A DNA stretch of 38,349 bases. Source: a virus. The translations under genes were made by a program, and so were the position numbers. The stretch lies in IMG/VR virus record IMGVR_UViG_3300017744_000041, positions 1-38,349 of that record. The stretch is one strand, 5' to 3'. Under the pieces are notes generated by a model. The model made no database searches. It saw nothing but the letters and a program-made list of their open reading frames with translations, and had not been told where the DNA came from. Below are positions 1-38,349 of the stretch, in pieces; within the stretch, counting starts at the first letter, position 1; each line of letters begins with the position of its first letter.

Positions 1-1068
1 ACAACTTTAGATGTCAAGACTACAGGCACAACAGCCGAAACAGTTGCACAGTTTGGTAATAATAATATTATTGGTGGGTTGCAAGTACAGACTAATGGTA
101 ACTTAGAATGGGGCTTTAATGCTTTAAATTCAAGAAACCTAACCTTTAGCACTAATCAAACTGAACGCCTCCGTATAGACTCATCAGGTCGTGTAGGTAT
201 AGGTAAAAATAATCCTTCTACTGCCCTTGATGTAAGCGGAACTGTTACTGCTACAGCCTTTACAGGTGATGGCTCTAACTTAACTAATTTACCTTCTAGC
301 GGTTTAGCTAATGTAGTAGAAGATACCACACCACAACTAGGTGGTAATTTAGATTGTAATAGTAAAGAAGTAACTGGTGCTACTAAGTATCATGGTAGTG
401 CAGGTTCAAGTTATGCTCCTACCTTTAGCTTTACAGGCAATACTGCTACAGGAATGTATGGACCTGCAAGTAATACTCTAAGCTTCTGTACTGGTACTTC
501 TGAGAGAATACGTATTGATTCTTCGGGTAGAGTTTTAGTTGGTACAACAACGACTGGTACGCATAATTCTAAACTTAGAGTAATCGGAAGAGTCGAAGGG
601 CAAGGGTTTATTGGTTATAGTAATAGCAGTAAATTTTTGCAAGGTGGTAACTATGGTGGAGCATCTATAACAGTAGATGGGTATACATCAAGTTCATCAT
701 CTACTATGAAGTTGATATCATTTAGAAATTCAGGTTCTTCCGAAAAAGGCAGTATTTCTATTCTGGGAGATACAACTTCTTATAACGTACAATCTGATGA
801 ACGTCTTAAAGAAAACATCCAAGACTCAGGAGATGCGGGTAGTAAGATTGACGCGATTCAAATCAGACAGTTTGACTGGAAAGGAAGTGGAGAGCATCAG
901 GACTTTGGTGTTATTGCCCAAGAGTTACAGGCTGTTGCACCTGAAGCCGTAACTGTAGGTTATACTGAAGATGATATGATGAGTGTTGATTACTCTAAAC
1001 TAGTACCAACCTTAATTAAAGAAATACAATCATTGCGAACTAGAGTCGCAGAACTGGAGAACAACTAA
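1..1068 (+). CDS. Tail fibre protein, C-terminal part with S74 intramolecular chaperone (5' end outside window)
   Basis: The frame is open from base 1 with no start, so this is the 3' part of a gene. It gives 355 residues. The first part has phage-fibre repeats of the type [11 protein letters not shown] (near residues 55-65 and again near 175) and a DGSNLTNLP motif. The last 90 residues, from the SDERLKENI motif at about residue 265, match the Peptidase_S74 chaperone family, including [13 protein letters not shown] and a terminal coiled coil. In that family the domain trimerises the fibre and cuts itself off just before the Ser of the S-D motif. It almost certainly belongs to the same gene as the open fibre at 35541-38349. 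However, the two pieces do not join in frame if the ends are simply abutted, so some sequence is missing. Confidence 0.9.
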
Positions 1069-1356
1069 ATGAACTTTACAATATCAACCTTAGAAAGAAA
1101 CACAGACGATGGTGTGCTAGTAGCCCATTGGCAGGTGAGTAAAGCATCTGGTGATAACACAGCGTACTCGTATGGGACTTGTAGTTTTACTCCAGACTCT
1201 ACTGCTGAAGGTTACATTGATTATGTTAACCTAACAGAACCCGATGTAATTAGTTGGGTACAAGGTGCATTAGATACAACTGCACTAGAAGCCACTCTTG
1301 ATGCTGACTTAGCTGAACAAGCATCTCCAACAATCTTAGAAGGGAAACCTTGGTAA
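1069..1356 (+). CDS. Small conserved protein following the tail fibre (DUF7936-like)
   Basis: A 95-aa protein whose ATG follows the tail-fibre stop directly. It has the pattern of a small family common in marine phages next to fibre genes: an N-terminal segment with VLVAHWQVSKASGD, a central SYGTCSF strand, and a C-terminal NLTEPDVISWVQGAL helix. The DUF7936 assignment is from memory of the pattern. It is acidic and has no membrane segment or signal peptide. Its position between fibre and collar-domain protein suggests a fibre-associated or fibre-assembly role, but no function is known. Confidence 0.75.
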   Translation: MNFTISTLERNTDDGVLVAHWQVSKASGDNTAYSYGTCSFTPDSTAEGYIDYVNLTEPDVISWVQGALDTTALEATLDADLAEQASPTILEGKPW

Positions 1357-1373
1357 GGTAAGGAGGAACATGA

Positions 1374-1925
1374 ATGTCACAAGCAAGAGACTTAGGGGAT
1401 GCGGCTAACAAAGCTAACTTCCTCGACAATGTAACTTCAGACATCCAAGCACAACTTACACCAGCAGGAACTATAATAACCTTTGGGGGTGCTTCAGCCC
1501 CCACTGGTTACCTAGCGTGTCAAGGGCAAGAGGTTCTTATTAGTGCCTACTCTTCTCTTTATGCCGCTATAGGGACTGCTTGGGGTACAGCCTCAACGCC
1601 AGCATCACACTTCAAGCTCCCTGACCTCAGAGGAGCCTTCCTGCGCGGTACGGGTTCTCATGGCACAAGCAACATGGCTAACGGTTCCGACTTTGCTGGC
1701 CCATCTGTGGGTGACTTTGAGAATGACCAGATGCAAGGGCATGTTCATCAGTACCAAAGAGTTTCAAGTGGGGGTACTGATGTAACAACATCTGGTACTA
1801 ACACTCGTGCTAACATTTTAATTGATTCAAACTCCCCTTCATCTGATGGAACCAACGGAACCCCAAGAACAGGTGACGAAACCCGCCCATTTAACGCTGG
1901 CATTCTCTACTGCATCAAAACTTAA
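1374..1925 (+). CDS. Phage tail-collar domain protein (fibre tip or receptor-binding)
   Basis: 183 aa with a good ribosome site (AAGGAGG, about 8 bases before the ATG). From about residue 30 it carries the Collar-domain signature: PAGTIITFGG, GYLACQGQEV, YAAIGTAWG, FKLPDLRGAFLRG, and a GHVHQY histidine motif near residue 125. It ends with TRPFNAGILYCIKT. Collar domains occur at the ends of phage short fibres, where they help form or bind the receptor-contacting tip. Lying right after the tail fibre, it is most likely a second adhesin or a tip cap. The 38-residue N-terminal helix may dock it to the fibre. Confidence 0.85.
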   Translation: MSQARDLGDAANKANFLDNVTSDIQAQLTPAGTIITFGGASAPTGYLACQGQEVLISAYSSLYAAIGTAWGTASTPASHFKLPDLRGAFLRGTGSHGTSNMANGSDFAGPSVGDFENDQMQGHVHQYQRVSSGGTDVTTSGTNTRANILIDSNSPSSDGTNGTPRTGDETRPFNAGILYCIKT

Positions 1926-1943
1926 CTAATAGGACACTTAACT

Positions 1944-2216
1944 ATGTCAAAAGATTCCTGGTACTTAAACAAGAGTGTCCCTGTAACATTTGTGTTTGCC
2001 TTAGCAACTCAAGCCGTAGCACTCGTATGGTTTTTTGCTGAGTTGGACTCAGGTATTACAGCCAACAATAAACAAGTGACACAACATGAAACACGGTTAG
2101 CACAACTAGAGAGTCTCGTACAAGGACAGGCGGTTTCTCTAGCAAGAATAGATGCAAACATAAGTCACATAAGAGCTACAGTTGACCGTGTACTAAATGA
2201 GGGGTCATCGAGGTAG
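1944..2216 (+). CDS. Small membrane-anchored coiled-coil protein
   Basis: 90 aa with one hydrophobic segment at about residues 13-31 (VPVTFVFALATQAVALVWFF). It is followed by a likely coiled coil (HETRLAQLESLVQGQ..). The topology resembles phage accessory lysis or spanin-like proteins, but the family is not recognised with certainty. It abuts the next gene and lies upstream of the holin in the same direction. A role at the inner membrane during lysis is inference. Confidence 0.7.
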   Translation: MSKDSWYLNKSVPVTFVFALATQAVALVWFFAELDSGITANNKQVTQHETRLAQLESLVQGQAVSLARIDANISHIRATVDRVLNEGSSR

Positions 2217-2837
2217 ATGCCTTGGTTACTCTTATTGTTACTATCTGGATTTACCTACGCAGAAAACTTTCAGGAAGGAAGCCTAAATACCTTTAACGGT
2301 GGAGGCTCTACAGTTTCTTCCAACAATTCCACAGAAGACAAATCAGTATCCAACACATATAACGGTGCGGGTTCCTCCAGCGAGATGCCAGTAGGTTCAG
2401 CTATATCCCCATCTTATATGTCTAATGGTATGGACACATGCCTCAAGGGAACTGGTAATTCGGTACAAACTGTGGGCGTAGGTTTTTCTTCAGGCTCCTA
2501 CGAAGTAGACCCTAACTGTGATAGACGCAGGGACGCGAAGTTATTATCAGACTTAGGGATGAAAGTAAGTGCTGTAGCCAGGTTATGCCAAAGCATTGAC
2601 GTATGGAAGGCGATGTTTGTCTCAGGTACGCCATGCCCAGTGTTATCTAACGGCAAACTTGTAGTAGGCAAAAGGGCCTTTTTAGTTATGAAAAGACAGC
2701 CTGAAACATACATTCCAGATTACAACAAAGAAACTAAAGATTGGTACAACACCCTATTAAACATTGGAGGAGAAGAAACAGATGAAGAAGATGATATTAC
2801 CTCTGTTAGTGCTAAGTTCCGTAGCTCAATCAGATGA
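2217..2837 (+). CDS. Exported protein of unknown function
   Basis: 206 aa with a clear signal peptide (MPWLLLLLLSGFTYA, cut likely near residue 15). A low-complexity Gly/Ser/Asn region follows (NTFNGGGS, NTYNGAGSSS). The C-terminal half has three cysteines that could form disulfides (DTCLKG, DPNCDRRR, RLCQS) plus TPCPVL, and a basic GKRAFLVMKRQPE segment. I recall similar proteins in marine phages but know no function. It begins right after the preceding stop and its end overlaps the next gene by 56 bases. With its neighbours it forms an envelope-directed cassette. Confidence 0.75.
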   Translation: MPWLLLLLLSGFTYAENFQEGSLNTFNGGGSTVSSNNSTEDKSVSNTYNGAGSSSEMPVGSAISPSYMSNGMDTCLKGTGNSVQTVGVGFSSGSYEVDPNCDRRRDAKLLSDLGMKVSAVARLCQSIDVWKAMFVSGTPCPVLSNGKLVVGKRAFLVMKRQPETYIPDYNKETKDWYNTLLNIGGEETDEEDDITSVSAKFRSSIR

Positions 2838-3609
2838 ACTAGATAACCTGATAAACACCTCAAGTGCAATAGTAGACCAGATTACAAGAGGGGTACAACT
2901 GGTGGGTGCTGCTACTGAGTATTCACATCAAGGCCAAAGCCTATCAAACGGGACGCTTTCTGGTTCAGCACATATTACCTCAGAGCAACTCCAGGCATAC
3001 AATGATGCCCTATATGGTATGTCTAACTACTTACCTTATGGTGACATGCAGACTGTCCTAGAAGAAAAAGCCTATGCTGAGTTAGACATGATGGACGAAG
3101 CAATCGGTGTCTTCACAGAAGTGGTGGTGGACATGATACAAGTCGTTGAGGTTGCAGAGATGGCTGAGACTGCGGCTACTCCGCAAGAAGAGGCTGATGT
3201 AAAAGAGTTTGTTACAAACAATGTTGAAGTGCTAACGATTACTACAGAAGAAGTAGAAACCTATAACCAATCTGTAGATGACATCGAGACCCACGCTAAC
3301 AACGCTAGTGCATTCCTAGCGGTAGCAGGGAACAAGGAAGCAGTGACTTTCCTAGAGCAAGGCGTAGAAAACGCTAACACAACTGCTGAACAAACAAACA
3401 TCTTCTATGACGCTAATCAACAGTGGATTGCTATGGGCTACAACACTACAAGAAACCTTACAGCAGTGTACCTCAACGGGCAGAACTTTGGGTTAGACCT
3501 ATATGTATCTGAGGCTGAAATCTTAGCGGCAGGTAGTGAGTCAGAATACTTCCAGACTAGTCCTCTAAACCACAACTGTTATATGAACCAGATGGACTGT
3601 GATATATGA
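2782..3609 (+). CDS. Exported, acidic helical protein of unknown function
   Basis: 275 aa. The ATG at 2782 is preferred over one at 2764: it has GGAGGAG upstream, and it places a signal peptide (MKKMILPLLVLSSVAQS) at the very N-terminus. The rest is acidic and mostly helical, with no recognised domain. It overlaps the previous gene by 56 bases and the next by 4, so translation is probably coupled. It is probably periplasmic and co-expressed with the preceding exported protein. Confidence 0.75.
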   Translation: MKKMILPLLVLSSVAQSDELDNLINTSSAIVDQITRGVQLVGAATEYSHQGQSLSNGTLSGSAHITSEQLQAYNDALYGMSNYLPYGDMQTVLEEKAYAELDMMDEAIGVFTEVVVDMIQVVEVAEMAETAATPQEEADVKEFVTNNVEVLTITTEEVETYNQSVDDIETHANNASAFLAVAGNKEAVTFLEQGVENANTTAEQTNIFYDANQQWIAMGYNTTRNLTAVYLNGQNFGLDLYVSEAEILAAGSESEYFQTSPLNHNCYMNQMDCDI

Positions 3610-4082
3610 GCCTAGAGAACACTGAATTAAAAATAGGGAAGACCTCATTTAAAGGCGTATGGATAGCCATAGTCTTTGGTATTGGTAGTACAATAGGTGG
3701 GGGTGTATGGACAGCTTCAAGTCTGTACTCAAGGCTTGAGGCAGTAGAAGCTAAAAAGATACCTAACATCAAACCTGTTACAGAAAGAGTGACTCTTATT
3801 GAGCAACGCTTACAGGACAACGATGTAAGTCAATTAAAGGCTAAATTAGCCACTTTAGGAACACACCTAGAAACTATACTAACCCAGCAGGAAAAGCTCT
3901 TAGAACTCAAAACAGAGCTTTCTGAGCTAGATAAACAAATGGAGTCTATGAAAGCCACAGTTAAGCAAGGTGAACTCATTGCTGAAAGCATGGGTGACAT
4001 AGACACACGGATGAAGAAACTAACTAAAGAGATAGAGGACTTATGGAGCGGTATGGATTACCTCTCTAACCCTCTCAAGTGA
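3606..4082 (+). CDS. Membrane-anchored coiled-coil protein (spanin-like topology)
   Basis: 158 aa with one transmembrane segment at about residues 15-37 (KGVWIAIVFGIGSTIGGGVW). A long coiled coil fills most of the remainder (SRLEAVEAK, LKTELSELDKQMESM). A short N-terminus, one TM helix and a long periplasmic coiled coil is the usual arrangement of inner-membrane spanins, and the holin is the next gene. No lipoprotein partner is seen inside it or in another frame, so the spanin role is only inference. The start overlaps the preceding stop by four bases. Confidence 0.75.
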   Translation: MSLENTELKIGKTSFKGVWIAIVFGIGSTIGGGVWTASSLYSRLEAVEAKKIPNIKPVTERVTLIEQRLQDNDVSQLKAKLATLGTHLETILTQQEKLLELKTELSELDKQMESMKATVKQGELIAESMGDIDTRMKKLTKEIEDLWSGMDYLSNPLK

Positions 4083-4088
4083 GGCAAT

Positions 4089-4487
4089 ATGTTACAGCAA
4101 TTAATCGGCCCCGTTTCGGGATTACTAGACAAATTCATAGAGGATAAAGATAAAAAGAATGCCATTGCATTTGAACTTTCAACTATGGCTGAGAGACATG
4201 CACAGGAGCTTGCGAAAGCACAGATTGCTGTTAATCAGAAAGAAGCGGCACATAAGAGCCTCTTTGTTGCGGGCTGGAGACCTGCTGTGGGATGGGTATG
4301 TGTTCTGGGCATGGCGAGCAACTTTATGGTTATCCCACTGGCCAACTTTGCGCTTGCTCTGGCTGAATCTACGGTTGTGGTTCCAATCCTTGATTTGACA
4401 CAGATGATGCCTGTACTTATGGGTATGCTTGGCTTAGGCGCAATGCGTACTATGGAGAAAACCAAAGGCGTTCAAAGGGAGCGATAA
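4089..4487 (+). CDS. Holin, 3-TM family
   Basis: 132 aa matching the 3-TM holin family seen in marine phages and gene transfer agents. It has an amphipathic N-terminus (IGPVSGLLDKFIEDKDKK), a helix with ERHAQELAKAQIAVNQKEAAH, the signature FVAGWRPAVGWVCVLG, and further hydrophobic segments near residues 75-115. It would form holes in the inner membrane and release the amidase encoded at 16221. It lies between membrane proteins and the terminase genes, where T7 places its lysis genes. Confidence 0.88.
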   Translation: MLQQLIGPVSGLLDKFIEDKDKKNAIAFELSTMAERHAQELAKAQIAVNQKEAAHKSLFVAGWRPAVGWVCVLGMASNFMVIPLANFALALAESTVVVPILDLTQMMPVLMGMLGLGAMRTMEKTKGVQRER

Positions 4488-4488
4488 G

Positions 4489-4704
4489 ATGAAAAAAGAT
4501 TCTAAACTAGAAGAACTCCATGAGTTATTGGCAACAATACTATTGGATAAGATAAGAGACCCTGAGTGTAAATCAGCAGAGCTTAATGTAGCCCGTCAGT
4601 TCCTCAAGGACAATGACGTTACAGCTATACCTACAGATGAAAATGCTCTAGCACAACTGTTAGAAGACCTCCCATTTGATGCAGAGACAACACACATACA
4701 GTAA
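4489..4704 (+). CDS. terS: Terminase small subunit (T7 gp18-like)
   Basis: 71 aa, starting one base after the holin stop. It has a short helix (LEELHELLATILLDKI), then ELNVARQFLKDNDVTAIP and a C-terminal LAQLLEDLPF. This arrangement is typical of small terminase subunits of T7-like phages, which recognise concatemer junctions and recruit the large subunit. Its position between holin and large terminase matches T7. T7 gp18 is about 89 aa, so this one is slightly short. Assignment rests on pattern and context. Confidence 0.8.
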   Translation: MKKDSKLEELHELLATILLDKIRDPECKSAELNVARQFLKDNDVTAIPTDENALAQLLEDLPFDAETTHIQ

Positions 4705-4713
4705 GGATTCATT

Positions 4714-4848
4714 ATGTCTTTATATAGAAACATGCACATCAGAAAGAAAAAGGGCATCAGTCGCTCAAAGAAAAAAAGCACTATTGACCCTAAAACATAC
4801 GCAAAGATGAAAGCCAAAAAAGGCGGGTTTAAGAAACGTGGTAAATAA
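4714..4848 (+). CDS. 44-aa very basic protein between the terminase genes
   Basis: This short ORF (ATG at 4714, weak ribosome site AAGGA) encodes MSLYRNMHIRKKKGIS.. and ends KKGGFKKRGK. About 40% of its residues are Lys or Arg. Similar tiny basic proteins next to terminase or head genes recur in marine phages, in my recollection. It could bind DNA or RNA. Its end overlaps the GTG start of the large terminase by 11 bases, suggesting it couples translation of that gene. Confidence 0.65.
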   Translation: MSLYRNMHIRKKKGISRSKKKSTIDPKTYAKMKAKKGGFKKRGK

Positions 4849-6496
4849 ACAGATACTAGACTTTAAGAACTTCCTATACATGGCATGGAAGCACCTTAAC
4901 CTTCCTAACCCTACCCCAGTACAATATGACATAAGTGATTATCTTCAGAACGCTGAGGAGCGCAGGATAGTTATCGAAGCATTCCGTGGTGTTGGTAAAT
5001 CATGGATAACATCTGCCTTTGTCTGTCACCAACTGCTGTTAAATCCACAAGAAAACATACTAGTGGTATCAGCTTCAAAGACACGGGCAGATGATTTCTC
5101 TACCTTTACCCTGCGCCTCATTCATGAGATGCCTATTCTAGCCCATTTAAGACCCCGTGACGGCCAAAGAATGTCTAAGATATCCTTTGATGTGGCTCCA
5201 GCTAAAGCCTCTCACGCGCCTTCTGTGAAGTCCCTAGGGATAACAGGGCAACTTACAGGTTCTAGGGCAGGAATAATCATCGCAGATGACGTAGAGTCAG
5301 CTAATAACTCTATGACACAGATGATGAGAGACAAACTAGCAGAGACTATTAAGGAATTTGAGGCGGTATTAAAGCCTGGAGGACGCATTATCTTCCTTGG
5401 AACCCCTCAAACAGAGATGTCTATCTACAATTTACTAGATGAAAGAGGCTATAAGACTCGTATATGGCCCGCTAGATACCCTGATGACAGACTTAAGACA
5501 GCTATGGGGTACAAATTAGCCCCTATAGTAGCTGATGAGCCTGACGTAGATGGTAAACCTACAGACCCTGATAGGTTCGATAGTGATGACCTACTAGAAC
5601 GAGAGGCATCCTATGGTAAATCAGGCTTTGCCTTACAGTTCATGCTTGATGTTAGCCTCTCAGATGCCGATAAGTACCCTCTAAAAATAAATGACTTTAT
5701 GGTTATGTCTGGCCCTAGCAGTTGGACTGAAGTCCCTGTAAGTGTTCAGTGGGCATCAGGAAGAGAACAGATAGAGAATGTTAAGCACTTACCTAATGTA
5801 GGACTTAAGGGTGACTATTGGGCAGCACCTATGAATGTTTCTTCAGAGACAGCCCCTTGGGATGGCTCAGTGATGTCTATTGACCCCGCAGGTAGGGGTA
5901 AGGATGAGACAGCATACACCGTAGTGAAGATGCTTAAGGGACAACTGTACCTAACAGCAGCAGGTGGCCTTAAGAATGGCTATGCAGATGAAAGCCTTGA
6001 GGTTCTCTGTAAGGTAGCTAAGGAACAAAAGGTTAATAAGATAATAGTAGAGAGTAACTTTGGTGACGGTATGTTTACCCAGTTGCTTAAGCCTGTGTTG
6101 ACTAGAGTACACCCATGTACCATAGAAGAAATAAGACACAACACCAATAAAGAGAAAAGGATGATAGATACCCTAGAGCCTATCCTAAACCAACATAGGC
6201 TAGTGGTAGACGATAAGGTAATACAACAGGATTATCAGTCTGAAGTAGACCTTAAGTATAAACTATTCTATCAACTTACCAGGTTGACTAGAGATAGAGG
6301 CTCTCTGATACATGATGATAGGCTAGATGCCCTGTCTATAGCCGTAGGCTACTGGGTAGAAACCCTAGATAGAGACATAAAACAAGCTGTCCAAGACCAT
6401 AAGAAAGAACTTCTTAGTAAAGAGCTAGATAAGTTTATGGAATCCTCTATAGGGAGACCTCCAAAGAGAGATAATTGGCTTAGTCTAAAGCATTGA
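4838..6496 (+). CDS. terL: Terminase large subunit (T7 gp19-like)
   Basis: 552 aa from a GTG start. It packages concatemeric DNA into the procapsid using an ATPase and a nuclease. Seen in the sequence: Walker A FRGVGKSW (K54), Walker B IIIADDVES (D150/D151, E153), the SIDPAGRGKDET nuclease motif (D349), VESNFGDGMF near residue 410, and HDDRLDALSIAVGYW (D493, D494, D497). T7 gp19 is 586 aa, so the protein is complete. Translation is probably coupled to the overlapping 44-aa gene. It is the last structural/packaging gene before the right-end promoter. Confidence 0.95.
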   Translation: MVNKQILDFKNFLYMAWKHLNLPNPTPVQYDISDYLQNAEERRIVIEAFRGVGKSWITSAFVCHQLLLNPQENILVVSASKTRADDFSTFTLRLIHEMPILAHLRPRDGQRMSKISFDVAPAKASHAPSVKSLGITGQLTGSRAGIIIADDVESANNSMTQMMRDKLAETIKEFEAVLKPGGRIIFLGTPQTEMSIYNLLDERGYKTRIWPARYPDDRLKTAMGYKLAPIVADEPDVDGKPTDPDRFDSDDLLEREASYGKSGFALQFMLDVSLSDADKYPLKINDFMVMSGPSSWTEVPVSVQWASGREQIENVKHLPNVGLKGDYWAAPMNVSSETAPWDGSVMSIDPAGRGKDETAYTVVKMLKGQLYLTAAGGLKNGYADESLEVLCKVAKEQKVNKIIVESNFGDGMFTQLLKPVLTRVHPCTIEEIRHNTNKEKRMIDTLEPILNQHRLVVDDKVIQQDYQSEVDLKYKLFYQLTRLTRDRGSLIHDDRLDALSIAVGYWVETLDRDIKQAVQDHKKELLSKELDKFMESSIGRPPKRDNWLSLKH

Positions 6497-6510
6497 TATT
6501 ACTACATATA

Positions 6511-6529
6511 TTAATACCCACCATATAAG
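6511..6529 (+). promoter_or_regulatory. Candidate phage RNA polymerase promoter (right end, phi-OR-like position)
   Basis: TTAATACCCACCATATAAG followed by GTAGG. It matches 19 of 19 positions with the copy at 21735 and 18 of 19 with the copy at 15030. It shares TAATAC, and a G at the equivalent +1, with the T7 class promoter TAATACGACTCACTATAG. It lies 15 bases after the terminase stop and 150 bases before the last gene of the late region, the place of T7 phi-OR. Confidence 0.75.
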
Positions 6530-6541
6530 GTAGGAAGGAAG

Positions 6542-6655
6542 ATATATCCCTATAGATAAAACTATAGATAACCTAAAGATGACTATGGAATAAGATTATT
6601 TAGGAGATGATATAAGTAATATATCTATAGATAAAACTATAAGATAACTTAAGGA
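6542..6655 (+). repeat. Imperfect direct repeat of a leader sequence
   Basis: Two copies of an AT-rich segment lie at about 6542-6579 and 6619-6655. Both contain CTATAGATAAAACTATA then (A)GATAACYTAARG. The second copy ends in AAGGAG and is the ribosome site for the gene at 6662. The first ends in AAAG followed by ATGACTATGGAATAA, a 4-codon ORF. This looks like a tandem duplication of a gene leader with a decayed first copy. The repeats are about 77 bases apart. Confidence 0.6.
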
Positions 6656-6661
6656 GTACCC

Positions 6662-6883
6662 ATGGTAGCTAAAGTGACTAACATAAGACCTACAGTAGAA
6701 GATGAAATAACTGACTTACTACTTAAATCTGATACCTTTGTAATCATAGGTAAAGCTGAGGGTGACCTAAAGTTGGCTACCAATGCTGACCATAAAGAGG
6801 TCTATATGATGCTTGAGGCTCTGAAGGTGGAGCTTCTAGGTAGCTATATGGATGAGCTAATAGGTGAACCTGAGTATCATTAG
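6662..6883 (+). CDS. Small protein of unknown function after the terminase
   Basis: 73 aa, ATG with a strong AAGGAG eight bases upstream. It has an N-terminal DEITDLLLKSDTFVIIG and a C-terminal helix with VYMMLEALKVELLGSYMDEL. I do not recognise a known domain. It is the only gene between the terminase and the candidate genome end, behind the phage promoter at 6511, so it is probably made late. Confidence 0.7.
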   Translation: MVAKVTNIRPTVEDEITDLLLKSDTFVIIGKAEGDLKLATNADHKEVYMMLEALKVELLGSYMDELIGEPEYH

Positions 6884-6954
6884 GTGGGCAAAAGGTTTTA
6901 CTAGAAAAATCCGAGGGGTCTATCGTATATCATGGCGGTAGAAACACCCCCAAC

Positions 6955-6971
6955 GGGGTAGCCAGTACCCC
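6955..6971. repeat. Hairpin in the candidate terminus
   Basis: GGGGTA GCCAG TACCCC: a perfect 6-bp stem with a 5-base loop, followed by CAAAAAA. The C run just before (6946-6951) could compete for the first G run. There is no U-run on the + strand, so it is not a standard terminator in that direction. Confidence 0.55.
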
Positions 6972-7246
6972 AAAAAAGCATAGGGGGGAGGGGGAGTGCC
7001 ACATAAAACGCCACATATAACACCGCCAGTCCTTGCAATTGCTAGGTTCTAATAGGAATAACTATCTGTTACGCATTAAAATAGTACATGACAATCATAA
7101 ATTGAATAATCATTCATCTTTATGTTTCTTGTGTACTATTTCCGTGTTTTTATCATTTACCCTTTTTTTACGTTTTGTCCCATTCACCGCAAATATCGCC
7201 CCTTTTAACTCAAACCATTAACACCTATAGACACTAATAGCATATA

Positions 7247-7276
7247 TTGACGACTCACTAATCAATTATTTATATA
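7247..7276 (+). promoter_or_regulatory. Possible host sigma70-type early promoter
   Basis: TTGACG (7247-7252) and TATATA (7271-7276) are 18 bases apart, just before the first early gene. The distance from the -10 box to the ATG is only 9 bases, so the transcript would be nearly leaderless, which weakens the call. The same stretch contains CGACTCACTA (7251-7260), identical to ten bases of the T7 promoter core. Confidence 0.3.
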
Positions 7277-7285
7277 GGTATACAT

Positions 7286-7675
7286 ATGACTACATTAAAT
7301 CAATCTCAATCTATCTTGGCTGATTTGCCCGCTTCATTTGTGGCTGAAGTTAAACAAACTTTAGGCGCATTCAGTGAAGCATATATTACATATAATAAAG
7401 AGACTGGCGAGTATGACCACACTTGCTGTATAGCATTGTCAGGTAATCCTAATAGAAGCATTGAGCATTTGGGAACTGTACGCTCGCACGAAGTATTAAC
7501 AGAAGCGGAGCAAATTATTGATTACGTTAAGAACTTTAAGTCCTTCCCATATTATGCGGGCGGTGAAAATGGAAAGCCATTCACATATACAGGCAAAAAA
7601 GACTGGCAAGCTCTCAATAGTGATTGGTCTGACGTTATTATGGACAATGACGGCAACCTACAATTTATCAAGTAA
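7286..7675 (+). CDS. First early gene, unknown function
   Basis: 129 aa, mildly acidic, with a weak ribosome site (ATAGG) before the ATG. It begins MTTLNQSQSILADLP and contains LTEAEQIIDYVKNFKSFPYY. I recognise no domain. As the first gene after the candidate left end it would enter the cell first and be read by host RNA polymerase. In T7 that position holds the anti-restriction gene 0.3, but there is no sequence likeness to Ocr, so a similar role is speculation. Confidence 0.75.
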   Translation: MTTLNQSQSILADLPASFVAEVKQTLGAFSEAYITYNKETGEYDHTCCIALSGNPNRSIEHLGTVRSHEVLTEAEQIIDYVKNFKSFPYYAGGENGKPFTYTGKKDWQALNSDWSDVIMDNDGNLQFIK

Positions 7676-7682
7676 TTATATC

Positions 7683-7705
7683 GAGCCACTTCACTGAGGT
7701 GGTTC
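7683..7705 (+). repeat. Intergenic hairpin A
   Basis: GAGCCACTTC ACT GAGGTGGTTC: a 10-bp stem (two G-U pairs) with a 3-base loop, between the first and second early genes. There is no clear U-run after it. It shares GAGC...G(K)TTC ends and similar size with hairpins at 8016 and 8871. It could be an RNase III processing site, as in the T7 early region, or a weak terminator. Confidence 0.6.
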
Positions 7706-7742
7706 TATTATAATTATTTAACTTAACCAAGAGGCAAACAAA

Positions 7743-7832
7743 ATGATTAAAATATTATTAATAAGCACTGTTAGCTTATGCATATTTGCACTAAACGTAT
7801 CTGGATTTATTCCAGCTTTATTAGGAGCATAA
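7743..7832 (+). CDS. 29-aa hydrophobic peptide
   Basis: ATG with AGAGG nine bases upstream. The product starts MIKILLISTVSLCIFALNV and ends ALLGA, nearly all one membrane helix. It could insert in the inner membrane early in infection, as many small early phage peptides do. The next gene starts five bases after its stop and takes its ribosome site (AGGAG) from its last codons, which supports real translation here. Confidence 0.5.
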   Translation: MIKILLISTVSLCIFALNVSGFIPALLGA

Positions 7833-7837
7833 ATAAA

Positions 7838-7996
7838 ATGAATAAAGCCAAAAGAAACCTAATTAAACGCGCAGAACGCAACGAAGCCATTGCCGACCTT
7901 ATTGGTTGGCTAATACTGGCAGGCGGTGGGTTTATCCTTGCAAAATTCCTTTTGAAAGGCTTGCAGATATTTTTTAGCTTGCAAGGTATCCACTAG
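7838..7996 (+). CDS. 52-aa early membrane protein
   Basis: MNKAKRNLIKRAERNEAIAD.. has a basic N-terminus followed by a transmembrane segment (about residues 22-45, LIGWLILAGGGFILAKFLL). The ATG at 7838 has AGGAG ten bases upstream and is preferred over a start at 7778. The last codons and stop (GGT ATC CAC TAG) lie inside the repeated TATCCACTAGGGCA element at 7987. It pairs with the hydrophobic peptide upstream. Function unknown. Confidence 0.65.
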   Translation: MNKAKRNLIKRAERNEAIADLIGWLILAGGGFILAKFLLKGLQIFFSLQGIH

Positions 7997-8000
7997 GGCA
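7987..8000 (+). promoter_or_regulatory. Early-region element copy 1 (TATCCACTAGGGCA)
   Basis: Identical over 14 bases to the copy at 8054 and followed by TTAGTTTATA. Similar copies are at 8826, 10776, 12540 and 15015, all at early gene boundaries. It may be a phage promoter (compare T3 AATTAACCCTCACTAAAGGG) or an operator. Confidence 0.5.
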
Positions 8001-8015
8001 TTAGTTTATATAACA

Positions 8016-8040
8016 GAGCGCATTCATTCAGAGTGCGTTC
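8016..8040 (+). repeat. Intergenic hairpin B
   Basis: GAGCGCATTC ATTCA GAGTGCGTTC: a 10-bp stem (two G-U pairs) with a 5-base loop, lying between two copies of the TATCCACTAGGGCA element. It has the same ends and geometry as hairpins at 7683 and 8871. Confidence 0.6.
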
Positions 8041-8053
8041 GATTATATTTAAC

Positions 8054-8067
8054 TATCCACTAGGGCA
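8054..8067 (+). promoter_or_regulatory. Early-region element copy 2 (TATCCACTAGGGCA)
   Basis: It lies seven bases before the ATG at 8074 and also supplies its only ribosome-site-like bases (AGGG). The context ATTTAACTATCCACTAGGG resembles the T3 promoter AATTAACCCTCACTAAAGGG. If it is a promoter the transcript leader would be very short. Confidence 0.5.
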
Positions 8068-8073
8068 AGTATT

Positions 8074-8835
8074 ATGCAAACTTTTAGCAATCGAAAAGCA
8101 ACACCAAACGCAAAGCCTAAAGAAAAGGGCTTTATATTGTATGAGGGTAAAAGCCAACTTGATGGCGAGCCAATTGTTTACATAGCCACACTATCGACCA
8201 GTAACCGAAAGACTGGCGATATGGTGCAGACTTGGATTTTAAGGAGTGACTTAGAGCCAACCGAGGCAAGCAAACAGGGTAAAGATGTTTCTATTTGTGG
8301 GAATTGTCCGCAACGCTGGCATAGTGGCGGGGCTTGTTATGTAAATATAGGGCAAGCACCTCTTGCAATCTATCGAGCATATAAAAAAGGCGTATATTCT
8401 AAGTTTGATATTGAAATACATGCGCCAATTTTAGCTAGTCGCAAAATAAGGCTCGGTGCTTATGGTGACCCTAGTGCAGTACCTTTTGAGATAAACAAAA
8501 CACTCACCGAGATTGCTACGGGTCACACTGGCTATACTCACCAAATCGCGCACAAAAACTTTGACAAGCGTTATATTGATATTTTGCAAGTTAGCGCAGA
8601 TACACCAAAACAGGCACAAAAGTTTCAAAGTCTAGGTGCTAAAACTTTTCGCGTAGCATTACCAAACGACCATTTATTTGACAATGAGATTGAATGCCTG
8701 AGCGAAAGTAAAGGAATAAACTGTATTGATTGCGGTCTATGCGATGGGCAAACCAAAAATATTGCTATTGTTGTTCACGGGTCGCGCAAAAATAACTTTA
8801 AATCTAACCTTATCGCGTCCGATGCTATCCACTAA
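8074..8835 (+). CDS. 253-aa conserved phage protein with Cys clusters, unknown function
   Basis: It has a conserved N-terminal part with LSTSNRKTGDMVQTWILRSDL. A Cys cluster follows near residues 75-90 (CGNCPQRWHSGGACYVN), then IRLGAYGDPSAVPFEI, and a second cluster near 215-225 (CIDCGLCDG). It ends TKNIAIVVHGSRK.. I recall relatives in many phages under a DUF name (possibly DUF7227) without a proven role. The Cys spacing suggests bound metal or an Fe-S cluster. It is the largest early gene and is flanked on both sides by the TATCCACTARGGCA element (the 3' copy makes its stop codon). It therefore looks like a self-contained cassette. Confidence 0.8.
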   Translation: MQTFSNRKATPNAKPKEKGFILYEGKSQLDGEPIVYIATLSTSNRKTGDMVQTWILRSDLEPTEASKQGKDVSICGNCPQRWHSGGACYVNIGQAPLAIYRAYKKGVYSKFDIEIHAPILASRKIRLGAYGDPSAVPFEINKTLTEIATGHTGYTHQIAHKNFDKRYIDILQVSADTPKQAQKFQSLGAKTFRVALPNDHLFDNEIECLSESKGINCIDCGLCDGQTKNIAIVVHGSRKNNFKSNLIASDAIH

Positions 8836-8839
8836 GGCA
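8826..8839 (+). promoter_or_regulatory. Early-region element copy 3 (TATCCACTAAGGCA)
   Basis: It overlaps the stop codon of the 253-aa gene and is followed by AGTATTA, as is copy 2 at 8054. One base differs from copies 1 and 2. Confidence 0.5.
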
Positions 8840-8870
8840 AGTATTAGCCAATTTAAGGCGATAATTAACC

Positions 8871-8893
8871 GAGCCATAGGTTGCTATAGGTTC
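8871..8893 (+). repeat. Intergenic hairpin C
   Basis: GAGCC(A)TA - loop - TAGGTTC: a 7-bp stem with one bulged A. It lies 31 bases after element copy 3. It shares GAGC...GGTTC ends with hairpins A (7683) and B (8016). A further small palindrome, ACGTTAAAACGT, follows at 8906-8917. Confidence 0.45.
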
Positions 8894-8937
8894 ACAAACT
8901 AAACCACGTTAAAACGTAATACAGGAGCATTAAAACT

Positions 8938-9051
8938 ATGATACTTACCAAATATGACAAAGCCTACTTAAAATCAAGGCATAAGATTAAAATAATCGGG
9001 GCTTACTATGCACCAGACAGAAAAAAGAAAAAAGGCAAAGCCAATGGTTGA
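8938..9051 (+). CDS. 37-aa basic early peptide
   Basis: ATG with AGGAG ten bases upstream. It encodes MILTKYDKAYLKSRHKI.. ending APDRKKKKGKANG, rich in Lys. Its stop overlaps the ATG of the next gene (ATGGTTGA), a common coupled arrangement in this genome. It may bind nucleic acid. No family recognised. Confidence 0.55.
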   Translation: MILTKYDKAYLKSRHKIKIIGAYYAPDRKKKKGKANG

Positions 9052-9247
9052 GCGTTACGACTTCACGCGCATTAAAAACAATAAGGATAGAACACGAATT
9101 ATTGATGAATTTTGCGAGATTATTACTAACGGCAATTATTCTGCAGCCGAAACAATGGCAATCAGAAAAGAGTTAGTTGGTGATTATCTTGAATCATGTT
9201 CCTTGGATAAATCATGTTCCCTACAGGAGAAAGACAATGAACAGTAA
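9044..9247 (+). CDS. 67-aa early protein of unknown function
   Basis: I choose the ATG at 9044, which overlaps the previous stop by eight bases, over one at 9008. The product is MVERYDFTRIKNNKDRTRII.. with helical NYSAAETMAIRKELVGDYL. It ends with a small internal repeat (ESCSLDKSCSL) encoded by two copies of AATCATGTTCC. Its last 11 bases overlap the HTH gene that follows. Confidence 0.6.
   Translation: MVERYDFTRIKNNKDRTRIIDEFCEIITNGNYSAAETMAIRKELVGDYLESCSLDKSCSLQEKDNEQ
9192..9220 (+). repeat. Direct repeat AATCATGTTCC x2 upstream of the HTH gene
   Basis: Copies lie at 9192-9202 and 9210-9220, 18 bases apart start to start, ending 16 bases before the HTH gene's ATG. They are inside the preceding coding region. 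They could be operator sites for autoregulation, or a chance local duplication. Confidence 0.4.
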
Positions 9248-9434
9248 ACTTAAACAAATAGAGTTTGATATAGTATGCCAAGCATTACGCAGAAACCGAG
9301 AAGAATTATCTCAGGTTGCTGGTATACATTTAAACACTTTAAATAGGGTTCTACATGGTAAAAAGTATTCATTCGATACTCTTTATCGTGTTGAGCAAGC
9401 CCTTAAAACAGTGCCAGAGAAGGAGGTATTTTAA
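9237..9434 (+). CDS. Small helix-turn-helix regulator (Cro/XRE-like)
   Basis: 65 aa from the ATG at 9237, chosen because AGGAGA lies seven bases upstream; a longer frame from 9177 has no such site. Residues 12-50 form a likely HTH: ALRRNREELSQVAGIHLNTL then NRVLHGKKYSFDTLYRVEQ. This is the usual XRE/Cro pattern with a recognition helix near HLNTLNRVL. It is a good candidate for a lysis-lysogeny or early-gene regulator, given the integrase 2 kb downstream. The direct repeat just upstream is a possible binding site. Confidence 0.75.
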   Translation: MNSKLKQIEFDIVCQALRRNREELSQVAGIHLNTLNRVLHGKKYSFDTLYRVEQALKTVPEKEVF

Positions 9435-9436
9435 TC

Positions 9437-9766
9437 ATGGTAAATTTAGATTGGCTAACTGAAGCAGAGTACAAAGAAGCCTACAAGAAAGCCCAAGCTA
9501 TCTGTGCTGAGTTTTATGCAGATACAGATGAGGGCGAAGAAACATGGTCTGAAATAGAAATTGGCGATAAAGTCTTTGACTTAAACTGTTGGGAAGAAGA
9601 TGACCCTCAGTATGACTGGGAAGATTTTGACACAAGACAAAACCCAGTTCACTGCACTTTATATCCTGTTTACTGGGATGATGGGGGCGAAGGTTACAGA
9701 GTAACTGATTGGGATAATGCACTCACACTTTTCACAATTAAGGAGAAAAATCATGTTGACTTATAA
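9437..9766 (+). CDS. Very acidic 109-aa early protein
   Basis: Strong AAGGAGG upstream, starting two bases after the HTH stop. Roughly a quarter of the residues are Asp or Glu (stretches DTDEGEETWSEIEIGD and CWEEDDPQYDWEDFD), giving a strongly negative net charge near -20. It is also rich in Trp and Tyr. Size, charge and early position are like those of DNA-mimic anti-defence proteins such as T7 Ocr (117 aa), but there is no sequence likeness. The end overlaps the next ATG by 14 bases. Confidence 0.75.
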   Translation: MVNLDWLTEAEYKEAYKKAQAICAEFYADTDEGEETWSEIEIGDKVFDLNCWEEDDPQYDWEDFDTRQNPVHCTLYPVYWDDGGEGYRVTDWDNALTLFTIKEKNHVDL

Positions 9767-9953
9767 AGACAAAATGTCTGATGAACTTGAAAAAGCCTTA
9801 GATGATGTATGGTTGGCGTTAGATTGCTATAGGGAGAACTGTATCTATAGCGATGAATTTGAATCATTACGCATTAAAATAGGTAAACAATTTAATCTAA
9901 TAGAAACTACACTGGTTGAACTATATAAGGAGAAAAATCATGACAAAAGATGA
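9753..9953 (+). CDS. 66-aa acidic early protein
   Basis: The ATG at 9753 follows AAGGAGAAAAATC, preferred over a start at 9717. The product MLTYKDKMSDELEKALDDVW.. is helical and acidic. Its ribosome site plus start (AAGGAGAAAAATCATG) is repeated exactly before the next gene, suggesting the two genes arose by local duplication of the leader. Function unknown. Confidence 0.65.
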   Translation: MLTYKDKMSDELEKALDDVWLALDCYRENCIYSDEFESLRIKIGKQFNLIETTLVELYKEKNHDKR

Positions 9954-10077
9954 GTTTATAGAAGTTGTATTTGAAATCGCTTTTGGCGATAACGCGATAA
10001 ACAGAGACTTCTCATACGCAGAAGTACTTGAAGTCTTGCGAGCATATTCAGATGAAGCATTGGGGTATGAGGACTAA
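9940..10077 (+). CDS. 45-aa acidic early protein
   Basis: It starts with the same AAGGAGAAAAATCATG block as the gene before it and overlaps that gene by 14 bases. The product is MTKDEFIEVVFEIAFGDNAI.. ending SDEALGYED, strongly acidic with probable helices. No family recognised. Confidence 0.6.
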   Translation: MTKDEFIEVVFEIAFGDNAINRDFSYAEVLEVLRAYSDEALGYED

Positions 10078-10080
10078 ATT

Positions 10081-10275
10081 ATGTTGATACCAAATAGCGA
10101 TTATGTTGAAAAAGAAGTCGAGATTGCAGAGTTTATGTTCCTGAACCAATACGGAATAACTTTTGATACACTTGATGAACTTAGTGAAGACTATCAAGAC
10201 AAGTGGCTTCAGTGCGTAGACGATGCCTCATACATACTGCATATTGCAGAAATTAAACAGGACATAACAACATGA
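10081..10275 (+). CDS. 64-aa acidic early protein
   Basis: ATG three bases after the previous stop, with GAGGA seven bases upstream. The product MLIPNSDYVEKEVEIAEFMF.. is acidic, with DELSEDYQDKWLQCVDDASY. Its stop overlaps the next ATG (ATGA). Fourth in a run of five small acidic genes. Function unknown. Confidence 0.65.
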   Translation: MLIPNSDYVEKEVEIAEFMFLNQYGITFDTLDELSEDYQDKWLQCVDDASYILHIAEIKQDITT

Positions 10276-10463
10276 AGCTACCAACACTAGAAGAGTTCGA
10301 TATCATGTGCCGCGACCATGACTGGTACTATATGCACAGTGATGACCATAAGGTATGGTCGAGGGGTAAAACTAATTCTAATCTTTTAGACACTATTGTA
10401 AATGATGGTGGACAGGAGTATAAAGAAGTTTATCTTAATCATGTTAAATATTTGAGAGGGTAA
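10272..10463 (+). CDS. 63-aa early protein
   Basis: It begins in an ATGA overlap with the previous gene, so translation is coupled. The product MKLPTLEEFDIMCRDHDWYY.. is rich in Asp, His, Trp and Tyr (MHSDDHKVW). I recognise no family. It is less acidic than its neighbours. Confidence 0.6.
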   Translation: MKLPTLEEFDIMCRDHDWYYMHSDDHKVWSRGKTNSNLLDTIVNDGGQEYKEVYLNHVKYLRG

Positions 10464-10468
10464 TAATC

Positions 10469-10591
10469 ATGTCAGGTAAGGGAAGCAAACAACGTCCAAC
10501 TAACAAGGCTGCATTTGATAAAAACTTTGATGCAATATTTCGTAAACCAAAACCAAAGAAGGAGAAGAAGAATGACAAAGCTAGTCGCTAA
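10469..10591 (+). CDS. 40-aa basic protein, MSGKGSKQRP type
   Basis: ATG with GAGAGGG about 10 bases upstream. It encodes MSGKGSKQRPTNKAAFDKNF.. then DAIFRKPKPKKEKKN. Short proteins with MSGKGS-x-RP and a downstream N/F-D-x-IF motif occur in a great many phage genomes, with no known role. It overlaps the next gene by 20 bases and carries that gene's AAGGAG in its Lys-rich tail. Confidence 0.7.
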   Translation: MSGKGSKQRPTNKAAFDKNFDAIFRKPKPKKEKKNDKASR

Positions 10592-10763
10592 TCCTGTTGT
10601 TCCTGTTAAGAGCATACCTATTGAGTTAGCTATACGCTTGGAGCGTAACAGGATATTTGACATTGAGTTTGAGACGGGGGAAAAGCCAGATGATACTACC
10701 TTGAACAGAATGTATAACTTACAGGCTATGGGTATATCATGTTGGCATGACCCTAATTTTTAG
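10572..10763 (+). CDS. 63-aa early protein of unknown function
   Basis: The ATG at 10572 is preceded by AAGGAGAAGAAGA and is preferred over a start at 10515. It encodes MTKLVANPVVPVKSIPIELA.. with a helix (IRLERNRIFDIEFETGEKP) and ends ISCWHDPNF. No family recognised. It closes the run of tightly packed early genes, after which come element copy 5 and the regulator/integrase block. Confidence 0.6.
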   Translation: MTKLVANPVVPVKSIPIELAIRLERNRIFDIEFETGEKPDDTTLNRMYNLQAMGISCWHDPNF

Positions 10764-10764
10764 T

Positions 10765-10789
10765 TTGACAATACCTATGCACTTAGGCA
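10765..10789 (+). promoter_or_regulatory. Early-region element copy (TATGCACTTAGGCA) with overlapping TTGACA
   Basis: TTGACA (10765-10770) is directly followed by ATACC and TATGCACTTAGGCA (10776-10789). Read as a T7-class promoter, CAATACCTATGCACTTA|GG has AATAC and G in the right register. Read as a host promoter, the -35 is perfect but the -10 17 bases on (CAATAG) is poor. It sits before the regulator block. Confidence 0.45.
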
Positions 10790-10835
10790 ATAGTTGTCTT
10801 GTTCAATTTAAATTCATGGATGAAAGGAAGCTAAA

Positions 10836-11099
10836 TTGTATTTTTATACTAAATACCCATTTAAATTGTATGAGTTGTATTTTGAATGGAAGAAAGACAA
10901 CACGCCTTTTTATAGTTGGAACTGGTGTTGTGGGGAGTTGTTTATTTGTTTGGGTGTTATGCGAATCATCTTCACACCAACCATTAAAAAACATAAACCA
11001 AATCATAGTGATGGAAACAATAATAAAATTAGAAGAGACAAAGATAAATCATCATCAGGCAGCGTCATCTCTATTAAAAACAGTAGAAAGGTTTCGTGA
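10836..11099 (+). CDS. Possible 87-aa protein from a TTG start
   Basis: TTG start with a strong AGGAAG five bases upstream. The N-terminal half reads like a compact folded phage protein (YPFKLYELYFEWKKDNTPFY, then SWNWCCGELFICLGVMRIIF), with a hydrophobic strand pair or membrane segment. The last third is basic and Ser/Asn-rich and overlaps the winged-HTH gene by 89 bases. Protein-like composition and a good ribosome site support it; the rare start and the overlap argue against it. Not recognised with certainty. Confidence 0.45.
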   Translation: MYFYTKYPFKLYELYFEWKKDNTPFYSWNWCCGELFICLGVMRIIFTPTIKKHKPNHSDGNNNKIRRDKDKSSSGSVISIKNSRKVS

Positions 11100-11382
11100 G
11101 ATAGATGGTGAGATGCAAGCACAAGCTATGGCAGTGCTATTAAAAGTCGCAAAGAGTCCTTTGCCATTGAAGATGCACGACATAGCAGTAGAACTTGGGC
11201 TTAGTCAGTCAACTATTAGTAGGAATGTAGCTTATCTTGGTGACTGGAATAGGCGTAAAGAGGCAGGGCATAAGTTGTTAGAAGCCTACGAAGACCCTGC
11301 TGAACGTAGGCGTAAACTGGTGAGATTGACAGCTAAAGGTAAGAGGTTTGTCAAATCACTTAATGAAATTATTTACTCATAA
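11011..11382 (+). CDS. Winged helix-turn-helix regulator (MarR-like)
   Basis: 123 aa from the ATG at 11011. The frame is open further upstream (from 10747), but that part reads as a shadow of the overlapping small gene. It has a helical N-terminus, then a wHTH: LPLKMHDIAVELGLSQSTIS, RNVAYLGDWNRR, and a wing/strand (RRRKLVRLTAKGKRFVKSL), as in MarR proteins. There is no clear ribosome site. The integrase starts 11 bases after its stop, so it may regulate integration or act as a directionality factor. Both are inference. Confidence 0.75.
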   Translation: METIIKLEETKINHHQAASSLLKTVERFREIDGEMQAQAMAVLLKVAKSPLPLKMHDIAVELGLSQSTISRNVAYLGDWNRRKEAGHKLLEAYEDPAERRRKLVRLTAKGKRFVKSLNEIIYS

Positions 11383-11392
11383 GGAGTATATT

Positions 11393-12394
11393 ATGCCAGT
11401 ACGAGCGAGAGGTAATTCATGGCAAGTCGATGTCCGAAAGCGGGGCATAAGGTTTCGCCATACATACAAAACGGAAGACCAGGCTAACGTCATGTTGGCT
11501 AAGGTCGAAGAAGCTATTAGTCTAGGAAAGGCACTGCCTGACCCTGAAGACTGCAACGATGGTCGAGCGATGACCATTGCTGCCCTTTTAAGGAAAGCTG
11601 GGGAGAAGTATTGGAGTGACACCAAGCATGGTTATCTTACCTTGCGAGGAATAGAAAAAATGATTGAGGAATATATAGGCGAGAATCGTGCTTTATCTGA
11701 CCTTAATTTAGACTTTATGGATGAGTTAATTTCCCACTTCAAAAAACAAGGTAATGCCAGTGGAACAATCAATAGGAAACTTAGCATTGTATCTAAGGCT
11801 GCCACCTATGCCAAAGACCGAGGGTTGATTGACTACAAGCCTAAGATTGAATGGCAGAAAGAAGGGAAAGGGCGTATCCGTTTTGTAACCCCTGAAGAAG
11901 AAGCTATCATGTATCGTGTGTTGACACAGATGGGCTACTTTCAGGAGCGTGATACATTCATGTTTCTTATAGACACAGGGATGCGTGTTGGCGAACTTAA
12001 AAATCTGCGCTTTGATGATTTACAGGGCAATAATTTAACCATCTGGGAAACTAAGGCAGACCATCCAAGAACTGTCGTGTTGACTAAACGAGCCTTGGAT
12101 ATTTTCTTAAATAACAAAGGTAAGATGGGAATGCCCTATCAAAAACTAATTGACCACTGGAACCACATGAAATGTGTAATGAACCTGAAGGATGACGAGC
12201 AGTTTATTCCTCATTGTCTCAGACATACTTGTGCTTCTCGTCTTGTGCAGCGTGGTGTTCCAATTTTAGTTGTACAGCAGTGGCTTGGTCACAAGACTAT
12301 ACACATGACAATGCGCTACGCTCACCTCTGTCCTACGAATTTAGAGGAGGCAGTAAAAGTGCTAGAACCCACTGTGACACAAGCTGTGGCATGA
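11393..12394 (+). CDS. int: Tyrosine-recombinase integrase
   Basis: 333 aa from the ATG at 11393 (AAGGAG seven bases upstream; the in-frame start at 11348 is worse). Catalytic set is complete: R198 in TGMRVGEL, K221 in WETKADH, H274 and R277 in HCLRHT, H300 in WLGHKT and nucleophile Y309 in MRYAHL. The N-terminal 60 residues form an arm-type domain with RGNSWQVDVRKRGIRFRHTY. It should integrate the phage DNA into a host attachment site, often a tRNA gene. Position just upstream of the RNA polymerase matches integrase-bearing T7-like marine phages. I could not identify attP. Confidence 0.95.
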   Translation: MPVRARGNSWQVDVRKRGIRFRHTYKTEDQANVMLAKVEEAISLGKALPDPEDCNDGRAMTIAALLRKAGEKYWSDTKHGYLTLRGIEKMIEEYIGENRALSDLNLDFMDELISHFKKQGNASGTINRKLSIVSKAATYAKDRGLIDYKPKIEWQKEGKGRIRFVTPEEEAIMYRVLTQMGYFQERDTFMFLIDTGMRVGELKNLRFDDLQGNNLTIWETKADHPRTVVLTKRALDIFLNNKGKMGMPYQKLIDHWNHMKCVMNLKDDEQFIPHCLRHTCASRLVQRGVPILVVQQWLGHKTIHMTMRYAHLCPTNLEEAVKVLEPTVTQAVA

Positions 12395-12403
12395 GTGTGA
12401 CAC
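12373..12403 (+). repeat. TGTGACAC direct repeat at the end of the integrase gene
   Basis: Two copies of TGTGACAC, at 12373-12380 and 12396-12403, 23 bases apart (about two helical turns). The second copy lies in AGTGTGACACT, an odd-length palindrome, just after the integrase stop. They could be integrase arm sites or an operator. Confidence 0.35.
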
Positions 12404-12434
12404 TGAGACAGTAATTAATTGCTATGTCATTGAT

Positions 12435-12488
12435 ATACTTAAACTACTTTTTATACAAACGGATTATATTTCCGTTTAGTCTAAGTAT
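12435..12488. repeat. Nested inverted repeat
   Basis: Outer arms ATACTTAAACTA (12435-12446) and TAGTCTAAGTAT (12477-12488) pair at 11 of 12 positions. The inner arms AAACGGA (12457-12463) and TCCGTTT (12471-12477) pair perfectly around TTATATT. No U-run follows. Possible roles are attP core/arm region, operator, or a structured mRNA element before the RNA polymerase gene. Confidence 0.6.
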
Positions 12489-12539
12489 CCTCTCTGGCAT
12501 AGCACCTTTTAAATATAACTTGGGCTAGTAAATACCTGC

Positions 12540-12553
12540 CATCCACTTAGGCA
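12540..12553 (+). promoter_or_regulatory. Early-region element copy before RNA polymerase (CATCCACTTAGGCA)
   Basis: It differs from the 8054 copy at three positions and is followed by TATATTA. AATACC lies just upstream. It lies 43 bases before the chosen RNA polymerase start. It could be where the phage polymerase autoregulates its own gene or where a repressor holds it off. Confidence 0.45.
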
Positions 12554-12596
12554 TATATTATCTGAGTGCATGTCACAAGAAAAAAGGTGTCAAATT

Positions 12597-15011
12597 ATGT
12601 ACAAAACTACTGATAGACAGGTCGAACTAGAGCGTGAGATGCGAGAGCATGGGTTGTCACGCTACCACAAAAACATTGCTAAAAAAGTAGAGCGTGGGCA
12701 GGAAGCTAATACGGACTACGGACAATATTTATTAAGAGCAACAGTAGAAAAACTTGAAGAATCTATTAAGGAGTTTTTAGAGGATTCTTTGAGAGGGAAA
12801 GCAGGGAGAGCAGCCACATCAGCAGTTCTTGTTGACGCACTTGAGCCAGCAGTCACCGCAGTTATAACTTTGCGTGTCGTGTTGAATCAAATCACCAGGC
12901 AAAGAGCCTATAGTTCAGCCTCGATTGCACTGGGCATGGCTATGGAAGATGAGATACGCATCAGGTGCTATGAGGAAAACAATCCAGGGCTTTTTAAAGT
13001 TGTTATGCGTGACCTGAATGAACGCTCTCAGTCATATACATATAAGCGTAAGAAACTTTTAGAGACTGGTAAAAGGGAGGGCATAGACTGGCGAGTATGG
13101 ACACAGAGAGAAAGACTTTTGGTGGGCAATGCTTTGATTGACCTGACGATACAGCACACAGGGTTGTTAGAGCATAAGATAATGAACAAGGATGGCAAGA
13201 AGCGTAGACTTTTGTTGCCTTCTGAACTCACCATGAAGTCTATCAAAGACCTTAATGCTTTTAAGGAAGTGCTGAAGCCTGAGTTTTATCCATGTATATC
13301 ACCCCCAAAAGACTGGACATCACCCTATTCTGGCGGGTATCACACTCATCACATCAGAGAACTTTCTCTTGTTAAGACTACAAACCATAATTATCTCGCT
13401 GAGTTGAAGCATTTTGATATGCCTCATGTATATGGTGCTGTAAATGCCATGCAAAACACAGCTTTCAAGGTGCATACGGGGGTGCTAGACACATTAAAAA
13501 GAATATGGGACACAGGGATACACATTCCTACCTTACCACCCTCAGAAAACTTCCCAATCCCTGCAAAACCTCTTGACATAGCTACAAATAAAGAGGCGAG
13601 AACTGCCTGGAAGAGGCAAGCAGTGATAATCCACACAGAAAACAACAGGCTTGACTCTAAAAGACTCCTGTTGAGAAAGACTATCGAGGTAGCTGACAGG
13701 TTTTCTACTGAAGAAGCACTTTATATGGTGTATCAACTTGACTTTCGGGGAAGAATTTATGCGGTTCCTAATTATCTTAACCCACAAGGGCCAGATTTTG
13801 CTAAAGGACTGTTGACATTTGCTGAAGGAAAAGAAATTAACGAAGAAGGGGCGTGTCATTTAGCTATTCATGGTGCAAATTGCTTTGGTTTTGACAAGGT
13901 AGGGTTACAAGACCGAATAGATTGGGTGCAAAAAAATCAAGAGCGAATTGTTAATTGTGCAATTGACCCTTTAGCTGACCTCTGGTGGGCTAAGGAAGCC
14001 TCAAGTCCCTTTCAATTCTTAGCGTTCTGCTTTGAGTGGAAAGGATGGTGTGAAGATGGGGCTGGGTTTGTGTCTCACCTACCAGTCAGTGCTGATGGTT
14101 CATGTAATGGATTGCAACACTTTGCTGCTATGCTTAGGTCAACTACAACAGGGCAAGAAGTAAACCTAGTGCCTAATGAAGAGCCTCAAGACATCTATCA
14201 AAAGGTAGCTGATAGGGTAACTCAACGTCTACATGAGATGGATGATGAGTTAGCAACGCTATGGTTACAGTTTGAGGTGAAGCGTGGGTGTACTAAACGC
14301 CCTTGTATGGTGCTTCCTTATGGTGGCAAGCAGTATTCATTTACTGATTTTGTTATGGATTACATTGTAGATGAGAAAGAGAAAGGAAACATGCACCCTT
14401 TTGGTGAAGACCCTTTCAAAGCATGTACATTTCTAGCCAAAGTTATCTGGTTATCTATAGGTGAAGTCGTTCACGCAGCTACAGATGCTATGGCATGGTT
14501 ACAGAAGGCAGCAAGGACAGCATCATCAGAGGGATTACCTATTAGATGGGACACTCCAGTAGGCTTTCCTGTACTCCAGGCATACAAAGAAACTAAGCCA
14601 TACCGCATCGAGACAAAACTGTTAGGCACTTCCTTTAGACCTATGCTGTATAAGGAAACAGGTAAGATAAATAAACACAGACAAAGCAATGGCATTAGCC
14701 CTAACTTTGTACATAGTATTGATGCGGCTCACATGATGTTGACCATTGATGTAGCAACTCAATGTGAGATACATAATTATGCTATGGTACATGATAGCTA
14801 TGGTACACATGCAGCAGATGCAGAGACCCTATGGTGGTGCTTACGCAAAGCCTTTGTTGAAATGTATTCACAGACAGATGTGCTTGAAGACTTTAGGGCT
14901 GACTTGTTAGATGTATTACCTAAAGACAAGCATCATTTAATACCACCAGTACCAGAAAAGGGTGATTTAGACATAGCTTTAGTTGAAGAGTCAGAGTTTT
15001 TCTTTAACTAA
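12597..15011 (+). CDS. Phage single-subunit RNA polymerase (T7 gp1-like)
   Basis: 804 aa from the ATG at 12597, chosen for AAGGTG seven bases upstream; an in-frame ATG at 12570 lacks a ribosome site. T7 RNA polymerase is 883 aa. Catalytic residues are present: first Asp in SADGSCNGLQHF (D500), Lys and Tyr in CTKRPCMVLPYGGK (K567, Y575), second Asp in AMVHDSYGTH (D733). Also VYQLDFRGRIYAV near residue 375 and the C-terminal FFFN, comparable to the T7 end DFAFA, which is part of the active site. It transcribes the middle and late genes from phage promoters. Early position right after the integrase suggests its expression decides between lysis and lysogeny. Confidence 0.97.
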   Translation: MYKTTDRQVELEREMREHGLSRYHKNIAKKVERGQEANTDYGQYLLRATVEKLEESIKEFLEDSLRGKAGRAATSAVLVDALEPAVTAVITLRVVLNQITRQRAYSSASIALGMAMEDEIRIRCYEENNPGLFKVVMRDLNERSQSYTYKRKKLLETGKREGIDWRVWTQRERLLVGNALIDLTIQHTGLLEHKIMNKDGKKRRLLLPSELTMKSIKDLNAFKEVLKPEFYPCISPPKDWTSPYSGGYHTHHIRELSLVKTTNHNYLAELKHFDMPHVYGAVNAMQNTAFKVHTGVLDTLKRIWDTGIHIPTLPPSENFPIPAKPLDIATNKEARTAWKRQAVIIHTENNRLDSKRLLLRKTIEVADRFSTEEALYMVYQLDFRGRIYAVPNYLNPQGPDFAKGLLTFAEGKEINEEGACHLAIHGANCFGFDKVGLQDRIDWVQKNQERIVNCAIDPLADLWWAKEASSPFQFLAFCFEWKGWCEDGAGFVSHLPVSADGSCNGLQHFAAMLRSTTTGQEVNLVPNEEPQDIYQKVADRVTQRLHEMDDELATLWLQFEVKRGCTKRPCMVLPYGGKQYSFTDFVMDYIVDEKEKGNMHPFGEDPFKACTFLAKVIWLSIGEVVHAATDAMAWLQKAARTASSEGLPIRWDTPVGFPVLQAYKETKPYRIETKLLGTSFRPMLYKETGKINKHRQSNGISPNFVHSIDAAHMMLTIDVATQCEIHNYAMVHDSYGTHAADAETLWWCLRKAFVEMYSQTDVLEDFRADLLDVLPKDKHHLIPPVPEKGDLDIALVEESEFFFN

Positions 15012-15014
15012 TAC

Positions 15015-15028
15015 TATCCACTAAGTCA
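15015..15028 (+). promoter_or_regulatory. Early-region element copy after RNA polymerase (TATCCACTAAGTCA)
   Basis: Starts three bases after the RNA polymerase stop. The context TAATACTATCCACTAAG has the TAATAC box of T7-class promoters at about the right distance. It is directly followed by the stronger TTAATACCCACCATATTAG promoter. Confidence 0.45.
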
Positions 15029-15029
15029 A

Positions 15030-15048
15030 TTAATACCCACCATATTAG
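15030..15048 (+). promoter_or_regulatory. Candidate phage RNA polymerase promoter before replication genes
   Basis: TTAATACCCACCATATTAG, one base different from the copies at 6511 and 21735. It lies 41 bases before the first replication-block gene. This is the class II position in T7 and would put SSB, endonuclease, amidase, helicase and DNA polymerase under the phage polymerase. Confidence 0.75.
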
Positions 15049-15088
15049 ACTGGCGGGTTAAACTTAAAGTCAACTTAAGGAGAAGTTC

Positions 15089-15223
15089 ATGGAAGATTTA
15101 CTGGAATTTTATTTATTGGCAGGAATGCCAGTCCCTTATGACCTTATGGTGAAAGCCGTAGAGGAATACGGATTCATTATTGAAAATAACTATCCACAGG
15201 AGGATATAATAGATGGCGAATGA
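15089..15223 (+). CDS. 44-aa protein upstream of SSB
   Basis: ATG with AAGGAG seven bases upstream. It encodes MEDLLEFYLLAGMPVPYDLM.. and ends DIIDGE. It is acidic. It overlaps the SSB start by 11 bases and carries SSB's AGGAGG ribosome site, so translation is likely coupled. No family recognised. Confidence 0.6.
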   Translation: MEDLLEFYLLAGMPVPYDLMVKAVEEYGFIIENNYPQEDIIDGE

Positions 15224-15824
15224 TTACATTGGAGTAGTATCTCCACAGGGTATTGCCATATACCCACACTTAACTACACCCGACACAAAGTTTAATGCAA
15301 TGGGTGAGTACAAGGTGAGCCTAAGCGTTGATGCTAGTGAGGCTGCACCTATGATTAGCAACATCGAAACTGCAATGAAGCAAGCGGAGAAAATGATACC
15401 CCAAGGCAAACGCAAAAAGGTAGCTGAACCCCCTTACTTTGATGAGCTAGATGATGAGGGTCAAGAGACTGGGCGAGTTGTCTTTAAATTTAAAATGAAG
15501 GCTAAGGTCAACACTAAAGACGGGCGCACTATAGAAATGAGTCCAAAGATGTTTGATGCCTCTGGCACTCTTATGTCTGACGTTGATTCAATTTGGGGTG
15601 GTTCAATTCTAAAGGTATCAGCAGACCTAGTTCCCTTTTATGTAGCAGCAGTAGGTGCAGGTGTATCAGCACGACTAAAAGCTGTGCAGATAATTGACTT
15701 AAAAACTGGTGGCGGGTCGAATGCTTCATCGTTTGGTTTTGAAGCTACTGAAGGCTATAGCGCACCGAAGGTTGAGACAGCGCAAGACGAAGGATTTGTT
15801 GATGAAGAGAACGAGGACTTTTAG
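15213..15824 (+). CDS. ssb: Single-stranded DNA-binding protein (T7 gp2.5-like)
   Basis: 203 aa, ATG with AGGAGG. It has an OB-fold-like N-terminal strand set (GIAIYPHLTTPDTKF, GEYKVSLSVD), a VVFKFKMKAKV strand near residue 92, and a C-terminal tail EGFVDEENEDF. An acidic tail ending in Phe is the hallmark of T7 gp2.5 (232 aa) and lets it contact DNA polymerase and helicase. It coats ssDNA during replication and recombination. The end overlaps the endonuclease gene by 23 bases. Confidence 0.88.
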   Translation: MANDYIGVVSPQGIAIYPHLTTPDTKFNAMGEYKVSLSVDASEAAPMISNIETAMKQAEKMIPQGKRKKVAEPPYFDELDDEGQETGRVVFKFKMKAKVNTKDGRTIEMSPKMFDASGTLMSDVDSIWGGSILKVSADLVPFYVAAVGAGVSARLKAVQIIDLKTGGGSNASSFGFEATEGYSAPKVETAQDEGFVDEENEDF

Positions 15825-16251
15825 TTACCGCAGTGGCCTAGAGGTCAAGGTAGCTGATGAACTCACACAACTTGGTGTGCCATTTCATTATGAACCACCA
15901 GGTTGGGTCATCTACCAGAAGCCTCACTCAAGATACAAGCCAGACTTTGTACTGCCTAATGGAATTATTGTTGAAACTAAAGGTCAGTTTCTTAGTTCAG
16001 ACAGGTCGAAGCACAAGTTAATTAAAGCGCAGAACCCTGAGTTAGACATAAGGTTTGTATTTTCTAATTCAAGAACACGGATAGGTAGTAAGTCTAAGAC
16101 AACATACGCCATGTGGTGTGAGCGGTTAGGTTTTCAATACGCTGACAAGAGTATACCACTTGCGTGGTTAGACGAGACACTGCCTAAAAAAACCAAGGAG
16201 CAAACGAGGGCATTACTAAAATGCAAACAAGGAAAGCAACAACAGAAATAG
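15802..16251 (+). CDS. Endonuclease I / Holliday-junction resolvase (T7 gp3-like)
   Basis: 149 aa from the ATG at 15802, exactly the T7 gp3 length. An in-frame ATG at 15709 would add 31 residues that gp3 lacks. Catalytic residues match T7 gp3: E14 in RSGLEVKVADEL, D48 in YKPDFVLPNG, E58 and K60 in VETKGQF. SDRSKHKLIKAQNPELDIRF also matches. It breaks down host DNA and resolves branched phage DNA. It overlaps SSB upstream and the amidase downstream. Confidence 0.94.
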   Translation: MKRTRTFSYRSGLEVKVADELTQLGVPFHYEPPGWVIYQKPHSRYKPDFVLPNGIIVETKGQFLSSDRSKHKLIKAQNPELDIRFVFSNSRTRIGSKSKTTYAMWCERLGFQYADKSIPLAWLDETLPKKTKEQTRALLKCKQGKQQQK

Positions 16252-16646
16252 TTATTCACTGCGCTGCTACTAAACCTAGCATGGATGTGGATGCAAAAGT
16301 TATTGACCGATGGCATAGAGAAAAAGGATGGCTGAAGATTGGCTATCACTACGTTATATGTCGTGACGGTTCGATAGAAATTGGTAGGGAAGAAGATGCT
16401 GTAGGCGCACACGCCAGAGGTTATAACGCTAAGTCAGTTGGCATCTGTTTAGTTGGTGGATTAGATGAAGATATGAAACCTGAAGAAAACTTTACAGATG
16501 AACAATGGCTGATGCTTACACGACTGGTTGACGGGCTGACAGCAAAATACCCTGAAGCAAAAGTCATAGGGCATAACGATGTTTCTTCAAAAACATGTCC
16601 CAACTTTGAAGTAGGAGAGTGGTATGGAAATAGGTACGGAAGATAG
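16221..16646 (+). CDS. N-acetylmuramoyl-L-alanine amidase (T7 lysozyme, gp3.5-like)
   Basis: 141 aa; T7 lysozyme is 151. It has the zinc ligands H13 (VIHCAATKPS), H118 (GHNDV) and C126 (KTCPNF), plus Y42 (IGYHY) and K124. AVGAHARGYNAKSVGICLVG is conserved with T7. It cleaves the amide between muramic acid and L-alanine in peptidoglycan. In T7 it also binds and inhibits RNA polymerase; this is possible here but not shown. The start lies inside the endonuclease gene and the end overlaps the helicase start by 23 bases. Confidence 0.95.
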   Translation: MQTRKATTEIVIHCAATKPSMDVDAKVIDRWHREKGWLKIGYHYVICRDGSIEIGREEDAVGAHARGYNAKSVGICLVGGLDEDMKPEENFTDEQWLMLTRLVDGLTAKYPEAKVIGHNDVSSKTCPNFEVGEWYGNRYGR

Positions 16647-18225
16647 TACCTGCGTAGCACACGAACCATGTCCACAGTGCGGGTCTAGGGATAACCTGGC
16701 CCGCTACTCTGACGGACACGGATTTTGTTTTGGTTGTGGTTATTATGAAAAGGCAGAAGCAATGGAGGAAGCAGTAAGTTTATTTGTAGAAACAGACTTC
16801 ATCAGGGGAGAAGTAAAAGCCCTACCAAAGAGAGGTATCAATGAAGAGACCTCACGAAAGTTTGACTACCGTGTTGCGAAACACAACGGGAAACCCTGTC
16901 AGGTAGCTAACTATTATAAAGACCGAAAGCTGGTCGCACAGAAACTAAGGTACTCAGACAAAACATTCCAATGGCTAGGCTCAACTAAAGACTGTGGTCT
17001 CTATGGGCAATGGCTATGGCGTGATGGCGGTAAGATGATAGTTGTTACTGAGGGCGAGATAGATGCACTCTCACTATCAATGGTTCAAAGCAATAAGTGG
17101 CCTGTAGTTTCAGTAAAGAATGGAGCGCAAGGAGCAAAGAAAGACATACAGAAAAACCTAGAGTTTCTCGAAGGTTTTGAAACTGTAGTTTTTATGTTCG
17201 ACATGGATGAGCCTGGGCAGTTGGCAGCTAGTGCATGTGCCACTGTCCTTACTCCTGGTAAAGCCAAGATAGCAAGTCTTCCTTTTAAGGATGCAAATGA
17301 GATGCTCATACAAGGTAAGTCAAAAGAACTTATCGATGCTATCTGGGGAGCCAAGGTATTCAGACCTGATGGTATTGTTTCTGGTGATGACCTGTGGGCT
17401 GATGTGTCTACCCAAGATGTTGTTCACAGTGTTGCTTATCCTTATGTAGGTCTTAATGAAAAAACACACGGCCTACGCAAGTCTGAACTCACAACTCTTA
17501 CAGCAGGTTCAGGCATAGGTAAGTCTAACTTAGCAAGAGAGATAGGTTACCACCTCATTGGTTTAGGGGAGCGTGTAGGCTTTATCATGCTAGAGGAGAC
17601 AGTCAAGCGTACTGCTTTAGGTCTGATGGGATTACATTTAAACAAGCCATTGCACTTAGGTACAGCAGAGGCAACTGAGGATGAGCTTAGAGGTGCTTAT
17701 GATTACGTTATTGGAAATGGGAATACTTACTTTTACGATAGCTTTGGCAGTACTGCTATCGACAACTTACTCAACCGAATCAGATTTTTGGCACAGGGCT
17801 GTGAGTGTTCTTATATTGTTCTCGACCACTTGTCTATTGTCGTTTCTGGTCTTGGCGATGGAGATGAACGAAGGCTTATTGATAACGCTATGACTGCCTT
17901 GAGGACATTAGTCCAAGAGACAGGTGTAGGCTTAATATTAATATCACACCTTAAGAGACCTAGTGGTGATAAAGGGCATGAAGAAGGCGCACAGACATCA
18001 CTGTCTCAACTCAGAGGTAGCCATGCTATCGCTCAGTTATCAGACATGGTGATAGGACTGGAGCGTGACCAACAAGGTGAAGCATCTAACACAACAACAG
18101 TAAGGGTACTCAAGAACAGATTCAGTGGAGAGACAGGTGTCGCTTGCCATGTCCAATACAATCCAGAGACGGGACGTTTGCTTGAGTGCAGTCCAGAATT
18201 TGAGGAGGTAGAAGATGAGTTCTGA
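16624..18225 (+). CDS. DNA primase-helicase (T7 gp4-like)
   Basis: 533 aa; T7 gp4A is 566. Order: zinc ribbon (C16, C19, C35, C38 in CPQCGS..CFGCG), TOPRIM primase (VVTEGEIDALS, E143; MFDMDEPG, D193/D195), linker, then RecA-like helicase with Walker A GSGIGKS (295-301), IVLDHLSIVV and LILISHLKRP. The C-terminus EFEEVEDEF is acidic with a final Phe, which in T7 contacts DNA polymerase. It unwinds DNA and makes primers at the fork. The zinc ribbon shows the full primase form. No internal start for a shorter helicase-only form is obvious. Confidence 0.96.
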   Translation: MEIGTEDSTCVAHEPCPQCGSRDNLARYSDGHGFCFGCGYYEKAEAMEEAVSLFVETDFIRGEVKALPKRGINEETSRKFDYRVAKHNGKPCQVANYYKDRKLVAQKLRYSDKTFQWLGSTKDCGLYGQWLWRDGGKMIVVTEGEIDALSLSMVQSNKWPVVSVKNGAQGAKKDIQKNLEFLEGFETVVFMFDMDEPGQLAASACATVLTPGKAKIASLPFKDANEMLIQGKSKELIDAIWGAKVFRPDGIVSGDDLWADVSTQDVVHSVAYPYVGLNEKTHGLRKSELTTLTAGSGIGKSNLAREIGYHLIGLGERVGFIMLEETVKRTALGLMGLHLNKPLHLGTAEATEDELRGAYDYVIGNGNTYFYDSFGSTAIDNLLNRIRFLAQGCECSYIVLDHLSIVVSGLGDGDERRLIDNAMTALRTLVQETGVGLILISHLKRPSGDKGHEEGAQTSLSQLRGSHAIAQLSDMVIGLERDQQGEASNTTTVRVLKNRFSGETGVACHVQYNPETGRLLECSPEFEEVEDEF

Positions 18226-18472
18226 AGAAGACGAATATGATACTTTGATACAAGCTGATGGTTTTGAGTTAGCAATCATCGGGGTAGCTGAACGCATAGG
18301 TAACAAGCCATGCCTTGCTTATTCTTATGAGCAGTGTGTGGAAATACTCATGCAACAGGCTGAGATGAACTATGAGATGGCTGTTGAGTATATGGATTTT
18401 AATGTATGCGGAGCTTATGTAGGAGAGCAGACACCTATCTTTATCCACAAGTGGGAGGACTACAATGCCTAG
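18215..18472 (+). CDS. Conserved 85-aa protein between helicase and DNA polymerase
   Basis: It resembles a small phage protein family: a GFELAIIGVAERIG start region, then CLAYSYEQCVEILMQQ, MNYEMAVEYMDFNVCGAYVG and a QTPIFI end. I have seen this pattern in many phage genomes with no assigned role. It overlaps helicase by 11 bases and polymerase by 8, so it is translated with the replisome and may act there. Confidence 0.8.
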   Translation: MSSEEDEYDTLIQADGFELAIIGVAERIGNKPCLAYSYEQCVEILMQQAEMNYEMAVEYMDFNVCGAYVGEQTPIFIHKWEDYNA

Positions 18473-20219
18473 TTATATATTTGACCTAGAGACTGACGGT
18501 CTTCTCAATGATGTAACCAAGATACACTGTATGGTTATTAAGGATATCGAGACTGGGGAAGCTACAGGCTACACAGGTAAGGGCGTGTGGACTGAGGGCA
18601 TCCCTAAGCTAGAGAAGGCTGACATGATTATCGGTCATAACATTATTAAGTACGACATCCCTGTTCTAAATAAGCTAGGTACTTTCAATCCGAAAGGAGA
18701 AGTGTTTGATACCTTGGTTTGCACTAGGCTCATCTGGGCTGACATCAAGCAAGCCGACTTTACCAGAACAGACTTTCCTAGAAAGCTAATAGGTAGCCAT
18801 AGCCTAGCTGCATGGGGTCACCGCTTGGGTAATTACAAAGGTGACTACGATGGTGGTTGGGAAAAATACTCTGATGAGATGTTGGAGTATTGCTTTCAGG
18901 ATGTTGAAGTAACTAACACGCTATACGGAAAGATAGCTGACGAACAATATTCACAACAAGCCTTAGATTTAGAACATGAAGTTGCAGAAATTATATACGA
19001 ACAGGAAGTTGCTGGCTTTGCCTTTGACACAGAGAGTGCTGCTAAATTATATGCAAAACTATCAGCACGAAAGTTGGAACTGGAGACTGAACTTAAAGAG
19101 ACTTTCCCTGACTGGGAAGTAAAGACTCCGTTCACCCCCAAGGTAAACAATAAGAAGCTAGGGTACGAGAAAGGTGTGCCTACTTATAAGGTTAAACAAG
19201 TACAGTTTAATCCAGGAAGCAGAGACCATGTTGCTAACAGACTGACAACACTCAGAGGGTGGAAGCCTACCGACTATACTAATGACGGTAAGCCTAAAGT
19301 TGATGAGATGACTCTATCTAAGTTGCCTTACCCAGAGGCAAAGATACTGGTTGAATACTACACACTTATCAAAAGACTAGGACAACTAGGAGATGGTCGC
19401 CAAGCATGGCTCAAGGTTGAGCGAGGGGGGCGCATTCACGGGTCTTGTAATACGAACGGGGCCGTCACAGGGAGAGCAACACATGCTTACCCTAACGTGG
19501 CACAGGTTCCGTCCTGTGGTGCGCCCTATGGCAGGGAGTGTAGAGAACTGTTTACTGTAGGCAGAGGCATGAAGCTAGTAGGTGTCGATGTGTCTGGCTT
19601 AGAGCTTAGATGCTTGGCTCATTATATGGCTAAGTATGATGGGGGTGCTTACGGTGAAGCTGTAGTGAACGGGGATATACACACCACAAACCAGAAGGCA
19701 GCAGGTCTTTCTGAACGCTCACAAGCTAAGACATTTATCTATGGGTTTCTCTATGGTGCAGGTGTAGGAAAGCTAGGCGAGATTGTAGGTAAGGGGGGTA
19801 AGGAAGGGGCTATCTTGAAAAAGAGATTTCTAGCCAAGCTACCCGCACTAGCAACTCTGATTGAGCGAGTACAAAAAGCAGCAGAGAGAGGATACATAGT
19901 AGGTCTGGATGGTAGACATTTGAAGGTAAGGTCACCACATTCAGCACTTAATGTATTACTACAGTCTGCTGGTGCTTTGATATGTAAGCAGTGGATGGTG
20001 GAGTTTAACAACGCATTGATAGAACAAGGATTGAAGGAGTCATGTACTCAAGTAGCATGGGTGCATGATGAAATACAGTTAGAGACAAAGGAAGATATGT
20101 CAAATGAAATCGGAAAACTCGCAGTTGAATGTATCAAACGAGCAGGAGATGCCTTTAGCATCCGATGCGAACTCGATGGAGAATACAACATCGGAAACAA
20201 CTGGGCTGAGACCCACTAA
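18465..20219 (+). CDS. DNA polymerase, family A (T7 gp5-like)
   Basis: 584 aa; T7 gp5 is 704. The 3'-5' exonuclease is intact: D7 and E9 in IFDLETDGLL, D146 in YCFQDVEVT. Polymerase motif A is VDVSGLELR (D375), motif B is RSQAKTFIYGFLYGAG, and motif C is WVHDEIQL (D535, E536). Ends NNWAETH like T7's NWAICH. In the thumb, between FPDWEV and FNPGSRDH, there are only about 30 residues. T7 has roughly 67 there, including its thioredoxin-binding loop. The enzyme may not use host thioredoxin for processivity. The next gene begins inside its 3' end. Confidence 0.96.
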   Translation: MPSYIFDLETDGLLNDVTKIHCMVIKDIETGEATGYTGKGVWTEGIPKLEKADMIIGHNIIKYDIPVLNKLGTFNPKGEVFDTLVCTRLIWADIKQADFTRTDFPRKLIGSHSLAAWGHRLGNYKGDYDGGWEKYSDEMLEYCFQDVEVTNTLYGKIADEQYSQQALDLEHEVAEIIYEQEVAGFAFDTESAAKLYAKLSARKLELETELKETFPDWEVKTPFTPKVNNKKLGYEKGVPTYKVKQVQFNPGSRDHVANRLTTLRGWKPTDYTNDGKPKVDEMTLSKLPYPEAKILVEYYTLIKRLGQLGDGRQAWLKVERGGRIHGSCNTNGAVTGRATHAYPNVAQVPSCGAPYGRECRELFTVGRGMKLVGVDVSGLELRCLAHYMAKYDGGAYGEAVVNGDIHTTNQKAAGLSERSQAKTFIYGFLYGAGVGKLGEIVGKGGKEGAILKKRFLAKLPALATLIERVQKAAERGYIVGLDGRHLKVRSPHSALNVLLQSAGALICKQWMVEFNNALIEQGLKESCTQVAWVHDEIQLETKEDMSNEIGKLAVECIKRAGDAFSIRCELDGEYNIGNNWAETH

Positions 20220-20646
20220 AAACAACAGGAAAAAGTTTGATTTAGATTTAGCGTATGGACAGCTACATGAAGACAGAGTGTTGGACATGCTACAAGGTAA
20301 GAAGATTGAAGTGAAAACAGAGAGAGGTATGTGGACTAAGACAGGAAACATAGCAATCGAGTTTGAATCTTATGGTAAGCCGTCAGGCATCAACGCAACG
20401 GAAGCTGACTACTGGTTTCATAACTTAGCAGTTGGTGATGATGTTTACTGTACCTTGGTCTTTGAAGTGGCAACCCTAAAGAAGATTGTAGAGAAACTGG
20501 ATGACCATCGTGTAGTTAAAGGCGGTGACCATTGGGCATCTAAGATGTACCTAGTCAATCTAAGTAAGCTGTTCTCAACTGACACGCTAAAACTTTATAA
20601 AAAACTATCCACGGAGGCAACTAATGAAGAGAACACTACTGATTGA
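20104..20646 (+). CDS. Possible PD-(D/E)XK-type nuclease or DNA-processing protein
   Basis: 180 aa, ATG with AAGGAAG nine bases upstream. The first 38 codons lie in another frame inside the DNA polymerase gene. After a disordered Ser/Asn-rich N-terminus comes a helix with GQLHEDRVLDML (E56) and strands KIEVKTER (E69-x-K71) and GNIAIEFESYGKPSGI. That spacing is like a PD-(D/E)XK nuclease core, but the Asp usually before the E-x-K strand is not clear. It lies between polymerase and exonuclease, where a nuclease would fit. Nuclease function is inference; I know the family only as conserved in marine phages. Confidence 0.65.
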   Translation: MKSENSQLNVSNEQEMPLASDANSMENTTSETTGLRPTKNNRKKFDLDLAYGQLHEDRVLDMLQGKKIEVKTERGMWTKTGNIAIEFESYGKPSGINATEADYWFHNLAVGDDVYCTLVFEVATLKKIVEKLDDHRVVKGGDHWASKMYLVNLSKLFSTDTLKLYKKLSTEATNEENTTD

Positions 20647-21346
20647 TGGAGACATAGTAGCTTACCGCTACTCCAGTACAGTAGAGCAAGAGGTGGACTG
20701 GGGTGATGATGTTTGGTCACTCTGGTCTGACGCTAAAGAAGCCAAGCAGTTAATCCTACAGTACCTTGACCACTTGGTTGAAGCTACTGCAGCAGATGAT
20801 TTTATATTTACATTCTCTGACAAGGATAACTTCAGGAAGACTATATACCCAGACTATAAACATAATAGAAAAGGGAAGCGTAAGCCTACTTGCTATAAGG
20901 GAATAAAAACTTGGATTGAATCTAAGTATGAATCCATCGACATGCCTAACTTAGAGGGTGACGATGTGATGGGCATACTAGCTACTTCAGGTCAGTACGA
21001 AGAGACAGTAATAGTTTCTGAAGACAAAGACATGAAGACAATACCAGGTCTGCTATGGAGAGCAGCAGAGATGGAAGATATATCTGAGGAATATGCAGAT
21101 TACTACCATCTATATCAAACCCTAGTGGGGGATGCCACTGACGGCTACAAAGGCTGTAAAGGTATAGGGGACAAGAGAGCTACAGCTATCTTAAGCAAAG
21201 ACCCTACTTGGGAAGCCGTAGTCAAAGCCTATGAAAAGGCAGGTCAAACTGAAGAGGAAGCCTTAGTACAAGCTAGATTAGCTAGGATACTAAGAGCATC
21301 TGATTACAACACACAAACAAAGGAACCAATATTATGGACTCCATAG
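20624..21346 (+). CDS. 5'-3' exonuclease, FEN-like (T7 gp6-like)
   Basis: 240 aa; T7 gp6 is 300. Metal-site Asp residues: D8 and D10 in LIDGDIVAY, YPDYKHNRKGKRKP near residue 85, LEGDDVMG (D111, D112), VSEDKDMK, and a helix-hairpin-helix with VGDATDGYKGCKGIGDKRA. It removes RNA primers, degrades host DNA and processes phage concatemers. Start overlaps the previous gene by 23 bases (ribosome site in TATCCACGGAGG). Confidence 0.93.
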   Translation: MKRTLLIDGDIVAYRYSSTVEQEVDWGDDVWSLWSDAKEAKQLILQYLDHLVEATAADDFIFTFSDKDNFRKTIYPDYKHNRKGKRKPTCYKGIKTWIESKYESIDMPNLEGDDVMGILATSGQYEETVIVSEDKDMKTIPGLLWRAAEMEDISEEYADYYHLYQTLVGDATDGYKGCKGIGDKRATAILSKDPTWEAVVKAYEKAGQTEEEALVQARLARILRASDYNTQTKEPILWTP

Positions 21347-21738
21347 ATGATATTACACCAGCGCAATGGGACACGCTTAAAAGCGACTGGAAAGAAACTG
21401 CAGCAAATGCTTCTAAGAGTGTGACTCCAATCAAACAAGACTTTCAACCTGTAAAGAAGTTCAAGTTACCTATAGATGCACAGACTAGGAAAACTATCCC
21501 AGCTTACACAGGTTTTGTTAAGTACTTCCCTAGAGCAATTACAGAGGTATCAAGAATCTCTATGATTGGCGGTATTCAGCATGGACAGACTCCTGAGACT
21601 TTACATTGGGACAGGGCTAAGTCAGGCGATGAGCTAGATGCAATGATGCGTCATATCATTGATGAAGACTGGGCGCAGGTAGCTTGGAGAGCTATGGCTC
21701 ACCTAGAAAAGTACTTAGAACGCGAAGAAAATAATTAA
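21334..21738 (+). CDS. DUF5664-like protein (dATP/dGTP diphosphohydrolase N-terminal type)
   Basis: 134 aa, overlapping the exonuclease by 13 bases. After a variable N-terminus it has YTGFVKYFPRAITEVSRISM, GGIQHGQTPETLHWDRAKS, GDELDAMMRHIIDEDWAQVA and WRAMAHLEKYL. This is the pattern of DUF5664, all-helical proteins linked to dNTP hydrolysis in phages. If active it would adjust the nucleotide pool. It closes the replication block just before a phage promoter. Confidence 0.7.
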   Translation: MDSIDDITPAQWDTLKSDWKETAANASKSVTPIKQDFQPVKKFKLPIDAQTRKTIPAYTGFVKYFPRAITEVSRISMIGGIQHGQTPETLHWDRAKSGDELDAMMRHIIDEDWAQVAWRAMAHLEKYLEREENN

Positions 21739-21753
21739 TACCCACCATATAAG
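21735..21753 (+). promoter_or_regulatory. Candidate phage RNA polymerase promoter before head genes
   Basis: TTAATACCCACCATATAAG followed by AGGAC, identical to the copy at 6511. It lies 10 bases before the ATG at 21764 and overlaps the preceding stop codon. Its downstream AGAGGA also serves as ribosome site. Class III (late) position in T7 terms. Confidence 0.78.
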
Positions 21754-21763
21754 AGGACTTAAA

Positions 21764-21958
21764 ATGTCAAATACAACCCAACAAATTGAAAGTTTACCCG
21801 TAAGCGTTGATGACGCAGTGGCTATGCTAGACCAAGTATTCCCAGAACTATCTGCTCGATTAGAGTGGTCAGAAAAGGAGATATGGTTTAGGGCTGGTCA
21901 GCGTTCTGTAGTCAATTGGCTGTTAGAATTAAAAAGACGGGAAGAAGACCCTAACTAA
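21764..21958 (+). CDS. 64-aa late protein of unknown function
   Basis: First gene after the late promoter. The product MSNTTQQIESLPVSVDDAVA.. is helical and acidic, with LEWSEKEIWFRAGQRSVVNW and ends LKRREEDPN. I recognise the type from marine T7-like phages only. No function known. Confidence 0.7.
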   Translation: MSNTTQQIESLPVSVDDAVAMLDQVFPELSARLEWSEKEIWFRAGQRSVVNWLLELKRREEDPN

Positions 21959-21968
21959 ACCAGAGGAA

Positions 21969-22295
21969 ATGATTATGTGTCCACCAGTAGTAGCTGCCTT
22001 AATAGGTGTTGCAGGTTCTGCATACATTGCAAAGGAGCAAAGCCGTAAGCAAGAACAGCTTGCGGAAAGACAGGCTGAAGAAGCGGCAAGAATTAGAAAA
22101 CAACAGGAACAAAAGTTTAAAACAGACGCTTCAGCGGCAGCGGCAATCCCTACGCTTTTACGCAATGAAACCCAGAAAAGCGGTGCTAAGGGTTTAGCTT
22201 CCCTTAATGCTAAGAAAAGCGGTGATAGGGGTAGTGGGTATAACTCTGTAGGCATGGGTGGTACTGGTAGTACTGGATTAAACATACCTAAATAA
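21969..22295 (+). CDS. Small virion protein upstream of the portal (T7 gp7.3-like?)
   Basis: 108 aa; a second ATG two codons in (21975) is also possible. A hydrophobic N-terminus (PPVVAALIGVAGSAYIA) is followed by a long charged coiled coil (KEQSRKQEQLAERQAEEAAR). It ends in a Gly/Ser-rich tail: GAKGLASLNA.. then GSTGLNIPK. T7 gp7.3, in the same position, also ends in a basic Gly/Ser tail with GGGINI and is an ejected virion protein. The likeness is short, so this is a positional and compositional inference. Confidence 0.6.
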   Translation: MIMCPPVVAALIGVAGSAYIAKEQSRKQEQLAERQAEEAARIRKQQEQKFKTDASAAAAIPTLLRNETQKSGAKGLASLNAKKSGDRGSGYNSVGMGGTGSTGLNIPK

Positions 22296-22307
22296 TAGGA
22301 ATAAGTT

Positions 22308-23852
22308 ATGAATGAGATTACTTCCTGCGCCAAGCGTTACCATAAACTAGCAGCAGACAGGGAGATTTATCTTGATAGAGCTAGAGAGTGTGCTGAATTG
22401 ACACTCCCTGCTCTGATAACTCCTGAAGGCTTTAGTTCTGCTACTGACCTTTACCAACCGTTTCAAAGTATTGGGGCTAGAGGTGTCAATAACTTAGCTT
22501 CTAAACTAATGCTATTACTTCTTCCACCAAACTCCCCATTTTTCCGTTTAGCGATGGATAGTAAAACTAAAGCTGAACTAGATGGTGAAGGTGAATTGAG
22601 GGCAGAGATAGAACAAGGTCTTGCTGGTATAGAAAGAGAAGTAATGGGTGAGATAGAGAACAGAGCCTTAAGGGTAAACTTCTTTGAAGCACTCAAGCAT
22701 TTAATTGTTAGCGGTAATGTACTAGTACACCTTCCAAAGAAAGGGGGGCTACGAGTCTTCCCTATGTCGAGCTTTGTTGTAAAACGTGCGCCTGACGGGG
22801 AGTTACTAGAAGTAGTATTAGAAGAGTCTGTGTCACCTAGAGCTTTACCAGATGGTATTGAAGGTATTGACTACTCAGGGGATGAAGACCTTAAATTATA
22901 TACAAAAGTGTACAGAGTAAACTCTGATACATACGAAGTTTATCAAGAAGTTGAGGGTAATATAGTACCAGGTTCAGAGGGTAAATATAAGAAAGACCTC
23001 ATGCCTTGGCTTGCCTTACGAATGGTTCACCTTGACGGTGAAGACTATGGTCGCTCTTTCGTGGAAGAGTACCTTGGAGACCTGAAGTCCCTTGAGGGAT
23101 TGATGGAAGCATTGGTTAGCTCCGCAGCAGCTAGTGCTAAACTTGTGTTTATGGTGCGCCCTAACGCAAGTGTCCGTAGGACTGACCTAGCTAATTCTAA
23201 TAATGGTGATGTCATACTAGGTGACCCGAACGATGTTAGTGTACTGCAAACAGAAAAGTATCCTGACATGCGTGTGGTACTAGATACCGTTCAACGAATT
23301 GAAGAAAGACTCGCTTTTGCGTTTCTCTTAAACACAGCAATTCAGCGCAATGCTGAGAGAGTAACTGCTGAAGAGATACGTTTTATGGCTCAAGAGTTAG
23401 AATCTGCATTAGGTGGTGTCTACTCTGTTCTGAGTCAAGAGATGCAACTGCCTCTCGTTAATATATTAATGAAGAGAATGTCTGCAGGTAGGAAGATTCC
23501 TAAGCTACCTAAAGGTACTGTCACTCCAGTTATTGTTACTGGTGTGGAAGCACTTGGCAGAGGAAACGACTTAAACAAACTACGCACTTATATCACTGAC
23601 CTAGTACAGCTTGCTCAGGTTTCTCCTGAAACTTTACAGCGTGTCAACTTTGGTGACTTAGTAACTCGATTAGCTACTGGTCATGGAATAGATACTATAG
23701 GTTTGATTAAGACTGAACAGGAACTACAAGCTGAGATGCAACAACAACAAGAAGCCCAAGAACAAATAATGCTGCAGGAGACTATGAAAGCTGCTGCACC
23801 TGGAGCTATAAAAGAAGTTGTAAAGGCAAATCAGCAAGAACAGGTACAATAA
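22308..23852 (+). CDS. Portal (head-tail connector) protein (T7 gp8-like)
   Basis: 514 aa; T7 gp8 is 536. Typical podovirus portal features: SCAKRYHKLAADREIYLDRA at the N-terminus, NNLASKLMLLLLPPNSPFFR, GNVLVHLPKKGGLRVFPMSS, an ERVTAEEIRFMAQELE helix near residue 350, and a Gln-rich C-terminus. It forms the ring at one capsid vertex through which DNA enters and leaves, and binds the terminase and tail tube. The stop abuts the next ATG. Confidence 0.94.
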   Translation: MNEITSCAKRYHKLAADREIYLDRARECAELTLPALITPEGFSSATDLYQPFQSIGARGVNNLASKLMLLLLPPNSPFFRLAMDSKTKAELDGEGELRAEIEQGLAGIEREVMGEIENRALRVNFFEALKHLIVSGNVLVHLPKKGGLRVFPMSSFVVKRAPDGELLEVVLEESVSPRALPDGIEGIDYSGDEDLKLYTKVYRVNSDTYEVYQEVEGNIVPGSEGKYKKDLMPWLALRMVHLDGEDYGRSFVEEYLGDLKSLEGLMEALVSSAAASAKLVFMVRPNASVRRTDLANSNNGDVILGDPNDVSVLQTEKYPDMRVVLDTVQRIEERLAFAFLLNTAIQRNAERVTAEEIRFMAQELESALGGVYSVLSQEMQLPLVNILMKRMSAGRKIPKLPKGTVTPVIVTGVEALGRGNDLNKLRTYITDLVQLAQVSPETLQRVNFGDLVTRLATGHGIDTIGLIKTEQELQAEMQQQQEAQEQIMLQETMKAAAPGAIKEVVKANQQEQVQ

Positions 23853-24023
23853 ATGACAACACCCAAGATGACTTTAAAGAAAGATAACCCAAAGGTAGCT
23901 GAACCTAAAAAGGAAAAAAAGGTTGAGTATCCTATGTGGCCTGGAATGGAGAATGCTGAAATAGGCGTGAAGTATCAAAACGCTAGAGGCAACATTATTC
24001 AGCGAGGGTTAAACAATGGTTGA
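23853..24023 (+). CDS. 56-aa Lys-rich protein between portal and scaffold
   Basis: ATG directly after the portal stop. The product MTTPKMTLKKDNPKVAEPKK.. is Lys/Pro-rich, then YPMWPGMENAEIG and ARGNIIQRGLNNG. The stop overlaps the scaffold ATG (ATGGTTGA). It may be a small head component, but I recognise no family. Confidence 0.6.
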   Translation: MTTPKMTLKKDNPKVAEPKKEKKVEYPMWPGMENAEIGVKYQNARGNIIQRGLNNG

Positions 24024-24762
24024 TACAGTACAGGTAGAAGGCAATGTTACAGGTTCTGAAGCTCCAGTGGAGCAAACTCAAGAAGCTCGTCCAGAGTGGT
24101 TACCAGAAAAGTTTAAGTCTGGTGAAGACCTATCTAAAGCGTATGGCGAATTGGAAAAGCAGTACACTCAGTCTCGCCAAGAATCATCTTCAGCTAAAGA
24201 AACAGAAAGTGGTAATGAAGTATCGTCAAACGAGACTGAAACTACTACAGAAGCTAGAGAAGCTGTTGAAAACGCAGGACTAGACTTTAATTCAATGCAG
24301 ACGGAATTTGCAGAGAATGGTGAACTCTCTGAGGACACTTACAAAGACTTACAAGGAAGAGGTATCCCCAAGGAGATGGTGGATGCTTATGTTGAAGGGC
24401 AAAAGGCTAGAGCTACCGAATATACAAATGAGATATTTGATTTTGCAGGTGGTGAAGAGTCTTATAAAGGGATGGTCAATTGGGCATCCGAAAACTTAGC
24501 TGACAGTGAAATTGACGCATTTAATGCCGCTATCAGTTCAGGTAATACCTCTCAGGCGCGACTAGCTGTAGATGGTATGGCATCAAGATACAGGGATAAC
24601 GGTGGTGTAGAACCTACATTGTTAGGTGGTAAAGCCTCTGCCTCTGTTGATACATACGATAGCTGGGCGCAGGTTACCAAGGATATGGGAACCACTGAGT
24701 ATAAGAAAGACCCCGCTTTTAGAGATGCTGTTCAGAAGAAGCTATCTAAGAGTAAAATTTAA
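24016..24762 (+). CDS. Scaffolding protein (T7 gp9-like)
   Basis: 248 aa, very acidic; T7 gp9 is 307. It has the typical N-terminus RPEWLPEKFKSGEDLSKAYG then ELEKQYT, a Glu/Ser/Thr-rich disordered segment, helical middle parts, and a basic C-terminal helix (DAVQKKLSKSKI), usual for scaffolds that bind capsid through the C-terminus. It directs procapsid assembly and is then removed. It lies between portal and capsid genes as in T7. Confidence 0.9.
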   Translation: MVDTVQVEGNVTGSEAPVEQTQEARPEWLPEKFKSGEDLSKAYGELEKQYTQSRQESSSAKETESGNEVSSNETETTTEAREAVENAGLDFNSMQTEFAENGELSEDTYKDLQGRGIPKEMVDAYVEGQKARATEYTNEIFDFAGGEESYKGMVNWASENLADSEIDAFNAAISSGNTSQARLAVDGMASRYRDNGGVEPTLLGGKASASVDTYDSWAQVTKDMGTTEYKKDPAFRDAVQKKLSKSKI

Positions 24763-24763
24763 C

Positions 24764-24779
24764 CAGCCTTTCTAGGCTG
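24764..24779 (+). terminator. Hairpin after scaffold gene (weak terminator or processing site)
   Basis: CAGCCT TTCT AGGCTG: a perfect 6-bp stem with a 4-base loop, two bases after the scaffold stop, followed by TTAATC without a long U-run. It opens a 147-base untranslated leader before the capsid gene. It may protect or process capsid mRNA. Confidence 0.45.
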
Positions 24780-24909
24780 TTAATCAATTCAATACATCCC
24801 CAAAAAACATTAAGGCTCACCGAGGTGAACACCCTTTCAAGTGAAGTAAGGATTAGCGAATTACATATTATTAATTTACTAACTTAATTTATTTTAAAGG
24901 AATATTACA

Positions 24910-25863
24910 ATGAGTAATGCAAACCCATCAGGCATCGGTCTGGTAAACAATGCAGGAACGGCTGACGCTTTGTTCCTAAAACAATTCTCAGGAGAAGTTC
25001 TTACTTCTTTCGAGCAAGCTACAGTAACTGCTGACAAGCAAATGGTTCGCACCATTGCTAACGGTAAGTCTGCACAGTTCCCAGTAATGGGTCGTTCAAG
25101 CGCAGCGTATCACACGCCTGGTGCTGAAATCACTGGTACAGACATCAACCACAACGAGAAAGTTATTACTATTAATGACCTTCTTCTGTCTAGCCATTTC
25201 ATCTCTAACATTGAAGAAGCTAAGAACCACTATGATGTGCGTTCAGTTTATTCATCTGAGATGGGTCGTGCGCTTGCTTTCCAAATGGACAAGCACGTTC
25301 TACAGACTATGGCTCAGGCTGCTGCTGCAACTGCTAACGTAGGTGACTCAGGTTACGCTTCAGGCACTGTCATCACTGATACTGATTCTGGCACTAATGC
25401 AACTTCATTGATTGGTTCAATCTTTGATGCTGCTGAAGCACTAGATGATGCTTACGTTCCATCTGAAGGTCGTTTCTGCTTCTTGAAGCCTGAGCAATAC
25501 TACTTGCTTGCTAACGCTTCTAACGCAGTGAACGTAGACTTCTCTGGTCGTGGTTCGATTGCTGAGGGTACAGTACCACAAATAGCTGGTATCAACCTTA
25601 TCAAGACTCCACATCTTCCAACTAGTAATGTTACGGGTAATGGTGTAGATGCTGGTGGCGCAGGTGGCGCACAAGCTGTTGCTGCTGCTAACACTACTGC
25701 TCTTATCGCTCACACTTCTGCTGTTGGTACAGTGAAGTTGATGGATTTGGCTGTAGAGTCAGAGTACGACATTCGCAGACAAGGAACCTTGATGGTTGCT
25801 AAGTACGCTATGGGCCACGGTGTCCTACGTCCTGAAGCTGCTGTTCAAATCCAGTCTGCTTAA
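24910..25863 (+). CDS. Major capsid protein (T7 gp10A-like)
   Basis: 317 aa; T7 gp10A is 345. HK97-fold major head protein of T7-like phages, with LFLKQFSGEVLTSFEQATVT at the N-terminus, GKSAQFPVMGRSSAAYHTPG and ITINDLLLSSHFISNIEEAK. It ends in the typical YDIRRQGTLMVAKYAMGHGV and LRPEAAVQIQSA. Codon use is richer in C-ending codons than neighbours, as expected for the most expressed gene. A strong AAAGGA site and a long leader precede it and a strong terminator follows. I see no frameshift extension like T7 10B. Confidence 0.96.
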   Translation: MSNANPSGIGLVNNAGTADALFLKQFSGEVLTSFEQATVTADKQMVRTIANGKSAQFPVMGRSSAAYHTPGAEITGTDINHNEKVITINDLLLSSHFISNIEEAKNHYDVRSVYSSEMGRALAFQMDKHVLQTMAQAAAATANVGDSGYASGTVITDTDSGTNATSLIGSIFDAAEALDDAYVPSEGRFCFLKPEQYYLLANASNAVNVDFSGRGSIAEGTVPQIAGINLIKTPHLPTSNVTGNGVDAGGAGGAQAVAAANTTALIAHTSAVGTVKLMDLAVESEYDIRRQGTLMVAKYAMGHGVLRPEAAVQIQSA

Positions 25864-25870
25864 AACCTAT

Positions 25871-25905
25871 AGCGGAGGTCATTAATTTGGCTTCCGCTTT
25901 TTTTT
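25871..25905 (+). terminator. Rho-independent terminator after capsid (T-phi-like)
   Basis: AGCGGAGGTC - ATTAATTT - GGCTTCCGCT followed by a run of eight T. The 10-bp stem has two G-U pairs. It lies seven bases after the capsid stop, the exact place of the T7 late terminator T-phi, and would set high capsid mRNA against lower tail-gene expression. Confidence 0.9.
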
Positions 25906-25923
25906 ACTTTATGAGGACTTATC

Positions 25924-26529
25924 GTGACACTAGAACTAACTAAAGAACTAGATGCTGTAAATATGATGTTATCAGCAATAGGTGAAGCTCCTGTATCTAG
26001 TTTAACTGACCCCTCTTTATTAGATGCTTCACTGGCTAAGGAAGTTTTAGACCAAACAAACCTTTCGGTGCAGACTGCAGGATTACATTGCAACACAGTC
26101 CTTAATCAAAAGTTAATACCAAATGCGGCTACTAATGAGATTAGTGTCGGGACATTAACTTTAAAAGTAGATTCAACAGGTCAATCAGCACACAGAGATG
26201 TTGTGCAACGTGGTACTAAGCTATTTGACAGAGATAACAACTTGTTTACTTTTACAGAAAGTATTTATGTAGACAGAGTTGAGTTACTAGCTTTTGAAGA
26301 TTTACCACAGCACGTTAGACGTTATGTGATGACTAAAGCATCCAGACGTTTTCAAACCCGCTTCATGGGTTCAGAAGTTTTAGCAGGATTTACTGCTCAA
26401 GATGAACAAGAAGCACTAATAGAATTTGAAAGAACCGAAGCTCAAACTGAAGATAGAAATCTATTAACAGGGAGCTACGACACTTATAAAATTATAGCTA
26501 GAGGCGCACCTCGAAGAACTACAAGGTAA
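25924..26529 (+). CDS. Tail tubular protein A (T7 gp11-like)
   Basis: 201 aa from a GTG start with GAGGA upstream; T7 gp11 is 196. Family pattern: LDAVNMMLSAIGEAPVSSL at the N-terminus, YVDRVELLAFEDLPQHVRRY, and RFQTRFMGSEVL. It forms the adaptor ring between portal and nozzle and anchors the tail fibres. It is the first gene after the late terminator. Confidence 0.92.
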   Translation: MTLELTKELDAVNMMLSAIGEAPVSSLTDPSLLDASLAKEVLDQTNLSVQTAGLHCNTVLNQKLIPNAATNEISVGTLTLKVDSTGQSAHRDVVQRGTKLFDRDNNLFTFTESIYVDRVELLAFEDLPQHVRRYVMTKASRRFQTRFMGSEVLAGFTAQDEQEALIEFERTEAQTEDRNLLTGSYDTYKIIARGAPRRTTR

Positions 26530-26535
26530 TCAATT

Positions 26536-28785
26536 ATGGCATTAGTATCTAATAGTATACCAAACCTATTGAATGGTGTTAGTCAGCAACCTGCTCCATT
26601 ACGCCAAATGACACAGGGAGAAACTCAAACTAATGCCCTGTCATCAGTTATTGATGGGTTGATTAAACGTCCCCCTACAGAACATATTAAAGAAATACTA
26701 AATGCTTCTACAAGCAATGCTGCTGTACATGTAGTGCGTATTAATGATAATGAAAGCCATATATTTATTGTAAGGAAAGAGCCTACCTCTACCAACCCTA
26801 ATAAGGTAGCACTTTATGTAGTTAAAGATGATGGGACTTCTATAACACACACATATGCTGGAGGTACTAATAGTACTTATGCTGCTGCTTTGCGTAGTTA
26901 CTTAGAGTGCGCCAATCCTGCGGAAGACTTAAAGTTCCTAACAATGCAAAGTGATTTGGGAAATTTCAACTCAAGCGAACAGGTAGCTCAATATTTTGGG
27001 ACAAAAACTTTAATATTAAATACAACAAAAACTGTTGCAATGGATGCGGCATCCACCCACGCCCCCGACTCCCTAAGCAATACAGTTTATAACGACTTTA
27101 GTGACCTACCTGACGGGTATGCCACAACGTCAGTGGGTGGTACTGGAATAACAACAGTTGGGCAGAATTTTGAGATTGCAGGGTCACAAAGTAACAGCTT
27201 TGATAATTACTATGTAGTATGTACAGGTATAGGAGAAGGAACCACTACTTATAAAGAAACTAAGAGGCCAAATTCTTTATCCGACTCTTCAGTGCAGATG
27301 CAAAATAGAATTAATAGGTACACAATGCCTATTGAATTAAAAATTAACCTTGCTGTAGTTTCCAGTAGTTCCAACAATGTTAATCAATTAAATTATGTTT
27401 TAGGGCACGCCGACATTGGAGAAAGAACAGTGGGGGATGAACTTTCTGCGCCAGAACCTTCATTTATTAATCGCTCCATCACTAACATGTTCTTTTACAA
27501 AAACAGATTGGGTTTTTTAAGTGGTGAAAATATAATAATGAGTGCAGCAGGGGATTACTTTAGGTTCTTCCCTAAAACAGTTACAACTGTACTAGATGAT
27601 GGCCCTATTGATATTACAGTAAGTGCTGCTAAATCTTCTAAATTAAAACAGGCTGTAGCATTTAATAACTCCTTAACAATCTTTTCGTCTAATACTCAAT
27701 TTAAAATAGAAAACATAGGTAATTTAACACCTAAAACTATTTCTATTGTACCTAGCACTGACTTTGAAAATGATGGGTCAACAACTCCAGTAGGGGCAGG
27801 TAACTTCCTTTACTTTGTTTCTAAGAAAGGTAATTTCTCTAGTGTAAATGAATATTATATTGAAGAAGATTCTATACTAACAGACGCTCTCGATGTTACT
27901 GCACATGTTCCTAAGTATTTACCAAAAAATATTTTTAAATTAGCAACATCTAGTAATGAAAATATATTAATTGCTTTATCCACAGAAACGCCTAACAAGC
28001 TATATGTTTATAAGTGGTTTAGTGACGAGAGCCAAAAGCTACAATCTAGTTGGTCTACTTGGGAGTTAACTTCAGGGGCAACTATACTTGACATTAGCAT
28101 TGTTGAAAGTGAGGTGTACTTAGTTGTTAGCTACGCAGATGGAACAGTCCTTGAGAAGATAGACTTACAATACATAGATGATTCTGAGTTAAATTATTGT
28201 GTAAGGCTTGACCGTAAAGTAGAGGTTACAGGTACTTATGTGCCAGCTACAGATACAACTATTTGGACACTTCCTTACGCTTACTCTGGTGCAATGAAGG
28301 CCGTTAGGTCTAGCGAGTGGGCTGCTTACAGAGGGGCTGACATTACGGTAACAAGACCTACCGCCACCGCAGTAGCTGCTTCAGGAGACTACTCAGGTAG
28401 CTCATTTATTATGGGCATTCCTTACACAATGACATACGGGTTTTCCCCACAGTATGTGAAAGAGAACAACGACACACAGTCTATACAGTCTGGGCGTTTA
28501 CAAATGAGAACTATGCAAGTTTCCTTTGAGGACACAGGTTTCTTCAAGATAGAAGTAACTCCTGACCATAGGCAAACCTATACCTATGAATACACAGGCG
28601 TAACTCTTAACCAGGCAGGGTCAGTTATTGGTGAGGTAGTTCTGAATGATGGTACGTTCAGGTTCCCTCTTCAGTCTAAGAATGACCGTGTAAAGATAGA
28701 AATTAAATCAGATAGTTTCTTACCATGTGCTTTCCAAAGTGCAGAGTGGGAAGGCTTCTACAACATAAGGTCTAAGAGAATATAA
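26536..28785 (+). CDS. Tail tubular protein B (nozzle, T7 gp12-like)
   Basis: 749 aa; T7 gp12 is 794. It starts SNSIPNLLNGVSQQPAPLRQ, which is the family signature. Further typical parts: FFYKNRLGFLSGENIIMSAAG, DYFRFFPKTVTTVLDDGPID and SFLPCAFQSAEWEGFY near the end. It forms the nozzle of the short tail through which DNA and internal proteins leave. The stop overlaps the next ATG by one base. Confidence 0.95.
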   Translation: MALVSNSIPNLLNGVSQQPAPLRQMTQGETQTNALSSVIDGLIKRPPTEHIKEILNASTSNAAVHVVRINDNESHIFIVRKEPTSTNPNKVALYVVKDDGTSITHTYAGGTNSTYAAALRSYLECANPAEDLKFLTMQSDLGNFNSSEQVAQYFGTKTLILNTTKTVAMDAASTHAPDSLSNTVYNDFSDLPDGYATTSVGGTGITTVGQNFEIAGSQSNSFDNYYVVCTGIGEGTTTYKETKRPNSLSDSSVQMQNRINRYTMPIELKINLAVVSSSSNNVNQLNYVLGHADIGERTVGDELSAPEPSFINRSITNMFFYKNRLGFLSGENIIMSAAGDYFRFFPKTVTTVLDDGPIDITVSAAKSSKLKQAVAFNNSLTIFSSNTQFKIENIGNLTPKTISIVPSTDFENDGSTTPVGAGNFLYFVSKKGNFSSVNEYYIEEDSILTDALDVTAHVPKYLPKNIFKLATSSNENILIALSTETPNKLYVYKWFSDESQKLQSSWSTWELTSGATILDISIVESEVYLVVSYADGTVLEKIDLQYIDDSELNYCVRLDRKVEVTGTYVPATDTTIWTLPYAYSGAMKAVRSSEWAAYRGADITVTRPTATAVAASGDYSGSSFIMGIPYTMTYGFSPQYVKENNDTQSIQSGRLQMRTMQVSFEDTGFFKIEVTPDHRQTYTYEYTGVTLNQAGSVIGEVVLNDGTFRFPLQSKNDRVKIEIKSDSFLPCAFQSAEWEGFYNIRSKRI

Positions 28786-29243
28786 TGATTAAGATAGTAG
28801 ATGCACTACAACGTGATGCTATTAATTTAGCTCCACGCTTACGCCCTATAGATAGACTAGAAGTTGAGGCTACAGGACGAACTGCTGAAGCAAGTTTACT
28901 TAGCGCATTTAACATGCCTAACACTAAAGTTTTAGCAGGTAAAGCTGGAGATAAAGTAGTCTTTATGTGTGGTGCATCTCAATGTCTACAAAATCCTGCT
29001 AATGGTGTTATATGGATGCTTACATCTGACCTAGCTGAACACTATAAAAAGGACATACTTAAATTAAGCAAGCCTACTATAGAAGAGTTATCTAAGGGCT
29101 ATAAAAATGTTTACAACATCATACACAAAAATAACCGAACAAGTATTAGGTGGTTAGAGTGGTGTGGCTTTGATGTAATGAAAAATAAAGTGTACAAACA
29201 AGGTGGAGAAGACTTCTACCTTTTACAAAAGAGGATTAGATAA
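28785..29243 (+). CDS. Virion assembly protein (T7 gp13-like)
   Basis: 152 aa; T7 gp13 is 138. Its layout is that of an acetyltransferase-like fold shared by gp13 proteins: IRPxDR-like start (LRPIDRLEVEATG), a central NGVIWMLTSDLAEHYKKDIL strand-helix, then NNRTSIRWLEWCGFDV and a C-terminal FYLLQKR. Lies between nozzle and internal core proteins as in T7, where gp13 is needed for the internal core. Enzyme activity is not implied. Confidence 0.8.
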   Translation: MIKIVDALQRDAINLAPRLRPIDRLEVEATGRTAEASLLSAFNMPNTKVLAGKAGDKVVFMCGASQCLQNPANGVIWMLTSDLAEHYKKDILKLSKPTIEELSKGYKNVYNIIHKNNRTSIRWLEWCGFDVMKNKVYKQGGEDFYLLQKRIR

Positions 29244-29845
29244 TGGCGGGTACATCAGGCGGGAGTTCAGGTAGCGGCAGTTCAGGTAGCGGCAGTTCAG
29301 GTGGCGGTATTTCAGCTTTCTCAGGATTAATGGGCGGTATGCAGTTTGGCTCACAGTTAGGGGCAGCTTATGGTGCCTACAACATGCAGAAGCTACAAAA
29401 TAAGTATGCGACAAAAGCCGCACAGGAGTCCTATGCCTTTACTCAAGACCTTCTTATTAAAAGGACTGAGGAGGAGTCTAGGGCTTACACGCAGTCAGTC
29501 AATGACAGACAGCTTAGAGCTATGGAGCTTGAAGCACAGGCTAATGTTGCAGCAGGTGAGGCAGGTGTTTCAGGCATTTCTGTAGAGAGGATACACAACA
29601 ACATTAAAAGGCAGGAAGGGCAAATAGCTATTAGGCAGAAGCAGTCTTTTAATAGCCGTATGGATGCTATTGAAGCTCAGAACGCACAGGCACTTAGCAC
29701 TATGGTGGCCCGTATGCAGAGCTTAACACCGCCTTCACAACCTAACATATTAGCTATGGCATTAGAATCAGCGGCTCCTTTTGTAACGGATTCAGAGATG
29801 GCTACCAACTTTGACAAATGGTGGGAGGGTTTATTTGATGGCTAG
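29243..29845 (+). CDS. Internal virion protein B (T7 gp14-like)
   Basis: 200 aa; T7 gp14 is 196. A Gly/Ser-rich N-terminus (coded by three 15-base tandem repeats) is followed by hydrophobic GLMGGMQFGSQLGAAYGAYN. A long helix and VAAGEAGVSGISVERI follow, then a QA-rich helix and a Trp-rich end. In T7 gp14 is ejected first and forms a pore in the outer membrane. Its start overlaps the previous stop and its end overlaps the next start by eight bases. Confidence 0.88.
   Translation: MAGTSGGSSGSGSSGSGSSGGGISAFSGLMGGMQFGSQLGAAYGAYNMQKLQNKYATKAAQESYAFTQDLLIKRTEEESRAYTQSVNDRQLRAMELEAQANVAAGEAGVSGISVERIHNNIKRQEGQIAIRQKQSFNSRMDAIEAQNAQALSTMVARMQSLTPPSQPNILAMALESAAPFVTDSEMATNFDKWWEGLFDG
29261..29305 (+). 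repeat. Three tandem 15-base repeats coding Gly-Ser linker
   Basis: Unit GGCAGTTCAGGTAGC repeated three times (first and third copies with one change each), coding GSSGS at the N-terminus of the gp14-like protein. In frame, so copy number can change without breaking the gene. Confidence 0.85.
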
Positions 29846-31994
29846 ACAACCAATACAAGATTTACAGGGATATGGCGAAGTCTCTAAGCCCGCAGCTACC
29901 CCAGTAGACACCTATACAGGCACAATTGCCGCCCCCCAACAAAGCTCTGCACAGCAGTTAGCAAGTGCTTTAGGAACTATGTCTAATCAAGCGGCTAAAC
30001 TTTACCAACAACAAAAGGCTAATGAGCTAAAAGAAGAGAAAGAATTACAGGAGCAACGAGTAGGTAGTTATATTGCGGGGTTCAAAGCTACAGAAGACAA
30101 CCCAACGCTGGACGTAGGGGATGTACAAGGGCTTGCCCCAGATGTAGCCCTTTCTGTTATCGGGGGTCTAGTAGAGACGGATTACTATCAATCATACTAT
30201 GCAACCTCACTAAACTTTTTCAGCAACTTACCTGAATCAGTAAAGCATGACCCTGAAAAATTAAGAACAGCCTACAATGGGCTTGTCGTACAGGGGGACA
30301 GAGAGGTACAGGGAGACTTCGCTAAAGCTGGGTTCTTTAAAGGTGTAAAACACGCCTTTAATACAACACTGACAAGCAATCAAGGGGAACTTCAAAAACT
30401 TCAGACAGGTAAACATGAGAAAACTTCTTATGGAATGCTTTACACAATCTATAGTAGAAGTGGTGATTTATCAAAACCCGAAAACCTTGATAACTTTAAG
30501 CAAGGCATAATCGACCAAGACACTCTTTATATAGGAACAGACGAGGTTGCAGGTATTTCTCCTTACAAAGACCGCGCAAAAGAAAAGGTGTTACTAAGAA
30601 CAAATATAGAAAGATTAGTTAAACAATACCCAGAACAAGGGCTAGAGATATTAAATGCTTTTGAAACTCTACCTTGGGAGGGTGACGAAACTACTGAGCC
30701 TTTTGTTTACGGTTTGCGAGAGCAAGTAGTAAAGAGATTAACAGACAAACTTGAAGTAAATAACGCACAGACAAAAGCCGCAATAAACGCAGGTATAGTT
30801 GATGCGCGTGTAAATATTCGCAACATGCGGGCAGAAGGCGATACAAAGGGGTTACGGGAAATAGCATTTGGTGTAATACCTGATACCTTAACTGAAGCTG
30901 AAATGGCGTTAGCTATGGAGAGTCAGGATAAGGCTTTATTAGCTTTATCTGCTGATGTTGTGTCTTCGCGTGTAAGCGACCAAAACAAAAATGCTTTATT
31001 CACTAAACTTTCTACAGCGGCATATACAAAAGATTTTACTTTCTTAGGCTTTAAGGAAGGTGAAGTCCCTAGTGTAATAGAACTCCAAGATGCGATTTAT
31101 AAGCAGGGGGATATAAACTTCTCTGAGCAAAGCACACTAGCTACAAACATGGAGAAAATACTACAGGGATACGCGTCAATAGACTTAACTAAAGCACGTT
31201 CACAGATAGAGAGAACTCAGTCAGTCGCTTTATCTTCATACGACCTACCGCAATTCCGAGGCTTAGACCCTGCTGGTTTAATGACGGATGCTTACGTTGA
31301 CTCAATGAGAGCGCAGTTGGATAACCACTATACAGATTTAGACAGTGCAGGACAGCCTTCACCTGAAAAGTTATTAGAGTTTCAAACTAATGCTAACAAT
31401 GCGGTTATGGCTGTTAAGCAAGACTTAGATGCACTGAGACGGGCTAGAGAAGGTACAGGACAAGCGGAGCAAATACTAGGTAACTTAATTGATACACCTG
31501 AAGTTGAATCTACTACTGTGGAAATAGGTGATACCAAGTTTGACGATGATAAAAATCCAATAGCTAAAGTAGTTGGCTTTGATGAATCAGGCTTACCCGT
31601 TTATGAGCCTATAGAAGTTGAAGAAGACCCTTACGAAGTGACTAGTGAAGGAGACGCTTTGAAAGGTGACGCAAGGCAACAAAAAGCTCAGGCTAAAAGG
31701 AACAAGAAGGCTAAACAAAGTGTTAGCAATATCTTTAACGAAGAGACAGCTACTTTTGATTTAACTGAAGACACCTTCAGTACCTTAACTAAGCTAGTAG
31801 AAGGACGTTACAAACGAGCTTCTAAGAGAAGGCAGACCGTCTCAGAAGATTCCGTTATGGAAATGGTACTTGACCAGCTTGGTTTAGATGGTGTTTCGGA
31901 CTTTGAGTATGGTGGTATCTTTGGCGATGATGCTGATACAGCAGGTGAAATTGCAATTAAGAAGATTGTTGATTCCTTAATGGAGAACAGATAG
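29838..31994 (+). CDS. Internal virion protein C (T7 gp15-like)
   Basis: 718 aa from the ATG at 29838, chosen for GGGAGGG upstream and the ATGGCTAG overlap; an in-frame start at 29811 lies deep in the previous gene. T7 gp15 is 747 aa. Pro/Gln-rich N-terminus (MARQPIQDLQGYGEVSKPAA), then mostly helix throughout with no enzymatic motif, and an acidic segment with VEEDPYEVTSEGD. In T7 gp15 forms part of the ejected periplasmic tube with gp16. Assigned by position, size and helical content. Confidence 0.85.
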   Translation: MARQPIQDLQGYGEVSKPAATPVDTYTGTIAAPQQSSAQQLASALGTMSNQAAKLYQQQKANELKEEKELQEQRVGSYIAGFKATEDNPTLDVGDVQGLAPDVALSVIGGLVETDYYQSYYATSLNFFSNLPESVKHDPEKLRTAYNGLVVQGDREVQGDFAKAGFFKGVKHAFNTTLTSNQGELQKLQTGKHEKTSYGMLYTIYSRSGDLSKPENLDNFKQGIIDQDTLYIGTDEVAGISPYKDRAKEKVLLRTNIERLVKQYPEQGLEILNAFETLPWEGDETTEPFVYGLREQVVKRLTDKLEVNNAQTKAAINAGIVDARVNIRNMRAEGDTKGLREIAFGVIPDTLTEAEMALAMESQDKALLALSADVVSSRVSDQNKNALFTKLSTAAYTKDFTFLGFKEGEVPSVIELQDAIYKQGDINFSEQSTLATNMEKILQGYASIDLTKARSQIERTQSVALSSYDLPQFRGLDPAGLMTDAYVDSMRAQLDNHYTDLDSAGQPSPEKLLEFQTNANNAVMAVKQDLDALRRAREGTGQAEQILGNLIDTPEVESTTVEIGDTKFDDDKNPIAKVVGFDESGLPVYEPIEVEEDPYEVTSEGDALKGDARQQKAQAKRNKKAKQSVSNIFNEETATFDLTEDTFSTLTKLVEGRYKRASKRRQTVSEDSVMEMVLDQLGLDGVSDFEYGGIFGDDADTAGEIAIKKIVDSLMENR

Positions 31995-32003
31995 GAGATT
32001 AGT

Positions 32004-35000
32004 ATGAGCCGTTATGAAGAGTGGCTTAAACAGCAACAGGCTAAAGATAGGGGCTTGCAGTCTACGCAAGCTCCCTCTGGCTTCAATGCCACCTACCAAG
32101 ACGAAGAAGGCTCCATATATGATGAAGACTTAGTATTGGACAGGAACTTTCAGAAAGCATCAAAGATTGCCTATGAGATGAACAACAGCACTGAGGCTGA
32201 ATTACTAACCTCAGAGCAATATGCTAAGTGGGGTATCGAACACATGGGCTGGTTCAACTGGAACCTACCTAAGATGACACTTGATGCCTCAAGAATCACT
32301 AATGCTACAGATGAGCAGAAGAGAGCTTTTCTTTACATGATGGATTCCTATGAAGACTTAGGGATGTCGTGGAAAGGAACAGGGAGATTCTTTAAGGGAG
32401 TCCTAGCAGACCCTACTACATACATTGGTCTCAGTACATTTGGACTAGGGGCTGTAGGTGGAGCCGCAGGTAAACAAGCAACTAAGCAAGGTATCAAAGA
32501 GTTACTTAAACAGTCTACTAGAGGCGGTGTCATTGCTGGTGTTGAAGCAGGTGTATATACAGCCGCAGATGACATCAATAGGCAGGTAGTTGAAACCGCT
32601 GTGTCTGGTGAAGACATTGACTTTGGCAGAGTAGCCAAAGCTGGAGCTATTGGTGTAGGAGCAGGTTTTGCTTTTGGTACAGGAGTTACTGCATTTGCTA
32701 AGAAGCTAAAAGGTAAAACTACAAAAGAAATTGCAGAAGAAGTAGATGAGCAAAAACAAATAGACGAATTAGTAGACCTTGATGCTGTAGTTGTAGCAGA
32801 CCCCGAATCTACTATAGGGCGGGTGCAGGGTGCTTTGGCTAAAGTTGTTAAAGCTGTAAAGAAGACTGCGCCTGTTGGTAAGTCTGTAGCTGTTGGAGAA
32901 GACAACGTACAGAACATGGAGGAGCTAGTAGCTTCGGTTGAGCCAATCAAACAGCTTCTTAAAGATGCTTCAATAGAAAGCCCAGATGACTTAGTTAAGT
33001 TTCTTGAACGGCAGAACCTAACTGACGAACAGGCTCAAGTATTAGAAGTCTCTACTACTCAGACAGTTACCCTCCTTAAAACAAGAGTTTCTAACTTACT
33101 TAAAAAACAAAAGGAACTTGAAGGAGACGAAGCTAAGGCGATTGCTGACCAGATAGACGAAGTTGAAAAAGTCATTATACCTCTTGATGAGCTTGATATG
33201 GCGATGTCTACAAAGACTGGGCGTAGGCTACGTCAAAGACAAGAGGGATTTAACACTGGTAAGGTGCGTGGGGAAACCATAGCAACCTTGGAAAAAAGCG
33301 GTTTATCTCGCTCTGAAGCCGAAAGAAAATGGGAAGCTATCTTTTCTGAAAAGTTAATTAAAAAGGAAAGAGAAGCGGAGATGAGAGGGTTTAATGAAAA
33401 GATTGAAGCCGCAAGAAAAAGCGGTGATATGTCTGAGTACATTAAACTTAGAGGTGAGAAGAAAGCTAAAGTAGCTGAGTTTAAAGAAGAGGTACTGAGA
33501 GAAGAACAGAACCCAATCTATCGGGCTATTAACAAGCCAATTAATGTTATCAATAAGATTGTTATTGGTTTCGTATTCTCTCCTGCAACTCTGATTGTAA
33601 ACCTTGTGCCATCTGTAGCTAAGACTTTATACAAGCCAGCGTTAAACAATTTGATGGCTGACGGTCTTACCAAGAAAACCTACAGACAAACTATGGCTGA
33701 GTATTCAGCTATGAAGTCTAACATTGGTTCCGCATTTAACATGGCTAAAGCCGCATGGCGTTATCAACGCTCAGGGCTTACAGGGGATACCGCACGTTTC
33801 CTAGAAGACCAAGCACCGTTACCAGATAAGTTTGGTGGGCAAGTCTTTGGGTTCTTCCCTAGAGCATTGCTTGCTACGGATGCTTTCTTTGAGAACATTA
33901 ACTACAGAGGTTTTGCTGTAGGTGATGCTACGGGCAGGGCTTATGAAGAAGCCGCTGAGTTGGTAGGCAAGGGTAAGTTAAAAGAAGATGAAGTCGATGG
34001 CTTTATTGAGAAGAAAGTTAAGGAAGCAGTAGACAACGCATACACTGCTGACGAAAACGCAATCGACATCCTAGAAGCCACAGCGATAACTAAAGGCTTA
34101 AAAGGTAAGAAGCGTGAGAACTTTATCCTGAGTGAGCTAGAGAATAACCAAGAGCTTTTCATCAAGGCTACAAATGATGACGGTAAGGACTATGTTCAGG
34201 ACTTACTATTCAAGCGTGACTTCTCTGGACAAGGGGCGGCTTCTCAGTTAGCCAGAGGCTACGAGCAGTTTGTAAACAAACACCCTGCTATGCGATTAAT
34301 GGGGCAGTTGTTCTTCCGTACACCTGTGCGTGTATTTGAGGAAGGCATAAGAATGACTCCAATGCTTAACCTAGTCTCTCCTAAGTTTATGCGAGACCTT
34401 AAAGGTGGGAAGGATGTACCAAAGATGCGGCACATAAGGGCGCAGGGCGAAGCAATGATGGGCTACGCAATCGCTGGCTCAGTTATGTCCTTGTATGCCA
34501 CAGGTAACATCACAGGCTCTATGGGGACTAACTACAAGCAGACCCGTCAAGGCGAGAACACAGGTGAACTAGAGCCTTACACAATTAAATTTAGTGATGG
34601 CAGTACGTTCAACTATCGTAACTTTGACCCTTTCTCTACACCTATAAAGATTATCGTTAATGCTTTGGAAAGAGCAGAGATGTTAGCTTACAGAGAAGAG
34701 CAGGGTGAACGTGTTGATAAGTCTGCTATGGATAGTGTCCAGGCTTGGATAGCTGTGGCTACTGGTTCTATCGCAACCTCTATTCGTGACGCTAACCTTG
34801 CCTCTGGTGTGGATGCTGTAGCTGACTTATGGGAAGACTTACAAGAAGAAGATTCTGACCAACTAGTTAAGTTTGTGGGCAGAAAAGCACAGATGTTCTT
34901 ACCTAATACCTATTACAAAATACAGATGCTTGACGATGGGTTTTTTGGTGACCCTGTTACTATGGAGCAATTCCTAAGACAGCGCATCAATCCTCAAGAC

Positions 35001-35522
35001 CCTAAAGTGCCTAAGAGACATTCAGCACTGGGTAGAGTTATTGAGAATCCAAACGGTTGGGCAGGGCTTCTTTACTTCAATACTACAACACTTGAGGAGC
35101 GTAAAGGTGACGTTCCTGAGAAAGTATATGAGGTTGAGAAGCACTTATACAAATTAGCTGTGGTTGGTGATACGCACTTTACTGCGCCATACAAAGTAGA
35201 CACATACTTTGGCGATAGAGACCTTCGCTCTGTTTATACAGCAGACGGAGAAGAAACTCTCTATAGTCGCTGGATGCGCTACTACTATGAGTCAGGTGTA
35301 ATTGACGAATTATATGGTCAAATAGGCTTGCCAATGGGTACTGCATCAACAGTTGGATTAGCTGAAAAGATGGCAAGAGAAACCATAAACAAGTATAGAA
35401 ACCTCGCTTTTGAGATGTTGTATTATGAAGAAGCGGGTATACAGCAACAATACGATGTCCTCAGAGGAAGAAGAGTGAGGGCAGAAGCAGGACTCACAAC
35501 CACTGAGAATACACCATTTTAA
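32004..35522 (+). CDS. Internal virion protein D (T7 gp16-like), without visible transglycosylase
   Basis: 1172 aa; T7 gp16 is 1318. It starts MSRYEEWLKQQQAKDRGLQ. Hydrophobic Gly-rich stretches lie near residues 140-165 and 205-230 (GAIGVGAGFAFGTGV), and a membrane-like segment lies near 520-540 (VIGFVFSPATLIVNLVPSVA). The C-terminal half is large and helical. T7 gp16 begins with a lytic transglycosylase domain that opens the cell wall. I see no such motif (E-S-x-F/N, GxMQ) at the start here. It should be ejected and form the DNA channel across the envelope. Confidence 0.85.
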   Translation: MSRYEEWLKQQQAKDRGLQSTQAPSGFNATYQDEEGSIYDEDLVLDRNFQKASKIAYEMNNSTEAELLTSEQYAKWGIEHMGWFNWNLPKMTLDASRITNATDEQKRAFLYMMDSYEDLGMSWKGTGRFFKGVLADPTTYIGLSTFGLGAVGGAAGKQATKQGIKELLKQSTRGGVIAGVEAGVYTAADDINRQVVETAVSGEDIDFGRVAKAGAIGVGAGFAFGTGVTAFAKKLKGKTTKEIAEEVDEQKQIDELVDLDAVVVADPESTIGRVQGALAKVVKAVKKTAPVGKSVAVGEDNVQNMEELVASVEPIKQLLKDASIESPDDLVKFLERQNLTDEQAQVLEVSTTQTVTLLKTRVSNLLKKQKELEGDEAKAIADQIDEVEKVIIPLDELDMAMSTKTGRRLRQRQEGFNTGKVRGETIATLEKSGLSRSEAERKWEAIFSEKLIKKEREAEMRGFNEKIEAARKSGDMSEYIKLRGEKKAKVAEFKEEVLREEQNPIYRAINKPINVINKIVIGFVFSPATLIVNLVPSVAKTLYKPALNNLMADGLTKKTYRQTMAEYSAMKSNIGSAFNMAKAAWRYQRSGLTGDTARFLEDQAPLPDKFGGQVFGFFPRALLATDAFFENINYRGFAVGDATGRAYEEAAELVGKGKLKEDEVDGFIEKKVKEAVDNAYTADENAIDILEATAITKGLKGKKRENFILSELENNQELFIKATNDDGKDYVQDLLFKRDFSGQGAASQLARGYEQFVNKHPAMRLMGQLFFRTPVRVFEEGIRMTPMLNLVSPKFMRDLKGGKDVPKMRHIRAQGEAMMGYAIAGSVMSLYATGNITGSMGTNYKQTRQGENTGELEPYTIKFSDGSTFNYRNFDPFSTPIKIIVNALERAEMLAYREEQGERVDKSAMDSVQAWIAVATGSIATSIRDANLASGVDAVADLWEDLQEEDSDQLVKFVGRKAQMFLPNTYYKIQMLDDGFFGDPVTMEQFLRQRINPQDPKVPKRHSALGRVIENPNGWAGLLYFNTTTLEERKGDVPEKVYEVEKHLYKLAVVGDTHFTAPYKVDTYFGDRDLRSVYTADGEETLYSRWMRYYYESGVIDELYGQIGLPMGTASTVGLAEKMARETINKYRNLAFEMLYYEEAGIQQQYDVLRGRRVRAEAGLTTTENTPF

Positions 35523-35540
35523 TATTGGGAACTAAAAACT

Positions 35541-38349
35541 ATGTCTTATGCACTTACTAGACTTACAGGTGACGGTAGTACACAGACGTTTACTATCGGA
35601 TTTGCCTACAGGGACAAAGCAGATATTGTAGTCACATTAGATGGACAGGCTCAAAACCTAACCGAGCATTATACTTTTCAGAGTAATCCTCAAATAACAT
35701 TTAATACTGCTCCAGCTAACAACGCTGCAATCGTAATCCGTAGGTCTACTAGTCAAACCTCTAGGCTAGTAGATTACGTCTCTGGGTCTGTGTTCAGAGA
35801 ATCCGACTTGGACACTGATAGCACACAGGGGTTCTTCATGGCGCAAGAGTCTATTGATATTGCTAATGACTCTATTACTAAGAATGCCTTGAATGTATAT
35901 GATGCTGAAAATGTGCGTGTTACAAACGTAGCTGAACCTACAGCTTCATCCGATGCGGCTACAAAAAGCTATGTCCAGACGTTTGCTAACAACTATAACA
36001 GCAGATACTACGGACAATCGGCAACTGCACCTACTGACCCTACGCCCACTGAAGGTGACTTATGGTGGGATAGTGCCAACAACCTGATGAAGGTACATAA
36101 TGGTACAGGGTGGCAAGATGCTACATCAAGAATAGCAAATACGTCTAATCGTGTAGTTTATACTGTAGGCACAGTATCAGGGACATACACAGGGTCAACT
36201 ACAACATTCCCTGCTACATACGATGCAGGTTTTGTAGATGTGTTTCTGAATGGTTCTAAGTTAATACATGGAACAGACTTTACTGCGACCAATGGCACTT
36301 CTGTAGTGCTATCCACTGCGGCATCTACTGGTGACAAGGTGGACATAGTAGCTCAGGGAGCCGCAGTATTAACTGAGACTAACTTCCTGCCTTTATCTGG
36401 TGGTACTCTTACAGGTGACGTTGAGTTTGGAGCAAATAAAGCTAAGTTTGTAACTTTAGAAATGTACAACACTATAGGCTTTAACAGTATTATTGAAGAA
36501 ACAGGTGCAGGAAATCTTTATATTCGAGGGGCTGATTTACGTTTTCAGGCTCCTAACAACGAAGATATTATTAAAGGTGTAGCTGATGGTGGTGTTACCC
36601 TTTACTTCAATAACAACCCTAAATTAGAAACAACTAATGCGGGTATAACTGTTACAGGGGCATTAACTGCTACAGGTTATAATGATACTAACTGGAACAC
36701 AGCTTACAGTTGGGGCAATCATGCAAGTGCTGGTTATCTCACAGCTATGCCTTCTAGTTACAATAACTCGAACTGGGATACTGCTTATAACAACCACATT
36801 ACAGGGGTTAATTATACTTCTGGCAACAATACCCTAACCCTTACACAGCAAGATGGTGACACATTAACTACTACTATTAATGCAAGTGGCTCATCACAAT
36901 GGACTACCAATGGCTCTAACATTCACTATAGCTCAGGCAATGTAGGTATAAACAAAACTAACCCTACATCACAATTAGATATTAAAGGTTCAGGTGGTGA
37001 CACTTCTGGGTTTGCAGTAAGAAATACAAATGAAATAGTAAAAGGGTACTTTGGAAGCGACAATGCTAATGCTGATTTTCTACTAACCTATGTAGGTTCT
37101 AACAGTGCTGAACTTAAACTAAAGCATAATGGCAATGTGCATCTTTGTGAAACTTCAGGTAACGTAGGTATAGGTACTAGTAGTCCAGTTAGTAAATTAC
37201 AAGTCAACGGGACTATCTTTTCAGAGGGTGGTACTTTTGATGCGCCTGACGATGGTGTAGACCCAAGTGGTTCAGATAACGCTAATAATGTTGCTTTTGT
37301 AATGCCAAGAGGCGAAAAGATAGCTTTTTATAATGACGGTTTTGTCCGTAATTTAATTAAAACAGACAGCAATGGTGTTATTGATATTGGGCAGGTTAAT
37401 ACAAGCTATATTACAGCTATAAAATTAAACTGTGGTGCGGCAGGTGATGTTGAAATAAAGAACACTGCGGGTGATGCAGGGTTGTTAGTAGAGGGCAAAG
37501 TAGGTATTGGTACTGATAGTCCTGCTGAAGAACTACATATATCTGCCGCTATACCTAAAGTTCGTCTACAAGATTCTGATGGTACTAATCAGTATGGTGA
37601 GTTTTTTCACTCAAACGGCACAACAGCTTTAATATCTAGAAATAATACTGATGACGGTACTATAGTTTTTCAAAAGTATGATGGAACTACTGTAGATGAA
37701 ACCATGCGTATTAACTCAGCGGGTAACGTAGGCATAGGTACTTCTAGTCCTGATGCTATTGTTCATGCCCAGAAAGCTACCGCAGGTGGTGATTCGGCTG
37801 TCATAGTTGAAAACAGTGGGCAATCTGGAACAAGCACAGCTTCTTTAGTCTTTGCGGGCAACGGTGGAGCAGGTCAGGAAAAAGCCAGAATTAAATCAGC
37901 AGTCTATGGTGATGGTTACATGGCTTTCCACACAAATGATGATACTGAAAAGATGCGTATTGACTCATCAGGCAAAGTAGGTATTGGTACTTCTAGTCCT
38001 GATGATGTAGGCTCGTCAAAAACACTACACATCAATGACGACACACATGGTGGTGCTATACGATTATCAGAAGGTGGAACTAACAACGCCTTTATATCTT
38101 ATGACCATCCTACTGGTATGCGTATACAGTCAATAGATACTATTTCTCTAAAGACTGCTAACACAGAACGTATGCGTATAGACTCATCAGGCAACGTATT
38201 GGTGGGTAAGATTGCGGCTTCTACAACAAACACTGTAGGGCATGAGTTAGATGTTGATGGTCATGCGGAACATGTCATTAACGGAACTACCACAGCAAAC
38301 GCATTAATGCTAAATCGCAAAAACACTGATGGTGGATTAATAGATTTTC
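35541..38349 (+). CDS. Tail fibre protein, N-terminal part (runs off the window end)
   Basis: Open from the ATG at 35541 to the last base (936 complete codons). The first 150 residues are the T7 tail-fibre attachment domain: MSYALTRLTGDGSTQTFTIG, AAIVIRRSTSQTSRLVDYVS, DLDTDSTQGFFMAQESIDIA. They dock the fibre onto the gp11/gp12 tail. Next is PTEGDLWWDSANNLMKVHNG, then a linker (FLPLSGGTLTGDV). Many copies of the RIDSSGNVGIGTSSP type repeat follow, likely a trimeric beta-rich shaft. The tip and S74 chaperone are at 1-1068. Together they exceed 1290 residues, far longer than T7 gp17 (553). Host range will depend on the distal part. Confidence 0.93.
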   Translation, partial: MSYALTRLTGDGSTQTFTIGFAYRDKADIVVTLDGQAQNLTEHYTFQSNPQITFNTAPANNAAIVIRRSTSQTSRLVDYVSGSVFRESDLDTDSTQGFFMAQESIDIANDSITKNALNVYDAENVRVTNVAEPTASSDAATKSYVQTFANNYNSRYYGQSATAPTDPTPTEGDLWWDSANNLMKVHNGTGWQDATSRIANTSNRVVYTVGTVSGTYTGSTTTFPATYDAGFVDVFLNGSKLIHGTDFTATNGTSVVLSTAASTGDKVDIVAQGAAVLTETNFLPLSGGTLTGDVEFGANKAKFVTLEMYNTIGFNSIIEETGAGNLYIRGADLRFQAPNNEDIIKGVADGGVTLYFNNNPKLETTNAGITVTGALTATGYNDTNWNTAYSWGNHASAGYLTAMPSSYNNSNWDTAYNNHITGVNYTSGNNTLTLTQQDGDTLTTTINASGSSQWTTNGSNIHYSSGNVGINKTNPTSQLDIKGSGGDTSGFAVRNTNEIVKGYFGSDNANADFLLTYVGSNSAELKLKHNGNVHLCETSGNVGIGTSSPVSKLQVNGTIFSEGGTFDAPDDGVDPSGSDNANNVAFVMPRGEKIAFYNDGFVRNLIKTDSNGVIDIGQVNTSYITAIKLNCGAAGDVEIKNTAGDAGLLVEGKVGIGTDSPAEELHISAAIPKVRLQDSDGTNQYGEFFHSNGTTALISRNNTDDGTIVFQKYDGTTVDETMRINSAGNVGIGTSSPDAIVHAQKATAGGDSAVIVENSGQSGTSTASLVFAGNGGAGQEKARIKSAVYGDGYMAFHTNDDTEKMRIDSSGKVGIGTSSPDDVGSSKTLHINDDTHGGAIRLSEGGTNNAFISYDHPTGMRIQSIDTISLKTANTERMRIDSSGNVLVGKIAASTTNTVGHELDVDGHAEHVINGTTTANALMLNRKNTDGGLIDF
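36931..38210 (+). repeat. Repeated fibre motif SGNVGIGTSSP
   Basis: At least six diverged copies in the shaft, e.g. at 36931, about 37160, 37500, 37720, 37960 and 38175, with DNA such as GGTATAGGTACTAGTAGTCC shared nearly base for base between copies. Two more copies lie at 1-570 of the window. Such repeats allow recombination within the fibre and can break assemblies, which fits the contig ending here. Confidence 0.75.

Follow-up and report, generated by a model that had tools for sequence, protein, structure and literature searches.

What does a phage gain from a tightly packed run of five small, largely acidic proteins? Such a run, genes A to E, occupies positions 9437 to 10463 of the window, by which we mean the whole 38,349-nt stretch of viral DNA analyzed here. 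A preliminary description of this DNA placed five packed genes there, called them early and mostly very acidic, compared the first with the DNA mimic Ocr, and read early position plus acidity as a sign of host takeover or counter-defense. We asked how much of this picture holds and which function the run most probably serves.

The five genes and their setting

Open reading frames are present on the + strand at all five positions, and three of the four junctions overlap (gaps of −14 for A/B, −14 for B/C, +3 for C/D, and −4 for D/E; Table 1). When codon scores were trained on the large genes of the window phage, each of the five scored above zero in its annotated frame (0.10 to 0.34 bits per codon), and nearly all other frames scored below zero. 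The good ribosome sites ascribed to the whole set are found ahead of A (AAGGAGGT) and of B and C (TAAGGAG), where they are strong, whereas those of D and E are weak and consist of AGGA only. Relatives of B, D, and E in other phages have dN below dS in all computable pairs except one. From codon usage, ribosome sites, and the conservation of B, D, and E, we conclude that the five ORFs are genuine genes.

Table 1. Coordinates of the five genes, their neighbors, and two junction linkers in the window
Feature	Position	Strand	Length (aa)	Net charge	Remarks
HTH gene (small, Cro/C1 type)	9237–9434	+	65		Immediately 5′ of A; Pfam HTH_26, 22.7 bits (cutoff, 22)
Gene A	9437–9766	+	109	−21	Orphan; predicted helix 9–29 and five strands
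Linker copy 1	9739–9755	+			TAAGGAGAAAAATCATG; B's ribosome site and start, within the end of A
Gene B	9753–9953	+	66	−4	Relative in L008, L003, and L013 at 94% identity, dN/dS 0.14
Linker copy 2	9926–9942	+			Identical to copy 1; C's ribosome site and start, within the end of B
Gene C	9940–10077	+	45	−9	Window only; compared with L008, inserted between B and D
Gene D	10081–10275	+	64	−12	Relatives in L008 (86%) and L004 (73%); three helices predicted
Gene E	10272–10463	+	63	−3	phrog_16661; relatives in L004, L008, L009, and Methylophilales and Vibrio phages
Genes F and G	10469–10763	+	40 (F), 63 (G)		Small conserved early genes 3′ of E; F basic
Winged-helix (MarR-like) regulator	11011–11382	+			Homologous to HTVC019P gp10 in position and in the C-terminal half
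Tyrosine integrase	11393–12394	+			
T7-like single-subunit RNA polymerase	12597–15011	+			Nearest named relatives, Pelagibacter phages (44–45%)

Acidity is less uniform than first described: A, C, and D are indeed very acidic, but B and E are not (Table 1). For A, a content of about one-quarter Asp plus Glu and a net charge near −20 had been estimated, in good agreement with the 26.6% and −21 that we measured (29 acidic and 8 basic residues among 109). When ORFs of at least 90 aa were called mechanically in eight sequences (the window, three related viral loci, T7, two pelagiphages, and one prophage-bearing locus), only T7 Ocr (−28 over 117 residues) among the 167 obtained had a more negative net charge per residue than A. 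Small acidic early genes are nevertheless common in this phage group. In the window and its relatives L004, L008, and L009, about 13 of some 56 early ORFs reach a net charge per residue of −0.15 or lower, examples being proteins of 98 aa and −16 in L004, 61 aa and −10 in L008, and 87 aa and −12 in L009. Acidity is therefore weak evidence for any single function.

Searches of A to E against Pfam, PHROGs, NCBIfam, and PADLOC matched E alone. The statement that none of the five belongs to a known family fails at this gene, which matches the phrog_16661 profile over residues 9 to 47 with an E value of 1.3e-5; the family has no assigned function, and the similarity of E to its relatives in Methylophilales and Vibrio phages is weak. 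For none of the five was a functionally characterized relative found. The model of D (three helices, pLDDT 84) gave no clear fold match.

The window encodes an ssDNA-binding protein, an endonuclease, a primase-helicase, a DNA polymerase, a connector, a terminase, and a single-subunit RNA polymerase, the gene set of a T7-like phage. Small genes on one strand lead into a regulator, an integrase, and then the RNA polymerase, which is the layout of an accessory early block; the placement of regulator and integrase just ahead of the polymerase gene is that of the temperate pelagiphage HTVC019P. The temperate T7-like phages HTVC019P, HTVC022P, and LUZ100 all share this one-strand order, but their small early genes are unrelated in sequence to those of the window, and the small early genes of HTVC019P and Eistla, pelagiphages of similar layout, are neutral to basic, unlike the window's. 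In HTVC022P, which is of the HTVC019P type, the regulator, integrase, and polymerase show early expression, and genes of the same time class are grouped (PMC12753301). This expression, together with gene order and synteny with the HTVC019P type, suggests that the cluster is early, as originally described, although A does not stand at the start of the region and has about seven genes ahead of it. The authors who described Pseudomonas phage LUZ100 regarded the hypothetical proteins of its early region as presumably serving host takeover (PMC10134795).

The window phage is probably temperate. A prophage search with its RNA polymerase yielded solely a 35% match in a Rhizobiaceae bin, and the window carries no tRNA genes. 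Sigma-70-like sites in the window are no more frequent than in shuffled sequence. The HTH gene ahead of A, which lies narrowly above the HTH_26 cutoff, could act as a regulator of the block.

Gene turnover and linkers among relatives

The block changes gene by gene between relatives. A matching region is present in L004, in L008 (with near-copies L003 and L013), and in L009. Overall, these relatives keep the polymerase at 90 to 95% and the integrase at 76 to 83% while the small genes change; L004 has 90% in the polymerase and 76% in the integrase to the window, and the integrases of L008 and L009 stand at 83% and 81%. All three carry E; D is shared by L008 and L004, B is found in L008 alone, and A and C are missing from every one. 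Between the HTH gene and B, where A lies in the window, L008 has an unrelated 54-aa gene of net charge −9. This slot is empty in L004, where the HTH gene runs directly into D. An extra acidic gene of 60 to 61 aa is found 3′ of E in L008 (4704 to 4889) and 5′ of E in L009 (3100 to 3282). Differing gene content among close relatives is a feature of an accessory early block.

Several joints of the block carry a short linker that contains the ribosome site and start codon of the downstream gene. The linker lies within the end of the upstream gene, so that unrelated proteins have C-terminal residues in common (KEKNH, KENSNVG). One linker, AAGGAGAAAAATCATG, stands ahead of B and C in the window and ahead of D in L008 and L004; another, AAGGAGAATAGTAATGTC, stands ahead of F in L008 and L004 and, in L008, also ahead of the extra gene. 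A column-shuffle test of linker similarity was significant also in T7, Eistla, and Pecta, and alike ribosome sites within one genome are thus not special. The case for exchange comes instead from the same linker standing ahead of different genes in different relatives. A similar arrangement is known from gene 68 of Island3, a small orphan gene of the Cluster I mycobacteriophages whose end repeats that of the upstream gene in both protein and DNA and whose insertion was attributed to recombination at common boundary sequences (PMC3029335). The common stretch there is about 50 bp, compared with 16 to 20 nt for the linkers found at several joints of the window block.

Other differences among these phages were seen in passing. 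The 60- to 61-aa acidic gene has moved across E between L008 and L009, and in L008 it is flanked by two copies of AAGGAGAATAGTAATGTCGG. A phrog_2554 gene of the window (253 aa, 8074 to 8835), which is flanked by copies of the CTATCCACTAAGGCA motif, is absent from L008 and L009; its place is taken there by a gene of 281 to 283 aa (L008 1902 to 2747; L009 909 to 1760) with no BLAST similarity to it. Gene D differs from its L004 counterpart (4354 to 4548) by 24 amino-acid-changing and 3 silent changes, at a silent distance of 0.09, far under the 0.3 to 1.1 of neighboring genes, and recent exchange is possible. Diversifying change in D was considered for the same pair (dN/dS 2.0) but was not significant (Fisher P = 0.30).

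Gene A and known acidic inhibitors

By tblastn, A had no match at E values up to 1 in 50,697 phage records that include T7, and just two unrelated places were returned at E values up to 10. Searches of plasmids, viral contigs, bacterial and archaeal contigs, related phage records, and the PDB likewise gave no sequence relative. Two candidates were set aside. A 41-residue match among 398 genomes of one phylum (E value of 0.009) lies within an 808-residue open frame and was taken as chance. A 98-aa protein of net charge −15 (L037:631-924) was not established as a distant relative by shuffling, as its local score with A was equaled by 74 of 2,000 shuffles and its end-to-end score by 9 of 2,000, and it came seventh by z among 175 proteins. 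In a related phage it lies close to the regulator and integrase, and its MAFFT alignment with A shows weak collinearity, at 29%.

An AlphaFold2 single-sequence model of A, of moderate confidence (pLDDT 74, pTM 0.68), has 25% helix and 33% strand, with the helix followed by strands at residues 35 to 42, 45 to 53, 71 to 80, 86 to 88, and 96 to 101. We infer from this model that A would adopt a fold of helix plus sheet. Acidic residues are concentrated in the stretches 29 to 35, 53 to 66, and 81 to 93 (18 of 29), and 16 of the 29 lie outside predicted helix and strand. Model confidence is lowest at the final residues, that is, the translated linker. The best fold matches in Foldseek are two uncharacterized phage proteins, A0A8S5MBN3 (119 aa) and A0A6J7WWD0 (93 aa), each aligned to A with a probability of 0.99 over most of the length, but the E values are only 0.014 and 0.034, identity is 15 to 16%, and neither has an assigned function. 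Fold comparison of A with the PDB gave nothing convincing, the top entries being type II secretion pseudopilins with Z scores of 7.6 or less, which is the background of the tool. Ocr, ArdA, and Ugi are not among the PDB fold matches listed, an absence that excludes nothing.

Ocr, the gp0.3 protein of T7, is a DNA mimic directed against type I restriction, and DNA mimicry is also possible from unrelated folds. The proposed likeness of A to Ocr holds for size (109 versus 117 aa) and charge and goes no further. Acid content is 27% in A and 29% in Ocr, both genes have an early-type position, and A displays the strong acidic excess of the Ocr family, for which Ocr itself has 34 acidic and 6 basic residues. 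In contrast, tblastn of the same phage records, T7 among them, detected no sequence similarity of A to Ocr, and gp0.3 is first in the T7 early region whereas A is about eighth in its own. As to the structural comparison that had been suggested as a check, Ocr, an elongated and DNA-like homodimer, is about 60% helical (PMC4872106), and A, with a helix and five-stranded sheet predicted at a pLDDT of only 74, is not expected to share its fold.

The uracil-DNA glycosylase inhibitors Ugi and SAUGI resemble the model of A in being small, acidic, phage-type proteins with a helix and an antiparallel sheet. The predicted order of helix and strands in A differs from that of Ugi, and Ugi is not among the fold matches listed. 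The Ugi/SAUGI pattern E-X6-[ED][ED]-X-[ED][ED] and the natural ESI motif are both absent from A, in which only ETW at residue 35 fits the relaxed synthetic form of the E-x-hydrophobic motif found in strand 1 of Ugi (patterns from PMC10303552). In one systematic study, the phage proteins picked as Ugi-like by composition failed a Ugi functional assay, and acidity is a poor guide to DNA mimicry (PMC10303552); this sets a sober prior.

Interpretation of the block and motifs of the window

Our preferred reading, to which we assign a probability of roughly 0.55, is that the five genes form an accessory early host-interaction block of an integrase-carrying T7-like phage, gained and lost singly, in which A is perhaps a small acidic inhibitor. 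The block would probably be read into a single transcript, earlier than the phage RNA polymerase or together with it. Close relatives gain and lose its genes individually, the joints falling at the short ribosome-site/start-codon linkers, and each phage would end up with its own set of small host-interaction proteins. The product of A would most likely be small, folded, and of alpha/beta type, with acidic loops that attach to a basic surface. This surface could be where a host enzyme of restriction, repair, CRISPR, or transcription binds nucleic acid, and A would block the enzyme by stoichiometric binding. The more specific the role given to A, the more cautiously it is put forward. That A inhibits a host nucleic-acid-binding protein is a tentative proposal, and that it serves counter-defense specifically is doubtful. 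We consider it unlikely that A, as a counter-defense protein of an aquatic T7-like phage, is the first member of a family of DNA mimics built on a sheet and unrelated to Ocr, ArdA, and Ugi, with other unrelated acidic inhibitors in the same slot of relatives. The block is known in kind, and A is an orphan candidate, a plausible but unproven inhibitor. Of the original argument for host takeover or counter-defense, the dense early-type block with content that varies between close relatives, a pattern to be expected of such genes, survives, and so does the exceptional acidity of a 109-aa protein of Ocr-like size; acidity by itself carries little weight, since it is common in the group.

Several other explanations were weighed against this one. 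The five genes may be unremarkable small accessory ORFans whose roles vary or are nearly neutral, their acidity reflecting a bias of early proteins across the group rather than mimicry or inhibition. The frequency of acidic early ORFs, one of them DpnD/PcfM-like, fits this, as does the dispensability of A and C in relatives. For its length, however, A stands out in absolute charge, and small early phage genes kept by selection, as B, D, and E are, usually face the host; we regard this explanation as possible but not the one to prefer. An inhibitor of host RNA polymerase comparable to T7 gp2 might also be expected, because T7-like phages require a switch from host to phage polymerase. D would be the likeliest candidate, being kept in two of the three relatives and equal in length to gp2 (64 aa, acidic, net −5). 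It has no sequence or fold match to gp2 and is predicted to consist of three helices, and it is the MarR-like regulator that has been proposed to redirect transcription in such phages (PMC12753301), which leaves a gp2-like role improbable.

Anti-CRISPR operons provide another model, with A as the inhibitor and the adjoining HTH gene as its regulator. A is close to the mean length of known Acrs (104 aa), lies in a small, unannotated, co-directional run, and has an HTH neighbor, but this neighbor is immediately 5′ of A, and the characteristic Aca gene is 3′ (PMC7391736). No HTH gene follows A within three genes; the next regulator (11011) is seven genes on, past a 247-base gap. The downstream HTH gene accompanies only about 40% of known Acrs (PMC7391736), and the lack of homology of A also counts against this model, which we consider quite improbable. 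Least credible of all is that A truly belongs to the Ocr family and has diverged from it in sequence: length and charge are similar, but the predicted helix and sheet do not agree with the largely helical Ocr (PMC4872106), sequence similarity is absent, and A is not first in its early region.

If A or its slot-mates in relatives block host defenses, uncultured phages offer new inhibitors in compact form in this block, and the slot between linkers shows where more may be sought. If they do not, the block still illustrates clearly, and within sharp limits, how small genes turn over in the early region of a phage.

Recurrent motifs were also noted in the window. With up to two mismatches, CTATCCACTAAGGCA occurs eight times, always on the + strand (7986, 8053, 8825, 10775, 12539, 15014, 20605, and 36309), where 1.2 copies are expected. 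The copies are mostly intergenic and lie on either side of the RNA polymerase gene, that at 8825 being upstream of the cluster, and the motif is a candidate promoter for the phage RNA polymerase. A T7-promoter-like string within gene B, TGCTATAGGGAGAA, was not a recurrent motif. A second motif, AATACCCACCATATAAG, has three + strand copies (6513, 15032, and 21737; 0.17 expected) where the early, replication, and structural blocks border on one another. A direct repeat of 28 nt (86%) lies on the + strand at 6539 to 6566 and 6614 to 6641, after the terminase gene and ahead of the early genes; it ends in TCTATAGATAAAACTATA and is possibly a promoter or operator pair.
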